Below, piece by piece: positions 1 to 64,000 of a stretch of 64,000 nt of DNA (position 1 is its first letter; the number at the start of each line of letters is the position of its first letter). The stretch is from Thermococcus zilligii AN1. GTDB taxonomy: Archaea; Methanobacteriota_B; Thermococci; Thermococcales; Thermococcaceae. The position numbers and the translations under genes are program-made. Where the stretch lies: the NCBI RefSeq assembly GCF_000258515.1, contig NZ_AJLF01000001.1, positions 434,001 through 498,000 of the forward strand. The letters are read 5' to 3'. The notes under the pieces are model-generated. The model worked only from the letters and a program-made list of their open reading frames with translations. It was not told where the DNA came from and ran no database searches.

Positions 1-1520
1 AATGGGTTGAGAAGCAGGTTCTCACCGACGAGCAGATCATAGAGCTCGCCAAGATGGGTGCAAAGATCGAGGAGCACTACGGCTGGCCGCAGGACATCGA
101 GTGGGCCTACGACAAGGACGACGGCAAGCTCTACATCGTCCAGAGCAGGCCGATAACCACCCTCAAGGAGGAGGCCAAGGCCGAGGAGGCCGCCGAGACC
201 GGAGAAGGTGAGATCATCCTCAAGGGCCTCGGTGCTTCACCCGGCGTTGGTGCTGGCAGGGTGGTTGTCATCTTCGACGCCAGCGAAATCGACAAGGTCA
301 AGCAGGGCGACGTCCTGGTCACCACGATGACCAACCCGGACATGGTTCCGGCGATGAAGAGGGCGAGCGCCATAGTCACCGACGAGGGCGGAAGAACCAG
401 CCACGCCGCTATCGTTAGCAGGGAGCTCGGTATCCCGGCCGTTGTCGGTACCAAGGAAGCAACCAAGAAGCTCAAGACCGGTGACTACGTCACAGTTGAT
501 GGAACCAGGGGTGTCGTCTACAGGGGCATAGTCAAGGACCTCGTCGGGAAGAAGGAGGAGCCGGTGGCCGCCGCTGGTGGTGGACAGGTCGTCGTTGCGG
601 GCGCTCCGCTCATCACCGCGACCAAGATCAAGGTCAACGTCTCAATGCCTGAAATGGCCGAGAAGGCCGCCGCCACAGGCGCCGACGGTGTCGGTCTCCT
701 CCGCGCCGAGCACATGATCCTCAGCATCGGTGAGCACCCGGTCAAGTTCATCAAGGAGGGCAAGTTCGACGAGCTCGTCGAGAAGCTCGCCGATGGCATA
801 AGAACCGTTGCGGCCGCATTCTACCCGAGGCCGGTCTGGTACAGGACGCTCGATGCCCCGACCAACGAGTTCAAGGAGATGCCCGGCGGAGAGGACGAGC
901 CGGACGAGAGGAACCCGATGCTCGGCTGGCGCGGAATCAGGCGCAGCCTCGACCAGGTCGAGCTCCTCAAGGCCGAGTTCCTCGCCATCAAGAAGGTCGT
1001 CGAGGAGGGCTACACCAACGTCGGCGTCATGCTCCCGCTCGTCGGCCACCCCGAGCAGGTGAGGAAGGCCAAGGAGATAGCCCTCTCAGTCGGCCTCAGG
1101 CCACACAAGGACGTTGAGTGGGGAATAATGGTCGAGGTTCCGGCAGCTGCTCTCATCATCGAGGACCTCATCAAGGAGGGCATTGACTTCATAAGCTTCG
1201 GAACCAACGACCTCACCCAGTACACCCTCGCCATCGACAGGGACAACGACAGAATAGCTTACCTCTACGACGAGACGCACCCGGCAGTGCTCAAGCTCAT
1301 CGAGCACGTCATCAAGGTCTGCAAGAAGTACGGCGTTGAGACCAGCATCTGCGGCCAGGCCGGAAGCGACCCGAAGATGGCCAAGATCCTCGTCAGGCTC
1401 GGCATCGACAGCATCTCAGCTAACCCCGATGCAGTTGAGCTCATCAGGAAGACCGTGGCCCAGGAGGAGCAGAAGATCCTCCTCGAAGCCGCCAGGAAGA
1501 AGCTCTTCGGGGAGGACTGA
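1..1520 (+). CDS. ppsA: Phosphoenolpyruvate synthase, C-terminal part (left end cut by window)
   Basis: Pyruvate, water dikinase, interconverting pyruvate + ATP and PEP + AMP + Pi. In Thermococcales it is abundant and acts in gluconeogenesis and probably in glycolytic ATP formation. The reading frame (codons from base 3) is open to the left edge, so the N-terminal ATP-grasp domain is outside the window; the ATG at 54 is an internal Met. What remains is the swivelling phosphohistidine domain with GGRTSHAAI (catalytic His) at about base 388-414, then the PEP/pyruvate TIM barrel with FGTNDLTQ near base 1200 and CGQAGSDP near base 1350. Codon use is strongly biased to C/G-ending codons, as expected of a highly expressed gene. 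Identity is clear from the family motifs. Confidence 0.96.
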   Translation, partial: WVEKQVLTDEQIIELAKMGAKIEEHYGWPQDIEWAYDKDDGKLYIVQSRPITTLKEEAKAEEAAETGEGEIILKGLGASPGVGAGRVVVIFDASEIDKVKQGDVLVTTMTNPDMVPAMKRASAIVTDEGGRTSHAAIVSRELGIPAVVGTKEATKKLKTGDYVTVDGTRGVVYRGIVKDLVGKKEEPVAAAGGGQVVVAGAPLITATKIKVNVSMPEMAEKAAATGADGVGLLRAEHMILSIGEHPVKFIKEGKFDELVEKLADGIRTVAAAFYPRPVWYRTLDAPTNEFKEMPGGEDEPDERNPMLGWRGIRRSLDQVELLKAEFLAIKKVVEEGYTNVGVMLPLVGHPEQVRKAKEIALSVGLRPHKDVEWGIMVEVPAAALIIEDLIKEGIDFISFGTNDLTQYTLAIDRDNDRIAYLYDETHPAVLKLIEHVIKVCKKYGVETSICGQAGSDPKMAKILVRLGIDSISANPDAVELIRKTVAQEEQKILLEAARKKLFGED

Positions 1521-1595
1521 TGTCCTTCCCTCTTTTCTATTCGCCTTTTGGTTTGCTGTCCTAACAGCGCAACTGGCTCTTTTGTCCACAATAAG

Positions 1596-1627
1596 CTTTT
1601 TATACCAACGTTTCGACGGTCATCTCA
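1596..1627 (+). promoter_or_regulatory. Promoter and shared motif of first MATE gene
   Basis: A TATA element (cttttTATAcc) ends near base 1606 and places the transcription start close to the ATG at 1628, so the mRNA is nearly leaderless. A 20-bp element starting with ACGTTTCGA at 1608 lies seven bases after the TATA start. The same element, 16 of 20 identical and at the same offset, precedes the second MATE gene (3047-3066). Confidence 0.5.
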
Positions 1628-3034
1628 ATGATGCGTAAAGTCGAAGCCCTGCGCGAGCAGATCCTTTACGGCCCGGTAGTAAAAACGCTCATCCTGTTAG
1701 CCTATCCTTTGATAATCAACCAGCTCGTTCAGGTTCTCTATAACCTCACCGACACGTTCTGGCTCGGCAGGCTCGGCAGGACTGAGCTTTCCGCCCCGGG
1801 AACGGCATGGCCCCTCGTGTGGCTCTTTACCAGCATAGGGGCGGGTTTTGCAACCGCCGGCTTCGCCTTCGTGAGCCAGTACATCGGTGCAGGGGAATAC
1901 GATAAGGCGAACCGCTCCGCAGGGGCGCTCTATTCTGTGATGCTCCTCTTTTCAATCGCGGTCGGGATCATTGGTGTAGTCCTCGCCCCCCAGATGCTCC
2001 GCCTGATGAACGTCAGCGACACCATTTACCCCTACGCGCTCAGCTACACGAGGGTTGTCTTTTTGGGGATCCCGTTTTCCTTTACCCTTTCCGCCTTCAA
2101 CTTCCTCCTGAGGGCGGTTGGCGACACGAGGACACCGGTGAAGATAAACGTCGGCACGGTAATCCTCAACATAGTCCTCGACCCGCTCTTCATCTTCGGC
2201 TGGGGGCCGTTTCCGCGGCTTGGAGTCATCGGGGCGGCGATAGCGACGATGCTCTCCGGCACTATCGGCTCCGTAATAGGAGGTTATCTCCTGTTCACCG
2301 GCAGGGTGGGAATTCACCTCACCCTCGAGACCCTGAAGCCGGATTTCCACCTCTACTCCCGCATCTTCCGCGTTGGGCTTCCAGCGAGCATCGGTAGCTC
2401 GACCACGGCCTTGGGCTTCGTTATTCTGACGAGGGTTATCTTCACCGTCGGAAAGCTCTACGGAGAGGTTCACGGAATTCCCGACTTCGAGGACGTCGCT
2501 TTTGCCACCTACAGCATAACCAACCGCTTGACGAACTTCATGTTCGCCTTCACCGACGGAATAAGCATGGCCATGGGGACGATGGTCGGTCAGGCCATAG
2601 GGGCGAGGCTCTACAACAGGGCAAAGGAGATAGCCGAGAAGACGATGGTCATAAACTTCATGGTACTCAGCTTTGGAACGCTCCTCTTCATAATCTTCCG
2701 CGTGCCCATCTTCAGGTTCTTCATAAATGACCCGGCCGTTATAGCCGAGAGCGCCAAGGTCGTGGAGTACTTCTCGGCATCACTGCCCTTCTTCGGGGTC
2801 TTTGCGGCTGTGGACAACGTCTTCCAGAGCGCCGGACAGACGAAGAAGAGCATGATACTCGGCATGGTGAGGCTCTGGGCACTGAGGCTCCCGCTCAGCT
2901 ACTGGCTGGGCGTTTTAATGAGAGACACGACGGGAACGTGGCTCGGAATGGGCCTGAGCAACGTCCTTGGCGCGGTCATGGCCATTGCCTGGTTCCTGGG
3001 GGGAAGCTGGAGGAAGGCGATAATCGACGGGTAA
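1628..3034 (+). CDS. MATE family multidrug/toxin exporter
   Basis: Integral membrane cation-coupled exporter of the MATE/MatE (DinF-NorM) class, 468 residues, the usual family length, with about 12 hydrophobic segments in two pseudo-repeats. The N-terminal signature PLIINQLVQVLYNLTDTFWL is the conserved first MATE helix, and the second MatE repeat starts around residue 235. The start could be 1628 or 1631, since ATG codons are tandem; there is no good ribosome site, consistent with a leaderless transcript. The downstream gene is a close paralogue, so this is a tandem duplication. The substrate cannot be told from sequence. Confidence 0.9.
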   Translation: MMRKVEALREQILYGPVVKTLILLAYPLIINQLVQVLYNLTDTFWLGRLGRTELSAPGTAWPLVWLFTSIGAGFATAGFAFVSQYIGAGEYDKANRSAGALYSVMLLFSIAVGIIGVVLAPQMLRLMNVSDTIYPYALSYTRVVFLGIPFSFTLSAFNFLLRAVGDTRTPVKINVGTVILNIVLDPLFIFGWGPFPRLGVIGAAIATMLSGTIGSVIGGYLLFTGRVGIHLTLETLKPDFHLYSRIFRVGLPASIGSSTTALGFVILTRVIFTVGKLYGEVHGIPDFEDVAFATYSITNRLTNFMFAFTDGISMAMGTMVGQAIGARLYNRAKEIAEKTMVINFMVLSFGTLLFIIFRVPIFRFFINDPAVIAESAKVVEYFSASLPFFGVFAAVDNVFQSAGQTKKSMILGMVRLWALRLPLSYWLGVLMRDTTGTWLGMGLSNVLGAVMAIAWFLGGSWRKAIIDG

Positions 3035-3035
3035 C

Positions 3036-3066
3036 TTTTTATAGTCACGTTTCGATAGTGGTCTCA
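3036..3066 (+). promoter_or_regulatory. Promoter and shared motif of second MATE gene
   Basis: TATA element ctttttATAgt at 3035-3045 followed by a 20-bp element beginning ACGTTTCGA at 3047. It matches the element before the first MATE gene at 16 of 20 positions with the same distance to the TATA box. Either it is a common operator or it is the relic of the duplication that made the gene pair. Confidence 0.5.
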
Positions 3067-3071
3067 TCGGG

Positions 3072-4481
3072 ATGCACATGGAGCGCGAAAAACTGCTCAG
3101 AATGCGCGAGGAAATCCTCAACGGCCCCGTTGAAAAGACCCTCCTCAGGTTGGCCTATCCTTTGATAGTCAACAACCTCGTCCAGGTTCTCTACAACATA
3201 ACGGACACCTTCTGGCTCGGGAAGCTCGGTAGGGAGGCTCTGGCTGCTCCAGGAACGAGCTGGCCGATAATAGGGACCCTCACGGCCCTTGGCATGGGCT
3301 TTGCGACCGCCGGTTTTGCCCTCGTCGGCCAGTACATAGGCGCGGGAAACTACGAGAGGGCCAACCGTTCGGCGGGAGCGCTCTATTCGCTCATGCTTCT
3401 CTTCTCCGCGGCGACGGCAATAATAAGCCTGGCCATCCTCCCCTACGCGCTCCGCTTCATGAAGGTCACTCCCAACGTCTACCCCTACGCAAAGGCCTAC
3501 GCGCAGGTTGTCTTTGCTGGCACACCGCTGTCATTCGCCTTCATGGCGTTCTCTGCCCTCATGAGGGCCTCCGGAGACACGAAAACGCCGGTGAAGATAA
3601 GCATGCTCACCGTTGGGATGAACGCACTCCTCGACCCGGTTTTCATATTCCTCTTCGGCCTCGGCGTTGAGGGGGCGGCGGTTGCCACTGTCCTCTCAAA
3701 CGGCGCTGGAGCAGTAATCGGCGCGAGGATTCTAAGGAGCGGGAAGGCAGGCCTGCACCTCACGCGCGAGACCATGAAACCCGACTTCGGGTTTTACAGG
3801 AAGATATTCCACGTCGGTCTCCCCTCTGCCGTCGGCCAATCCGCGGACAGCTTCGGCTTCGTCGTCCTCACGAGGATCATCTACGGCTACGGCGACGCGG
3901 TTTACGCGGCCTACACCATAACCACCCGCCTCGTCAACTTCATAACGAGCATAGCGGACGGCGTGAGCATGGCCACCGGGACGATGATAGCCCAGAACGT
4001 TGGGGCGGAAAACTATGGGCGGGCCAGGAAGATAGCAGAGAGGGCCATGGTGGTCAACTTCCTCATAGCGGGCTTTGCGGTGGTCATCATCGGCCTCTTC
4101 CGGGTTCCCCTTTTCAGGGTCTTTCTCGACGATCCGGAAGTGATAGCCCAGAGCGACTACGTGCTCAAGTACTTCCTCAGCTCCGTGCCCTTCTTCAACG
4201 GGGTATTCGTCATCGTCACTGGAACCTTTAGCTCGGCGGGCCACACAAAGAAGAGCATGGTACTCAACATGCTGCGCCTCTGGGGCCTCAGGATTCCGCT
4301 TAGCTACGCCTTCGGCTACGTTGGGGCCATAGAGGTTCTCGGCCTTAAGATCCCGCTGGCGGGTCTCTTCGGCTTCACGAGCAAGGGCGTATTCTTCGGG
4401 ATGGGCATGAGCAACTTTCTTGCGGCGCTGGTGGCCCTGGCCTGGTTCATGCGCGGGAGCTGGATGAAAAGGATAATATAG
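3072..4481 (+). CDS. MATE family multidrug/toxin exporter, paralogue of upstream gene
   Basis: Second MATE exporter, 469 residues, about 12 membrane segments. The N-terminus (NGPVEKTLLRLAYPLIVNNL) aligns directly with the preceding MATE protein, including the VQVLYN-TDTFWLG signature. It lies 37 bp downstream on the same strand but has its own TATA box, so it can be transcribed separately. An ATG at 3078 is an alternative start. Between the last helices it carries a short loop (GYVGAIEVLGLKIPLAGLFG) that the first copy lacks, so the two may differ in substrate. Confidence 0.9.
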   Translation: MHMEREKLLRMREEILNGPVEKTLLRLAYPLIVNNLVQVLYNITDTFWLGKLGREALAAPGTSWPIIGTLTALGMGFATAGFALVGQYIGAGNYERANRSAGALYSLMLLFSAATAIISLAILPYALRFMKVTPNVYPYAKAYAQVVFAGTPLSFAFMAFSALMRASGDTKTPVKISMLTVGMNALLDPVFIFLFGLGVEGAAVATVLSNGAGAVIGARILRSGKAGLHLTRETMKPDFGFYRKIFHVGLPSAVGQSADSFGFVVLTRIIYGYGDAVYAAYTITTRLVNFITSIADGVSMATGTMIAQNVGAENYGRARKIAERAMVVNFLIAGFAVVIIGLFRVPLFRVFLDDPEVIAQSDYVLKYFLSSVPFFNGVFVIVTGTFSSAGHTKKSMVLNMLRLWGLRIPLSYAFGYVGAIEVLGLKIPLAGLFGFTSKGVFFGMGMSNFLAALVALAWFMRGSWMKRII

Positions 4482-4483
4482 CC

Positions 4484-6331
4484 TCAGCCGAGGCTTTTTA
4501 CCACAAAAGCGAGCAGATCGGCCAGTTCTCTTGCCCTCGTCTCAGGCGATGCGCCCATGTGGCCACTCTTGGTCTCGACGCGGAGGTAAACCGGTGCGCC
4601 GGCCTCCTTCATTTTCATGAAAAACTTCAGCGCGTGCGCCGGATGAACCCTGTCGTCGTAAAGACCAGTGTAGATGAGCGTCGGCGGGTATTTTTTGGGC
4701 TTCACGTTGTGGTACGGTGAGTATTTAAGGAGGAACTCCCGGTCATCAGGGTCGTCGGGGTTCCCATATTCCGGAACCCAGACGCTCCCGATGTAGAGTT
4801 TATGGAACCTGAGCATGTCGATGACCGGGTAGCCTATCAGGGCTGCGTCCATAACGTCTGGCCTCTGGGTGAGGGTCGCCGAAACCAAAAGCCCGCCGTT
4901 GCTCCTTCCCCATGCGGCCACCTTATACCCCTCCCCCTTGAGCTTGCTCAGGACAGCCACGAAGTCGTCGAAGACGTTCTGCTTCTTCTCCCTCATTCCC
5001 GCCCTGTGCCATTCTTCACCGTACTCGCTTCCACCGCGCAGGTTGGCGACCGCAAAGCTTCCCCCGCGCTTTATGAACGGAATCACCTGGGGGAAGAAGC
5101 GGGGCGTCAGCGAGATGTTGAAGCCGCCGTATCCGAAGACCCAGACTTTCCTGTCGTCTTTCTCCCCCTTCACGTGGAAGTAGTGGATTCTTGTTCCGTC
5201 CTTTGAGACCGCAAAGTCCTCCCCGACTCTGAAGTTGCCTTCAACTTCCTGCTTTTCGACGAGCTTAAGCTCTCCCTCAAACTCGTAGAGGCGATAGGGC
5301 ACGGTGAAGCTCTCGTAGCGGAGAAGGGCCCTCTTTCCGTCGGTGTCGAGCGGGTGGACGCTTCCGGGGAGGTCAAAGGTTACCTCGTCGAGCTTTTCAC
5401 CGTCGACGGAATAAACCTCCAGCCTGTGGTTAGCGTGCACGAGCCTGCCCGCGAGGATTTTGTTTCCCGTTATCACGGCCCACTCCAGAGGGAACTCCCC
5501 TTCAGGGATCACCTCGGTGACGCTCTTTCCATCAATTGCTATCACCTTCCCAAGCCCCTTGCCTTCCCTCGTTAGGACGTAGAGTTTGCCGCTGATAACA
5601 TCTACAGCCTCAGCAGGGACTTCGGCGGAGTAGACCTTTTTCCAGAGCTCTGGCGCGTCTATTGGTCCCGTGTAAATGTCCGCCCTGTTCCAGCCGAAGG
5701 TGACGGTGAGCATAGCCGTTTTTCCATCAGTGCTCTTTCCCAGTGAGAGGAAATAACCGGAACCAAGCCCCTCCCCAAAGACCATCCTCTCCCCGTTCTC
5801 GTCCTTGAAGAAGAGCCTCACGGCGGGAGCTTTGACCCCGTCCGGCGTCTCTCCGTGCCTGTAGAACCTGCTGAAGTAATAGCCGTTCTCAAGGAAGGTA
5901 ACGTCCCACACAGAAGGTCTGAGCTCTTCCAGGATTTCCCCGGTTTCGAGGTTTACTATCCGGGTTATCCCCTCGTCGGCACCGCCTATGGAGAAGCTGT
6001 AGGCGAGGAACCTTCCGCGTTTATCCGCGGTGAAGCCCTGGAGGAGAACCTCGTCGTTGAGTTCCCTCTCGAGCTCTTTTGAGTCGATTATAGTGTCTCC
6101 ACCAAGCCACCTGATGACCTGCCTGTCCCGCTCCTTGTACATGGCTATAACGCCCTTTTCCGTAAGCTTAGCACCCTGGAGAGCTGGCAACGAGGAGTAC
6201 TCCCAGACCTCCGGGAAGAGTTCGTCGCCGAGGTTGCCGATAAAATCCCTAAAGCGCCTGTTCTCCTCATCGATGAGCCTCAAAACGCGCTCATCGCTTA
6301 GGTTTTCCATCCAGATGTACGGGTCTTCCAC
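4484..6331 (-). CDS. Prolyl oligopeptidase (S9A family)
   Basis: Cytoplasmic serine peptidase that cleaves short peptides after proline. The protein aligns end to end with the characterised Pyrococcus furiosus enzyme (616 residues, starting MEDPYIWMEN). The first ~350 residues form the beta-propeller gate and the remainder the alpha/beta hydrolase. Catalytic residues are visible: Ser in GRSNGG near 477, Asp in YDDRVHPAH near 560, His in SGHMG near 591. I place the start at the GTG at 6331, because GGGGGTGGT lies five bases upstream and the product then begins exactly like the Pyrococcus protein; the in-frame GTG at 6340 overlaps that ribosome site. It ends two bases after the convergent MATE gene stop. 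Confidence 0.95.
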   Translation of the reverse strand: MEDPYIWMENLSDERVLRLIDEENRRFRDFIGNLGDELFPEVWEYSSLPALQGAKLTEKGVIAMYKERDRQVIRWLGGDTIIDSKELERELNDEVLLQGFTADKRGRFLAYSFSIGGADEGITRIVNLETGEILEELRPSVWDVTFLENGYYFSRFYRHGETPDGVKAPAVRLFFKDENGERMVFGEGLGSGYFLSLGKSTDGKTAMLTVTFGWNRADIYTGPIDAPELWKKVYSAEVPAEAVDVISGKLYVLTREGKGLGKVIAIDGKSVTEVIPEGEFPLEWAVITGNKILAGRLVHANHRLEVYSVDGEKLDEVTFDLPGSVHPLDTDGKRALLRYESFTVPYRLYEFEGELKLVEKQEVEGNFRVGEDFAVSKDGTRIHYFHVKGEKDDRKVWVFGYGGFNISLTPRFFPQVIPFIKRGGSFAVANLRGGSEYGEEWHRAGMREKKQNVFDDFVAVLSKLKGEGYKVAAWGRSNGGLLVSATLTQRPDVMDAALIGYPVIDMLRFHKLYIGSVWVPEYGNPDDPDDREFLLKYSPYHNVKPKKYPPTLIYTGLYDDRVHPAHALKFFMKMKEAGAPVYLRVETKSGHMGASPETRARELADLLAFVVKSLG

Positions 6332-6387
6332 AGAAACCACCCCCTAAAGAGAGGAAAGAGAAAGATATAAACGTTTAGGCAGCGTTC

Positions 6388-7473
6388 TTAAAGGGCCGAG
6401 ACATGAAAGACGCTCTCCATTAGCCTGCCAAAGAGGTAACTCAGGAACGCCGCCCCGAGGCCCGTTGTAACCATCTCCATAATTTTTGACTTCATGGAAA
6501 TCCCTGAGAGTATCGATACCAGGGTCGCCACGATGGCAAGTACTGTCCCCGCGAGTAGTATTGAGAACGGCAGTGCCACCGTGGACGTGGGTGCCAGGAA
6601 ATAGGGGAGAACCGGGAAGATCACGCCGAGAAGATAGGCCAGGCCCGTGTACAGTGCCGAACGGACTTCGTCCTCGTTTCCTTCTTGTGTCAGGAGTCCA
6701 ACAGCGCCCTCTCCCCTTTTTGCGAGCTCTTCAGCTGTGTTTTCGGCTACTTCCTCCGGGACACCACTTTCCATCAGGCGCTCCTTTATTTCCACCTTCG
6801 CCCTTTCTGGGGAGATTTTAAAGAGAACCTTCATCCTTTCCCTCAGTGCCTCGTTTACCTGCCTCTGCGAGCGAACCGAAATGAATGCCCCGATACCCAT
6901 TGAGAGGGAGCCCGCAACGCCAACGATAACCCCGCTTATTCCGACAAGTTTCGGGGCTGTGGTGTAAACCGCTGAAAGTCCGGTCACCGCGCCGAGTATT
7001 TCCACGAGGCCATCGTTCATTCCTAAGATGATGTCCCTGATGTTTTCGGCGTGGAAGCGCTTTTTGTTTTCCCTGAAGAACTGCTCGTGCTCCAGCTCAT
7101 CGAGGATGACCTCCTTCAGCTTTTCGACCTCATCCGAAGAGAGCCTGTCCGAGTACTCCGTTAGGTATCGGAAGTACTTCTGGACGGCGCTTCTTTCCCC
7201 CAGCTCTAAGAGGGACGCAACGGCCCCGGGCCCCAGAAGTTTCCTCAAGACCCTCACACTCAGTTCGTGTATCCTGCTGACCCCTGATTTTTTAACCTCC
7301 ACGCCCCTGGCTTTCAGGAACCCATGCCAGAACTTCGCATGTTCGGACTCAATTTGCGAAAGGCGGAGAAACTCTTCCTTTATGCCTTTGTCCTTCTCTG
7401 TCTTTGAGAGTTTGGCGTATAGCACGGAGTCGGAGTATTCATCCCCGTAGAACCTCATGGCCAGCTCAATCAT
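6388..7473 (-). CDS. Ferritin-like domain fused to VIT1/CCC1 iron/manganese transporter
   Basis: Two-domain membrane protein of about 361 residues. Residues 1-145 form a rubrerythrin-like four-helix bundle with metal-ligand pairs (ESEHAKFWHG, ELEHEQFFREN). From about residue 148 comes the VIT1 domain with its hallmark first helix (MNDGLVEILGAVTGLS) and about five membrane segments separated by a cytosolic metal-binding stretch rich in Glu. Relatives of this fusion export Fe(II) or Mn(II); the ferritin part probably captures or oxidises the metal. The start is uncertain: ATG 7473 is preceded by GGAGG but very close; GTG 7491 and ATG 7458 are alternatives. It overlaps the stop of the GNAT gene upstream, so the two are co-transcribed. 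Confidence 0.88.
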   Translation of the reverse strand: MIELAMRFYGDEYSDSVLYAKLSKTEKDKGIKEEFLRLSQIESEHAKFWHGFLKARGVEVKKSGVSRIHELSVRVLRKLLGPGAVASLLELGERSAVQKYFRYLTEYSDRLSSDEVEKLKEVILDELEHEQFFRENKKRFHAENIRDIILGMNDGLVEILGAVTGLSAVYTTAPKLVGISGVIVGVAGSLSMGIGAFISVRSQRQVNEALRERMKVLFKISPERAKVEIKERLMESGVPEEVAENTAEELAKRGEGAVGLLTQEGNEDEVRSALYTGLAYLLGVIFPVLPYFLAPTSTVALPFSILLAGTVLAIVATLVSILSGISMKSKIMEMVTTGLGAAFLSYLFGRLMESVFHVSAL

Positions 7474-8035
7474 CCCCTCCACGGTCTCCACCCCTGTATT
7501 TCAGCACAACGAACTCTTTGTAGTCCATGACCCTGGTAAAGCCCTTTCTAACGTAGTACGAGTAAGCCTCAAGGTTGGGGAAGGTTATAACGTAGGCCTC
7601 CCTGCCTAACTCCTTCAGCCTCGCCACCGCGAACTCGAGGAGCCTTGAACCGTAGCCTTTGCCCCTGTAAGCTGGCTCCACCATGAAAAACTCGATGAGG
7701 CCCGCCTTCTCGCTCTTTATTTCCTCAGGCACCCACCAGACGTCTTTGCCTTCGATACTGTAGACGAGGGCCACGGTTCCGATTATTCTTCCGTCCTCCC
7801 TCAGGATGTAGAGCTCGTCAAACTCCTTACCAAGCCTGAACTCAAGGAAGGGTTCGTAGACCTGTCTAAAGCCCTGAAAATCGTCCGTTGAGGGTTTTTT
7901 CTCCACCCACTCCAGTGCCGGGTAAGCCCCTCCGGTGCCCTGATAGACCCGGAAGACGAACTTAAGGAGCTCGTCCTTCAGCTCGAGTGGCTTTTCAACC
8001 CTCTCAACCTTTCGAGTTCCCCTTCTTTCATCCAT
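7466..8035 (-). CDS. GNAT family N-acetyltransferase
   Basis: Acetyl-CoA-dependent acyltransferase of about 189 residues. The acetyl-CoA loop RGKGYGSRLLEFAVARL, following the strand AGLIEFFMVEPAY, is the GNAT motif A; the C-terminal YYVRKGFTRVMDYKEFVV is motif B. The substrate is unknown. ATG 8035 is chosen because a GGTG element precedes it; GTG 8044 is possible. It is translationally overlapped with the ferritin-VIT1 transporter downstream, which may point to a role in metal or stress physiology, but this is only contextual. Confidence 0.85.
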   Translation of the reverse strand: MDERRGTRKVERVEKPLELKDELLKFVFRVYQGTGGAYPALEWVEKKPSTDDFQGFRQVYEPFLEFRLGKEFDELYILREDGRIIGTVALVYSIEGKDVWWVPEEIKSEKAGLIEFFMVEPAYRGKGYGSRLLEFAVARLKELGREAYVITFPNLEAYSYYVRKGFTRVMDYKEFVVLKYRGGDRGGDD

Positions 8036-8080
8036 TTTTGGCACCGTTAACTCTTTGCCTCCTCCCCCAAAAAGCTTATG

Positions 8081-8098
8081 AATTAGGTTAACCTAATT
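8081..8098. promoter_or_regulatory. 18-bp perfect palindrome at the peroxiredoxin promoter
   Basis: AATTAGGTTAACCTAATT is a perfect inverted repeat without spacer. It lies just downstream of a TATA-like aaaagcttatg (8070-8080) and 15 bp before the chosen peroxiredoxin start at 8113. It therefore covers the expected transcription start, the usual place for an archaeal repressor site. It lacks the GTTnnnAAC spacing of the known thermococcal redox regulator SurR. Confidence 0.6.
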
Positions 8099-8112
8099 AT
8101 ATGGGTGATGCC

Positions 8113-8577
8113 ATGGAGTACCTCAATGTAAAAGTCCTCGATGAGGGCGGGCAGGAAAAGCCCCTAAGGGACCTCGTCCTTGGCAGGTGGACGGTCCTCT
8201 ACTTCTACCCAAAGGACAACACGCCTGGCTGCACCGCGGAGGCGATGGAGTTCACGGAACTGCTCCCGGAGTTCGAAAAACTTGGCGTTCAGGTCATCGG
8301 CGTTTCCCGGGACTCGCCAAAGAGCCACCATAGGTTCAAGGAAAAGCACGGCCTTAAAGTAAAGCTCCTCAGCGATCCCAGCGCCGGGCTCCACAGGGCC
8401 CTCGGAGCGTGGGGCAAGAAAAAGGGCTATGGGAGAGAGTACGAGGGGGCAATAAGGAGCACCTTCATCCTGAACCCTGAGGGGGAGATCGTGTGGAAGA
8501 GGACAAATGTCCAGGCCAGGGGACACGCAAAAGAAGTGCTCGAGGAAATCAAAAAGCTAATAGGGGCGGAAGACTAA
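8113..8577 (+). CDS. Peroxiredoxin, Bcp/PrxQ type
   Basis: Thiol peroxidase that reduces hydrogen peroxide and organic hydroperoxides, 154 residues. The peroxidatic Cys sits in YPKDNTPGCTAEAMEF near residue 40 with the catalytic Thr/Pro; the PrxQ resolving Cys five residues later is replaced (CTAEAM), so this is a 1-Cys-like variant within the motif. I choose ATG 8113 because GGGTGAT precedes it; ATG 8101 would add four residues and remove that ribosome site. It heads a block with two ferritin-like proteins and sits behind an 18-bp palindrome, so peroxide or redox control is likely. Confidence 0.9.
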   Translation: MEYLNVKVLDEGGQEKPLRDLVLGRWTVLYFYPKDNTPGCTAEAMEFTELLPEFEKLGVQVIGVSRDSPKSHHRFKEKHGLKVKLLSDPSAGLHRALGAWGKKKGYGREYEGAIRSTFILNPEGEIVWKRTNVQARGHAKEVLEEIKKLIGAED

Positions 8578-8594
8578 ATTGGGTGGGTGACAAC

Positions 8595-9074
8595 ATGAAC
8601 GAGCTCGAGGCTCTGGCCCTCGCCCTTGAAGTTGAAAAGGCCGAGCTCAGGTTTTACATTGAGCTTGCAAAGAAGGCCAAGGACGAGAGGGCGAAGAAGA
8701 TGTTCCTCTTCCTCGCAGGGGAGGAAGCGGGCCACTGGGCAATCTTTGAGGAGAAGTTCCTGGAGGCGTTGGTGGAGAAGTGTGAACTCCCGACGGTGGA
8801 CAGGGGGCTCCTCGAAAAGCTGGTTGTCCGGGTTGATGAAGAGAACCCCGGCGAGGTTGAGGCAGTGAAAATAGGAATGGAGCAGGAAAAGCTGACCTGG
8901 GAGTTCTACGAGAGGGCCGCTGAGGAAGCGGAGCACGAGAGTGTCAGAAAAATCTTCGAGATGCTGGCAAAGGTTGAGAAGGCCCACTACGAGCTTCTCA
9001 AGGCCCAGTATGACTCGGTCATGAAGACCGGCATCTGGATGGACTACCAGGACTTCAGCCTTGAGGTGGACTGA
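8595..9074 (+). CDS. Rubrerythrin-like ferritin-family protein without rubredoxin domain
   Basis: A 159-residue four-helix-bundle protein of the ferritin-like (COG1633) type. Two metal-ligand sets are visible: Glu17 with E44-x2-H47 (GEEAGHW), and Glu98 with E128-x2-H131 (VEKAHYELL), the expected di-iron arrangement. There is no C-terminal CxxC rubredoxin module, so an external electron donor would be needed if it acts as a peroxidase. Start ATG 8595 has GGTGGGTGA just upstream; the longer open frame upstream lies inside the peroxiredoxin gene and is not used. It follows peroxiredoxin by 17 bp, almost certainly in one operon. Confidence 0.87.
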   Translation: MNELEALALALEVEKAELRFYIELAKKAKDERAKKMFLFLAGEEAGHWAIFEEKFLEALVEKCELPTVDRGLLEKLVVRVDEENPGEVEAVKIGMEQEKLTWEFYERAAEEAEHESVRKIFEMLAKVEKAHYELLKAQYDSVMKTGIWMDYQDFSLEVD

Positions 9075-9262
9075 GGCCTTCCTTCAACCAGCACGTTGAC
9101 GAGCTTGGGTTTTTTCTATCTTTCGCGTGGCAACCTGCGACCTCCCGCTGGCAATCCCCAAGGGGGGATGGAGCACGAAGCCCGGTTCGAGGAGCTTTTG
9201 ACCGGCGGGTCGGGGGTCGTAAGGTTTATCTGGAGAAAATGGTGTATACGTGTGGTGGTACC

Positions 9263-9571
9263 ATGCTTGCCAAATACCCCTTTGAGCTCCCGAAGGACAG
9301 GCCACTGACCAGGACAGAGATAGCGCAGGCCCTCCGCTGGGCGATTGAGGCGGAGCTCGATGCGATAAACCTCTACGAACAGCTCGCGGCGGGAATTGAA
9401 GACGAGAGGATAAAGCACATCTTCCTCGATGTCGCCAACGAGGAGAAGGAGCACTTTGGCGAGTTCCTCGCGGCACTCTTTGAGGTTGACGAGGAGCTTG
9501 CAAAGCACATGAAGGAAGGCTTTGAGGAAGTTGAGGAGGAGACGGGGATAAAGGTGAATTTCTCAAAGTAA
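9263..9571 (+). CDS. Stand-alone encapsulated-ferritin-like (EncFtn) protein
   Basis: A 102-residue two-helix ferritin-like protein. The region TRTEIAQALRWAIEAELDAI with NLYEQ, and the following helix with DVANEEKEHFGEFL, match by memory the N-terminal cargo domain of the P. furiosus encapsulin (ferritin-encapsulin fusion). Ligands Glu31, Glu61 and His64 fall one residue from Glu32, Glu62 and His65 of the Rhodospirillum EncFtn, and Tyr38 is also kept. EncFtn subunits form a decamer with shared ferroxidase centres and feed iron into an encapsulin shell. Here no shell domain follows: the gene stops after GIKVNFSK, with no obvious cargo peptide. ATG 9263 is preceded by GGTGGT; a TATA element lies near 9223. 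Confidence 0.8.
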   Translation: MLAKYPFELPKDRPLTRTEIAQALRWAIEAELDAINLYEQLAAGIEDERIKHIFLDVANEEKEHFGEFLAALFEVDEELAKHMKEGFEEVEEETGIKVNFSK

Positions 9572-9578
9572 AGGCCCA

Positions 9579-9956
9579 TCATTCCAGGTTAATCCCGTTT
9601 CCTTCCTCTGAATTTTTGAGCTCCCTTATTTCAAAAACCTTCAGCGGGACTTTTTTTAGGGCCTTTCCAACGACGGCCTTCGCTATCCTCTCGGCGTGCT
9701 CGATGCTCTGGGCGTTGAAGACCTTGAGGGTCAGGTACATACCAACGAGACCAACGTTACCTATTACGAAGGCGCTCTCAAAGTGGGCTCCGCAGACGGG
9801 ACACTGGGAGTAGCCCAGCTCGACCCTAACGAAGTCGAGGTTTTCCCTGTTGAGGGCCCTTGTAACTTTACTTACCGCCACGTTTACTGCATCCTCGTTC
9901 GTTTCGACGTCTTTAACGATTATCGGTGCCTCAAGAACCACCACGTAGTCCCCCAT
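9579..9956 (-). CDS. UPF0212 (DUF555) protein, conserved archaeal unknown
   Basis: A 125-residue protein of the archaeal UPF0212/DUF555 family, recognisable from MGDYVVVLEAPIIVKDVET at the start and the zinc-knuckle-like CPVCGAHFESAF in the middle; the C-terminal half holds the conserved SIEHAERIAKAVVGKALKKV. The function is unknown. ATG 9956 is chosen since GAGGTGA lies six bases upstream. The end of the DUF357 gene (stop at 9967) is ten bases away, so the two form one minus-strand transcription unit. Confidence 0.9.
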   Translation of the reverse strand: MGDYVVVLEAPIIVKDVETNEDAVNVAVSKVTRALNRENLDFVRVELGYSQCPVCGAHFESAFVIGNVGLVGMYLTLKVFNAQSIEHAERIAKAVVGKALKKVPLKVFEIRELKNSEEGNGINLE

Positions 9957-9966
9957 TCCCCTCACC

Positions 9967-10254
9967 TCAGCCGAAGGCAAAGAGCCTGTCGTCTTCTCCC
10001 TTAAAAACCCCCAGCCTCACACCGGCGTCGATAAAACCATGCGCATAGTTCAGCGCCGCGAACGCTGTCACGTAGTCGCCTTTTTCATAGTAGTATCTGG
10101 CATCCTCAAAATAGCTCCTCGCCATAGTTAAGAAATCCCTGGCAACAACACCCAGGAGGCTCTTCTCGTGAACCGCCACTTCGAGCCTTTTCAGCGCCTC
10201 GCCCGTTATTTTAAAATACTCCTGGAGCTTCTCCTCTGAGATCTCTCGCCCCAC
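9967..10254 (-). CDS. DUF357 family protein
   Basis: A 95-residue archaeal helical protein of the DUF357 family ([20 protein letters not shown], then [21 protein letters not shown]), a fold resembling small HEPN-like helical bundles. The start is GTG at 10254. It is co-oriented and nearly contiguous with the UPF0212 gene. In other archaea DUF357 proteins neighbour translation genes, but no function is established and none is assigned here. Confidence 0.85.
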
Positions 10255-10351
10255 CTGTCTCGCCTCGGAAGGGGTTGAGCTCCGGTTTTATAAATCTTGC
10301 CCACCATCACCGTTAAATACTCTAACTTCCAAAGTCCGGCGGGGAGGAGAA

Positions 10352-11083
10352 ATGATAAAGGCCGTTTTCTTTGACCTGGATGATACTCTCATCGACACGA
10401 CAAAGCTGGCTGAGATAGCGAGACGAAAAGCTATCGACGGCATGATACGGGCCGGAATGCCCGTTGACTTCGAGACAGCTTATCAGGAGCTTTTGGAGCT
10501 CATAAACGAATACGGGAGCAACTTTCCTTACCACTTTGACTACCTCCTAAGGCGCCTCGACCTCCCGTACGAGCCGAAGTGGGTGGCCGCCGGGGTCATC
10601 AACTACCACAACACGAAGATAGCCCACCTCGAGACCGTCAAAGGCGCAAGAAGAACCCTCCTCAGACTCAAGGAAATGGGGCTCAAGCTCGGGGTTATCA
10701 CAGATGGAAACCCGATAAAACAGTGGGAGAAGATCCTGAGGACGGAGATAGACGACTACTTTGACGACGTCCTCATCTCGGACTTCGTTGGGGTTAAAAA
10801 ACCCCACAGGAAGATCTTTGAGAAGGCGCTGAACCGGTTTGGTGTGAGGCCCGAGGAGGCCGTGATGGTGGGTGACAGGCTGTACTCAGACATTTACGGC
10901 GCAAAGCAGGTCGGGATGAAGACTGTCTGGTTTAAATACGGCAAATATGCCAGTGCGGAGCTGGAATACCTTGAATACGCGGACTTTGTAATCCAGTCGC
11001 TCGAGGACGTGGTGGGGATAATCAGGGGGATCGAAAGTGCGGAAAGGGAAGAGCGTTCAGATAAGGAAGTTCATGCTGATTGA
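10352..11083 (+). CDS. HAD superfamily hydrolase (TIGR02253 type)
   Basis: Phosphatase-like protein of 243 residues with all four HAD motifs: DLDDTLIDT at residues 8-16 (nucleophile Asp8), GVITDGNP, a Lys in [10 protein letters not shown], and [16 protein letters not shown]. The small helical cap between motifs I and II matches the archaeal CTE7/TIGR02253 group, sometimes annotated as glyceraldehyde-3-phosphate phosphatase; the natural substrate is not determinable here. A TATA element (cgttaaatact) at 10311-10322 and GGGGAGGAG before the ATG support the start. The end overlaps the ASCH gene by 47 bp. Confidence 0.9.
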
Positions 11084-11621
11084 TGGCTCCTACAAGTCGA
11101 GGATACTCAGAGGGGACAAGGTGACGACGGTACGCTATGGAGACTACGAGGCGAAGCCGGGTAGCGAGGTCTACTTAGTGGTGACCCCGAGCGACACCGC
11201 CATAGCCAGGGTCAGGATAACCCGCGTGGAGAAGAAGAAGGTCCAGGAGCTGACCAATGAGGATGCCAAGCTTGACGGCTTCTCCGACGTCGGGGAGCTT
11301 CTCAGGGAGCTCACCAAGATCTACGGGGAGCTCTACGGGGATGACGAGGTCACGATAATAGGCTTCGAGGTCATAAAGCGCTTTGACGACGGGATTCCGC
11401 TCAAATGGCTGAAAGGCCTCAACTACCGCGAGCCGGCCGAGATAGCGAGGCTCTACCTCGAGAACCAGGGGAAGCTGAACCTCAACCGCGAGACGGACTT
11501 CATAATGCGCCGTATTTACAACGAGGGGCTTGCGAGAGCAGTCAGAACCTTCGGGCCGAAGAAGGTTCAGGACGCTCTGCTCAAAACCTACCACGCGCTT
11601 TATGCGAGTGGTATCATTTAG
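11037..11621 (+). CDS. ASCH domain protein
   Basis: A 194-residue protein. The first ~110 residues form an ASCH (PUA-like) beta-barrel: [20 protein letters not shown] with the later [13 protein letters not shown] stretch. The domain binds RNA or nucleotide ligands in relatives. The C-terminal ~80 residues are helical and unique to archaeal members. The start GTG 11037 overlaps the HAD gene but has GGGGGATC four bases upstream; ATG 11073 is the next option. The overlap indicates translational coupling with the HAD hydrolase. Confidence 0.8.
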
Positions 11622-11738
11622 CGGAAAAGTCGTGTAAGCGGGACTCTCTGACCTCCCTCTAAAGAACGGGGCTTTCAGGAGAAAAAGGCGAAACGTTAAG
11701 GCAGGGAGTCAGTTTTCTCCCCAAGGAGGGACGAAAGC

Positions 11739-12389
11739 ATGAATAGGGAAGCTGGCTACAGAACACTGGTGGCTTTAACGGGGATTTTGGCCTTGATGCT
11801 CTCCCTTCAAATAACGGGGGCTTTCAGAGGTGTGAACGATTCCATTAGCTCAGTCCTCCCCGAAGGCGGCTCCTTAACAGGCGCCTTCACGGACACGGCG
11901 AGCTTCACCCTCACCGCGGTTTACATCCTCCTCTTCCTCCTGCGGGACTTAAAAGATGGGGGGCGGTTGAGCAGGTTCACCCTTGAACTGACCGCGGGTA
12001 TTGCGGTCTCTGCGGTTATTGTGGCCCTGCTGAAGGTTCTAACCGGTGTCCCCCGTCCAGGGGAGGCCCAGGTTCACCGGGGCCTTATGGAGTCAGTAAA
12101 GAACGTTGACTACCTTGCCTTCCCCTCCGGCCATACGACGAGGGCTGCCGTGTTTGCTTATTTTCTGAGCAGGCGCTGGAAGGCGCTCTGGCCGCTCTGG
12201 TGGGGCTGGGCACTTGGAATAGGCCTTTCAAGGCTTCTGCTCCACGCCCACTGGTTCAGCGACGTCCTCTTTGCCCTCCTCCTTGGCCTCTGGACGGGTT
12301 TGCTCGTTGAACTTACTGAAAACCGGTGGCTACCCCTTTACAATACTGCCGTGAGAAAACTTAAGCTGGGGGTGTTTGGCGTTGAATGA
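11739..12389 (+). CDS. PAP2 family membrane phosphatase
   Basis: A 216-residue integral membrane phosphatase with the three PAP2 motifs: KVLTGVPRPG, PSGHTTRA (catalytic His) and RLLLHAHWFSDVL (nucleophile His and Asp). About six hydrophobic helices are apparent. Likely substrates are lipid or isoprenoid (di)phosphates such as undecaprenyl- or dolichyl-type carriers, or archaeal phospholipid precursors; sequence does not decide. GGAGGGACGAAAGC precedes the ATG. Its last codons overlap the COG2426 gene. Confidence 0.88.
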   Translation: MNREAGYRTLVALTGILALMLSLQITGAFRGVNDSISSVLPEGGSLTGAFTDTASFTLTAVYILLFLLRDLKDGGRLSRFTLELTAGIAVSAVIVALLKVLTGVPRPGEAQVHRGLMESVKNVDYLAFPSGHTTRAAVFAYFLSRRWKALWPLWWGWALGIGLSRLLLHAHWFSDVLFALLLGLWTGLLVELTENRWLPLYNTAVRKLKLGVFGVE

Positions 12390-12843
12390 GTTCCTCCAGG
12401 TCTTCCTGCTCTCACTGGTTCCCACCTTTGAGGGGCGCTACGCGATAGTCTACGGCATAGGCAGGGGGTATTCCCTCTGGGGGACGCTCTTAGCGGCATC
12501 CCTCGGCGTTTTGCTCCTCTCGCTTGCCCTCCCTGCAGTTCTGCCCTACATAGACAGGCTCATGCTCTGGCTTGAGGGGACACCCCTGAGGAAAATAGCT
12601 CACCTTTACCTTTATTACATCGAGCGCGTCAGGAAAAAGGCCCACTCCTACGTCGAGAAGTGGGGCTTCTGGGGGCTCCTCATCTTCGTCGCAGTCCCCC
12701 TGCCCGGGACTGGGGTCTGGACCGGGGCACTGGCTGCTTACATCTTTGAAATAAAGAAGGGGCGGACGTTCCCGGCTCTACTCCTCGGGGGACTGCTAAG
12801 CATGGTGATAACGCTCCTTCCGAGCCTCGGCATCTGGGGGTGA
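12382..12843 (+). CDS. COG2426 small multidrug-export-like membrane protein
   Basis: A membrane protein of about 153 residues (Sm_multidrug_ex/COG2426) with four or five helices and the family landmarks LVPTFEGRYAIVYGIG near the start and AVPLPGTGVWTGALAAYIF in the second half. Despite the family name, transport activity has not been shown for it. There is no ATG: TTG 12382 is preferred because GGGGGTG lies seven bases upstream; TTG 12376 is too close. It overlaps the PAP2 gene by eight bases. Confidence 0.78.
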   Translation: MNEFLQVFLLSLVPTFEGRYAIVYGIGRGYSLWGTLLAASLGVLLLSLALPAVLPYIDRLMLWLEGTPLRKIAHLYLYYIERVRKKAHSYVEKWGFWGLLIFVAVPLPGTGVWTGALAAYIFEIKKGRTFPALLLGGLLSMVITLLPSLGIWG

Positions 12844-12862
12844 GAATATCTTCTCGGCCTGC

Positions 12863-14755
12863 ATGCGCGATTGTTACGACACCTGCTCCATTATAAGCGA
12901 GTTCAAAGATGGCCAGCTTACGGTTAAAGGCAACCCTGAGCATCCCATCACAGCGGGCTTCCTCTGTCCAAAGGGGGCTCTTTTGCCGGGGTGGTTCCAC
13001 TCCAGAGACAGGCTCGAAAAACCGCTCATCAGAACGGGGGAAAGGGGCAGTGGGCAGTTCAGGGAGGCCAGCTGGGAGGAGGCAATAGAGCTCGTTGCCA
13101 GCAGGTTGAGAGAGACCATCGGGGAGCACGGGAGCGAGAGCGTCCTGGTTTACCAGTACGCGGGCGACAGGGGCGTGGTGAACTACGCTTTTCCGCTCAG
13201 GCTCTTCCATTACCTCAACACTGCCATGCTCGACTACGACATCTGCGACAGGGCCGGACAGGAGGCGTTGAAGGACGTTTACGGGACAGCGGTTGGCATG
13301 GATCCCGAGGAGCTCAGAAAACAGCGCCTGCTCGTTTACTGGGGGATAAATCCTTTCTGGACGAACCTCCACGGCTTCATGCTGGCTAAGAGGAACAACC
13401 TTGAGATATGGACGGTAGATGTCGTGAGGACAGAGACGGCAAAGAGGAGCGACAGGTTCTTCCAGATAAGGCCTGACACCGATGTCCTCTTCGCGCTGGG
13501 CGTTGCGAAGGTTCTAATAGTGGAAAACCTCTACGACAGGGCCTTTGTCCGCGAGAACGTTTACGGCTTTGAGGAATTCAAGAATTATGTAAAAACATTA
13601 TCGCTCGATTATGTAAGCAGGGAGACCGGTTTGGGCGTTGAAGAGATCGAGGAGTTCGCCAGGGGCTACGCCGAAAAGAGGGGCGTGATCCACATAGGCT
13701 ACGGCTTCCAGCGTTCCTTAGCCGGGGGAGATGCCGTGAGGGCGATAGCGGTTCTTCCGGCTTTAGTCGGCCACCGCTTCGGCTTCATCTACGACATGAA
13801 GACGATAGACAAGAGCTACGCGGAGGGGGCCTTCCTGAGGAGCGGGCCGGTGAAGAGAATTCCTCAGGTGAAGCTGGCCGAATACATCGAGAAGGGAGAA
13901 ATCAGGTTCCTCTACGTCTACAACTCCAACCCGCTCGCGAGCCTGCCCAACCAGAACAGGCTGAGGAGGGCTCTCAAAGAGAGCGACGTCTTCGTCGTTA
14001 CGCACGACATCTTTCTTACCGATACGGCGCTCTACTCGGACGTCGTCCTGCCGGCGAACACCTTCTTTGAGAGACTTGACGTGGCCGACAGCTACTATCA
14101 CCGCTACGTGGCTTTAAACGAGCCCGTGGCAGGGCTCTGCGGAAAGAGCAACAGCGAGGTTACAAGGCTCCTGGCAAAGGCCCTCGGAATAGAGAACCCC
14201 TACCTCTACGAGAGCGACGAGGAAGTGGTACGGAAAATCCTCGAACTCAATGACCTAAGCTGGGACGAGCTCAAGGAGAAAGGCTTCGTCAGGGTTCCGG
14301 AGAAGCCGAGGAAGTGGGAGACGCCGAGCGGAAAGATAGAGCTCCTCTCCCGGAGGGCCGTGGAAAGGGGCCTGAGCCCGTTCCCGGAGTACAGGAAGTT
14401 CGGAGGGAGATACCCGCTCAAGCTTCTCACCCCAACTTACAGGATGACGATAACGAGCCAGTACCACAACACTTACCGCGTGATAGACCCAAACCTTTAC
14501 ATCAACCCGGCGGACGCCGGGGAGAGGGGCATCCAGGAAGGCGACACCGTTGAGGTCTTCAACGACTACGGGAGCATTAAAACGGTCGCAAGGCTCAGCG
14601 ACGACGTTCCTAAGGGCGCTGTCCTCCTCTACAAGGCCTTCTGGGTTAGCTTACTTGGCTGGAACGCCAACTTCCTGACAACGGACGAGACGGTCGATGG
14701 CTACGGCAGGGGCTCGGCTTACCATTCAACCTGGGTTGAGGTAAGGAGGGCCTGA
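12863..14755 (+). CDS. Molybdopterin (W/Mo) oxidoreductase, formate dehydrogenase alpha-like
   Basis: Bis-MGD enzyme of the DMSO-reductase/formate-dehydrogenase class, 630 residues as written. An N-terminal 4Fe-4S motif (C-x3-C-x3-C...CPKGALLPG), central molybdopterin domains and a C-terminal MoCoBD barrel (YRMTITSQYHN..., GDTVEVFNDYGS) are visible. Cys in DYDICDRAGQEA is the likely metal ligand; there is no selenocysteine. The first Cys of the cluster lies before the ATG at 12863 (in-frame IFSAC-MRDCYDTC), and no ATG, GTG or TTG exists between it and the in-frame stop at 12809. Either an unusual start (ATC 12848) or one missing base after a GTG at 12840 is implied. No electron-transfer subunit is next to it, so substrate and partner are unknown. 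Confidence 0.85.
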   Translation: MRDCYDTCSIISEFKDGQLTVKGNPEHPITAGFLCPKGALLPGWFHSRDRLEKPLIRTGERGSGQFREASWEEAIELVASRLRETIGEHGSESVLVYQYAGDRGVVNYAFPLRLFHYLNTAMLDYDICDRAGQEALKDVYGTAVGMDPEELRKQRLLVYWGINPFWTNLHGFMLAKRNNLEIWTVDVVRTETAKRSDRFFQIRPDTDVLFALGVAKVLIVENLYDRAFVRENVYGFEEFKNYVKTLSLDYVSRETGLGVEEIEEFARGYAEKRGVIHIGYGFQRSLAGGDAVRAIAVLPALVGHRFGFIYDMKTIDKSYAEGAFLRSGPVKRIPQVKLAEYIEKGEIRFLYVYNSNPLASLPNQNRLRRALKESDVFVVTHDIFLTDTALYSDVVLPANTFFERLDVADSYYHRYVALNEPVAGLCGKSNSEVTRLLAKALGIENPYLYESDEEVVRKILELNDLSWDELKEKGFVRVPEKPRKWETPSGKIELLSRRAVERGLSPFPEYRKFGGRYPLKLLTPTYRMTITSQYHNTYRVIDPNLYINPADAGERGIQEGDTVEVFNDYGSIKTVARLSDDVPKGAVLLYKAFWVSLLGWNANFLTTDETVDGYGRGSAYHSTWVEVRRA

Positions 14756-14820
14756 GGCTTTCTACCTCATTCCTCCTCCGGCTGCCATGGCCAAACCGCC
14801 AGCACCGCCCCGCTGATCCC

Positions 14821-15897
14821 TTAGATGTCCAGCCTCTCAAGCTCCCTCGTCAGCATCGTCATCTGCCTCTCGGAGTAAGCGGCGGGCTCGATTACCGCAA
14901 CGAGGGTTCCTTTGTACTTCATGACGGTGTCCTTCAGGGAAAGCAGGAATTTGAACGCGTTCTCAAAGCCGTTCTCCATCATCAGGTACTCAAAACAGTC
15001 AACAACCACGAGGGAATGCCCCTTTTCGAGGTGCCTCTTGACGAGGTCCAAGAGGATGCCTATGTCGGTCGGGGAGATCGCCACGATGTTCTCCTCTATC
15101 TTGCCGGAAGTAACTTTAGTCATCCAGAACACCGGGAATCTTGGTTTAAAGCCCTCCAGGAACTTCCTGGTGATAAGAACTCCGTTCCCGCTGGCCTGCA
15201 TCCTCCTGAGGAGAACATCCAGGGCTTTTCCCCTGTCCGAGTAGAAGGCACCGGTGGGAAGCTCGGTTATCGGCATCTCGGGTGGTTTCACGGTAAGGAA
15301 GGCGTACCTCATCATTCCGACGAACATCATGGCCCTGAAAAGCGCCCCAAGCCCGTAGAGATAGCCCGCCAGAGGGGTTCTAATGGTTAGAGGGTAGGTG
15401 AGGTTGATGGCCCCAAGCAAAAACGCCCCGACGGGAAAGAGCGTGGATACCGTCTTCAGGCCGACCTCCTCCTTAATAAGGGTGTAGCCCAGCAACATGA
15501 GGGAGGCGCCCATGAATGGGACTGGAAAAGCCGTGATGAGGGAAGGAGGGGCCCCGAGGAGCACCGCGAGAAGGACGTACGTTGGGCCCGCTGTGCCGCA
15601 GGCGAGTATCAAAAACTGACCCCACCGGGTCTTGATCTGATCCCGAAGCGAAAGGGATACTGCCATCAGGAGGATGCCCTCAAAAACCGCCATGAATGAC
15701 ATAAGGGGCACCAGGGAAGCCAGGTTGGGGCTCAGGCCAAGGGCGGAGAGTATCCCCTCCTGGGTAAGGGCCGCCAGGAAATCCATCCAGAGGGCGAGGC
15801 TGAGTAGGAGCATGAAGCCCTCGCCCCTCTTTTTCCATCGGTAAGTGGCAAATCCCCACGTGAAAAACCTCATGAGCAGGTTTAGCAGTTCCAGCAC
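14821..15897 (-). CDS. DUF835 domain membrane protein
   Basis: About 358 residues: seven or so membrane helices (roughly residues 1-210) followed by a soluble DUF835 domain containing GVLITRKFLEGFKPRFPVFW and LVVVDCFEYLMMENGF, which resembles a degenerate RecA/KaiC-like fold. DUF835 proteins are abundant in Thermococcales and thought to be signalling or archaellum-related receptors, but none is firmly assigned. GTG 15897 is selected because GGTGA lies just upstream; a strong TATA (gttttataaaacc, minus strand, 15935-15950) sits about 40 bp before. The longer frame from 15981 would run through that promoter. Confidence 0.8.
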   Translation of the reverse strand: MLELLNLLMRFFTWGFATYRWKKRGEGFMLLLSLALWMDFLAALTQEGILSALGLSPNLASLVPLMSFMAVFEGILLMAVSLSLRDQIKTRWGQFLILACGTAGPTYVLLAVLLGAPPSLITAFPVPFMGASLMLLGYTLIKEEVGLKTVSTLFPVGAFLLGAINLTYPLTIRTPLAGYLYGLGALFRAMMFVGMMRYAFLTVKPPEMPITELPTGAFYSDRGKALDVLLRRMQASGNGVLITRKFLEGFKPRFPVFWMTKVTSGKIEENIVAISPTDIGILLDLVKRHLEKGHSLVVVDCFEYLMMENGFENAFKFLLSLKDTVMKYKGTLVAVIEPAAYSERQMTMLTRELERLDI

Positions 15898-15999
15898 AAT
15901 CTCACCCGTTACTGGAGTCCTCTGTCCAGGCTTCGGTTTTATAAAACTTTCGCAGTTGGCTGGCCATCTCGGGCAGGCCAATAAAGAAAGGGGAAGGGC

Positions 16000-17322
16000 T
16001 CACTTCGTGGCCCTCGTTATCCCAACGTCCTTCACGAGAACGTAGGGCGTTGAGACCGGCGTGTCGACCTCCCACCAGTGGACGTGGTGGCTCTCCCTGG
16101 TAAGGGCCTCTACGCTCTCCAGGATGTGCTGGAGGTTGTCGCTTACCCTTATGTTCCTAACCGGCTTGAGCTCGCCGTTCTCGACGAGGAAGATGCCGTC
16201 CCTCGGGATGGTGGAGAAGTCCCCTGTCACGTAGTTCTGGAAGCGCGTGTACCAGACGTTGGTTATGTAGATTCCTCGTTTCACCTCGCCGAAGAGCTCT
16301 TCCTTTGAATAGTCGCCCGGCTCAAGGACGATGTTCCAGGCGTGCGGCATTATTAAGCCAGCGTTGGCCGTTGTCTCAGCCCCGTACTTTTTAGCTAAGC
16401 TCGTGTTGAGGAGGAACGTCTTGAGGGTTCCGTTCTCGATTATCGCCGTTTCCCTCGTGGGGACGCCCTCGTCGTCGAACTTTCTTGTGCCGTAGCCGTT
16501 GGGCATGTTGCCGACGTCCTTGATCGTGACGATCTCACTGGCGACCTTCTGGCCGAGTTTGTTAACCAGGAAGCTGAAGCCGGCCTCCGCGGCGTAGGCT
16601 GACGTCATGAAGCTCATGTAGCTGAGCAGGTTGGCAAAGGCTAACGGGTCGAAGATGACGTCAAACTTCCCCTCCGGCCCCTGCTCTGGGTTCCTCGCCA
16701 AGCTTGCTATTTCGCCGGCCTTTCTTCCGGCGCTCTCGGGGTCGAACTTTTTCAAAACCCTCACCGAGTTCGTCCCGTGGCCGCTCTCGAGGTCGCCGAT
16801 GAAAGCTCTGACGCTTATCTCTATCCCTGTTCCCTCATCGAAGGCCTCCACGCCGTTGCTCGTGGTGAGGTAAATTCTGTCGTGGTCTGTGTAGAGTACT
16901 CCCGCTACCCTCTTGGCACCTTCCTCAAGGGCCGCGTTTATTGCCCTCTCCACGTATTCGTTCGGCTCGTCAAGCTCGACTATGGCTTTGTCAAAGGTCT
17001 CGGGGATGTCCCTGTACTTGAACGGGCCCTCAGCTATTCCGTAGTAGTCCTCCTTCGGGGACATTCCCCTCATGTTGCTCAGGAGCGTCTTGAGAGTTTG
17101 CTCGATGTTCTCCTCGCTCAGCTCGGTTATCGTCGTCCCGGCAATCCTTTTACCCAGCTCGACGAAGAGCTCGACCTTCCTCTCGTGCCAGTTTTTCGCC
17201 ACGGTTATCTCGTTGTTGGCAAAGCGGACCTGCCTCCTGTTCATCTCGTGGGAGAGGACTACGACGTCGCCGAAGCCGAGCTCTTTGGCCTTCTTCAGGA
17301 CGAGTTCGTTAACGTCAAACAT
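16000..17322 (-). CDS. TldE/PmbA-like subunit of TldD-TldE protease
   Basis: A 440-residue member of the TldD/PmbA family without the HExxxH zinc motif, hence the TldE-type partner. The TldD-TldE heterodimer is a zinc-dependent peptidase acting on unfolded peptides; in bacteria it matures modified peptides such as microcin B17. Family blocks are clear: RFANNEITVAKNW near the N-terminus and NGYGTRKFDDEGVPTRET. ATG 17322 follows GGTGGTGGAG directly. It begins ten bases after the tldD stop, forming a two-gene operon. Confidence 0.9.
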   Translation of the reverse strand: MFDVNELVLKKAKELGFGDVVVLSHEMNRRQVRFANNEITVAKNWHERKVELFVELGKRIAGTTITELSEENIEQTLKTLLSNMRGMSPKEDYYGIAEGPFKYRDIPETFDKAIVELDEPNEYVERAINAALEEGAKRVAGVLYTDHDRIYLTTSNGVEAFDEGTGIEISVRAFIGDLESGHGTNSVRVLKKFDPESAGRKAGEIASLARNPEQGPEGKFDVIFDPLAFANLLSYMSFMTSAYAAEAGFSFLVNKLGQKVASEIVTIKDVGNMPNGYGTRKFDDEGVPTRETAIIENGTLKTFLLNTSLAKKYGAETTANAGLIMPHAWNIVLEPGDYSKEELFGEVKRGIYITNVWYTRFQNYVTGDFSTIPRDGIFLVENGELKPVRNIRVSDNLQHILESVEALTRESHHVHWWEVDTPVSTPYVLVKDVGITRATK

Positions 17323-17332
17323 CTCCACCACC

Positions 17333-25952: not shown

Positions 25953-27143
25953 ATGATCATCCGCGGCGACGAGCCCGAGCAGGTCAGGCTCATAAAGAAG
26001 CTTTACAGGCCGGGCAACTACTTCATGCAGGGCAACGAGGCCGTTGCATACGGAGCAATCTTCGCGGGTTGCCGCTTCTACGCCGGTTACCCCATAACGC
26101 CTTCGAGCGAGATAGCCGAGACGATGGCCCGGGAGCTTCCGAAGCTCGGAGGCTACTACCTCCAGATGGAGGACGAGATCGGTAGCATCGCCGCCATGAT
26201 AGGCGCCTCCTGGACGGGTCTGAAGGCCATGACGGCAACGGCTGGCCCGGGCTTTTCTTTGATGCAGGAAAACATAGGCTACGCCATAATGACTGAAACG
26301 CCGGTAGTAATCGTTGACGTCCAGAGGAGCGGGCCCTCAACGGGACAGGCCACCAAAGGGGCGCAGGGGGACTTCTTCCAGGCCAGGTGGGGGACCCACG
26401 GGGATCATTCGATAGTTGCAGTATCCCCCACCAGCGGGCAGGACGCCTTCTGGGAGATGATAAGGGCCTTCAACATAGCGGAAAAGCTGAGGACACCGGT
26501 TGTCGTGCTCTTTGACGGCATTTTGGCACACACGAGGGAGCTCGTCAGGATTCCGGATATAGAGGAGGTCGAGATAGCCTACCGCAAGCTTCCGGAGAAT
26601 GAGGCAGAGGCCAGGCTCCCCTTCGGGGACCCGCACGGCGATGGCGTCCCACCGATGCCGCTCTTCGGCCACGGCTATTTCACCCACGTCACGGGCTCAA
26701 CCCACAAGGAGAACGGCCTGAGGGATGTCTACACTCCGGAAGTCCACGACAGGCTCGTGAGGAGGCTCCAAAGAAAGATAGAGCAGAACCGGAAAGTTTA
26801 CGAGAAGTACGAGGAGCATTTCACGGACGACGCTGAGATCCTCGTCGTCAGCTGGGGAGTAACTGCCCGCCCGGCCCTCGGCGCGGTTCTCAGGGCGAGG
26901 GAAGAGGGGATAAAGGCCGGCCTCTTCGTTCCAAAGACCGTCCACCCGTTCCCCGGTGAGAGGATGAGGGAGCTTGGAAAGCGCGTTAGGGCAATCCTCG
27001 TACCGGAAATGAACCTCGGCCAGATGATAATCGAGGTCGAGCGCTACATAAACGACGACGTCCTGCTTAAGGGCGTTAACAAGATAGGCGGCGTCCCGCT
27101 GACCGTTGAGGAAATCCTGCGTGAGATAAGGGGTGTTGCCTGA
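25953..27143 (+). CDS. korA: 2-oxoacid:ferredoxin oxidoreductase alpha subunit (first set)
   Basis: A 396-residue alpha subunit of a CoA-dependent 2-oxoacid oxidoreductase. In the four-subunit Pyrococcus layout this set is the 2-oxoglutarate enzyme, which makes succinyl-CoA and reduced ferredoxin during amino-acid catabolism. Domain I has the pyrimidine-side signature YAGYPITPSSEIAE and QMEDEIGSIAAMIGASWTG; domain II follows after residue 250. Start ATG 25953 has AAGGTGGTGACC upstream; the longer frame to 25806 overlaps korD and is spurious. Its stop overlaps the beta-subunit ATG (TGATG). Confidence 0.92.
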   Translation: MIIRGDEPEQVRLIKKLYRPGNYFMQGNEAVAYGAIFAGCRFYAGYPITPSSEIAETMARELPKLGGYYLQMEDEIGSIAAMIGASWTGLKAMTATAGPGFSLMQENIGYAIMTETPVVIVDVQRSGPSTGQATKGAQGDFFQARWGTHGDHSIVAVSPTSGQDAFWEMIRAFNIAEKLRTPVVVLFDGILAHTRELVRIPDIEEVEIAYRKLPENEAEARLPFGDPHGDGVPPMPLFGHGYFTHVTGSTHKENGLRDVYTPEVHDRLVRRLQRKIEQNRKVYEKYEEHFTDDAEILVVSWGVTARPALGAVLRAREEGIKAGLFVPKTVHPFPGERMRELGKRVRAILVPEMNLGQMIIEVERYINDDVLLKGVNKIGGVPLTVEEILREIRGVA

Positions 27144-27997
27144 TGGCCAGGGAGATCTACTCTAAGTATCCCCTCATTAAGTATCTGAGGAAGGAGGCCC
27201 TTCCCACGGCCCTCTGCCCCGGCTGTGGGGGCGGAACCGTCCTGAACGCCTTCGCCAACGCCGTTGACCAGCTCAAGATTGACCCGAGGGACATAGTGGT
27301 GGTGGGTGGAATCGGCTGTTCCGCGTGGATAGCCTCGCCGTACTTCTTAGCTGATACACTCCACACGACCCACGGGAGGGCTATAGCCTTCGCAACCGGC
27401 GTTAAGGTCGGCCTGCCGGACAAGAAGGTCGTCGTCATAAGCGGAGATGGCGATTTAGCAAGCATAGGGGGAAACCACCTCATCCATGCCGCGAGGAGGA
27501 ACGTCGACATAAAGGTCATCCTCGTCAACAACTTCATCTACGGCATGACCGGTGGACAGGTTGCTCCTACAACTCCTTTTGGTGCCAAAACCACGACAAC
27601 GCCATACAGGAACATCGAAAACTCTCTCAATATAAGCGAAACGGTTGCAGCTGCGGGAGCGAGCTATGTGGCAAGGTGGACGACTGCGCACGTCTACCAG
27701 CTCATAGAGAGCATAAAGAAAGCCTTGACCATTAAGGGGTTCTCGCTCGTTGAAGTTATCTCGCAGTGCCCGGTCCAGTTCGGGAGGAGGAACCAGATGA
27801 AGGAGCCCGCTGAAATGCTCCGCTGGTTCCTCAAGAACAGCGTGCCGGTGAGCAAGGCGAAGAACATGAGCGAAGAAGAGCTCAGGGACAAGTTTGTCAT
27901 AGGCGAGTTCGTCAACAGGGAGAGGCCGGAGTTTGTAACTGAACTCAACAAGCTGGTTGATGAAGTCCAGGAGCACTTCGGGCTTAAGGGTGAATGA
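27143..27997 (+). CDS. korB: 2-oxoacid:ferredoxin oxidoreductase beta subunit (first set)
   Basis: A 284-residue TPP-binding subunit. CPGCGGGTVLNAF near the N-terminus, GIGCSAWIASPYF, and the TPP/Mg motif GDGDLASIGGNHLIHAARRN ending in NN-F-YGMTGGQ are all present. No additional 4Fe-4S motif is seen, so electrons go directly to the delta subunit. It overlaps korA at its start and is followed, two bases after its stop, not by the gamma subunit but by a nucleotidyltransferase gene. Confidence 0.92.
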   Translation: MAREIYSKYPLIKYLRKEALPTALCPGCGGGTVLNAFANAVDQLKIDPRDIVVVGGIGCSAWIASPYFLADTLHTTHGRAIAFATGVKVGLPDKKVVVISGDGDLASIGGNHLIHAARRNVDIKVILVNNFIYGMTGGQVAPTTPFGAKTTTTPYRNIENSLNISETVAAAGASYVARWTTAHVYQLIESIKKALTIKGFSLVEVISQCPVQFGRRNQMKEPAEMLRWFLKNSVPVSKAKNMSEEELRDKFVIGEFVNRERPEFVTELNKLVDEVQEHFGLKGE

Positions 27998-27998
27998 G

Positions 27999-28286
27999 AT
28001 GGGGCTGTACGACCTCGTGGGCAGGAGAATCAGAGAAGCCTTCGGAGACAGGGTCGAGGAAGTCATAATCTTCGGCTCAAGGGTTAGGGGAGATTTCAGG
28101 CCCGACAGCGACCTTGACGTTCTCCTCGTGCTGAGGGACGGGATAAAGCCAGAGGACTGGGACAGGATTGGGGAGCTGAGCGCCGAGCTGACCCTTAAAC
28201 TCGGAGTGTCAGTCATGATAGTGCCCCACGGGCCAGGGGAAGACAGCCTTTATACCACCGCGAAGACGGAGGGTTTAGCCGTATGA
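27999..28286 (+). CDS. MNT-type nucleotidyltransferase (HEPN/MNT antitoxin-like)
   Basis: A 95-residue minimal nucleotidyltransferase with the signature IIFGSRVRGDFRPDSDLDVL: GS-x2-RG-x5-SDLD, with metal-binding Asp pair and a third acidic position later. In HEPN/MNT toxin-antitoxin modules this protein AMPylates or otherwise neutralises the HEPN RNase. It begins two bases after the korB stop and its own stop overlaps the next small gene as ATGA, so translation of the pair is coupled. The position inside a metabolic operon is unusual; it must be co-transcribed with the kor genes. Confidence 0.85.
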   Translation: MGLYDLVGRRIREAFGDRVEEVIIFGSRVRGDFRPDSDLDVLLVLRDGIKPEDWDRIGELSAELTLKLGVSVMIVPHGPGEDSLYTTAKTEGLAV

Positions 28287-28456
28287 ACGAGATAGATGCC
28301 CTCATTCGGAAAGCGGAGGAACGGCCCCAGGCCAGCGAGGAACTCCTTGAGAAGGGACACTACAGCGAAAGTGAAGCCCACGGGGTCGTTGAGTACGCGC
28401 GGGAATTTTTGAAGTTCACGAAGTCTTATCTGGAGGGATTGAGGAATGCAGATTAG
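28283..28456 (+). CDS. Mini HEPN-like protein, partner of the nucleotidyltransferase
   Basis: A 57-residue open frame starting in an ATGA overlap with the MNT gene and ending eleven bases into the gamma-subunit gene. Translation gives MNEIDALIRKAEERPQASEE and ...GHYSESEAHGVVEYAREFLK, which follows the HEPN helix pattern (A-x2-LL-x-G-x-Y-x2-A-x6-A-x2-FLK). A normal HEPN domain has 110-130 residues, and the catalytic R-x4-6-H is not recognisable, so this is either a reduced, probably inactive HEPN protein or a truncated remnant. The overlaps at both ends argue that it is translated. Confidence 0.6.
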   Translation: MNEIDALIRKAEERPQASEELLEKGHYSESEAHGVVEYAREFLKFTKSYLEGLRNAD

Positions 28457-28958
28457 GTTCGCCGGTATAGGTGGCCAGGGCGTTGTCCTGGCCGGTTTAA
28501 TCCTCGGGGAGGCCGCTGCCATAGAGGGCCTCAACGTTCTCCAGGCCCAGGACTACAGCTCGGCCAGCAGGGGAGGCCATTCCATAGCCGATGTTATAAT
28601 CTCTAAGGAGCCGATTTACGACGTGATTGTGACTGAGGCGGACGTTCTCGTGGCTTTAGCCCAGCTCGGTTACAACACCGTTAAGGACTCCCTCAGGGAG
28701 GGCGGCCTGCTCATCGTTGACACAGACCTCGTGAAGCCTGACAGAGATTACATAGGCGCACCCTTCACGAGAATAGCTGAGGAAACAACCGGGCTGGCCC
28801 TGACAGTCAACATGGTGGCCCTGGGCTACCTCGTGGCCAGGACTGGCATCGTGAAGAGGGAAAACGTCGAGGAAGCAATAAGGAGGCACGTTCCAAAGGG
28901 GACCGAGGAGATAAACATCAGGGCTTTTAGAGCGGGGTTTGAGGAGGGGTTGAAATGA
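28446..28958 (+). CDS. korC: 2-oxoacid:ferredoxin oxidoreductase gamma subunit (first set)
   Basis: A 170-residue gamma subunit: MQIRFAGIGGQGVVLAGLIL is the family N-terminus, with DYSSASRGGHSIADVIIS and the C-terminal PKGTEEINIRAFRAGF. It completes the delta-alpha-beta-gamma set begun at 25675 but is separated from beta by the nucleotidyltransferase pair. Start ATG 28446 lies inside the 3' end of the mini-HEPN gene, with GGAGGGATTGAGGA upstream; its stop overlaps the second alpha subunit (ATGA). Confidence 0.92.
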   Translation: MQIRFAGIGGQGVVLAGLILGEAAAIEGLNVLQAQDYSSASRGGHSIADVIISKEPIYDVIVTEADVLVALAQLGYNTVKDSLREGGLLIVDTDLVKPDRDYIGAPFTRIAEETTGLALTVNMVALGYLVARTGIVKRENVEEAIRRHVPKGTEEINIRAFRAGFEEGLK

Positions 28959-30103
28959 GATACCCCTTTGTCGTTGGAAGGTCAGACTTCATTCAAGGAG
29001 ACGAAGCCATAGCGAGGGCGGCCATTCTGGCCGGCTGCAGGTTTTACGCCGGTTATCCAATTACACCGGCGAGCGAGATATTCGAGGCGATGGCCCTCTA
29101 CATGCCCCTCGTTGATGGTGTAAGCATACAGATGGAGGACGAGATAGCGAGCGTAGCCGCTATAATAGGTGCCTCCTGGGCAGGGGCGAAGGCGATGACA
29201 GCGACGAGCGGCCCGGGCTTTTCTTTGATGCAGGAAAACATAGGCTACGCCATAATGACTGAAACGCCGATAGTAATCGTTAACGTCCAGCGCGGGGGCC
29301 CGAGCACAGGCCAGCCAACGCTCGCGGCACAGGGCGACATAATGCAGGCCATCTGGGGGACGCACGGCGACCACAGCCTCATAGTGCTCTCCCCGTCCAC
29401 GGTCCAGGAGGCCTTTGACTTCACGATAAGGGCCTTCAACCTCGCGGAGAAGTACAGGACGCCCGTCATTCTGCTCACAGACGCCGAGATAGCCCACATG
29501 CGCGAGCGCGTTTACATACCAAACCCGGAGGAGATTGAAACCGTCAGCAGAAAGCTCCCGGCGAACGAGGAAGAGGCCAGGCTCCCCTTCGGAGACCCGC
29601 ACGGCGATGGCGTCCCGCCGATGCCGATATTTGGCAGGGGTTACCGGACGTACGTCACAGGCCTGACCCACGATGAGCATGGCCATCCAAAGACCGTCGA
29701 GCCAGAAGTCCACGAGAGGCTCATCAGGAGGATCATAGACAAGCTGGAGCGCAACAAGGCCGACATCATCACCTACGAAACCTTTGGGCTTGAGGATGCC
29801 GAGGTGGCGATAGTTGCAACGGGGATAGTTTCGCGCTCGGCCATGAGCGCCGTCAAGATGCTCCGCGAAAGGGGAGTCAGGGCGGGATTTCTCAAGCTCA
29901 ACACGATATGGCCCTTCGACTTTGAGATGGTTGAAAAGCTGGCAGAGCGGGTCAGGAAGATCTACGTTCCCGAGATGAACATGGGGCAGCTCTACCACCT
30001 CGTCAGGGAAGGGGCCAACGGGAAGGCCGAGGTGGAGCTGATAAGCAAGATAGGCGGAGAGGTTCACACACCGATGGAGATCATCGAAAGGGTGGTGGGA
30101 TGA
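28955..30103 (+). CDS. 2-oxoacid:ferredoxin oxidoreductase alpha subunit (second set)
   Basis: A 382-residue alpha subunit paralogous to the one at 25953 (shared FYAGYPITPASEIFEAMALY, FGDPHGDGVPPMP). It starts a second alpha-beta-gamma set without its own delta subunit, so it probably shares the ferredoxin subunit at 25675. In Pyrococcus the same downstream triplet exists and its substrate is unsettled. It overlaps the preceding gamma gene by ATGA and has GAGGAGGGG before the ATG. Confidence 0.92.
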   Translation: MRYPFVVGRSDFIQGDEAIARAAILAGCRFYAGYPITPASEIFEAMALYMPLVDGVSIQMEDEIASVAAIIGASWAGAKAMTATSGPGFSLMQENIGYAIMTETPIVIVNVQRGGPSTGQPTLAAQGDIMQAIWGTHGDHSLIVLSPSTVQEAFDFTIRAFNLAEKYRTPVILLTDAEIAHMRERVYIPNPEEIETVSRKLPANEEEARLPFGDPHGDGVPPMPIFGRGYRTYVTGLTHDEHGHPKTVEPEVHERLIRRIIDKLERNKADIITYETFGLEDAEVAIVATGIVSRSAMSAVKMLRERGVRAGFLKLNTIWPFDFEMVEKLAERVRKIYVPEMNMGQLYHLVREGANGKAEVELISKIGGEVHTPMEIIERVVG

Positions 30104-30948
30104 TGTACCTGAAGTCCTCCTACGAGATCCGCGACAAATACCTCAGGAAGGACATGCTCCCGACGATCTTCTGTCCTGGCTGTGGAATAGGCAGTGTTCT
30201 CCAGTTCACGCTCAGGGCGATAGACGACCTCGGCCTGAACCAGGACGAGATAGTCTGGGTGAGCGGTATAGGCTGTTCGTCCCGCGTTCCCGGCTTTGTG
30301 AACTTCGATGGCTTACACACGACCCACGGGAGGGCCCTGGCCTTCGCCACGGGGATAAAGCTCACCAACCCTGACCTCAGGATAATCGCCTTCATGGGCG
30401 ACGGCGATGCCGCCGCGATAGGCGGCAACCACTTCATCCACGCCATAAGGAGGAACCTCGACGTCACGGTTATACTCATCAACAACTTCACCTACGGAAT
30501 GACCGGTGGCCAGGTCGCGCCAACAACACTCAAGGGCCTGAAGGGAACGACCGCCCCCTACGGCCAGTTTGAGAACCCCTTCGACATCGCCCAGCTCGCG
30601 GTCGCCGCCGGGGCGAACTACGTGGCCAGGTGGACGGTCTTCAACTACCTCCAGGGCATCAACAGCGTAAAGAAGGCCCTTCAGAAGGAAGGTTTCACGC
30701 TGGTGGAGTTCCTCTCTCCCTGTCCAATAGGCTTCGGAAGGAGGAACAGGATGAAGACTTCGCCCGAGCTTATCCGCTGGTACCAGGAGATAACGGTTCC
30801 GCTCGCGAAGGCCAAGAACATGAAGCCGGAGGAGCTCGAGGGCAAGATAGTCATAGGTGAATTCGTTGACAGGGACAGGCCGGGCCTCGTGAGGGAATAT
30901 CAGGAGTACATAAAGCGCGCTAAGAAGATGATGGGGTGGGAAGGATGA
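30103..30948 (+). CDS. 2-oxoacid:ferredoxin oxidoreductase beta subunit (second set)
   Basis: About 281 residues, TPP-binding subunit with CPGCGIGSVLQFTLRA, GIGCSSRVPGFVNFDG and the motif GDGDAAAIGGNHFIHA followed by NNFTYGMTGGQ. Two tandem ATGs exist (30100, 30103); 30103 is four bases after GGTGGTGGG and is preferred. Compared with the first beta subunit the substrate-side loops differ, consistent with another 2-oxoacid specificity. Confidence 0.92.
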   Translation: MYLKSSYEIRDKYLRKDMLPTIFCPGCGIGSVLQFTLRAIDDLGLNQDEIVWVSGIGCSSRVPGFVNFDGLHTTHGRALAFATGIKLTNPDLRIIAFMGDGDAAAIGGNHFIHAIRRNLDVTVILINNFTYGMTGGQVAPTTLKGLKGTTAPYGQFENPFDIAQLAVAAGANYVARWTVFNYLQGINSVKKALQKEGFTLVEFLSPCPIGFGRRNRMKTSPELIRWYQEITVPLAKAKNMKPEELEGKIVIGEFVDRDRPGLVREYQEYIKRAKKMMGWEG

Positions 30949-31496
30949 GGAAGGAAATCCTCTTCAGCGGCTTTGGGGGCCAGGGTGTCATCCTGGCGAG
31001 CGTCATCCTCGGAAGGGCCGCGGCCGTTTACGAGAACCTCTACGCGGTGCAGACACAGAGCTACGGGCCGGAGTCGAGGGGCGGGGCCAGCAGGGCGGAG
31101 GTTATCATCAGCGACGGGCCGATAGACTACCCAAAGGTCATGGCGCCCGACTGCGCGGTCTTCTTTTCGCAGGAGGCCTACAGCAAGTACCTCCAAACTG
31201 TCAAGCCGGGCGCGAAGGTGATAATCGAGAAGAACCTCGTGCCGCACAGGGATTTGGAGTTTGAGAGGAAGCTCAACGTCATAGCCCTGCCCCTGACGGA
31301 GATAGCCGAGGAGACCACCGGCCTGAGCCTGACCATGAACATCCTGGCCCTCGGAATACTCACGGCCTGGACCGGGGTTGTGGGCAGGGAAGCCGTAGAG
31401 AAGGCAGTCCTCGACACGATCCCGAAGGGCACGGAGGAGATAAACCTCAGGGCCCTCAGGAAGGGCTTTGAGCTTGCCGAAAAGTTCAAACCCTGA
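30945..31496 (+). CDS. 2-oxoacid:ferredoxin oxidoreductase gamma subunit (second set)
   Basis: A 183-residue gamma subunit: MRKEILFSGFGGQGVILASV, then QTQSYGPESRGGASRAEVII and PKGTEEINLRALRKGFELA. It starts in an ATGA overlap with the beta gene, with GGGTGGGAAGG upstream, and ends the operon. Gamma subunits contribute to the CoA side of the complex. Confidence 0.92.
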   Translation: MRKEILFSGFGGQGVILASVILGRAAAVYENLYAVQTQSYGPESRGGASRAEVIISDGPIDYPKVMAPDCAVFFSQEAYSKYLQTVKPGAKVIIEKNLVPHRDLEFERKLNVIALPLTEIAEETTGLSLTMNILALGILTAWTGVVGREAVEKAVLDTIPKGTEEINLRALRKGFELAEKFKP

Positions 31497-31560
31497 GCCT
31501 TGGTGGTTTTCCATTCTTTCCGCAAGTTTTCAGGTAAACGTTTTCGCCCGTGAGCTGACC

Positions 31561-31594
31561 TTTGTTCCCGGCGAGTTAAAGAAACCCTTAAAAG
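31561..31594 (+). promoter_or_regulatory. ribD promoter with TTTGTTCC half-site
   Basis: TATA element cccttaaaag (31585-31594) about 25 bp before the ribD start. Twenty bases further upstream is TTTGTTCC (31561-31568), the same half-site that forms the inverted repeat in front of ribBA (34199-34220). It is a possible binding site for a riboflavin-pathway regulator. Confidence 0.4.
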
Positions 31595-31615
31595 AACCCC
31601 CGGGAAGCTTGTAGC

Positions 31616-32698
31616 ATGAGGCCTGAAGACGAGAAGTTCATGCGCCTTGCCCTCGAGCTGGCTAAAAGGGGAGAGGGCTGGGTGAACTCAAACCCGATGG
31701 TCGGGGCTGTAATAGTCAAGGACGGCGAGGTAATCGGCGTCGGCTGGCACAGAAAGTTCGGCGAGAAGCACGCGGAAGTCAACGCCATAGAGGACGCCAG
31801 GGCCAAAGGCCACGAGGTTAAAGGCGCCACCATGTACGTAACCCTTGAGCCCTGCTCCCACTGGGGGAAGCAACCGCCCTGCGCCGACCGGATAATAGCA
31901 GAGGGCTTTAAGCGGGTCGTCGTTGCGATGAAGGACCCGAACCCCCTCGTGGCCGGGAGGGGGATAGAGAAGATGAGGGAAGCCGGGATAGAGGTTGAAG
32001 TCGGTCTCCTCGAAGAGGAAGCTAAAAAGCTCAACGAGATCTTCATCAAGTACATAACGACGAAGGTGCCCTTTGTCTCGATCAAGCTCGCCCTGACCCT
32101 GGACGGGTTCATAGCGACAGAGAGCGGCTCCTCCCAGTGGATAACCGGTGAAAAGGCCCGGGAGAGGGTTCAGGAGCTGAGGAGAAGGCACATGGCGATA
32201 ATGGTGGGCTCGGGAACCGTCTTAGCGGACAACCCGAGGCTCAACTGCAGGCTTGAGAACTGCCCTCCGAAGGTCAAGGTGATCCTCGACCGCTCCGGCA
32301 GGATTGCGGAGGAGGTGAGGAAGGGGAGGAATTTCAGGCTCTTCGAAGACGGTAGAGTGATCTTCTTCACGGAGAGGCCGGAGAAGTTCGAGGGGATAGC
32401 TGAGGCCTACCCGATAACAGGGCCAGAAGAAATCCTGAGGAAGCTCGGTGAGCTCGGCATAGACAGCGTCCTGATAGAGGGAGGCAGAATAGCCTGCCAG
32501 TTTTTAAGCTACGCCGACAAGTTCTACCTCTTCTATGGGCCAAAGCTCTTCGGCAGAGGGATTAAGCCCTTCGAGTGCCTGAAGGTTGAGGACGCGAACG
32601 GGGCACCGGTTTTGAGGATAGAGTCAGTGGAAAAGCTCGGGGAGAGCTTTTTGGTCACGGCTTATCCGGGTGGTGAAAATGTTCAGCGGGATAGTTGA
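31616..32698 (+). CDS. ribD: Bifunctional pyrimidine deaminase/reductase RibD
   Basis: A 360-residue bacterial-type riboflavin enzyme. Residues 1-145 are the zinc deaminase (HAEVNAIEDA with zinc His and catalytic Glu; PCSHWGKQPPCADRI with zinc Cys), and residues ~148-360 the NADPH-dependent reductase (VSIKLALTLDGFIATESGSS, then MVGSGTVLADNPRLN, and LIEGGRIACQFL). It performs steps two and three after GTP ring opening. It overlaps ribE by 20 bp and leads the ribD-ribE-(broken gene)-ribBA-ribH cluster. Confidence 0.95.
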   Translation: MRPEDEKFMRLALELAKRGEGWVNSNPMVGAVIVKDGEVIGVGWHRKFGEKHAEVNAIEDARAKGHEVKGATMYVTLEPCSHWGKQPPCADRIIAEGFKRVVVAMKDPNPLVAGRGIEKMREAGIEVEVGLLEEEAKKLNEIFIKYITTKVPFVSIKLALTLDGFIATESGSSQWITGEKARERVQELRRRHMAIMVGSGTVLADNPRLNCRLENCPPKVKVILDRSGRIAEEVRKGRNFRLFEDGRVIFFTERPEKFEGIAEAYPITGPEEILRKLGELGIDSVLIEGGRIACQFLSYADKFYLFYGPKLFGRGIKPFECLKVEDANGAPVLRIESVEKLGESFLVTAYPGGENVQRDS

Positions 32699-33236
32699 GG
32701 CAACCGGAAAGGCCCGCTACTCCGCAGGAAAACTCCACGTGGAGGTTCCCTTTGAGGTCAGGCCCGGCGACAGTGTGGCAGTGAACGGCGCCTGCCTCAC
32801 CGTTGTGGACTTCGACGGGAAAGAAGCTACCTTTGATATAGGAGAGGAGACCCTTGCGAGGACGAACCTGAGGGAGGCGAAGGTCGTGAACCTCGAGAGG
32901 GCCATGCCTGCCAGCGGCCGCTTTAACGGGCACATAGTGACCGGCCACGTTGATGGCACGGTAAGGTTCATAGCGAAGAGGACGAGCGGGAACACGACGT
33001 GGATGGCCTTCGAGATGCCGCCCGAAAGGTGGGGCGTCGCCGAGAAGGGTTCCATAGCTTTGAACGGCGTCTCTCTAACCGTTGCGAGGGTCGAAGGGAG
33101 CCGCTTCTGGATCCAGGTGATCCCCTACACGCTGGAAAAGACCAACCTCGGCCTCCTGAGGCCAGGGGAGAGGGTTAACTACGAGATCGACATCATAGCG
33201 AGGTATGTTAGGGAAATCATTGCGAACAGTAAGTAG
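32679..33236 (+). CDS. ribE: Riboflavin synthase alpha chain, bacterial type
   Basis: A 185-residue enzyme that dismutates two 6,7-dimethyl-8-ribityllumazines to riboflavin and the pyrimidinedione. The two internal lumazine-binding repeats are seen (MFSGIVEATG...VNGACLTVV and FNGHIVTGHVDG...LNGVSLTVARVEG). Most archaea use an unrelated RibC related to lumazine synthase, so this gene and its operon are of bacterial descent. ATG 32679 follows GGTGGTGAAA; the frame extended to 32670 is less likely. Confidence 0.95.
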   Translation: MFSGIVEATGKARYSAGKLHVEVPFEVRPGDSVAVNGACLTVVDFDGKEATFDIGEETLARTNLREAKVVNLERAMPASGRFNGHIVTGHVDGTVRFIAKRTSGNTTWMAFEMPPERWGVAEKGSIALNGVSLTVARVEGSRFWIQVIPYTLEKTNLGLLRPGERVNYEIDIIARYVREIIANSK

Positions 33237-34196
33237 AGTAGAGAGGCTCGATTACACGGGCTATTCGGCCGAAGTCCTCGTGTGTTCCCTGAAGGACCAG
33301 ACGGTAAAGGTTGAAGCCGATGTCCCGGAGTGGATCGACTCGAACGCTGCGTTCTACATTACCTATTCCCGCCTGGACTACCTTGGGCTCCTCGGGGAGG
33401 AGATAAGGAAAGAACTGGTAAACAGGACTTCTGAGGGCTGGAAAATCGGGAACTTTGAGTTCATGGAGCCAGACCTCAAAAAAGTCACTTACTCCAAAGG
33501 GACGTTCACCTACGCCGAGCGACTAAAGAAGGGCAGTGCACGGTGTTTTCTTTCAAAGGAGTCTTCAAGGCGTTGCCTGGGAGTATTTACCTACGCGACG
33601 GGGAGAGGATTCCACTTCCGAAAGCTTCGCTCACCGGACAGTCGGGCTGGCTGTTCTTTGCACAAATCCCCGAAGGCTATAAGGGCTGGAACGCCTCCCT
33701 CATGATCCCGGAGAGGCTGGGAAGGGACAGCGAATTTGAAAAGGCGTACAGGAACCACCTCAAGAGCCTCTTTGAGTTGGTTGATAAGAGGCTGATAACG
33801 GAGGGGGAGCTCGGCCGCATTGAAATCCCCGAGGAACCGGTTCCTCCGGAGGATTACTGCGCGGAACTTGTGGCAAACGGGAGCAGGGTGTCGTCCACGA
33901 GGCCCCTGGGCAGTTCGGGCCTCTACAGTGACGGGAACTACTACCTCTTCGAGTATTCGGGGAAGAATGGGGGGACAATATCCGTGGGCTTCACCTCCAG
34001 CGGGTGCAGGCCCGCAGTGTGGTTCACCTTTGTCGGGGCTTTAGATGGATCTGGGGACTCCATCAAGGAGAATGGCCATATTAGGTCAATTTTCGGCGTT
34101 TTCAGCAACTTTTCCGTCCACAACGGGGATGGCGATGGGCCGCTGTTCGTGGATTCTTCCGGCCACGTTATTCTTGACCTCGTGGTTGAACCGTGA
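33220..34196 (+). pseudogene. Frameshifted hypothetical gene inside the riboflavin operon
   Basis: Two partial frames join into one product of about 325 residues. The first (from ATG 33205 or TTG 33220) reads VERLDYTGYSAEVLVCSLKD ... TYAERLKKG; the second continues with QCTVFSFKGVFKALPGSIYL and ends DLVVEP. The change of frame lies at the GGG run at 33531-33533, and adding one G restores a continuous protein. No signal peptide or known domain is seen; the C-terminal part has repeated short beta-rich segments with many Gly, Ser and Asn. It is either a real lesion or a homopolymer read error. It interrupts ribE and ribBA in an otherwise standard operon. Confidence 0.65.
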
Positions 34197-34198
34197 CT

Positions 34199-34220
34199 TT
34201 TGTTCCGTTTTTGGAACAAA
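34199..34220. promoter_or_regulatory. Inverted repeat upstream of ribBA
   Basis: TTTGTTCC (34199-34206) and GGAACAAA (34213-34220) are perfect 8-bp arms around a 6-base spacer, directly abutting a TATA element (tttttaaaag, 34221-34230). A further GGAACAAA copy lies at 34235-34242, near the expected transcription start. This gives ribBA-ribH a separate promoter, probably under repressor control. Confidence 0.6.
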
Positions 34221-34263
34221 TTTTTAAAAGATGTGGAACAAAGTTGTTTTCGGGGAAGGGAGG

Positions 34264-35424
34264 ATGAACTGGGAGTCGGTCAGAGAGAAAGTTCTTGGAG
34301 GAAAACCGGTCGTTCTCATCGACGACAGAAGGGAGTTTGAGGCCGATCTGGTTTATCCGGCGGAGATAGCTTCTCCTGAGGTAGTTAACTTCATGCTCTC
34401 GATGAAGGGCCTCCTCTGCTTCACGATGGACATGGATGAGGCCTTAAGGAGGGGCTTCTTCCCGCTGCCGAGCAAGGAAGGGGAGACGAACTTTTTGGTT
34501 CCCGTTGATTACAGGGAGAACTTCACGGGCATAACGGCCGGGGAGAGGGCCTTAACGGCCAGAAAGCTTGCCCAAGGCTTATCTGTTGAGCACTTCAGGT
34601 ATCCCGGCCATCTCCACCTTCTCGGGGGGATCGGCCTGAACAGGCGCCGCGGCCACACAGAAGGCTCGCTCGAGCTGATGGAGATCCTCGGCTTCAGGCG
34701 CTACGCCCTCATCATTGAAATACTCGACGAAAAGGGCGACTCCCACAACAGGGAATACGCGCTGAGGCTTGCTGAAAAGCACGATTTGCCCGTTGTAAAC
34801 ATCGACGACGTCTGGAAGGAGTTCGTAAAGAGGAAACAGCTGATCAGAGTCTACGCCAACGCCAGGTTTCCAACCAAGTACGGCGACTTCAGGATAATAG
34901 CCTTCGACAACGAGCTTGACTTCAAGGAGCACGTTGCGGTGGTCAAGGAACCCTACGGCGAGGCCCCGCTCGTCAGGGTTCACTCGAAGTGCCTCACCGG
35001 GGATACGCTCGCTTCACTCAAATGTGACTGCGGCAGCCAGCTGAGCAACGCGCTCAGGATGATAGCGCAAGAAGGAGGCATACTCCTCTACATGGACCAG
35101 GAGGGCAGGGGGATCGGCCTGAAGGATAAGATAAAGGCCTACGAGCTTCAGGATAAAGGTTTCGACACGGTCGAGGCCAACGAGGCTTTAGGCCATAGGG
35201 CCGACGAGAGGACATATGAGGCCGCGTTCCAGATGCTCCGCGCCCTCGGCGTCTCAAAGGTCAGGCTCATAACGAACAACCCCGCAAAAGCGAAGGCCCT
35301 CGCGGAGTTCGGGATAGAAGTTGTCGAGACTGTCCCCATTCCTCCAGAAGTGACGGAGCACAACAGGCTTTATTTAAAGGTAAAGGAAGAAAAGCTCGGC
35401 CACAGGCTCCCGGTTGAGGTCTGA
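34264..35424 (+). CDS. ribBA: RibBA: DHBP synthase / GTP cyclohydrolase II
   Basis: A 386-residue fusion. Residues ~1-190 form 3,4-dihydroxy-2-butanone-4-phosphate synthase (LIDDRREFEADLVYPAE, then GHTEGSLELM and SHNREYALRLAEKH); residues ~195-386 form GTP cyclohydrolase II (VRVHSKCLTGDTLASLKCDC with the three zinc Cys, and DQEGRGIGLKDKIKAY). It supplies both precursors of the lumazine. ATG 34264 is preceded by GGGGAAGGGAGG; the earlier ATG 34231 sits in the promoter/operator. The arrangement is bacterial; typical archaea use ArfA and a separate RibB. Confidence 0.95.
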   Translation: MNWESVREKVLGGKPVVLIDDRREFEADLVYPAEIASPEVVNFMLSMKGLLCFTMDMDEALRRGFFPLPSKEGETNFLVPVDYRENFTGITAGERALTARKLAQGLSVEHFRYPGHLHLLGGIGLNRRRGHTEGSLELMEILGFRRYALIIEILDEKGDSHNREYALRLAEKHDLPVVNIDDVWKEFVKRKQLIRVYANARFPTKYGDFRIIAFDNELDFKEHVAVVKEPYGEAPLVRVHSKCLTGDTLASLKCDCGSQLSNALRMIAQEGGILLYMDQEGRGIGLKDKIKAYELQDKGFDTVEANEALGHRADERTYEAAFQMLRALGVSKVRLITNNPAKAKALAEFGIEVVETVPIPPEVTEHNRLYLKVKEEKLGHRLPVEV

Positions 35425-35451
35425 GTGGATAACTGTGGAACGGTGGTGGAG

Positions 35452-35916
35452 ATGGAGGTTAGAACCTTTGAGGGAGGTTTCGACGGGAAAGGCTTGAGGA
35501 TAGCGGTCGTGGTTGGCAGGTTCAACGACCTCTTAACCGGCCAGATGCTCGAAGGGGCCTTAGACTGCTTCAGGAGGCACAACGTTGATGCCGTTGACGT
35601 CGTAAAGGTCCCCGGTTCCTTTGAAATACCGCTCATCGCCAAAAAGCTCGCCGAGAGCGGGAAGTACAGCGCTGTCCTCGCCCTCGGGGCTGTGGTCAGG
35701 GGCGAGACCAGGCACTTCGACCTTGTGGCAAACGAAGTGGCGAAAGGCATCGCAAACGTCTCCCTGCAGACAGGTGTCCCCGTCATCTTCGGCGTCATCA
35801 CGGTTGAGGATGAGCTCCAGGGCCTGGACAGGGCGGGGATAAAGGCCAACAAGGGCTTCGAGTACGCCCTGGCAACCCTTGAGATGGCCAACCTCATGAG
35901 GGAGCTGAAGAGCTGA
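35452..35916 (+). CDS. ribH: 6,7-dimethyl-8-ribityllumazine synthase
   Basis: A 154-residue lumazine synthase that condenses the pyrimidine with DHBP and usually assembles into pentamers or 60-mer capsids. Landmarks are VVVGRFNDLLTGQMLEGAL, VPGSFEIPLIAKKLAES, ALGAVVRGETRHFDLV (catalytic His) and PVIFGVITVEDELQGLDRAG. ATG 35452 has GGTGGTGGAG directly upstream. It ends the riboflavin operon. Confidence 0.95.
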   Translation: MEVRTFEGGFDGKGLRIAVVVGRFNDLLTGQMLEGALDCFRRHNVDAVDVVKVPGSFEIPLIAKKLAESGKYSAVLALGAVVRGETRHFDLVANEVAKGIANVSLQTGVPVIFGVITVEDELQGLDRAGIKANKGFEYALATLEMANLMRELKS

Positions 35917-36001
35917 CCCCCAGATTTTTCTTTTCCGGCTTTTTCATGGGGGTCAGACGCATAAAGCCCAGAGCGCCGGGTCGATGGGTTAATCTTTTGC
36001 C

Positions 36002-36886
36002 TCATTCCTTTCCGCAGATCACGCCCTTCCCCTCGCACCTATCAACCTCGAGCTGAACCGTTACGTGGGTTATCCCGTACTTCCTTAGCCTTTCCTCGAC
36101 CTCGTCTATTATGGCCTGGCCCGCGCTTACCGGCATGTCGTCGACCTCAACGTGGCACTCGAAGTGGATTTCCTTCTCCCCGATCCTCCAGGCGTGGAAG
36201 TGGTGGGCGTTTCTCACCCCGGGTATTGACTCTACCTCCCTTTTTATCGCCCCGAGGTCGAGCTCCGGAGAGGCCTCCATAAGGACTTCAACGCTCCCCC
36301 TCAGTATTTCATAGCCCTCCCTCAGGATGTAGAGTGAAACCAAGACCGTAACGAGCGGGTCAACCCAGGTGAGGTTCCATTTGATTATGAGGACTCCCCC
36401 GATGACCACTGCCACAGAGGATAGCGTGTCGCCCATGAGGTGCAGATAGGCGGAACGGACGTTCATGCTCTCGTGGGCGTGGCCGTGGAGGAGGAGAACG
36501 GAGATTAAGTTAGCGGCGAGGCCTGTTAAGGCAACCGCCAGCATCAGCGGCCCCTCTATCGGCTCGGGGTATTTGAAGCGCCCGTAAGCCTCAACAAGGA
36601 GGAAGAGTGAGACCCCAACGAGGACGGCGGAGTTTACGAAGGCAACCAGGATTTCGGCCCGCCTATAGCCAAAGGTGTACTTCTCGTTGGCCTTTCTCTC
36701 GCCTATCTTTATCGCGAAGTAGCTCGCGAGGATGCTCATCGCATCGCTGAAGTTGTGGAGGGAGTCGCTGAGGAGGGAGAGGCTTCCCGAGAGGATTCCG
36801 CCGATTACTTCGGCAATCGTGATGACCAGGTTAAGGACTATCGAGAAGGCCATCCTCCCCCTAAGCTCGCCGTTGTGATGGCCCAT
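36002..36886 (-). CDS. Cation diffusion facilitator (CDF) transporter
   Basis: A 294-residue efflux protein for Zn2+ or a similar divalent metal, with six membrane segments and the binding-site motifs SDSLHNFSD in helix 2 (H-x3-D) and HLMGDTLSSV in helix 5. The HGHAHES loop between helices 4 and 5 is short and moderately His-rich, as in CzcD/ZnT-like members. The C-terminal ~85 residues form the cytoplasmic ferredoxin-like domain (GVRNAHHFHAWRIG). TATA (minus strand) at about 36917-36926. Confidence 0.92.
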   Translation of the reverse strand: MGHHNGELRGRMAFSIVLNLVITIAEVIGGILSGSLSLLSDSLHNFSDAMSILASYFAIKIGERKANEKYTFGYRRAEILVAFVNSAVLVGVSLFLLVEAYGRFKYPEPIEGPLMLAVALTGLAANLISVLLLHGHAHESMNVRSAYLHLMGDTLSSVAVVIGGVLIIKWNLTWVDPLVTVLVSLYILREGYEILRGSVEVLMEASPELDLGAIKREVESIPGVRNAHHFHAWRIGEKEIHFECHVEVDDMPVSAGQAIIDEVEERLRKYGITHVTVQLEVDRCEGKGVICGKE

Positions 36887-36949
36887 TCTCCACCACCATG
36901 TTTCGGTGAGGTGAAAGGACTTAAAAATGTTTTGAACGTTAAGATTGAA

Positions 36950-37192
36950 ATCTCAACGAAGCTCCCGCAGGGCATCCCCCACTTTCATTGGGGTACAAGG
37001 ACAATCATCCTGACCCCCGCCGAGTCCAGGATAATCCTGCCTTTCGGGCAGTCCGTTCTCGATATTATAGCTTTGACGCACAGCTCCGCCCTCAACCTCA
37101 ACAAGCGTGAAGGTTTCGGCCCTGACAAGGCTCTCGCGAACCTCATCGTCGAGGCCACCTTTGAACGTGGGAACCGCGACCAGCGTTTTCAC
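36950..37192 (-). pseudogene. Broken NifX/NifB-C-like (dinitrogenase Fe-Mo cofactor) domain gene
   Basis: From GTG 37192 (GGTGGT upstream) the frame reads VKTLVAVPTFKGGLDDEVRE and ETFTLVEVEGGAVRQSYNIENG, the start of the small NifX/MTH1175-like fold. It then loses similarity; another minus frame continues in the family style with GRIILDSAGVRMIVLVP (about 37039 to 36985), and the first frame resumes with MKVGDALRELR. Two compensating indels would make a ~85-residue protein, still shorter than the usual 100-110. The function of such proteins in non-diazotrophs is unknown. The plus-strand open frame here is a shadow. Confidence 0.4.
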
Positions 37193-37253
37193 CACCGGCC
37201 GGGAATGAATGAAAGCATTTTTAAGTTTGCCCCCAAAGATTTCCGGTGGTGTT

Positions 37254-37634
37254 ATGGAGAGGCTTGAATACAAAGCCGAGCTTGAGTGGGACGGAAACGT
37301 TGGGAGCACAGCTAAAGTCAGGGAGTTCACCTTCAAAATTGACACCAACACCGACGGCCGCAACAGCGGGCCCAATCCCACCGAATACCTCCTCTCTGCC
37401 ATAGGGGGCTGTCTGACCGTAAACTGGGGGAGACTCATCAAAAAGATGCGCCTGGACGTTGGTGGCTTCAAGGTCGAGGTCAGGGGCTGGAGGAACCTCG
37501 AGGAACCCCGGCTGGGGGAGATAACCTATAAAATCACCGTTATCACGAGGGAGCCGGAGGAGAAGAATGGAACTGTCTTCAACACAGTCGGGGCGGAGAA
37601 AATAAAAGGCGAGGTAGAGATCCTCAGGCCGTAG
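37254..37634 (+). CDS. OsmC family protein
   Basis: A 126-residue OsmC/Ohr-like protein: NSGPNPTEYLLSAIGGCLTV contains one conserved Cys, but the second peroxidatic Cys of Ohr and OsmC is not apparent, so hydroperoxide reductase activity is uncertain. ATG 37254 follows GGTGGTGTT; a TATA (catttttaagtt, 37216-37227) gives a short leader. It is divergent from the NifX-like remnant and convergent with the broken transporter, overlapping its end by about ten bases. Confidence 0.85.
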   Translation: MERLEYKAELEWDGNVGSTAKVREFTFKIDTNTDGRNSGPNPTEYLLSAIGGCLTVNWGRLIKKMRLDVGGFKVEVRGWRNLEEPRLGEITYKITVITREPEEKNGTVFNTVGAEKIKGEVEILRP

Positions 37635-38420
37635 CCGGGGTTTCTCCCCCGCCACACGTCCCGAAGAGGCATTTAATCCTCTCAGCGGCCTTCAGGTACA
37701 GGATGAGGAAGATTATCTGGAATACAGGGAGTGTAGCGGCTGGAACCGCCACCAGGGGCTCGAATGCGAGGGTGGCGTGGACATCGTTATGGCCCCGAAG
37801 AGCGGCTTCAGGGACTGGAAGCGCTCCGGGCCGAGTCTCCTTGTGAGAGCCCTCCTCGTCAGGTCTCCCAAGAGCATCGGCAGGATTAGCACGATGAAGA
37901 CCGTCCTGAGCAGCAGTGAAAGGGGGACTGGGAGGCTGTAAGCATTTCCCAAGAGCTTTATCCACACGGGGAGCATCACGGGTATCAGGAGGAAGTTGAG
38001 GCCGAGGGCAACGGTGGCAACTTCAAGGTCTCCCCCGGCCAGTCCGGTGTAGCCTATGCTCATGGAAGAACCCGGGACGAGCATGACGAGGAGGAAGCCC
38101 AGGGCAAGGTTGGGATCATGAATGAGGCCCCTCACGAGGAGGAACGCTATTATTGGGGTTAGAACGAAGTTGTACACAAAGCTCAGGAGTACTGGCCCCG
38201 GTTCCCTCATAACCTCTGGGATACGCCCGAGGTTGAGGTTAATCATCATCGGGTAGATCATGAGGAACACGAGGAGAGTTGTCAAAGAGCTCAGTCCCTC
38301 TGCGTGGGCCTTTGCAAAGCCCGGAAAGGCCAGCCCAAGGAGCCAGCCCACGGTTATTGCAACCAGCGAGTACCACAGGAGGTTACTTTTCAGATTGTTG
38401 GAGAGCTTCAGCCAGTTCAT
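37624..38420 (-). pseudogene. Frameshifted BASS/ACR3-like transporter
   Basis: An about 265-residue membrane protein of the bile acid:sodium symporter/arsenite (BART) superfamily, split by a frameshift. The first part (38420 to about 37780, MNWLKLSNNLKSNLLWYSLV ... LKPLFGAITMS) continues in another frame as ATLAFEPLVAVPAATLPVFQ and ends GGGETPATA at 37624. Restoring one G in the ACGCC near 37775 (minus strand ACGGCC) joins them. The YPMMINLNLGRI motif resembles the YPMMVKVDF of the intact ACR3-type exporter at 40654, so it may once have been a second arsenite or organic-anion carrier. Confidence 0.75.
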
Positions 38421-38455
38421 TCCCCATCACCCCTGCACTTTGACTTTAGGAGCAG

Positions 38456-38481
38456 GGCGGCCGTTTCGTATCACGGCCGCC
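38456..38481. terminator. Strong hairpin between transporter pseudogene and gene remnant
   Basis: A perfect 9-bp stem, GGCGGCCGT / ACGGCCGCC, with an 8-base loop, followed on the plus strand by a short T-rich stretch. It lies in the gap between two decayed minus-strand genes. It could be an old terminator or a recombination scar; archaeal termination does not need hairpins, so the role is uncertain. Confidence 0.35.
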
Positions 38482-38554
38482 TTTCTCCCTATGAACAACC
38501 ATCCTCCCACCATCACCTGAAATATTTTTCTACTGAAGATGCCCTCACAAATGC

Positions 38555-38740
38555 TCACGCGAGCCGGACAAATCCCACTACGCGGCCGTCCTTGACGGGC
38601 TGGACCTTTGTTCCCCACTTCCCGAACCAGTAGGCGCCAACCTCAAGCCCTTTGGGGTCGAGGTCTTCCCAGAGCTCTTTTCCACCTCCTTCAACGACGA
38701 GGGGAACATGGAGAACTCCCCTCGGGTTCCTCCAGGCGTT
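38555..38740 (-). pseudogene. C-terminal remnant of an unidentified gene
   Basis: A minus-strand frame without a start codon, bounded by an in-frame stop (TAG) at its 5' end. It reads NAWRNPRGVLHVPLVVEGGG, LWEDLDPKGLEVGAYWFGKW, GTKVQPVKDGRVVGFVRLA and then TGA. The codon pattern and sensible composition suggest the last ~60 residues of a real protein. I cannot name the family. It sits between the frameshifted transporter and the intact TauE gene. Confidence 0.45.
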
Positions 38741-38756
38741 CTAAACAACGAAAGGT

Positions 38757-39638
38757 TCAGAGGGCGTGGGCTTTTGTTCCGCCCCTCAGGGACTTCACTA
38801 CCAAAGCCAGCAGGAAGGCGAGGGCCCCAAGGGCCACGGTGCCCACGCTGAGGGCGTAAAGCCCCCCTGAAACCTGTCCAGCACTTGCTACTATCTTCGT
38901 GAGAACCTCGATGAATGCCAGACCGAGTATGGCAAGGATTGTGTAGCGGACGTAATTTGGCTTCACCCTGTGCATCAGGAAGACCCCGGTTATTCCGCCG
39001 AGGAAGCCAGCAGTGACGACCCCTATCAGGGTGCCAGTCGCTATCGGAACGGAGGGGAGCATGATGTAATAGCTCAGCAGTGCCGCCGTGGAAACGCCGA
39101 GTGCCGTTGCGGCCGTGTTGGCCGATATCTTCTTGGGGTTGTCAAAGAGGTACGCGAAGGCTATTAGGGCTATCGGTGCGGCGTCCATGCCTATCAGCCC
39201 TGCGATGAACCCTTCCAAAGCTCCAAGGGCCGCAGTGGTAACCTCTGCCCTCTCCCCTTTGATGTTCCGCGGGAAGAGCATCCTGTAGAGTGCAAAGAGC
39301 AGGAAGAGGTCGAAAGCAACGAGGACGAGCACTCTGGGAATCTTCAGGTTTATGTAGGCCCCAACCGGGACGAGGAAGATGGCCGGTAGCAGGATCATCG
39401 CAACTTTTCTCCACTCAACCAGTCCCCTCCTCGAATTCATCGCCGTTGCGACGGTAAGCTCCGCCGTGTTCTGGCCGAGGCCAAGGAACATTGCCGCGTG
39501 GACGCTCAATCCGAGGGTTATGTAGTTGGGTATGAGTACTCCAGCTGCACCCATCCCGGCTATTGCGAAGAGGCTCGCAAGGATGTAAGTGAGTATCGCA
39601 ATACCTATCATGGTTTTCGCCTCCACAGTCTTCTCCAT
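38757..39638 (-). CDS. TauE/SafE family anion/sulfite permease
   Basis: A 293-residue membrane protein with about eight helices in two TauE repeats: ASLFAIAGMGAAGVLIPNYI in the first and FIAGLIGMDAAPIALIAFAY in the second, where the family normally has GxGGG and here has variants. It probably exports sulfite, sulfonate or a related anion. The promoter (minus strand, actttataaatac) is at about 39655-39667. It is divergent from the arsR-like regulator with a 14-bp palindrome between them. Confidence 0.88.
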   Translation of the reverse strand: MEKTVEAKTMIGIAILTYILASLFAIAGMGAAGVLIPNYITLGLSVHAAMFLGLGQNTAELTVATAMNSRRGLVEWRKVAMILLPAIFLVPVGAYINLKIPRVLVLVAFDLFLLFALYRMLFPRNIKGERAEVTTAALGALEGFIAGLIGMDAAPIALIAFAYLFDNPKKISANTAATALGVSTAALLSYYIMLPSVPIATGTLIGVVTAGFLGGITGVFLMHRVKPNYVRYTILAILGLAFIEVLTKIVASAGQVSGGLYALSVGTVALGALAFLLALVVKSLRGGTKAHAL

Positions 39639-39671
39639 TTTGTAATATCACAAAAGTATTTATAAAGTTTT

Positions 39672-39685
39672 CTATAATATTATAG
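39672..39685. promoter_or_regulatory. Palindrome between divergent tauE and arsR-like genes
   Basis: CTATAATATTATAG is a perfect 14-bp palindrome lying between the two divergent TATA elements (39655-39667 minus, 39708-39718 plus). Its place fits an operator for the winged-helix protein encoded immediately downstream; AT-rich palindromes are typical ArsR-family targets. Confidence 0.45.
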
Positions 39686-39747
39686 CTTTTGGCCAGAAGG
39701 AGCGGTAAAATTATAAAGGCTGGCGCAAAAAAGAAGCAGGTGGTGTT

Positions 39748-40077
39748 ATGCCGAGGTGGATGATGGAAGAAATGGGTAACCTGAGGGCCCTCATGATGAC
39801 GCTCAAGCCCCTCCTGGTGGAGCCCAGGAGGAGCATAATCAAAATCCTGAGCGGAGGCGTGAAGGGCACTAACGAGATATACGCGGCCCTGAAGGGGTTT
39901 GGCTTTGAAATGCCGCGTTCAACGCTTTACTACCACTTATCTGCTCTCGAAGACGCCGGAATAATCGAGGTAGCAGGCTACCGCGAGGAGGGCGGCGGCG
40001 CCCCCGAGAAGCTCTGGAAGCTGAAGGTCAGAAAAATTGGGATAGACCTCGTTACAGGGGAGATTTTCAAAGAGTGA
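39748..40077 (+). CDS. ArsR-like winged-helix transcriptional regulator
   Basis: A 109-residue regulator with a winged-helix core: PRRSIIKILSGGVKGTNEIY, then the recognition helix in PRSTLYYHLSALEDAGIIEV and the wing YREEGGGAPEKLWKL. No obvious CxC metal site of classical ArsR is seen, so the ligand may not be arsenite. GGTGGTGTT lies before the ATG. It converges on arsC with an 11-bp overlap and is the natural candidate to control the neighbouring transport and arsenate genes. Confidence 0.85.
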   Translation: MPRWMMEEMGNLRALMMTLKPLLVEPRRSIIKILSGGVKGTNEIYAALKGFGFEMPRSTLYYHLSALEDAGIIEVAGYREEGGGAPEKLWKLKVRKIGIDLVTGEIFKE

Positions 40078-40516
40078 ACAGGCTTTTCCGCCCTATTATC
40101 TCCTCCCTGCTCTTCCCGGCCTTTAAGTCCTCGATGAGCTTCAGAACGCGCCTCTTTATCTCATCCCTGACCTCGCGGTACTTCTCGATGGGTTTACCGT
40201 AGGGATCCTCAAGCCCCCAGTCCCAGGTCTTCTCCGGGGGAGCGTAGGGGCACCTGTCGAGGCAGCCCATCGTTATCACGAGGTAAGCCTCATCGGCCAT
40301 ATCCTGAGTGTAAAGCTTTGGTTTTTGCCCTTCGAGGGGGATACCGATTTCCTCCATCACCTTCCTCGCGAGCGGGTCTATATCCTCGGCAGGCTCGGTT
40401 CCGGCGCTCATTGCCTTAAAGCGCGGGTCGTCGTTGAGGTAGTTGAAGAAGGCCTCCGCCATCTGACTTCTGGCAGAGTTCTTGACGCAGACAAAAAGGA
40501 CGAGCTTCTCCTCCAT
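40067..40516 (-). CDS. arsC: Arsenate reductase, low-molecular-weight PTPase type
   Basis: A 149-residue enzyme reducing arsenate to arsenite. The phosphatase-like P-loop CVKNSARSQMAEAF with nucleophile Cys sits near residue 10; the catalytic Asp region is DWGLEDPYG; and MGCLDRCPYAP carries the redox cysteines of thioredoxin-coupled ArsC. ATG 40516 follows GGGGGTTGGA. With the ACR3 exporter 140 bp away on the other strand it makes a minimal arsenic-resistance module. Confidence 0.9.
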   Translation of the reverse strand: MEEKLVLFVCVKNSARSQMAEAFFNYLNDDPRFKAMSAGTEPAEDIDPLARKVMEEIGIPLEGQKPKLYTQDMADEAYLVITMGCLDRCPYAPPEKTWDWGLEDPYGKPIEKYREVRDEIKRRVLKLIEDLKAGKSREEIIGRKSLFTL

Positions 40517-40653
40517 TCCAACCCCCGGGGAGGACTCGGGGCGGCCTTTAAATCCCTTGCCGCAATAGTCCATATAGCCCCCGGAGGGATGGTAAACCTG
40601 AGGTTATAAAAACCCTTATATCTGAAGACCCTTTCAAATGAGCGGGTGAGAAA

Positions 40654-41748
40654 ATGGGAAAGAAAGGGCTGAGCCTGTTCGAGAAATACCTCTCCGTATG
40701 GGTCGCTTTGTGCATAATGGCTGGCATAGCCATTGGAAAGCTCATTCCAGCGCTTCCGGAAACTCTGTCAAAGCTTACCATAGCGAACGTCAACATGCCG
40801 ATAGCCGTGCTGATCTGGGCCATGATATACCCCATGATGGTCAAGGTGGACTTCTCGGCCATAAGAAGGGTGCACAAGGGGCAGATGCTCAAGGGTTTAA
40901 TCGTCACGTGGGTGACCAACTGGCTGATAAAGCCCTTCAGCATGTTCCTCATAAGCTCTTTCTTCATAGGCACGCTCTTCTCCTCCAAGCTCGGCCTCAT
41001 AGAGCCCCCGCTGGCGAAGGAGTACATAGCGGGCGCGATACTCCTCGGGGCGGCACCGTGCACGGCGATGGTCTTCGTGTGGAGCTACCTCGCGGATGGG
41101 GATCCGCTCTACACACTCGTTCAGGTCGCCACCAACGACCTCATAATCCTCTTTGCCTTCGCCCCAATAGTAGGCTTCCTCATGGGCCTCAACAATGTTC
41201 CGGTACCCTATGACACGCTCCTCCTCTCGGTCGTCCTCTTCGTGGTGATTCCGCTCGCGGCAGGTTACACATCAAGAAGGCACATCCTCAGGACCAAGGG
41301 CGTGGAGTGGTTCGAGAGGAACTTCCTTCCAAAGCTGAACACCATCTCAATCGTCGGCCTCCTCCTCACGCTGGTGCTCCTCTTCTCCTTCCAGGGGAAG
41401 ATAATCCTGGAGAACCCGCTCCACATAGCCCTCATAGCTATCCCCCTCACCATTCAGACCTATTTCATCTTCGCCGTGGCCTACGGCTGGTCATGGCTCT
41501 GGAAGCTCCCGCACAAGGTCGCGGCCCCGGCCTCATTCATCGGGGCGAGCAACTTCTTTGAGCTGGCCGTTGCGGTGGCTATAGCCCTCTTCGGCCTTGA
41601 GAGCGGTGCGGCCCTGGCAACTGTCGTTGGCGTTCTTGAAGAAGTCCCAATAATGCTCAGCCTCGTCTGGATAGCCAACAGGACGAGGGGCCTTTTCACG
41701 GCCAAATTCGAGGCCGGAAGCGCCGCGCCTACCCTCGCGGAGGAATAA
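40654..41748 (+). CDS. Arsenite efflux transporter, ACR3/ArsB type
   Basis: A 364-residue permease with ten predicted membrane helices. Family motifs are IYPMMVKVDFSAIRR, the arsenite-binding Cys in LLGAAPCTAMVFVWSYLADG, and the conserved GASNFFELAVAVAIALFGLE with its essential Glu in helix 9. It exports arsenite made by ArsC. A TATA element is seen at 40613-40621 (aacccttatatc) and GGGTGAGAAA before the ATG. Downstream the sequence is decayed. Confidence 0.93.
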   Translation: MGKKGLSLFEKYLSVWVALCIMAGIAIGKLIPALPETLSKLTIANVNMPIAVLIWAMIYPMMVKVDFSAIRRVHKGQMLKGLIVTWVTNWLIKPFSMFLISSFFIGTLFSSKLGLIEPPLAKEYIAGAILLGAAPCTAMVFVWSYLADGDPLYTLVQVATNDLIILFAFAPIVGFLMGLNNVPVPYDTLLLSVVLFVVIPLAAGYTSRRHILRTKGVEWFERNFLPKLNTISIVGLLLTLVLLFSFQGKIILENPLHIALIAIPLTIQTYFIFAVAYGWSWLWKLPHKVAAPASFIGASNFFELAVAVAIALFGLESGAALATVVGVLEEVPIMLSLVWIANRTRGLFTAKFEAGSAAPTLAEE

Positions 41749-41764
41749 TGGCGGATTTTTTCTT

Positions 41765-42055
41765 TTACCTTATTCGAAGCCGGAGAGCTACCAGCGAGAA
41801 GCCCTTTTTCACCACTCTGCCGGCGCAGACGAAGTAGGCAAAATCCGTTTTTCCGGCTATTTCCCCGTGGTGCGTGATTAGAATAACCGTTGCCCCGGCT
41901 TTTTTGAACTCCGAGAGGAGGTTCTCTATCAGCTCGCCGGCCGTTATGTCAAGGCCGGAATCGGGTTCATCGAGTACCGCGTACCCCGGCCTTAAGAGGA
42001 GAAGCGAGGCCAGTTCAATCCTTTTCCTTTCTCCACCGCTGAGGGTTTTGTCCAT
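41765..42055 (-). pseudogene. C-terminal fragment of a SufC-like ABC ATPase
   Basis: About 96 residues starting at the ABC signature (KTLSGGERKRIELASLLLL), with Walker B YAVLDEPDSGLDI and H-loop LITHHGEI, but the Walker A half is missing. The DEPDSGLDI wording is typical of SufC, the FeS-assembly ATPase. The break lies near 42060, where similarity stops abruptly and a truncated plus-strand gene begins. It cannot bind ATP, so it is a remnant. Confidence 0.75.
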
Positions 42056-42059
42056 GAAC

Positions 42060-42207
42060 CTCCGGGATAAAGGTCGATTACAGCTTCACCGTGACGGACT
42101 TCGGGATAGCGAAGCAGCCGACCCTTGATATAAACGACGAAGACGTCCTCAAGGTCGCCCCGGAGATCGCCGAAAAAGTCGGGATAAAGCTCAACGTTAA
42201 ACCCTGA
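42060..42207 (+). pseudogene. 3' remnant of an unidentified gene
   Basis: Plus-strand frame preceded by an in-frame stop and lacking a start: SGIKVDYSFTVTDFGIAKQP, TLDINDEDVLKVAPEIAEKV, GIKLNVKP, then TGA. It reads like a genuine C-terminus of about 50 residues. I do not recognise the family. Its truncated 5' end touches the truncated 5' end of the minus-strand SufC fragment, marking a deletion or inversion junction. Confidence 0.4.
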
Positions 42208-42208
42208 G

Positions 42209-42388
42209 TTGAAAACATTTGAATATGAAAAATGCACGGGCTGTCTGACGTGCGTGAACTTCTGCCCCCACGGGGTTTATGAAGTCTGCAGGGGCTGTCA
42301 GAGGATATGCCCGAGCGGGGCTATAAGCTATTACGGGGACTCTTCTTTTAGGGCTGGCACCATTAGAGGACGTTCACCAGCGTTTTGA
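42209..42388 (+). pseudogene. Truncated 2x4Fe-4S ferredoxin-like gene
   Basis: From TTG 42209, one base after the previous stop: LKTFEYEKCTGCLTCVNFCP, HGVYEVCRGCQRICPSGAIS, YYGD. The first cluster motif (C-x2-C-x2-C-x3-CP) is complete; the second (C-x2-C-x3-CP) lacks one Cys, and the spacing between the two is shortened. The frame then runs into the TauE pseudogene on the other strand. Either a one-cluster ferredoxin or, more likely, a decayed one. CPHGVY resembles HgcB-type and similar ferredoxins, but that link is weak. Confidence 0.45.
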
Positions 42389-43107
42389 GGGCTATCAGGT
42401 AGAGAATAACCCCGATCACCTTTTTCACCTGCTCGGAGCTCATTTTGAAGTGCATGATGTGCATGCCAACCCAGCCACCGGCTATGGCAGGAATCGAGAC
42501 CCAGAGCAAAAGCACCCAGTCGAGGTTCCCCGTTCCCCAGTAGGTCAGGAAGCCGCTCAGCGAGGAGAAGAACACAACCAGGGCCGTTGTGGTGGCCACC
42601 TTCCTGGGCTCGTGGCCGAGCATTATTAAAGCGGGGCTTATTATCCCTCCGCCGCCCACCCCGAGGAGACCGCCGAGGAAGCCCGCTACCCCGCCGATTA
42701 CCGGGCCTTCAACGATGTTGTTGCCCGTGTTCCGGCGACTCTTCGGCCTGAAGAAAACCATCACGGTGGCGGAGTAAAAGAGAAAGCTCACGAAAACCCA
42801 CATGACGTAGACCTTCGGGAGGAACTTACCGGCGTAGGCACCGAGAGGGGCCATAGCGGTGGCAACGAGCAGGATTGGAAGACCGAAGCGGGGGTCGAGC
42901 TTGCCGTGTTTGAGGTTCTTGAGCGTCGCGGAGAGCATCGAGAGCGTGTTTATGAAGAGGCCAGCCGGCTTGGCGGCCATAAGGGGGCACGCCCAACCAG
43001 CCCATCGTGGGGACTATCGCTATCGCGCTTCCAACTCCTCCAATTGAGAAAACGACGCTGGGGATGAAGGATATCAGCGCGAGTCCTGGATAGTTCATTA
43101 GGCTCAC
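42363..43107 (-). pseudogene. Frameshifted TauE/SafE permease
   Basis: Second TauE-type gene, about 247 residues if repaired. The N-terminal frame (MSLMNYPGLALISFIPSVVF ... MGWLGVP) shifts at a CCCCC run (42982-42986) into LMAAKPAGLFINTLSMLSAT and continues through FLGGLLGVGGGGIISPALIM to LIALKTLVNVL. Removing one C restores the protein, so a single insertion broke it or the run was misread. Unlike the intact copy at 38757 it keeps a classical GVGGGGI motif. Confidence 0.75.
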
Positions 43108-43249
43108 CTCATTTTATTGTGGCACTCGAATAGGGGGCTTAAAAAGATATCCCTGGAGAGCAGACAGGGAAAAAGTCGTTTCCAGGGATTTTACAGAAAG
43201 ATTTATATTCGCTTCCTTCTTCTCCGGGTGACCCTCCGAGGTGTCGAAA

Positions 43250-44690
43250 ATGGACGTGATATGGACGACGATAGCGGTTTACATGGGAGCGATGCTGGCG
43301 GTTTCAGCGTACGCGCGGAAGTACGTCAGGACCTCGGCCGACTTCCTCCTCGCCGGAAGGAGGCTGGGACTGGGACTTAGCGTAGGCACTCTGGCAGCCA
43401 CCCACTATGGTGGTGGCTTTCATCCTGGGCGGAGCTAGCTGGGGAGCAACCTACGGGTTAGGCGGTATCTGATACGGCTTCGCCTGCGGTCTCGGGCTTC
43501 TGGTTCTCGGACTGACCCTCGCGCGGCCAATGCGCGTTCTGGCCCGCTATACAGTCCCCGAAGTCCTTGAGATGCGTTACAGGAGCAAGCCGCTCCGCCT
43601 GCTTGCGGCCAGCCTGTCCCTGCTCGCCCTCGTGGGTATTCTCGGGGCGCAGGTCTGGGCGGCCTCGGCGGTGTTCGAAGCGATAGGCCTTCCGGGGACG
43701 GCGGGAGCTGTCTTCGCGACACTCGTCTTCATAGCCTACACTGCCCTCTCGGGACTGTGGGCGGTCGCTCTGACGGACTTCATCCAGATCATAATAGGGA
43801 GCATCGGGATATTCCTGGCAGTGGTTCTCGGCCTGGTCAAGGTTGGGGGCATCTCCGGCCTCAAAACGGCCCTGGACGGCATGAGTGGACTCCCGCAGCC
43901 TCCGGAAGAATACTTCAGCCTGACGTCTCTCGGCCCGTCGCTGCTGGCCCTGACCCTGATAGCAACGGTCATGTACACCCTCATCGGCCAGGACTTCTAC
44001 CAGAGGATCTTCGCGGCGAAGGATGAGGGGACGGCCAGGAAAGGAGCCGTGTACGCGGGAATACTGCTGATGGCACTCTCGGTGCTGCCGGCCCTCGCGG
44101 GAATGCTGGCGGTGGCGCTGTCGGGCAATCCGGAGGCGGTGATAGATTCGCCGAAGACCGCGGTTCCGAGGCTGGTTATCTCGGTCTTCGGCGGCACCGT
44201 GGGAGCAATATTCGTTGCCGCGGTACTCGCGGCCATCATGAGCACTGCCGACTCCCTTCTCTCCGCTGCAACCTCCCACATCGTTAAAGACTTCTACGAG
44301 GGAATCTTGGGGGAGGGAGATGAGAAAAAGCTGTTGAGGCTCTCGGTGCTCACCACGTTAGCGGTGGGACTGCTCTCCCTCGGGGCGGCGCTGGCGATCC
44401 AGGGCATAGTCGAGTTGCTCATATACTCCTACGACGTCTACACCTCAGGAGTCTTCGTCCCCCTGGTGCTGGGACTCTACTGGAAGAGGGCCACCAGGGA
44501 GGGTGCTTTGGCGGGAATGGTCACAGGGTCGCTTGTGGCCATTTTAGGGGCCGCTGGAATCCTGAACTTCCCCTACTGGGAGTACATCTACGTGAGCGGT
44601 GCACTGGTCTCGGCTATAGTCATGGTAGTAGTCAGCATCCTGACTGAGGCCGAGGAGATCGACGAGGAGCTTGAGGAAGCCTTCGGCTGA
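43250..44690 (+). pseudogene. Sodium:solute symporter (SSS family), frameshift plus nonsense mutation
   Basis: An about 480-residue SSS transporter. The start MDVIWTTIAVYMGAMLAVSA is intact (GAGGTGTCGAAA before ATG 43250). At 43418-43420 (TTT) one extra T moves the frame; the correct continuation is FILGGASWGATYGLGGI, where a TGA at 43470-43472 replaces the expected Trp codon; then YGFACGLGLLVLGLTLARPM leads into the long open frame ending at 44690. That frame holds the Na+-site regions (LLSAATSHIVKDFY). Two independent lesions make this a true pseudogene rather than a sequencing slip. Confidence 0.85.
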
Positions 44691-45281
44691 TCAGGGGGCT
44701 ACTTCGATCTCCCACCCTCTTTCCTTTTCTACGACACCTATCGCGAGTATTTTGTGCTCTAACGGGAGCTTAAGGATCTCCGTCGCGAGTTCTTTAGCGG
44801 AGTGGAAGTTGCCCGCGCTGATTTCTATGAAGCCATCAACGTTATACGTTGCCGTAACGAAGGCTTTGCCCTCCCTCAGCCCAAGCCCCCTGACCCAGAA
44901 GCTGTCCCTTCCAGCGAAGCCGAGCCATCCCCGCCCGCTTCCTCGCTCCATGACACCGGCTATCCTCGGCGTGCCGTGTTCATCCCTCTCGTAGTCCATC
45001 GCGTCGAGAACGTGAACCAAAGCCTTCCTCGGCTTTTCCCACTCGAGGGCCTGAAAGATGAAGTCCGTGTGGAGGCCGTTGGTAACCACAGCGTACTCCC
45101 CCACCCTAACTGCTGGATAGCTCACGTAGGGGTTGTTACTCTCGCCCTGGTTGATGATGTAAGCCACATTTCCCCGGATCACTGCCCTCCTGTCCGGGAA
45201 GGAGCGGGAGCAGAGGAGGTAGAAGGCGAAGGGCCTTCCCTCCATCAGGCCTATCCCGAGAGTCCTGCCCGTGTAGGTCAA
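44691..45281 (-). CDS. purO: Archaeal IMP cyclohydrolase PurO
   Basis: A 196-residue archaea-specific enzyme closing FAICAR to IMP, the last step of purine synthesis, unrelated to bacterial PurH. Family blocks are GRTLGIGLMEGRPFAFYLLC, NVAYIINQGESNNPYVSYPA, and DAMDYERDEHGTPRIAGVME. It overlaps purP by four bases at its start, and purC and thiC precede it, so it is the last gene of a purine/thiamine operon. Confidence 0.95.
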   Translation of the reverse strand: MTYTGRTLGIGLMEGRPFAFYLLCSRSFPDRRAVIRGNVAYIINQGESNNPYVSYPAVRVGEYAVVTNGLHTDFIFQALEWEKPRKALVHVLDAMDYERDEHGTPRIAGVMERGSGRGWLGFAGRDSFWVRGLGLREGKAFVTATYNVDGFIEISAGNFHSAKELATEILKLPLEHKILAIGVVEKERGWEIEVAP

Positions 45282-46210
45282 GTTATCACCTCCCCAAGCC
45301 TCTCCTCCTCGAGGGCCAGCTTTATCTCCCGCGCTATCCTCCTCCCGGCGCTCATCGGCTCGTCCCAGTAGAGCCGCCCGTACCAGTGGAGGGCGTTGCT
45401 CCCGCCGTCTATGCGCGAGGCAAAGCCGATTGCCCTGAATTCCCCGTCGTAGGCAAAGTGGAGGGCGAAGGGCCCGATTACCCCGGGCGGTTCAAGCTTT
45501 CTCATCGCCTCAACGAATGCTAAACCATAGTCGTAGAGCTCCGGAAGGAGCGATTCTCTAAGGGCGACACCAACGTTGCCCGCTATGGTGTAGGGAAGCG
45601 GTCTGACCGGCCAGCGGGCGTTTCCGTCCGCTACAACCACCCGCCCATCAACGCCGAGGAGCTCTAACCTTCCCAAAATCGGCGAGTAGAAAAAGTGGAC
45701 GTAGAGGTAAACGCCAGGAATAAAGCGCTCGACCCTGTAGTTCCCCCCAGTCCTTTCCAGTCTTCCCTCAATCTCCTCCCCACGGGCGATGAAGTGTCCG
45801 CTCCCGCCCCTCGGCCCCTCGAGGCGGACGAAGTAAAGCTCATCCGGCCTGATGTCTTCTTCCCCAACAGCCTCAACGCGGGGTATTCCCGCTTTATCGA
45901 GGGCCCTGTCCTGCAGCTCAAAGCTCGTCTCCCACCTGAGGAAGCGCCTGTTGCCGAAGAACCTCGCTTTTGCCCTTTCTATCTCCCCAAGGCCGAGGTA
46001 GGCAACGAAGGAGCCGTGCGGAATTACTATCCCACCGTCGTCGAGTATTGTTCCCACGTTTTCGGTAACGATAAGCTCATCGACAAGCCTCGTAGAGGCG
46101 TAGAAGGCCTTTTTCTCAGGCTTCACATAGAGCCTCGTCTTAAGCCCCTCGTCCTTAGCCCCGAGGAGAATCTGGAGGGAGGAGTGGGAAGCTATCGTCG
46201 AGACTATCAC
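45278..46210 (-). CDS. purP: Formate-dependent FAICAR synthetase PurP
   Basis: ATP-grasp ligase of 310 residues converting AICAR, formate and ATP to FAICAR, the archaeal alternative to folate-dependent PurH. Recognised by SHSSLQILLGAKDEGLKTRL, IPHGSFVAYLG, the substrate loop FRLEGPRGGSGHF-like (VRLEGPRGGSGHFIA), and the ATP-site segment IGPFALHFAYDGEF. It overlaps purC by four bases (ATGA) and purO by four. Confidence 0.95.
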   Translation of the reverse strand: MIVSTIASHSSLQILLGAKDEGLKTRLYVKPEKKAFYASTRLVDELIVTENVGTILDDGGIVIPHGSFVAYLGLGEIERAKARFFGNRRFLRWETSFELQDRALDKAGIPRVEAVGEEDIRPDELYFVRLEGPRGGSGHFIARGEEIEGRLERTGGNYRVERFIPGVYLYVHFFYSPILGRLELLGVDGRVVVADGNARWPVRPLPYTIAGNVGVALRESLLPELYDYGLAFVEAMRKLEPPGVIGPFALHFAYDGEFRAIGFASRIDGGSNALHWYGRLYWDEPMSAGRRIAREIKLALEEERLGEVIT

Positions 46211-46866
46211 TCCACCACCCCCAGAAGCTCTTCCAGGGTTAGAATTTTTCCATCCTTCGCGACGCGCATCGTGTCCCCGCTCAGCTCGTCTATAACCAGG
46301 AGCGCCCCGTTTAACCTTCCAAACTCGAGCTTGAAGTCAACCAGCTGGAGGCCCCTCGGTGCCAGGAATTCCTTAAGGATCCCGGCCACCTTCCTGGTTG
46401 TTTCCTTCATCTCCCCGACCTCTTCCCTGCTCGCGATTTCAAGGGAGACCACGGCTTCTTCAGCTATCAGCGGGTCGTCGAGGCTGTCGTCCTTAAGGGT
46501 GAACTCAACTATTCCCAAGGGCTGAAAGGGCTTCACCCAGCCGCTGTATCTCCTCAGGAAGCTCCCGTAGGCCAGCTCTCTGTAAATCACCTCAAGCGGA
46601 ATCCTCTCAGCTTTCAGGAAGCGGGCCCTCCTCCCGTCAACCCTCTCAACGAAGTGCGTCTTTACACCGTTCTTTTCAAGCAGTTTGAAGAAGAACTCCG
46701 CCTGATCCAAAACGACGCTCCCCTTTCCGGCCTTTTCTCCAACGACTTCATTGCCCCCGCTGTCTTCCTCGCCGTTCCTGCCGAGGACGGTGTCCTTGAA
46801 GTGAAAGACGAGGTAAGGGCCATCCTCGTAGACGTCCTTCGTCTTGCCTGAGTAGAGGAACCTCAT
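46207..46866 (-). CDS. purC: SAICAR synthetase PurC
   Basis: A 219-residue phosphoribosylaminoimidazole-succinocarboxamide synthase. MRFLYSGKTKDVYEDG is the ATP loop, followed by EVIYRELAYGSFLRRY, LKDDSLDDPLI, and QLVDFKLEFGRLNGALLVID with DELSGDTMR (catalytic and metal residues). ATG 46866 overlaps the thiC stop; the longer frame lies in thiC. It catalyses the step shortly before PurP. Confidence 0.93.
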   Translation of the reverse strand: MRFLYSGKTKDVYEDGPYLVFHFKDTVLGRNGEEDSGGNEVVGEKAGKGSVVLDQAEFFFKLLEKNGVKTHFVERVDGRRARFLKAERIPLEVIYRELAYGSFLRRYSGWVKPFQPLGIVEFTLKDDSLDDPLIAEEAVVSLEIASREEVGEMKETTRKVAGILKEFLAPRGLQLVDFKLEFGRLNGALLVIDELSGDTMRVAKDGKILTLEELLGVVE

Positions 46867-48149
46867 CCCTTCCCACCCGCGAGCATGTCGTTGATGAGCT
46901 TTATCGCGCAGAGGTCGCCGCACATCGAGCAGGCCTCGGTCTTTGTCGGCCTCTCCTTCCTTATCTCGATGAACCGCTCTTTGTCCTGGCTCAGCTCAAA
47001 CTGCTCGGCCCAGTTGAGTTTTCCCCTGGCGAGGCTCATGAGGTAGTCTTTCCTGAATTCGGCCTCAAAGCGGGTTAGGTTTACCGCGTGGGCCGCTATT
47101 TTTGCGGCTATGACGCCCTGGCGGACGTGCTCGACATCGGGAAGGCCGAGGTGCTCAGTTGGCGTCACATAGCAGAGAAAATCCGCGCCGTTCAGGGCCG
47201 CTATAGCACCGCCTATGGCCGCGCTTATGTGGTCATAGCCGGGGAAGATGTCCGTCACTATGGGCCCGAGGACGTAGAAGGGCGCGTTGTCCGTTGCTAC
47301 CTTTGCCAGCTTCACCTGGGCGGCTATCTGGTCTATCGGCACGTGCCCGGGCCCCTCGACCATCGTCTGAACGCCAGCTTCCCTCGCCCTCCTCACGAGC
47401 CTCCCGAGGGTGTACAGCTCGGCCATCTGAAGCTCGTCGCCCGCATCTGGCAGTCCCCCGGGCCTCAGGCCATCCCCCAGGCTGAGAACAACGTCGTACT
47501 CCCTCGCGAGCTCAAGCAGGTAGTCGTAATTTTTATAGAACGGGTTCTCCTCGCCCCAGTGGAGTATCCAGGCCGCTAAAAACGTCCCGCCGCGGGATAC
47601 CATGCCCACTGCCCTCTTCGCCCTCCTGATTTTTTCAACGACTTCCCTCGTAACGCCGACGTGGATCGTCGTGTAGTCAACGCCGTCCCTGAAGTGCTTC
47701 TCCACCGCCTTCCACATATCCTCTTCGCTCATCTCGATGATGGCCTTTCCCCTGGCGAGCATTTCTTCGGCAGCTTGGTAAATTGGAACCGTCCCTATCG
47801 GCACGTCAACGGCGTGCATTATCGTTTTTCTGATCTCATCTAAGTCTCCGCCGGTGGAGAGGTCCATTATGGTGTCGGCGCCGTACTTAACGGCCACCCT
47901 GGCCTTCTCTATCTCAGCCCTGACGTCCACTATATCCCTCGACGTGCCTATGTTGGCGTTCACCTTGACCCTAACGACGTTGCCTACGGCGACCGGTTTA
48001 ACCCAGTCGTGCCTCACGTTCCTGAATATGACGGTGTGGCCCCTCGCTACGCTCCTCCTGAGCTTTTCCGGGCTTATTCCTTCCCTTTCCGCGACGGAAT
48101 TCATCTCTTCGGTTATTTCTCCCCTCCTCGCGGCTTCGAGCTGCGTCAT
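46863..48149 (-). CDS. thiC: Phosphomethylpyrimidine synthase ThiC
   Basis: Non-canonical radical SAM enzyme making HMP-P from AIR, 428 residues. The C-terminal cluster motif CSMCGDLCAIK (C-x2-C-x4-C) and the barrel signatures VKVNANIGTS, DTIMDLSTGGD, MVEGPGHVPIDQI and VLGPIVTDIFPGYDHI are all intact. Start ATG 48149 has GGTGATGGGC upstream; ATG 48158 is the alternative. The gene leads thiC-purC-purP-purO, which makes sense because AIR is the branch point between thiamine and purine synthesis. It is divergent from thi4 across 80 bp; no TPP riboswitch fits there. Confidence 0.95.
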   Translation of the reverse strand: MTQLEAARRGEITEEMNSVAEREGISPEKLRRSVARGHTVIFRNVRHDWVKPVAVGNVVRVKVNANIGTSRDIVDVRAEIEKARVAVKYGADTIMDLSTGGDLDEIRKTIMHAVDVPIGTVPIYQAAEEMLARGKAIIEMSEEDMWKAVEKHFRDGVDYTTIHVGVTREVVEKIRRAKRAVGMVSRGGTFLAAWILHWGEENPFYKNYDYLLELAREYDVVLSLGDGLRPGGLPDAGDELQMAELYTLGRLVRRAREAGVQTMVEGPGHVPIDQIAAQVKLAKVATDNAPFYVLGPIVTDIFPGYDHISAAIGGAIAALNGADFLCYVTPTEHLGLPDVEHVRQGVIAAKIAAHAVNLTRFEAEFRKDYLMSLARGKLNWAEQFELSQDKERFIEIRKERPTKTEACSMCGDLCAIKLINDMLAGGKG

Positions 48150-48230
48150 GCCCATCACCGGTTCATAACAAAGTTTTTAAATCTCAAAACTCATTTCTTG
48201 ACGCGGCTTAAAAGGTTTTGGGTGGTGGCC

Positions 48231-48983
48231 ATGAGGGAAGCCGAGATAAGCAGGGCGATAGTGGAGGCCTACTTCAACGACCTCCTCGAGAACCTCTCTT
48301 TGGATGTTGCCATAGTCGGAGCAGGCCCCTCCGGAATGGTGGCTGGCTATTATCTTGCCAAAAACGGCGCAAAGGTGGCAATCTTCGAGAAGAAGCTCTC
48401 CATCGGCGGCGGCATCTGGGGCGGGGCCATGGGATTCAACAGGGTAGTCGTCCAGGAGGAGGCCAGGGAAATCCTCGACGAGTTCGGGATAGGATACAGG
48501 CCCTTCAGGGACGGCCTCTACGTTGCGGACGCCATAGAAATGGCAACAACCCTCGCGAGCAGGGCGGTAAAGGCAGGGGTTAAGGTGTTCAACATGGTAG
48601 AAGTCGAGGATTTGGTCGTCAAGGAGAACCGCGTTGCTGGAATAGTCATCAACTGGACACCGGTCAAGATGACGGGCCTTCACGTTGACCCCCTCACGGT
48701 CGAGGCCAGGTTCGTGGTTGATTCGACGGGCCACGGGGCACAGATAAGCGGGCACCTCCTCAAGCGCGGGCTGATTGAGAGGATTCCAGGCGAGGGGCCC
48801 ATGTGGGCCGAGAAGGGCGAGGAGCTGACGGTGAAGCACACGGGAGAGGCATTCCCTGGTCTTTACGTAACAGGAATGGCCGCTAATGCCTTAGCTGGGG
48901 CGCCGAGGATGGGGCCGATATTCGGCGGGATGCTGCTAAGCGGAAGAAAAGCGGCCTTTGAAATCCTCCAAAAGCTGAGGTGA
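48231..48983 (+). CDS. thi4: Thi4 thiazole synthase, archaeal sulfide-using type
   Basis: A 250-residue FAD/NAD-fold enzyme forming adenylated thiazole from NAD and glycine. GAGPSG at residues 30-35 binds the dinucleotide; IGGGIWGGAMGFNRVVV and the C-terminal TGMAANALAGAPRMGPIFGG are the Thi4 signatures. At the position of the yeast sulfur-donating Cys (S-C-M-D-P) this protein has L-H151-V-D-P, so it should use free sulfide and act catalytically, as shown for methanococcal Thi4. Older databases call this family ribose-1,5-bisphosphate isomerase. ATG 48231 follows GGTGGTGGCC. Confidence 0.93.
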   Translation: MREAEISRAIVEAYFNDLLENLSLDVAIVGAGPSGMVAGYYLAKNGAKVAIFEKKLSIGGGIWGGAMGFNRVVVQEEAREILDEFGIGYRPFRDGLYVADAIEMATTLASRAVKAGVKVFNMVEVEDLVVKENRVAGIVINWTPVKMTGLHVDPLTVEARFVVDSTGHGAQISGHLLKRGLIERIPGEGPMWAEKGEELTVKHTGEAFPGLYVTGMAANALAGAPRMGPIFGGMLLSGRKAAFEILQKLR

Positions 48984-48987
48984 TGGG

Positions 48988-50268
48988 ATGGCCGTTTTGG
49001 TCATAGCGGGCCTCGACCCAGGAGGAGGAGCTGGCCTGAAGGCCGATATCGAGACGGTCTCTGCCTTAGGGGAGCACCCGCTCCCCGTCCTTACCTCCGT
49101 CACCTACCAGAACCCCTCGGAGGTTAGGGGCTATCACCCTCTCCCGCCGGAGGTCGTGAGGGAACAGATACGGGCGGTCAGGGAAAGCTTTGAGATCAGG
49201 GCGGCCAAAATCGGCATGCTCGGGAGCGGCGAAGTCGCCGAGGCGGTGAAGAAAGAAACAGAGGGCATAGTGAGGGTTCTTGACCCGGTAATGAGGTCGA
49301 GCACGGGCGCAAAGCTGATAGATTCAGTTGAGTCCGTCAAAGTCCTCGTCCCTGGCTCGATAGTAACCCCAAACGTTGCCGAGGCGGAGGAGCTGAGCGG
49401 CCTGAAAATCCGCTCGGTTGCGGACATGAGGGAGGCGGCAAAGGCGATAGCCGAGCTCGGAGCGGAGGCCGTTGTCGTCAAGGGCGGGCATTTAAATTAC
49501 ACCGACGTCCTCCACTGGGAAGGCAGGTTTTACGAGTTTTCCGGCGGGAGGGTGGAGGGCTTCACCCACGGGACCGGCTGTGCCTTTTCCTCAGCCTTAG
49601 CTGCTCTCCTCGCCGGAGGACTTGAGCTTCCGGAAGCAGTGGAGAGGGCAAAGCGCTTTGTAGAAGGCTCGATAGGTTTCTCGAAGGCCGAAGCAAAAGC
49701 CGTTAACCCCCTCTGGGAGCTTGAGAGGGACGCCTACCGCTGGAGGGCTAAGAAAGAGCTTGAGGAAGCCGTTAAGGAGCTAACAATGCTCGGAGAAAAG
49801 TTGAACCCGCACGTCCCTGAAGTGGGGACGAACTTCGCCCTGGCGACACCTTTCAATGAAGTCTTCGCCGTGAAGGGCAGGATAGTGCGCTATGGAAGAA
49901 CGGTCAGGCCCGTTGGGCCAGTAGAGCTCAACGCCAGCGACCACCTCAGGCGGGCTCTCCTGAAGATGCGCGAGTTCTATCCCGGGGTCAGGGCCGTCCT
50001 GAACCTCCGGTACTCGGAAGAACTCGTCGAGAAAGCCAGAAAATTTGGCCTTGCCGTTTCCTTCTACGACAGGAGGGAAGAACCGGAAGAGGTGAAGAGG
50101 GCCGAGAAAGGCACAATGGAGTGGGGCATGGAGAGCGCCGTGAAGAGGGCTGGAAAACGGCCCGACCTGGTCTACCACCTCGGCGACTGGGGCAAGGAGC
50201 CGATGGTTTTGATCTTCGGAAGGAGCGCGCGGGAAGTTGTTGAGCGGGTTGAACTCCTGCTGAGCTAA
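48988..50268 (+). CDS. thiDN: ThiD-ThiN fusion: HMP-P kinase / thiamine phosphate synthase
   Basis: A 426-residue bifunctional protein. Residues ~1-250 are ThiD (VIAGLDPGGGAGLKADIETV, PVMRSSTGAKL, and the ATP-site GFTHGTGCAFSSALAALLA); residues ~255-426 are ThiN (VPEVGTNFALATPFNEVFAV, RVRPVG-type loop, and VYHLGDWGKEPMVLIFG), the archaeal replacement of ThiE. It phosphorylates HMP-P and couples it to thiazole phosphate. It starts four bases after thi4 and completes the thiamine pathway with divergent thiC. Confidence 0.95.
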   Translation: MAVLVIAGLDPGGGAGLKADIETVSALGEHPLPVLTSVTYQNPSEVRGYHPLPPEVVREQIRAVRESFEIRAAKIGMLGSGEVAEAVKKETEGIVRVLDPVMRSSTGAKLIDSVESVKVLVPGSIVTPNVAEAEELSGLKIRSVADMREAAKAIAELGAEAVVVKGGHLNYTDVLHWEGRFYEFSGGRVEGFTHGTGCAFSSALAALLAGGLELPEAVERAKRFVEGSIGFSKAEAKAVNPLWELERDAYRWRAKKELEEAVKELTMLGEKLNPHVPEVGTNFALATPFNEVFAVKGRIVRYGRTVRPVGPVELNASDHLRRALLKMREFYPGVRAVLNLRYSEELVEKARKFGLAVSFYDRREEPEEVKRAEKGTMEWGMESAVKRAGKRPDLVYHLGDWGKEPMVLIFGRSAREVVERVELLLS

Positions 50269-50306
50269 AGTTTTAACTTCCTCTTCCAATTCTTCCCGGT
50301 GAGCAT

Positions 50307-52211
50307 ATGCCCGTCAGGGGGAAGGTCGCCGGTAGTGAAATTCCGCGCTTCAAGCACCGCTGGTTTGGAGTCCTTGAGGTTGAGACCGGCGATGGGACTT
50401 ACAGGCTCTACATGACCGGAACCGTGGCCCAGTGGTTTCTGACCGGAGACGAGGTTGAGATAGAGGTCATCCACAGGCCCAAGGAGAAGGAAGGGGTTAA
50501 AGTCCTCGACTTTGACGATTACAAACTCTGGAAGCTCTACTCAGGAGAGAGAATACCCGTTTGGCCCCTCTGGGAGGAGAGCATTGAGGCGAGGCGCTAC
50601 TCCCCTTTAACGGGTGAGCTGCTCTACACCTACAGGATAAGGGCGAGGGAAGCGAAATACGAGGGCGATTTTGAGGCAATAGCCGAGCTTGAGCAGTACC
50701 ACTACGCGAGCCAGAAGGAGAAGGTGGCCCTATGGCGCTGTGAGAGCGGCCACATCTTCGAGGCCAACACCAGAGGGAAATGTCCCGTCTGCGGAAGCGA
50801 AAATGTCCACATCCTCGAGATCAAAGGCTCAACCCCCGCTTCCCGCTTCCTCATCCTTGAGCTCGTGGAAAGGGAAGAATACGAGCCGAGGATTTTGGGC
50901 TATGTGCGAGTTGACCCACCGATACCGCTGATGCACCGCAGGCTTCCGAACGGCGAGGTGGAGAAGAACATCCGCGAGAAGGTCTTTCCCGGGGAGTGGT
51001 TCCATCCTGCCTTCTGGCCCGAGAAGATAATGAGGGAACTCCACGACAGGCTGAGGAAAAAGTACGGAAAGAAGGTGGCGCGCTCCTACCTCTGGGAAAA
51101 GGCCAAGTGGAGGGCTTTGGCCGAGACGAACACCGCCGGGGCGAGAATTGCCAGGGTCGTTGTGCACCCCGACTACCGCTCCGACGGGCTGGGACAGATG
51201 AGCGTTGAGTCGGCCCTCCGGTGGATAGCCGAGAGGAGAATTCCAGAAATGAGAAAAAGGAAGCACGTCGTTGAGACCATAGCCCAGATGGCGCGCTACA
51301 ACCCCTTCTTCGAGAAAGTCGGCTTCAAGTTCCTCTGGGAAACAGCCAGCGGAAGGCCCGTCCTCTTTTACCCGCTCACTGACGAAGCCAGGGGTTACAT
51401 CGAACGGTTCTTGAAGGGAGACCCCTACGCCCCAAAAGACGGGAGGCTGTGGAGGCCAAGCTATGGCAAAGTTGAGCCGTTGAACGGCCCGATAGTTTTC
51501 AGGAACGTCTCCAAGGTCTTCGAAAGCGAACTGGACATCAAAGGCCTGCCCTGGGAGATAAGGGAGCTTTTGATGGCTTTCGGTGTGAGGCACCGCCTCA
51601 TCCAGAGGCCCGTTTTGAGGAACCTCAACTTCGAGATAAGGCCGGGCGAGCTGGTTGCGGTCGTTGGCGCAAGTGGGGCAGGAAAAACGACCCTCCTGAG
51701 GCTCATCCTCGGCTCGGTCAACGGCTGGTGGGAGGAGCGCTTTAGGCCCACGGGCGGGGAGATAGAAGTGCCCGCCAACGCTAAGGTTTCGGTAATGATC
51801 CCCGGCGAATTTGAGCCGAGCTTTGGCTCGGAAAGCATACTGGAGCACGTTTACAGGAAGATTAAAGACCTGAACGCCGCCGTTGAAGTGCTCAACAGGG
51901 CGGGCTTAAGCGACGCCGTCCTTTACAGAGCCAAGTACAGCGAGCTGAGCACGGGGCAGAAGGAGAGGGCAAGGATAGCGTCGCTTTTGGCTGAAAAGCC
52001 GAACCTGCTCCTCATAGACGAGTTCGCGGCGCATCTTGATACCCTTACAGCCATGCGCGTCGCCAAGAAAGTTGCTGAGATAATCCGCGAGGCCGGGATA
52101 ACTGCACTGATCATCACCCACAGGCAGGAGGTAGTCAAGGCCCTCGACCCGGATAAACTGCTCTTCGTCGGCTACGGGACTGCAAGAGTCCAGGAAAGGG
52201 AGGAGAGCTAA
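50307..52211 (+). CDS. COG2401 protein: zinc ribbon, GNAT acetyltransferase and ABC-type ATPase fusion
   Basis: A 634-residue soluble multidomain protein found in archaea. After a ~120-residue N-terminal domain comes a zinc ribbon (CESGHIFEANTRGKCPVCG, about 145-163), a GNAT-like domain (VVVHPDYRSDGLGQMSVESA at about 283), and an ABC ATPase with Walker A GASGAGKTTLL (about 453), signature LSTGQKERA (about 547), Walker B LLLIDEFAAHLD and the H-loop ITHRQE. No membrane segments are seen. The single ATPase half must dimerise. A role in RNA or protein modification is plausible but unknown. It is convergent with the PIN gene (4-bp overlap). Confidence 0.88.
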   Translation: MPVRGKVAGSEIPRFKHRWFGVLEVETGDGTYRLYMTGTVAQWFLTGDEVEIEVIHRPKEKEGVKVLDFDDYKLWKLYSGERIPVWPLWEESIEARRYSPLTGELLYTYRIRAREAKYEGDFEAIAELEQYHYASQKEKVALWRCESGHIFEANTRGKCPVCGSENVHILEIKGSTPASRFLILELVEREEYEPRILGYVRVDPPIPLMHRRLPNGEVEKNIREKVFPGEWFHPAFWPEKIMRELHDRLRKKYGKKVARSYLWEKAKWRALAETNTAGARIARVVVHPDYRSDGLGQMSVESALRWIAERRIPEMRKRKHVVETIAQMARYNPFFEKVGFKFLWETASGRPVLFYPLTDEARGYIERFLKGDPYAPKDGRLWRPSYGKVEPLNGPIVFRNVSKVFESELDIKGLPWEIRELLMAFGVRHRLIQRPVLRNLNFEIRPGELVAVVGASGAGKTTLLRLILGSVNGWWEERFRPTGGEIEVPANAKVSVMIPGEFEPSFGSESILEHVYRKIKDLNAAVEVLNRAGLSDAVLYRAKYSELSTGQKERARIASLLAEKPNLLLIDEFAAHLDTLTAMRVAKKVAEIIREAGITALIITHRQEVVKALDPDKLLFVGYGTARVQEREES

Positions 52212-53182
52212 CCTCCCATTATCTTTTCCAGCTTCCTGCAGAGGTCGAGGTGGAAGAGGAATTCTTTCTCCAGCCCTCTATCGTTGAATATCAGCTTCAG
52301 CTCGTTTAACCCTTTCTTTCCCCCGAACTCGCCGTAGACCAGGGTGCCGTTAACATCGACAATGCCAAAGACGGCCGCGAGGTTGAAGATGAGCGTCCTG
52401 AGCTGATAGGCAGAAACTTCGCGGGCTCCGAGCCTGGCTGTGGGGTATTCAAAGTAGAAGTACTCAAGGCCCTCCATTCTGGCGACGTCGGTGATGGCCA
52501 GGTCAGCGGTAAGGAAGACCAGCAACGTGGGGCTTATATCATCGTAGTGCTTGAGGGTCTTGACGATGAGCTCATCGTTGTTGTGGCCCTCGCCGTAGCG
52601 TTCCGCTATTATTATCCTGTCCTTCAAGGCCTCGAACTCTTTGAGGGCTATGTAGGCGGCTTTTCTGGCCTTTTTCGTCCTCCTGTTGCTGAGCTCCCTG
52701 AGGAGGTGCCCGTTTTCAATGGCCTCGGCAATCTCGCGGAGGTAGTTGTCCCTGTACTTGTAGTTCATGGCACCTTCTATCTCGTTCTTGACGTCCTCCG
52801 CGACCACTATCTGATAACCGTCGAGGGGCCTGTAGTTGGAGATGAAACGGTGGTAGAAGAGGTTGGTGTCGGGGGCGAAGACAATACCGCGCCTGAGGGC
52901 TTTGTAGGCCTCGAGCATCCGCTCAAAGCTTCCTATGTTGTCGTATGTTATGATCCCGGACGATATGAAGGCCTCATAAAAGTCGGAATAGGAGGGAAGC
53001 TCGGGGTGCCGCGCGGGAAAGTCCCTCTTTTCTGCAGTCACCCTGATCTGATAGCCGCTTTCGCTCGGCCTGGCCGTGAACAGCCCAATCCGATAGAGGG
53101 GAAACCTAACTTCGATTTCTCCCCCCTCCTGGAGGAGGTTGAGGAGGATCTGCAACTCGGGCTTTTCAATCACTACCTCCAT
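52208..53182 (-). CDS. PIN-domain ribonuclease, last gene of CARF operon
   Basis: A 324-residue protein. Residues 1-100 form an unknown alpha/beta domain; 100-250 a PIN nuclease fold with all four acidic positions: Asp105 (IVFAPDTNLFY), Glu134 (VKNEIEG), Asp203 (GHNNDELIV) and Asp227 (LVFLTADLAITDVARM). The C-terminal ~75 residues are helical. Start ATG 53182 has CGGTGAGGAAA upstream and overlaps the CARF-like gene by 17 bp. PIN domains are Mg-dependent RNases in toxins and effectors. The immediate upstream sensor-like gene suggests gated activity. There is no VapB-like antitoxin nearby, which argues against a VapBC module. Confidence 0.75.
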   Translation of the reverse strand: MEVVIEKPELQILLNLLQEGGEIEVRFPLYRIGLFTARPSESGYQIRVTAEKRDFPARHPELPSYSDFYEAFISSGIITYDNIGSFERMLEAYKALRRGIVFAPDTNLFYHRFISNYRPLDGYQIVVAEDVKNEIEGAMNYKYRDNYLREIAEAIENGHLLRELSNRRTKKARKAAYIALKEFEALKDRIIIAERYGEGHNNDELIVKTLKHYDDISPTLLVFLTADLAITDVARMEGLEYFYFEYPTARLGAREVSAYQLRTLIFNLAAVFGIVDVNGTLVYGEFGGKKGLNELKLIFNDRGLEKEFLFHLDLCRKLEKIMGG

Positions 53183-53645
53183 TTTCCTCACCGAGGAAGT
53201 TCTTTAGCCTCTGCATGTGCTTCGGCAGCATCATGTAGGGCCTATTTTGAAACTCAACGTCGAGGAGGGCCATGTAGAGGATCCCCTTCATGTTGGCCCC
53301 CCTGCTCTGGATTACTGCGGCCGTCACAAGGGCTTTCCTCCCGGAGGTCATGTTGAGGACTATTTCACCGCCCCTTTCATTCAGCCGGGAGAAGAGGTCT
53401 TTCAGCGCTTTGTCGGCCTCTTTGAAGTCATCGTTTGGAATTACAATCGTTTCGATTTTTGGGGAAAAACCGTAGGCCCCGGATATTGCCTTTATAGCCT
53501 CCACAATCCTGGGGAGGTTTCCCGAGTATCTGACCTCCGTCACGACGTAAATCTCCTCGGGCCGCTCGCCCCTCATGACCGAGGCGTAGTAAGTGTTCAC
53601 GAGGGCCCAGGGGGTTCTGCCAAGCAGGGCTATGTGAACCCTCAT
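53166..53645 (-). CDS. Single-domain CARF-like Rossmann protein
   Basis: A 159-residue protein with the layout of CRISPR-associated Rossmann (CARF) sensors: a first strand and loop MRVHIALLGRTPWALVNTYY, the next strand EEIYVVTEVRYSGN, IETIVIPNDD, and the ligand-loop signature VLNMTSGRKALVTAAVI at 97-112 (N98, T100-S-G-R-K104), equivalent to the N-x-TGGTK of Csx1/Csm6/Can proteins. There is no fused effector domain; the next gene, overlapping by 17 bp, encodes a PIN nuclease. Its start overlaps the stop of the DUF2284 gene (ATGA). If it binds cyclic oligoadenylate it would be the sensor of a split effector. Confidence 0.7.
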   Translation of the reverse strand: MRVHIALLGRTPWALVNTYYASVMRGERPEEIYVVTEVRYSGNLPRIVEAIKAISGAYGFSPKIETIVIPNDDFKEADKALKDLFSRLNERGGEIVLNMTSGRKALVTAAVIQSRGANMKGILYMALLDVEFQNRPYMMLPKHMQRLKNFLGEENGGSD

Positions 53646-54103
53646 TCCACCATCACCATCCCGTAGAGAACGCTCTCGGAGAAGTCAATATCGACGAGGG
53701 AACTTAGCTCTATCCCCACCGCATCCACGCTGGGTCTCACTTTCTCGGGCATTCTGCAGGGTTCACCCCTCTCGAAGGGGCAGTCGTCGCAGAGGTTGCA
53801 GTTGCCGGGGAAAAGGGCCATGGTATAGAGCTTGCCCTCCTTGAAGAGCTCCGCCTCCCTCTTCAAAAGCCACAGGAGGACTTTTCGCTTTTCTTCTTCA
53901 AAATTTTCCATGTCCACCGAAAACTTCACCAAAACGGCCTTTTTGAAACTTTTAACCCATTCTCTTGCCTCCTTCCAGCTGGGCACGTAAGGGGGGCAGC
54001 TCGGTCTCTTCCCGTGCATCGGGCAGGAGCGGCACTTCCATACCGGCCGGGGGGAGACAGCGATTTTCTCGGCTTGAATTTCCCTCTCCCAGAGAACCCT
54101 CAT
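53642..54103 (-). CDS. DUF2284 predicted metal-binding/Fe-S protein
   Basis: A 153-residue protein with ten cysteines arranged as in DUF2284: CRSCPMHGKRPSCPPYVPSW near residue 24-43 and CNLCDDCPFERGEPCRMPEK near 105-124. Such clusters suggest an Fe-S or zinc protein; the function is unknown. ATG 54103 has a TATA about 25 bp upstream (minus strand, gttttaagt), so the message is leaderless. It is the first gene of the DUF2284-CARF-PIN operon, but DUF2284 genes also occur elsewhere, so its membership may be incidental. Confidence 0.8.
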   Translation of the reverse strand: MRVLWEREIQAEKIAVSPRPVWKCRSCPMHGKRPSCPPYVPSWKEAREWVKSFKKAVLVKFSVDMENFEEEKRKVLLWLLKREAELFKEGKLYTMALFPGNCNLCDDCPFERGEPCRMPEKVRPSVDAVGIELSSLVDIDFSESVLYGMVMVE

Positions 54104-54236
54104 GAACAAAAATAAGGCAGAGCAACTTAAAACGTTTCCTCACATCCCTTCAGCGCCTGTGCCCCATTCCCTTCACCCGGGCCGGGTGTTGACCTTTTTC
54201 CAAAAAGCTTTTACGTTTGGACACGTAATCCTTGTC

Positions 54237-54788
54237 ATGAGGTGGGTAATCCCGGCTGTTTTAATCATCTCGGTTGCACTAAGCGGTTGCGTTTCGGGGG
54301 GAGGTGGAAAAATGGGTGCCAAGACCCTTGAGGTTGGTTCCGTCTTCCACGACGGTGAGAGGATCCCAAAGGAGTACACCTGCGAAGGCGACGACATAAA
54401 CCCGCCGGTTTACATTGGGAAGCTTCCGGAGGGCACGAAGAGCCTTGCCATCGTGGTGGACGACCCCGATGCACCGGCCGGAACCTTCACCCACTGGATA
54501 GCGTGGAATATCCCACCAACGGGGGAAATACCGATGGGAATTCCCAAGGAGGGTGAGGTGAACGAGCCCATCCACGCCATCCAGGGGAAGAATGACTTTG
54601 GCAGGATAGGCTACAACGGCCCCTGCCCGCCCAGGGGACACGGTGTCCACCACTACCACTTCAGGGTCTACGCCCTTGACACAGAGCTTCATCTCAAGCC
54701 CGGCTCCTCCAGAAAAGATTTGGAAAAGGCCATGGAGGGCCATATCCTGGCCTGGGGCGAAGCGGTCGGCCTCTACGAGAGGAGATGA
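54237..54788 (+). CDS. YbhB/YbcL (PEBP) family lipoprotein
   Basis: A 183-residue exported phosphatidylethanolamine-binding-like protein. The signal MRWVIPAVLIISVALSGCVS has a lipobox ending in Cys18. The PEBP core follows: IPKEYTCEGDDINPPVYI, VVDDPDAPAGTFTHWIAWNI, GYNGPCPPRGHGVHHYHFRV. Relatives bind anionic ligands; the physiological role in archaea is unknown. The start at 54237 is set by the lipoprotein signal; a TATA (caaaaagctttta) lies about 30 bp upstream. Confidence 0.88.
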   Translation: MRWVIPAVLIISVALSGCVSGGGGKMGAKTLEVGSVFHDGERIPKEYTCEGDDINPPVYIGKLPEGTKSLAIVVDDPDAPAGTFTHWIAWNIPPTGEIPMGIPKEGEVNEPIHAIQGKNDFGRIGYNGPCPPRGHGVHHYHFRVYALDTELHLKPGSSRKDLEKAMEGHILAWGEAVGLYERR

Positions 54789-54844
54789 GCTTTTTGGGGA
54801 CAAGAGCCAGACCTCCATGATACCCGCGACGGAGGTAACCCCAA

Positions 54845-54960
54845 ATTTTTTAAACCCCTTGCCTATTTTTATGCCCTGGTGGTGCCTATCGTCCACCGTG
54901 GGAAAGATTTCAGCCCCTGAATTCAAGGTCTCCCACAATTCTGGGTTAGCCCCAGCTTTT
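54845..54960 (+). ncRNA. Possible small RNA between lipoprotein gene and valS
   Basis: A strong BRE/TATA (aaattttttaaacccc, 54843-54858) lies 115 bp before a second TATA (aaagtttttaagcc, about 54972) that fits valS. RNA from the first would contain a stem GTGGGA/TCCCAC (about 54898 and 54933) enclosing a TTCAG/CTGAA hairpin. No open frame of quality is seen. It could be an H/ACA-like RNA or simply a second valS promoter with a structured leader. Confidence 0.22.
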
Positions 54961-55025
54961 ACGCCACCGTCAAAGTTTTTAAGCCGCCCTTCTGAGGGTA
55001 TCCCATAAACAAAAAGGTGATGGCC

Positions 55026-57698
55026 ATGCTCCCCAAGAACTACGACCCCAACGAGATCGAGCCAAAATGGCAGAAGTTCTGGCTGGATGAGAAAATCTAC
55101 AAGTACGAGCTGGATGAAAAGAGGCCCGCTTACGCTATAGACACGCCACCCCCGTTCACGAGCGGAACGCTCCACCTCGGCCACGTTTTAAGCCACACAT
55201 GGATAGATATAATCGCGCGCTACAAGAGAATGACCGGCTACAACGTGCTCTTCCGGCAGGGCTTCGACAACCACGGCTTACCTACGGAGCTCAAGGTCGA
55301 GAAGGAGTTCAAAATAAGCAAGGACCAGCCCGAGCTCTTTCTCCAGAAGTGCATCGAGTGGACGTGGCAGGCTATTGAAGCGATGCGCAACCAGTTCATA
55401 AGGATAGGCTATTCAGCCGACTGGGATCTTGAGTACCACACGATGGACAACTGGTATAAAGCCGCCGTGCAGAAGTCCCTCCTCGAGTTCTACAGGAAGG
55501 GGCTCCTCTACCAGGCAGAGCACCCGGTCTACTGGTGCCCGCGCTGCAGGACGAGCCTGGCAAAGGCTGAGGTTGGTTACGTCGAAGAGGAGGGTTTTCT
55601 TTACTACATCAAGCTCCCGCTGGCCGATGGAAGTGGTTACGTGCCTATAGCGACAACGAGGCCAGAGCTCATGCCCGCCTGTGTTGCCGTCTTCGTCCAC
55701 CCGGATGACGAGCGCTATAAAAACGTCGTGGGAAAGAAGGTAAAGCTCCCCATATTCGAGAGGGAAGTGCCTGTTCTGGCCGATGGGGACGTCGACCCCA
55801 CCTTCGGAACGGGGGCGGTCTACAACTGCACCTACGGCGACGAGCAGGACATCGTCTGGCAGAAGCGCTACAACTTACCCGTGATCATCGCCATCAACGA
55901 GGACGGGACCCTGAACGAGAACGCCGGGCCCTACAGGGGCCTTAAAACGGATGAGGCGAGGAAGAAGATCGCCGAAGACCTCGAGAGGATGGGCCTCCTC
56001 TACGACAGGAAGAAGGTTCACCACCGCGTGCTCCGCCACACCGAGAGGAGCTCCTGCATGGCGCCGATCGAGCTGCTGCCGAAGAAGCAGTGGTTCATCA
56101 AGGTCAGGGACTTCACCGATGAAATAGTCAGGGTTGCGGGGCAGATAAACTGGTATCCCGGGGACATGTTCCTCCGCCTGAAGGACTGGGCCGAAAGCAT
56201 GGACTGGGACTGGGTCATAAGCAGGCAGAGGGTTTTCGGGACGCCGATTCCCTTCTGGGTCTGCAGGAACGGGCACGTGGTCCCCGCCAGGGAGGAGGAC
56301 TTACCCGTTGACCCGCGCTTTGACAGGCCTCCCGTGGAGAGGTGCCCAGTCTGCGGCGCCGAGCTTGAGCCTGTAACGGACGTCCTCGACTGCTGGGTCG
56401 ATTCGAGCATAACCCCGCTGATAATAAGCAGGTGGCACGAGGCTATACAGGGCAACGAGGAAGCCAAACGCTGGTTCGAGCACAACTTCCCGACCGCCCT
56501 GAGACCGCAGGGGACGGACATCATAAGGACGTGGGCCTTCTACACGATATTCAGGACGTGGGTGCTTACGGGAGAAAAGCCCTGGAAGGATATTATCATC
56601 AACGGCATGGTGGCCGGGCCGGACGGCAGGAAGATGAGCAAGAGCTACGGCAACGTGGTTGCTCCAGACGAGGTCATCCCGAAGTACGGCGCCGACGCTT
56701 TGAGGCTCTGGACGGCTTTAGCCCCGCCAGGGGAAGACCACCCGTTCAAGTGGGAGACCGTTGATTACAACTACAGGTTCCTGCAGAAGGTCTGGAACAT
56801 CTACCGCTTCGCCGAGGGCCATCTGGAGGACTTCGACCCGGCTAATGCCCCCTCAGAGCTCGAACCCCTCGACCGCTGGATACTCAGCAGGCTCCACAGG
56901 CTCATAAAGTTCACCACCGAGGAGATGGAGAAATACCGCTTCAACCTGCTCACCAGGGAGCTCATGACCTTCATCTGGCACGAGGTTGCGGATGACTACA
57001 TCGAGATGATAAAGCACCGCCTCTACGGTAACAACGAGGAGAGCAAGCTCAGAGCCAAGGCGGCCCTCTACGAGCTCCTCTACAACATCATGCTCCTCCT
57101 TGCCCCCCTCACGCCCCACATCGCCGAGGAGCTCTACCAGAACCTCTTCCGCGATAGAATTGGGGCCAGGAGCGTGCACCTCCTCGAGTGGCCAAAGTAC
57201 GATGAAGGAAAGATAGACGAAAACGCCGAAAAGCTCGGCGAGCTGGCCAGGGAGATAGTGGGCGCCATGAGGCGCTACAAGAACAGCCACGGCCTCGCTT
57301 TGAACGCCAGGCTCAAGCACGTTGCCATCTATGCAACGGAGAGCTACGAGAGGCTTAAGGCGATTGAAGGGGACATAAAGGGCACCATGAACATCGAGAG
57401 GCTGGACATCATCAAGGGCGAGCCCGAGCTTGAGGAGAGGATCATCGAGATCAAGCCGAACTTCGGAACGGTAGGGCCGCGCTACGGCAGACTCGTGCCG
57501 AAGATTACCTCCTACCTCAGGGAGAACGCGGAAGAAGTCGCAAAGGCCCTTAAGGAGGGCGAAAAGGTCGAGTTCGAGGTCGAGGGGCAGAAGGTAGAGC
57601 TCACCAGGGACGATGTGGTGCTCAGGAAGGCGGTGTTCAGCGGGGGCGAGGAGGTGGAGACTGCCGTCGTTGGAGACGCCGTTGTCCTCTTCTTCTGA
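55026..57698 (+). CDS. valS: Valyl-tRNA synthetase
   Basis: Class I aminoacyl-tRNA synthetase of 890 residues, normal archaeal size. The HIGH motif appears in PPPFTSGTLHLGHVLSHTW (about residue 40-58); the editing CP1 domain spans about 180-350; KMSKSYGNVV is at about residue 535; an anticodon-binding helical bundle and a short C-terminal part follow. A zinc-type CPRC and CPVCGAE pair lies in CP1 and near residue 445. ATG 55026 has GGTGATGGCC upstream; ATG 55020 and GTG 55017 overlap it. Confidence 0.97.
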   Translation: MLPKNYDPNEIEPKWQKFWLDEKIYKYELDEKRPAYAIDTPPPFTSGTLHLGHVLSHTWIDIIARYKRMTGYNVLFRQGFDNHGLPTELKVEKEFKISKDQPELFLQKCIEWTWQAIEAMRNQFIRIGYSADWDLEYHTMDNWYKAAVQKSLLEFYRKGLLYQAEHPVYWCPRCRTSLAKAEVGYVEEEGFLYYIKLPLADGSGYVPIATTRPELMPACVAVFVHPDDERYKNVVGKKVKLPIFEREVPVLADGDVDPTFGTGAVYNCTYGDEQDIVWQKRYNLPVIIAINEDGTLNENAGPYRGLKTDEARKKIAEDLERMGLLYDRKKVHHRVLRHTERSSCMAPIELLPKKQWFIKVRDFTDEIVRVAGQINWYPGDMFLRLKDWAESMDWDWVISRQRVFGTPIPFWVCRNGHVVPAREEDLPVDPRFDRPPVERCPVCGAELEPVTDVLDCWVDSSITPLIISRWHEAIQGNEEAKRWFEHNFPTALRPQGTDIIRTWAFYTIFRTWVLTGEKPWKDIIINGMVAGPDGRKMSKSYGNVVAPDEVIPKYGADALRLWTALAPPGEDHPFKWETVDYNYRFLQKVWNIYRFAEGHLEDFDPANAPSELEPLDRWILSRLHRLIKFTTEEMEKYRFNLLTRELMTFIWHEVADDYIEMIKHRLYGNNEESKLRAKAALYELLYNIMLLLAPLTPHIAEELYQNLFRDRIGARSVHLLEWPKYDEGKIDENAEKLGELAREIVGAMRRYKNSHGLALNARLKHVAIYATESYERLKAIEGDIKGTMNIERLDIIKGEPELEERIIEIKPNFGTVGPRYGRLVPKITSYLRENAEEVAKALKEGEKVEFEVEGQKVELTRDDVVLRKAVFSGGEEVETAVVGDAVVLFF

Positions 57699-57736
57699 GC
57701 CTTTCACTTTTTGTTGACGGACTTACGCCCGGGAAG

Positions 57737-58789
57737 TTAATCCTTCAGCGCAGTGAGAACGACCGGGTCAGTTATCCTGTAGGTGCCCTCCTTCTCCGAG
57801 ATCCAGTTCATCTTTTTCAGGTTTTCTAGGAGGGCGTAGAGGCGCGGGTCGGGGACCCTGGTTCCCCTGACGGCGAGGTAGTCGCGCAGGAGGCTCCACC
57901 GGTTGTAACCGAGGGCTATCGCCCTCAGGATATCAACGTACCTCGGGCTCCTCCTTTTCAGCCCTTCAAGCTCGCCCATGACAAGACCCCTTGCGACTTC
58001 GAGGGTTCTCTCCATTGCCCTCCGGAAGTTCCCTTCTCTTAGGTATTCGACGCCAAAGACCGTAAGCCAGCCCGGAACCCCATCTAAAAGCTCTACGGCC
58101 TCTTCTATCTCTTCCTCCGGCACGTTGAGGCCTGCTTCCCTGAAACCCTGCCTCAGGAACTCGATGGAGGTCTCCCTATCAAAGGGCTCTACTACGACCT
58201 CACCTGCGACCCTGCCGTAGAGCGGGCTGGAGTAGTCATCGAGGCCCAGGAAGTCGTGCAGGAGGCCAACTTCGGAACCGGTGAGTATTATCCTTAAATT
58301 CGGGAGGCTGTCGTATGCATGGGCGAATAGAGCTAAGAGTTCTTTTCCACCCCTTGAGCCGTAGAACCGCAGATACTGGGCCTCATCAAAGGCTATTACG
58401 AACCCTCCGAGCCTCTCGCCGAGGTCGTTTAACTCCCTGAAGACCTCCCTCAGGGAGAGCTCCCTCGGCTCCAGGGCCAGGAACTTGAGGTCGAACGAGA
58501 ACTTAAATCTTGCCATCAGCTTTCCGAGGAGACTGACCCTTGACTGGAGCTCCTTTACGAGTTCATCCCTCGTCAGGTGGCCCCTCTCAGCGTAGAGTTC
58601 CCTGCAGTCTATCAGGATACCCGGCCTCTCGCTCAGGTAGGCCCCCAGAATTGAGCTCTTACCAACGCGCCTTATCCCGAGCAGTAGTGCTATCGGGTAG
58701 GTTTCGAGGCTCTTCTCCAGTTCACTGAATTCCCTTTCCCTGTCGAAGACCTCCTCCCTCCTCGTTTTGGGCCTGAGGTCGAAGAGCAC
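57737..58789 (-). CDS. Archaeal ATPase of the MalT/STAND-like (COG1672) family
   Basis: A 350-residue P-loop ATPase: LLLGIRRVGKSSILGAYLSE is Walker A (about 36-55), VIAFDEAQYLR Walker B, ILTGSEVGLLHDFL sensor 1, then a C-terminal winged-helix region (LRDYLAVRGTRVPDPRLYALLENLKKMNWISE). The family is expanded in hyperthermophilic archaea, and its function is unsettled; links to mobile elements and to regulation are discussed. GTG 58789 is the start, with GGTGGC upstream. Two tandem inverted repeats cover the ribosome site and leader, which suggests autoregulation. Confidence 0.85.
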   Translation of the reverse strand: MLFDLRPKTRREEVFDREREFSELEKSLETYPIALLLGIRRVGKSSILGAYLSERPGILIDCRELYAERGHLTRDELVKELQSRVSLLGKLMARFKFSFDLKFLALEPRELSLREVFRELNDLGERLGGFVIAFDEAQYLRFYGSRGGKELLALFAHAYDSLPNLRIILTGSEVGLLHDFLGLDDYSSPLYGRVAGEVVVEPFDRETSIEFLRQGFREAGLNVPEEEIEEAVELLDGVPGWLTVFGVEYLREGNFRRAMERTLEVARGLVMGELEGLKRRSPRYVDILRAIALGYNRWSLLRDYLAVRGTRVPDPRLYALLENLKKMNWISEKEGTYRITDPVVLTALKD

Positions 58790-58823
58790 TTACGCCACCG
58801 TAAGTTACTTACGGGGGCATAAG
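58789..58823. promoter_or_regulatory. Tandem inverted repeats over the ATPase gene start
   Basis: Two copies of CTTAYG-N4-CRTAAG: CTTACG-CCAC-CGTAAG at 58789-58804 and CTTACG-GGGG-CATAAG at 58808-58823, three bases apart (19-bp period). They lie between the minus-strand TATA (aatcttataactt, about 58822-58838) and the GTG start and include the ribosome site. One further ACTTACGCC half-site is at 57721-57729 just beyond the gene's stop. Likely operator for repression, perhaps by the winged-helix ATPase itself. Confidence 0.6.
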
Positions 58824-58841
58824 TTATAAGATTTTCGATCA

Positions 58842-59957
58842 TCAGCAGTTGTAGCACAGCATCGCGGCCTTTTTGAGGAGCAGGACGCGGTAGAGCTTGC
58901 CGTTGATTATCCGCGCGTTGGATATCTTGTTGAGGTGGTGTACCCTCTTCCGCTCGAGGGCTATGAGGTCAAGCTCGCGGAGAACCTTCACGAAGTCCTC
59001 CCAGCGGATTTTGAGCCAGCTGGAGTAGTAGTCGAAAAGCTCCTTCTCCACGACGCGGTAGGTCTTCCCGTCCACCCTGTAACGGATTGCCTTTTTTGGA
59101 AGCTCCTTCCTGAGGCGCCAGCGCGCGTGGAGTGGTTCCTGCATCTCGTAAACAGCTTCCTCCATGCCCTTCCCTTCCACCATCATCTTGAGGAGTATTC
59201 CGAGGATCCTGTTTATCCTGTCCGGGACGCCTATGACGTCGCCTCTGAGGACAATCTTCCGCCGGCGAACCCTTATTCCAGCGCTCTCCAGCTCCTCCCC
59301 TATCTTAGGGGTCAGCTTTTTCTCCCCGCCCATGTCCACTATTCCCCCGATTATGAAGGCCCTGACGTCGAAGTCCTTCTCGCTCAAAACCTCCTCGGCC
59401 CAGGGGTCGAGGAGGACGACCTCTTCTATTTTCTTCTCCCTCAGGAACTCTGCCGTTGGGCCTTCGTAGACGGTTAACCTGTCGAGGGGGCCGTTGAAGG
59501 TCTTTCTGAACTCCTCGCCGGCCCAGGTGACGGCAAGCTCGCTCCCCGTGAAGTAATCCTTCAGCAGGCCATAGCTCTGGTTGACCTGGAAGCAGAGCTT
59601 GCCCTTCTCCTTCTGGGTGTGCCCGTCCCAGAGCTGGAGGTCGATTATGAAGTACGGCCAGCTTGGCAGCCTTGAGCGGAGTTCTTCCGGCGTGAGAACC
59701 GGCTCGAATTTATCCATCATGCAGAGCGGGGCGTAGGCGTAATAGGAGCCCTCGACGCGCTTTCCGCTGAGATCCCAGGCCACCGCAGTCTTCTCCGGGA
59801 TCCTGAAGATTGCCCCTTTCCCGTGGACTATCTCGACCGCCATGTCCTGGAGCCTGTTCTTTGAGTTCCGGAACCTCTTTGACAGGGTCCCTACGCTCTC
59901 AACGCCCTTCTCCCTGAGAACTCCCCTGAACACATCGGCGAGCGTCATCATGGCCAT
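58842..59957 (-). CDS. tRNA m1A9/m1G9 methyltransferase, archaeal Trm10 type
   Basis: A 371-residue protein resembling the T. kodakarensis Trm10 enzyme that methylates N1 of A9 or G9 in tRNA. The SPOUT core lies around residues 170-290: VVLLDPWAEEVLSEKDFDVR, AFIIGGIVDMGGEKKLTPKI, GIRVRRRKIVLRGDVIGVPD and RINRILGILLKMMVEGKGME, with the knot-forming SAM loop. N- and C-terminal extensions probably bind tRNA. Start codons at 59957, 59951 and 59948 are all possible; a TATA (minus strand, about 59978-59990) makes the mRNA nearly leaderless. Confidence 0.82.
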   Translation of the reverse strand: MAMMTLADVFRGVLREKGVESVGTLSKRFRNSKNRLQDMAVEIVHGKGAIFRIPEKTAVAWDLSGKRVEGSYYAYAPLCMMDKFEPVLTPEELRSRLPSWPYFIIDLQLWDGHTQKEKGKLCFQVNQSYGLLKDYFTGSELAVTWAGEEFRKTFNGPLDRLTVYEGPTAEFLREKKIEEVVLLDPWAEEVLSEKDFDVRAFIIGGIVDMGGEKKLTPKIGEELESAGIRVRRRKIVLRGDVIGVPDRINRILGILLKMMVEGKGMEEAVYEMQEPLHARWRLRKELPKKAIRYRVDGKTYRVVEKELFDYYSSWLKIRWEDFVKVLRELDLIALERKRVHHLNKISNARIINGKLYRVLLLKKAAMLCYNC

Positions 59958-60049
59958 CGAGTGGGGCTTGACAGGGGGGTTAAAAAGGTTGCCGTTGGAG
60001 CAATGGCAATCCTTTTAACGCCGGAACCCGAATTTGTCGGGGGTTGAAA

Positions 60050-60331
60050 ATGCGTGGCGAACTTATCCGGGTTCTGAGCGAAATCGAAGAAAAGGCCAAC
60101 GAGCTCAAACTGGACGGCTATAACCCGGACGTCGTCATAACGGGCAGAGAGGCCTACGAGTTCGTGAAAACCCTGGTAAACGAGGAGTTTGGCGGAGACG
60201 AAGAACTGTTAGAGCTATCCGGGTTGAAGGTCAGAGTAGTGGATGAGCTCGGAGGGGACGCGCTGATAATGGACAGCCAGGCGGCGGGCTATGAGGCCAG
60301 AGCAATCAGGAGGATAAAAGTCGTCAGATAA
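60050..60331 (+). CDS. DUF1884 protein: family-4 (A-domain) encapsulin
   Basis: A 93-residue protein nearly colinear with P. furiosus PF0899 (DUF1884, structure known): MRGELIRVLSEIEEKANELK, LDGYNPDVVITGREAYEFV, LKVRVVDELGGDALIMDSQA and the final RRIKVVR. This family is classed as truncated HK97-fold encapsulins consisting of the A-domain only. Whether they assemble into shells is not established. Family-4 genes often lie beside a sugar-metabolism enzyme or hydrogenase; here the neighbours are Trm10 (divergent) and a CitG-like protein (convergent). ATG 60050 follows GGGGGTTGAAA; TATA cctttTAAcg near 60012. Confidence 0.82.
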   Translation: MRGELIRVLSEIEEKANELKLDGYNPDVVITGREAYEFVKTLVNEEFGGDEELLELSGLKVRVVDELGGDALIMDSQAAGYEARAIRRIKVVR

Positions 60332-61241
60332 CGCCCCAGACCTTTCCATTCCTCGTTTCAAGCTTCAGCCCCTTGAAAGCCAGCAGGCTCAGCGACACCG
60401 CCATCACATCGGCCAAGCTGCCGGGGTTCCTCAGATCTCCCCTCGCCCCCATGAATTCGTCGAAGGCCTTCTCGCTCAGCTTGCCCTCAAGCACCTCGCC
60501 GGCCTTTTTCATTACGAGTACTGCCTCCTCCCTGCCGGCTTTCCGCTCTATGAGGGTATCGACCCTGCTCGCGAGGAGCTCAAGAAAAGCCCTCCTCACG
60601 GCCTCTTCGAGGGGAAGCTCGGGCAAAAGCTCCTGAAGGCGGAAAAACGTGGAATAAGTCACCTCGTATCCACTGAGCCACTCGCAGAATATCAGCTCCC
60701 GTTCGCAGCTTATCCCGGCGAGCCTTAAGAGGTTCACGTTGTCATCGAAGAGCTCCCTAAAGGAATCGTCGCTGTAAACGTCGTACTTGACCCCTCTTGC
60801 TATTCCCTTGGGGTTCGCTATCCTTATGGCCCTGTAAAGCTCCACCGTGTCCCCGACGGTCGATTCACCCATCAGCAGGGGTATTTTCTTTCTGGCCTCC
60901 AGGACGTCCCCCGACATGGAGAGGGCGATTATAAGGGGAACTGAGAGCGTTACCACGCCAAAGTTGGGGTTTGCGTCCTGGAAAGTCCTCGAAGACTCAA
61001 CGGCCCTTCTGATGAGTTCGCCGATCCCGGCATCGCCCGGCCTAAGCAGGCCCCTCCCGATGAGCTCACCGACCTTTGCCGCCTCGTAATAAACCCCGGC
61101 GACCGCCGTGTCCGCGAAGAGGAAATGGTAAAAGGTCAGGTCACTGAAATCCCTGAACCTGCTGACGTTGCCGGGTTTTGGGACGGCCGCTTCAAGCAGC
61201 GGGCCCAGGAGGAACGCCCTTACCGTTTCCCACCTGCCCAT
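60324..61241 (-). CDS. Triphosphoribosyl-dephospho-CoA synthase (CitG)-like protein
   Basis: A 305-residue CitG/MdcB family protein: LLEAAVPKPGNVSRFRDFSD (nucleotide-binding PKPGNVS), DANPNFGVVTLSVPLIIAL, and the C-terminal ARGDLRNPGSLADVMAVSL. In bacteria it makes the prosthetic group of citrate or malonate lyase; archaea with this gene lack those lyases, so the true product is unknown. It is the last of four minus-strand genes (PspC, small membrane protein, CitG-like) and overlaps the DUF1884 stop. Confidence 0.88.
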   Translation of the reverse strand: MGRWETVRAFLLGPLLEAAVPKPGNVSRFRDFSDLTFYHFLFADTAVAGVYYEAAKVGELIGRGLLRPGDAGIGELIRRAVESSRTFQDANPNFGVVTLSVPLIIALSMSGDVLEARKKIPLLMGESTVGDTVELYRAIRIANPKGIARGVKYDVYSDDSFRELFDDNVNLLRLAGISCERELIFCEWLSGYEVTYSTFFRLQELLPELPLEEAVRRAFLELLASRVDTLIERKAGREEAVLVMKKAGEVLEGKLSEKAFDEFMGARGDLRNPGSLADVMAVSLSLLAFKGLKLETRNGKVWGVI

Positions 61242-61472
61242 TCACACCACCAGGTACAGCAGGAGGTACACAATGTAGAGGAAAACGACGACCTTCCGGA
61301 GGGTTCTTTTTGTCAGGAGGTAGGAGCCGGCCGCGAGGAGGGTCACTCCCCCCAGGGAGTTTCTTATGGCCTCCCTGTACGGCTCGAGCCAGGTCAGGAA
61401 GTCCGGTCTGAGCTCCCTCACCAGGAGCAGCAGGCCGAGGAGGATAAGGACAACCCCAGCGGTTCTCCCCAT
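61242..61472 (-). CDS. Small membrane protein downstream of pspC
   Basis: A 76-residue protein with two or three hydrophobic helices (AGVVLILLGLLLLVREL, LGGVTLLAAGSYLL, VVVFLYIVYLLLYLVV). It resembles half of a LiaF/DUF5668-type transmembrane unit and the C-terminal helices of the PspC protein encoded just upstream. ATG 61472 has GGTGGCTGAG in front; the pspC stop lies within this site. No function can be given beyond a likely link to PspC. Confidence 0.7.
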   Translation of the reverse strand: MGRTAGVVLILLGLLLLVRELRPDFLTWLEPYREAIRNSLGGVTLLAAGSYLLTKRTLRKVVVFLYIVYLLLYLVV

Positions 61473-61473
61473 C

Positions 61474-61908
61474 TCAGCCACCCCGGAGGAGCAGGATGAC
61501 CCCGATGGCCAGGAGCAGGAGCGCCACGAGCTTGCTGAACAGCGGGACCCTGAAGATGAAGAACAGCGGGATTGCGAAGGCCACCAGGTAAAGGACGCCT
61601 AAGAGTATGAGGATTATCGCAACGGCCTTTATGAGGTCGTTCTTTTCACCGCCGGAGATGACCCTCTCCACTTCCTTCGTCACGTCGTTGAGCCTCTCCT
61701 CGACGGGCTTCTCCCCTTCGCCCTCCTCAGGGATCACGAGGGCGGCGAGGAAGTAGAGGAGGGCCATCGCAACCGGCTGGAAGACCAGGAGGACGACGAA
61801 GATGAGTCTCACCAGGGCCGGGTCAATGTCAAGGTACTCAGCCAAGCCACCAAGGACACCCAGGAACATGCGGTTCTTCTTTGAGCGAAAGAGCCTCTTG
61901 CTCTCCAT
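61474..61908 (-). CDS. PspC domain membrane protein
   Basis: A 144-residue protein with an N-terminal PspC domain (MFLGVLGGLAEYLDIDPALV, then RLIFVVLLVFQPVAMALLYF) and two further C-terminal helices (AVAIILILLGVLYLVAFAIP, LVALLLLAIGVILLL), linked by an acidic segment. PspC proteins sense membrane stress in bacteria; in archaea the role is undefined. ATG 61908 follows GGTGAGCTGG. It shares a TATA-containing 55-bp region with the GC-rich segment to the right. Confidence 0.85.
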   Translation of the reverse strand: MESKRLFRSKKNRMFLGVLGGLAEYLDIDPALVRLIFVVLLVFQPVAMALLYFLAALVIPEEGEGEKPVEERLNDVTKEVERVISGGEKNDLIKAVAIILILLGVLYLVAFAIPLFFIFRVPLFSKLVALLLLAIGVILLLRGG

Positions 61909-61959
61909 CCAGCTCACCGCCATATGCTGGGCAAGGTGCTTATTAAAGTTTCAGTGGTG

Positions 61960-62181
61960 GCCCCCGGGAGCTTAGAGGCCGCGCAGGCGGGGGCATGGGA
62001 ACCGGGGCGGGGCAACTTTTGAGGCAAAAACTACCGGCATGGCCCGGTGTAAGCACCGGCGGGCCCGCCATGGCGGGGAAACCCGGAGACGGGACTTCAG
62101 CCCCGCGGTCACTGCTTCCCGATCCGGGGGCATGGCAGAACCGGCCCTTTTTCAAGGGGCCCCCGATCTCCGGCCCCGATG
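61960..62181. other. GC-rich, hairpin-dense segment without protein-coding signal; candidate structured RNA
   Basis: About 220 bp of roughly 70% GC, well above the flanks. Perfect hairpins: CCGGTG-taag-CACCGG (62044-62059), CCCGCC-at-GGCGGG (62064-62077), GGG-gaaa-CCC next to it, and GGCCCTT/AAGGGGCC (62143-62161). GGGGGCATGG...ACCGG occurs twice (about 61987 and 62126). A TATA-like cttattaaag (61937-61946) on the plus strand would start a transcript near 61965. High-GC islands often mark ncRNAs in hyperthermophiles. It does not match RNase P, SRP or tRNA consensus elements known to me. Confidence 0.35.
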
Positions 62182-62287
62182 GCCCCAAAGTTGCTTCGCC
62201 GGTTCTGAAACCCCTCCAGCGACGGGAGCTGGAGGGGCCTGCGTACCAGGTCCCTCCAATTTCCAAAGTTCTAACTTGCCCTGAAAC
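62182..62287 (-). repeat. Two degenerate CRISPR repeats at the leader-distal end
   Basis: 62182-62211 matches the intact repeat at about 22 of 30 positions (CCAAAGTT, CTTC, CTGAAAC kept), and 62260-62287 is a 28-base decayed copy. The intervening 48 and 46 bp (to the first perfect repeat at 62334) have spacer length. They therefore extend the array by two old, mutated units. Confidence 0.7.
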
Positions 62288-62333
62288 CAGAGTTGTTACT
62301 TTGAAAGCCTATTTCAAACTCCTGGAGAATTAA

Positions 62334-62682
62334 TTTCCAAAGTTTCTTCACTAGTCCTGAAACGTACAGGACGACAGAGTAATAAACCACCCATCAGAAC
62401 TCAAGGTTTTCTTTCCAAAGTTTCTTCACTAGTCCTGAAACATCCCGGTAGAGGTCAGGAAGGAGGTCCTCGGGTATGTGCCGTTTCCAAAGTTTCTTCA
62501 CTAGTCCTGAAACGGAAAAAGTACAGTCGGATCCGGATTTGAAAAGGTTTGTCGAGGCCCTCCGGAGGGAGGGCTTCGAGTTTCCAAAGTTTCTTCACTA
62601 GTCCTGAAACCTCCCGACGACGGGAAGTTTCCCTGAGGCCCTCTGGAGCGGGTTTCCAAAGTTTCTTCACTAGTCCTGAAAC
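62334..62682 (-). CRISPR. CRISPR array: five identical 30-bp repeats, four spacers
   Basis: Repeats at 62334-62363, 62412-62441, 62484-62513, 62581-62610 and 62653-62682 are identical. On the minus strand they begin GTTTCAGGACTAGTG and end CTTTGGAAA, the GTTTC...GGAAA frame seen in Thermococcales. Spacers are 48, 42, 67 and 42 bp; the 67-bp one is exceptional. Decay of repeats at the low-coordinate end and a TATA on the high-coordinate side both place the leader at 62683 upward and transcription on the minus strand. No cas gene is in the window. Confidence 0.97.
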
Positions 62683-62745
62683 CATAGACTTTTTCGCCCT
62701 GTCGGGCAAATAAAGTAAAGACAAACCCCTATATAAGCTTTTCGC
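62683..62745 (-). promoter_or_regulatory. CRISPR leader-proximal promoter
   Basis: Minus-strand TATA element aaaagcttaTATAgggg (62729-62745) about 50 bp before the first repeat, placing transcription start near 62707. The sequence between is A/T-rich and ends in a small hairpin (GCCCGACAGGGC, 62696-62707). Together with the adjoining non-coding DNA this is the leader. Confidence 0.65.
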
Positions 62746-63396
62746 TCCTCTAAGGCCGCGAAAAATCAGCCCTTAAAACGCCCCTCCCAGACTAACCCCC
62801 GTTGGAAAACATAGAACAGGGGCCTCCCACGGCCCTTCTGGCCACTAAAAGGACAACAAAACGGCCGTCTTTATCAGGGCAACTTTTACATGCCCAAAAA
62901 GCTGAGACGACATGACTCCTCTGAGTTTGCACCATCTATCTCCGGGGAAAAGGCTGCTTTTGCCTGGAAAGCCAGCAAAAATGCCCCGTTTTGCCGGGCA
63001 TTAAAGGCCTTTCCGCTTTTCTTCTCCCGGCGAACAAAAGCCCTTTCAGCCGTTTTTAGCAGTTTCGGGCTGTCTCCCTCTTCTGTTTGCAAAAACGCGC
63101 ACCTGGTTACTTCTATGTAACGTAAAAATGCGAAAACCGTCCTGCGGCCCCCTTTTCAGTTTTTGAGCAACTAAAAGCGAGATCGCCCCACCTATCTCGC
63201 CTGGACTTCCCCCAAAACTCTAAAAACACCTTCTCCTGCCTCTTTTTTCAATGCACGGGTCTGGAAACGGGGCTGGCCTGTGCTTTTAATACTCTAAAAA
63301 GGCCTTAAGAGGTCTTTTCTGCCCGGGGGCCGCCGGCCCACCGGTGCAAACGAAAAAACGGGAAAGGCAAAGGAAGAAACGCACCCTTGAGGGTCT
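62746..63396. other. 650 bp without recognisable genes (extended CRISPR leader or remnant region)
   Basis: No frame in this stretch has family resemblance, a ribosome site or consistent codon use. It is unusually rich in short inverted repeats with A/T-rich joints: GTTAC/GTAAC (63106-63121), GCGAGAT/ATCTCGC around a 10-base loop (63177-63200), GCCCCGTTTTGCCGGGC (about 62983). Thermococcal CRISPR leaders can be several hundred bp, so the part nearest the array may be leader. The rest is unexplained. Confidence 0.5.
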
Positions 63397-64000
63397 TCAC
63401 CATATGGGCTTTTCTTCCGCTTCCGGCTCGCCGAGTGCCTTCAGGGCCCCGTAGGCAAACACCAGGGTTCCGGCGACGGCCACTATAACTTCAAGGGAGT
63501 AGGCCAGGACTTCCAGCGTGCGGACCGGCCGGGGGTCCATGAAGAGCGCCAGCTGGGAGTAGGCCGCACCCGTGTCAAGTACCGTGTGGAGGCCGGCCAT
63601 GTAAAGGAGCCCCCTCTTTCCAGCGCCTTTTTGGGCGTAATAGGCCAAAAGAACTGCTGTTCCGGCGTGGAAGAGGGTCACGAAGTAGCGCTCGCCCATG
63701 GAGAGGAGGACGTTCAGCAGGGGGGCCTCGGGTGAGAGCCCGCGGGAACGCAGTGGAAGGGCCGTGGCGACCGCTATAACGACCGCCTCAGTCACGCCGA
63801 AGCCGAGGCCAGCGAAGACTGCCTCACGGAGCTTTCTCTCCCTGACGAGGGCATATTTAACTCCCTCCTGGACAAAGCCAGCGGCCAGGCCAAGCCAGAG
63901 TGCCACGGCAAGCGTAAAAGCCATCCCCCTGGCTACAACGTCCTCGTTAGACCTGATGCCGGCCCCTAAGAGGGGGAGCTGCTGAACCGGGTTCTGGACG
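63397..64000 (-). CDS. YhfC-family (DUF2324) membrane protein, N-terminus beyond window
   Basis: Membrane protein related to YhfC/PrsW-like intramembrane metalloproteases: FVQEGVKYALVRERKLREAV (E-x3-K/R near the first catalytic glutamate), then GFGVTEAVVIAVATA, TLFHAGTAVLLAYYAQ and GLHTVLDTGAAYSQLALF, whose His and Glu residues in membrane helices fit the family. The ATG at 63924 is not necessarily the start, because the frame stays open to base 64000 (VQNPVQQLPLLGAGIRSNED upstream), so the gene runs off the right edge. The C-terminus ends EEKPIW. Confidence 0.75.
   Translation of the reverse strand, partial: VQNPVQQLPLLGAGIRSNEDVVARGMAFTLAVALWLGLAAGFVQEGVKYALVRERKLREAVFAGLGFGVTEAVVIAVATALPLRSRGLSPEAPLLNVLLSMGERYFVTLFHAGTAVLLAYYAQKGAGKRGLLYMAGLHTVLDTGAAYSQLALFMDPRPVRTLEVLAYSLEVIVAVAGTLVFAYGALKALGEPEAEEKPIW

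Follow-up and report, generated by a model that had tools for sequence, protein, structure and literature searches.

A family 4A A-domain protein gene of Thermococcus zilligii AN1, apart from its usual upstream neighbours and preceded by a promoter-like element

The window analysed here is a stretch of 64,000 nucleotides from the genome of Thermococcus zilligii AN1. It carries a gene for a small HK97-type A-domain protein of family 4A, hereafter 4A, with the following features in and around it.

58842 to 59957, minus strand: Trm10 tRNA methyltransferase gene, divergent from 4A (NF041140, 658.9 bits, cut-off 550)
60007 to 60018, plus strand: putative BRE/TATA-like element, CAATCCTTTTAA, its TATA part 37 nt before the ATG, agreeing with the consensus at 8 of 10 positions
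60039 to 60043, plus strand: G-rich stretch at the distance of a ribosome-binding site, a candidate from the letters
60050 to 60331, plus strand: 4A gene, 93 codons (Pfam, NCBIfam and 2pk8 matches)
60324 to 61241, minus strand: CitG-like gene, convergent with 4A and overlapping its 3' end by 8 nt (PF01874, 159.3 bits, cut-off 27)
61242 to 61481, minus strand: gene for a small membrane protein, LiaI-like by its relatives (no Pfam match of its own; the representative of its cluster 4 matches PF18917)
61474 to 61923, minus strand: gene for a PspC-domain protein, likewise a usual neighbour (PF04024, 78.9 bits; cluster 2)

The layout is thus as the preliminary description had drawn it, a single gene between a divergent tRNA methyltransferase and a convergent, overlapping CitG-like gene. 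To the right of the PspC gene, at 62334 to 62688, and close to it lie five near-identical 30-nt repeats (TTTCCAAAGTTTCTTCACTAGTCCTGAAAC), CRISPR-like and at a spacing of 72 to 97 nt.

The frame, which starts with ATG, is a real gene and is correctly named as that of a family 4A A-domain protein. Its product exceeds the curated cut-offs of both Pfam ENCP4 (PF08967; 98.1 bits, cut-off 31.4) and NCBIfam encap_f4a (NF041190; 151.3 bits, cut-off 90), scores just 39.7 bits with encap_f4b, and matches PF0899 of Pyrococcus furiosus (PDB 2pk8) over residues 2 to 93 (phmmer E 3.2e-26), which confirms the family 4 identity and the closeness to PF0899 first read from the letters. With 93 residues it has the size of family 4A proteins (about 100 residues, A-domain only), and it lacks the complete HK97 fold of a functional encapsulin. 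Nor does it have an enzyme directly upstream in an operon, Trm10 being divergent, although membership of the sequence family does not require one; PF0899, the same in family and fold, is filed as a hydrogenase type in PMC8346489, whereas no hydrogenase gene adjoins the gene in the window. The closest relative, genome G020, encodes a 4A protein 92% identical to that of the window, and in this one pair dN/dS is 0.117 for 4A (7 nonsynonymous and 15 synonymous differences), 0.114 for IleRS, 0.125 for the ATPase, 0.132 for Trm10, 0.092 for CitG and 0.190 for PspC. The gene is under purifying selection in this pair, at a ratio like that of IleRS. A pseudogene or decaying remnant is ruled out by the intact frame together with this ratio from the single pair.

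An AlphaFold model of the protein, built with 8 sequences and of moderate confidence (mean pLDDT 67, with one weak C-terminal stretch), aligns with 2pk8 at Z 11.9, as expected of an HK97 A-domain-like fold. By title, the other 49 structures listed are phage capsids or heads, encapsulins and one phage-related protein (Z 5.1 to 7.3), and the capsid entries align with 4A in their A-domain part; they had been pre-ranked by Foldseek, with only 2pk8 at E below 0.001 and unrelated proteins also present, and Z below 8 is not proof. Given these limits, the probable link to HK97 rests mainly on 2PK8 and on the published analysis (PMC8346489). Family 1 encapsulins (PF04454) share the A-domain (residues 145 to 267 of 3dkt, for example, align with 4A at Z 6.2) but have the full HK97 fold; they occur in 10 of the 94 Thermococcales genomes, and none was found in the window genome. 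PMC8346489 proposes that 4A assembles into facets around an enzyme or encloses it in closed shells, and both the capsid A-domain-like fold (Z 11.9 with 2pk8, up to 7.3 with HK97-type chains) and the complex of GAPDH with a 4B protein in P. furiosus, which the same paper cites, speak for such a nanocompartment. However, the A-domain is all that 4A possesses, the protein is described there as a dimer in the 2PK8 crystal, and its adjacency to any partner is unstable, as detailed below, so that we hold a true nanocompartment to be quite improbable.

The presence of a family gene in the window genome is not a matter of chance. At E <= 0.001 the family was matched in 92 of 94 Thermococcales genomes and in all 74 near-complete ones, as a rule in two copies, and a scan of the genome contigs confirmed at least seven loci. 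Among the 115 genomes of the phylum all 92 with a match are Thermococcales, and none of the 21 genomes from other orders has one; this search covered the one phylum, and the bacterial members named in PMC8346489 lie outside it. We scored 121 copies, each of which matched one of the two queries far better than the other: 86 of 4A, namely the window gene and 85 loci, among the matches listed, whose match began at profile position 1, and 35 of 4B, chosen by hand among the matches listed rather than at random.

Comparison of the 86 listed 4A loci, in which truncated contigs were scored as misses and reading frames were called mechanically, some with starts too long, shows that the two sides of the gene behave differently. 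Downstream, 76 of the loci have a convergent CitG-like gene no more than 60 nt away, and nearly all rows listed show it overlapping 4A by 8 to 17 nt; of the ten loci lacking it so close, nine belong to genus g3, including L041, which is cut by a contig end, and in the tenth, L114, CitG is farther off. Upstream, a same-strand OsmC gene lies within 4 kb in 59 loci (within 250 nt in 22), MarC within 300 nt in 34, the c16 family in 12, the hydrogenase alpha subunit in 7, all of them among the nine g3 loci, and Trm10 in 2, the window and G020. The neighbourhood that had been called atypical is therefore atypical on its upstream side only, the downstream side being the usual one. We take g3 to be Pyrococcus, since, by eye, only 2 residues distinguish the 4A protein of its genome G008 from PF0899. 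In G008 (L036, 6807 to 8894) three opposite-strand frames fill a gap of about 2.6 kb between the hydrogenase alpha gene and 4A, and a simple hydrogenase-4A operon therefore fails there. The c16 frames, of about 280 to 300 aa, stand directly upstream of 4A in L040, L046, L053, L054, L060, L076, L090, L091, L093, L099, L102 and L109, and the 211-aa representative of the family has no Pfam match. An 'Orphan/Unknown' class is already listed in the defining paper (PMC8346489).

The constancy of the downstream side might mean that the actual partner of 4A in function is the convergent CitG-like gene, as its position in 76 of 86 loci and its regular overlap would suggest. Against this, it is not beside 4A in the nine g3 loci, and overlapping 3' ends would be hard to split without damage to a gene, which would account for the pairing without any shared function. 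We regard a CitG partnership as very improbable.

On the upstream side, the genes that usually precede 4A have been kept elsewhere in the window genome: an aminotransferase, a C26 peptidase, a radical-SAM protein, OsmC and MarC lie together at about 669 to 673 kb, and 4A lies at 494 kb of the same contig. This OsmC-MarC island is intact at a distance of 176 kb from 4A, and in G020 it is found at 620 to 624 kb with 4A at 921 kb, about 300 kb away. The two genomes are sisters on the CitG tree with a support of 100, and since both retain an intact, distant island, the break adjoins 4A and predates their split. The window locus thus resembles the OsmC-type loci of PMC8346489 in that its 4A gene is an orthologue of theirs and is faced by the same convergent CitG-like gene; it differs from them in having OsmC and MarC 176 kb off. 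The unusual neighbourhood of the window gene is explained by this past rearrangement. The preliminary description was to be taken as refuted if most relatives kept an enzyme partner next to the gene and this genome was simply rearranged; that is largely the case, with OsmC within 4 kb in most of the loci and here beside MarC at a distance. Over the 74 loci scored on the CitG protein tree (59 with OsmC, 15 without), OsmC adjacency changed at least 7 times, on a quick tree with many weakly supported branches and by a count that cannot separate gain from loss; L042, L044 and L051, which have less than 4 kb of upstream sequence and no OsmC match, were left unscored on the tree and are misses among the 86. 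Comparison with relatives suggests that 4A was never strictly tied to its usual neighbours, and this loose tie makes it less credible that every copy encloses the enzyme encoded beside it.

It could still be that the window 4A binds or packages OsmC as a dedicated cargo now encoded 176 kb away. The proximity of OsmC in 59 of 86 listed loci and the retention of OsmC and MarC in both the window genome and G020 would agree with this, but the adjacency has changed repeatedly, 7 of the 9 g3 loci pair with a hydrogenase instead, OsmC matches are common elsewhere in these genomes and also turn up in 12 of 14 control genomes that lack the family, and OsmC is directly upstream, within 250 nt, in only 22 of 86 loci. 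The C-termini of OsmC proteins linked and unlinked to 4A are alike by eye and speak neither way on cargo. A dedicated OsmC cargo in trans therefore appears improbable to us.

The region before 4A itself points to separate transcription. The 4A upstreams show an A-rich stretch, then TTTTAA, CTTAAA, TTTTTA or similar, then in most loci GGTG, and finally the start codon. When each neighbour class was scored with a motif learned from at most 40 loci of the other classes, 75 of the 86 loci scored above the 95% level of dinucleotide shuffles, with passes in every class (MarC 27/34, OsmC 18/21, c16 12/12, HydA 7/7, DHH 3/3, Trm10 2/2, other 6/7). Measured against a 10-position BRE/TATA consensus taken from the primary transcriptome of T. 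onnurineus (PMC5316973), 62% of the 86 loci agreed at 9 or more positions versus 6% of shuffles, and 81% versus 27% at 8 or more; in the 70 loci at 8 or better the TATA part lies 37 to 39 nt from the ATG (interquartile range). At 9 of 10 the share is 100% of the 21 OsmC loci and of the 3 DHH loci, 65% of 34 for MarC, 57% of 7 for other neighbours, 43% of 7 for HydA, none of the 12 c16 loci, and neither of the 2 Trm10 loci, each of these two reaching 8. The element of the window, which recurs in G020, belongs to the Trm10 class, and shuffles of this class reach 8 in 32%. A wider upstream interval gave 54 of 86 loci at 9 of 10 versus 8.3% of shuffles.

Control genes, with start codons picked by script, set bounds on these numbers. 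None of the 4B, HydA, Hyd46, Hyd47, LiaI or PspC genes reached 9 of 10 and 7% of MarC genes did; the same level was reached by none of the divergent OsmC and GAPDH genes, for which promoters are expected, and by 28% of rSAM, 48% of ECF, 85% of DeoC and 28% of CitG genes, so that the consensus test is neither fully sensitive nor fully specific. A motif trained on the regions before OsmC and rSAM fixed on another conserved stretch; only 5 of 86 4A loci passed it, and it was set aside, after its result, as a failed training set. We do not rely on a relaxed count of TATA-like sequences (92% of 4A versus 19% of shuffles), because the operon-internal Hyd47 (100%) and MarC (93%) pass it too.

With these bounds, 4A genes in general seem to be transcribed from a promoter of their own, and the element of the window would be a working one. 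Since the element recurs behind upstream genes of different kinds, among them hydrogenase and OsmC, adjacency to an enzyme is weak evidence of a dedicated cargo for 4A. A gene with a promoter of its own could still be co-transcribed with its neighbour, or its product could form a complex with that of the neighbour, and the many loci that still keep OsmC within 4 kb speak against 4A as a unit of its own. The earlier suggestion, read as a role other than the packaging of a neighbour, gains indirect support from the promoter-like element and is unproven. Taking these observations together, we consider the window 4A likely to be an ordinary gene of vertical descent, transcribed as a unit of its own and separated from the OsmC-MarC island through rearrangement.

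The second family copy of the window genome (G000:C2:268172-268399; encap_f4b, 134.4 bits) is a 4B gene directly behind DeoC. It belongs to the same Pfam family as 4A, and 14 positions are conserved across the two branches. All 26 listed 4B loci of the DeoC type overlap DeoC as called, by 4 to 23 nt, and none reaches 9 of 10 on the consensus, whereas 4A stands separate and mostly has the element. Seven 4B genes instead follow GAPDH (L127, L128, L129, L144, L145, L147 and L149), at a spacing of 48 to 70 nt and with TATA-like sequence, so that this one branch has two layouts; 5 of the 7 reach 9 of 10, but so do 26% of their shuffles, and this evidence is weak because the background is AT-rich. 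For L148 and L152 neither DeoC nor GAPDH was assigned upstream. The comparison suggests that the two branches are wired differently, with 4B coupled to DeoC and 4A free. To our knowledge, printed evidence of a partner exists for 4B and for no 4A protein; the 4B evidence is the GAPDH complex of P. furiosus as cited in PMC8346489. A literature search, with most subscription journals outside its reach, found no experimental study of family 4 proteins.

The upstream neighbour of 4A is not fixed, and the gene is conserved order-wide. We propose that the rearrangement which separated 4A from the OsmC-MarC island probably preceded the split of the window genome from G020, that the enzyme upstream would adjoin 4A without being tied to it in an obligate operon, and that the 4A protein would work in trans. 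It may self-associate through A-domain faces and form small oligomers that scaffold or stabilise soluble client proteins; we prefer such a scaffold to a closed shell because 4A has only the A-domain, and we put it forward as a tentative possibility. More broadly, though still short of an even chance, 4A could be an independently transcribed housekeeping protein of the whole order that arose when a capsid A-domain was captured and that serves general clients in trans, rather than an enzyme-dedicated encapsulin, in which case the published 'operon types' (hydrogenase, OsmC) would reflect inherited gene order and not cargo. A function unrelated to assembly, in which a small regulatory or ligand-binding protein reuses the fold, would also sit well with the universality of the 4A/4B family in near-complete genomes, with a promoter-like element of its own and no fixed partner, and with the 14 shared positions; against it, no ligand or nucleic-acid motif was recognised, albeit outside any dedicated motif search, and we think this reading somewhat unlikely. 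The functions proposed for 4A rest largely on the identity of the upstream enzyme. If a gene with its own promoter was repeatedly parted from that enzyme and the protein was nevertheless kept, enzyme-based assignments for 4A need direct tests, for which the window genome and G020 are natural cases.

The preliminary description had also drawn attention to an EncFtn-like gene in the same stretch. The gene exists (9239 to 9571, plus strand; PDB 5n5e, PFC_05175, E 1.1e-25; EncB_fam 74.5 bits, below the cut-off of 90), but nothing marks it as a special partner of 4A: no tie between the two was seen, and their co-occurrence is uninformative because both are near-universal, an EncFtn-like match (E <= 0.001) being present in 87 of 94 Thermococcales genomes and in all 74 near-complete ones. 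No family 1 shell for its product was found in the window genome, which is 99.91% complete; the EncFtn-like ferritin thus stands free, with no family 1 encapsulin to accompany it, in an order where 87 of 94 genomes have the ferritin match and 10 of 94 the shell. In those ten shell-bearing genomes the best EncFtn match falls within a frame of 346 to 378 aa beside the shell match, and the EncFtn domain is therefore part of a fusion there.
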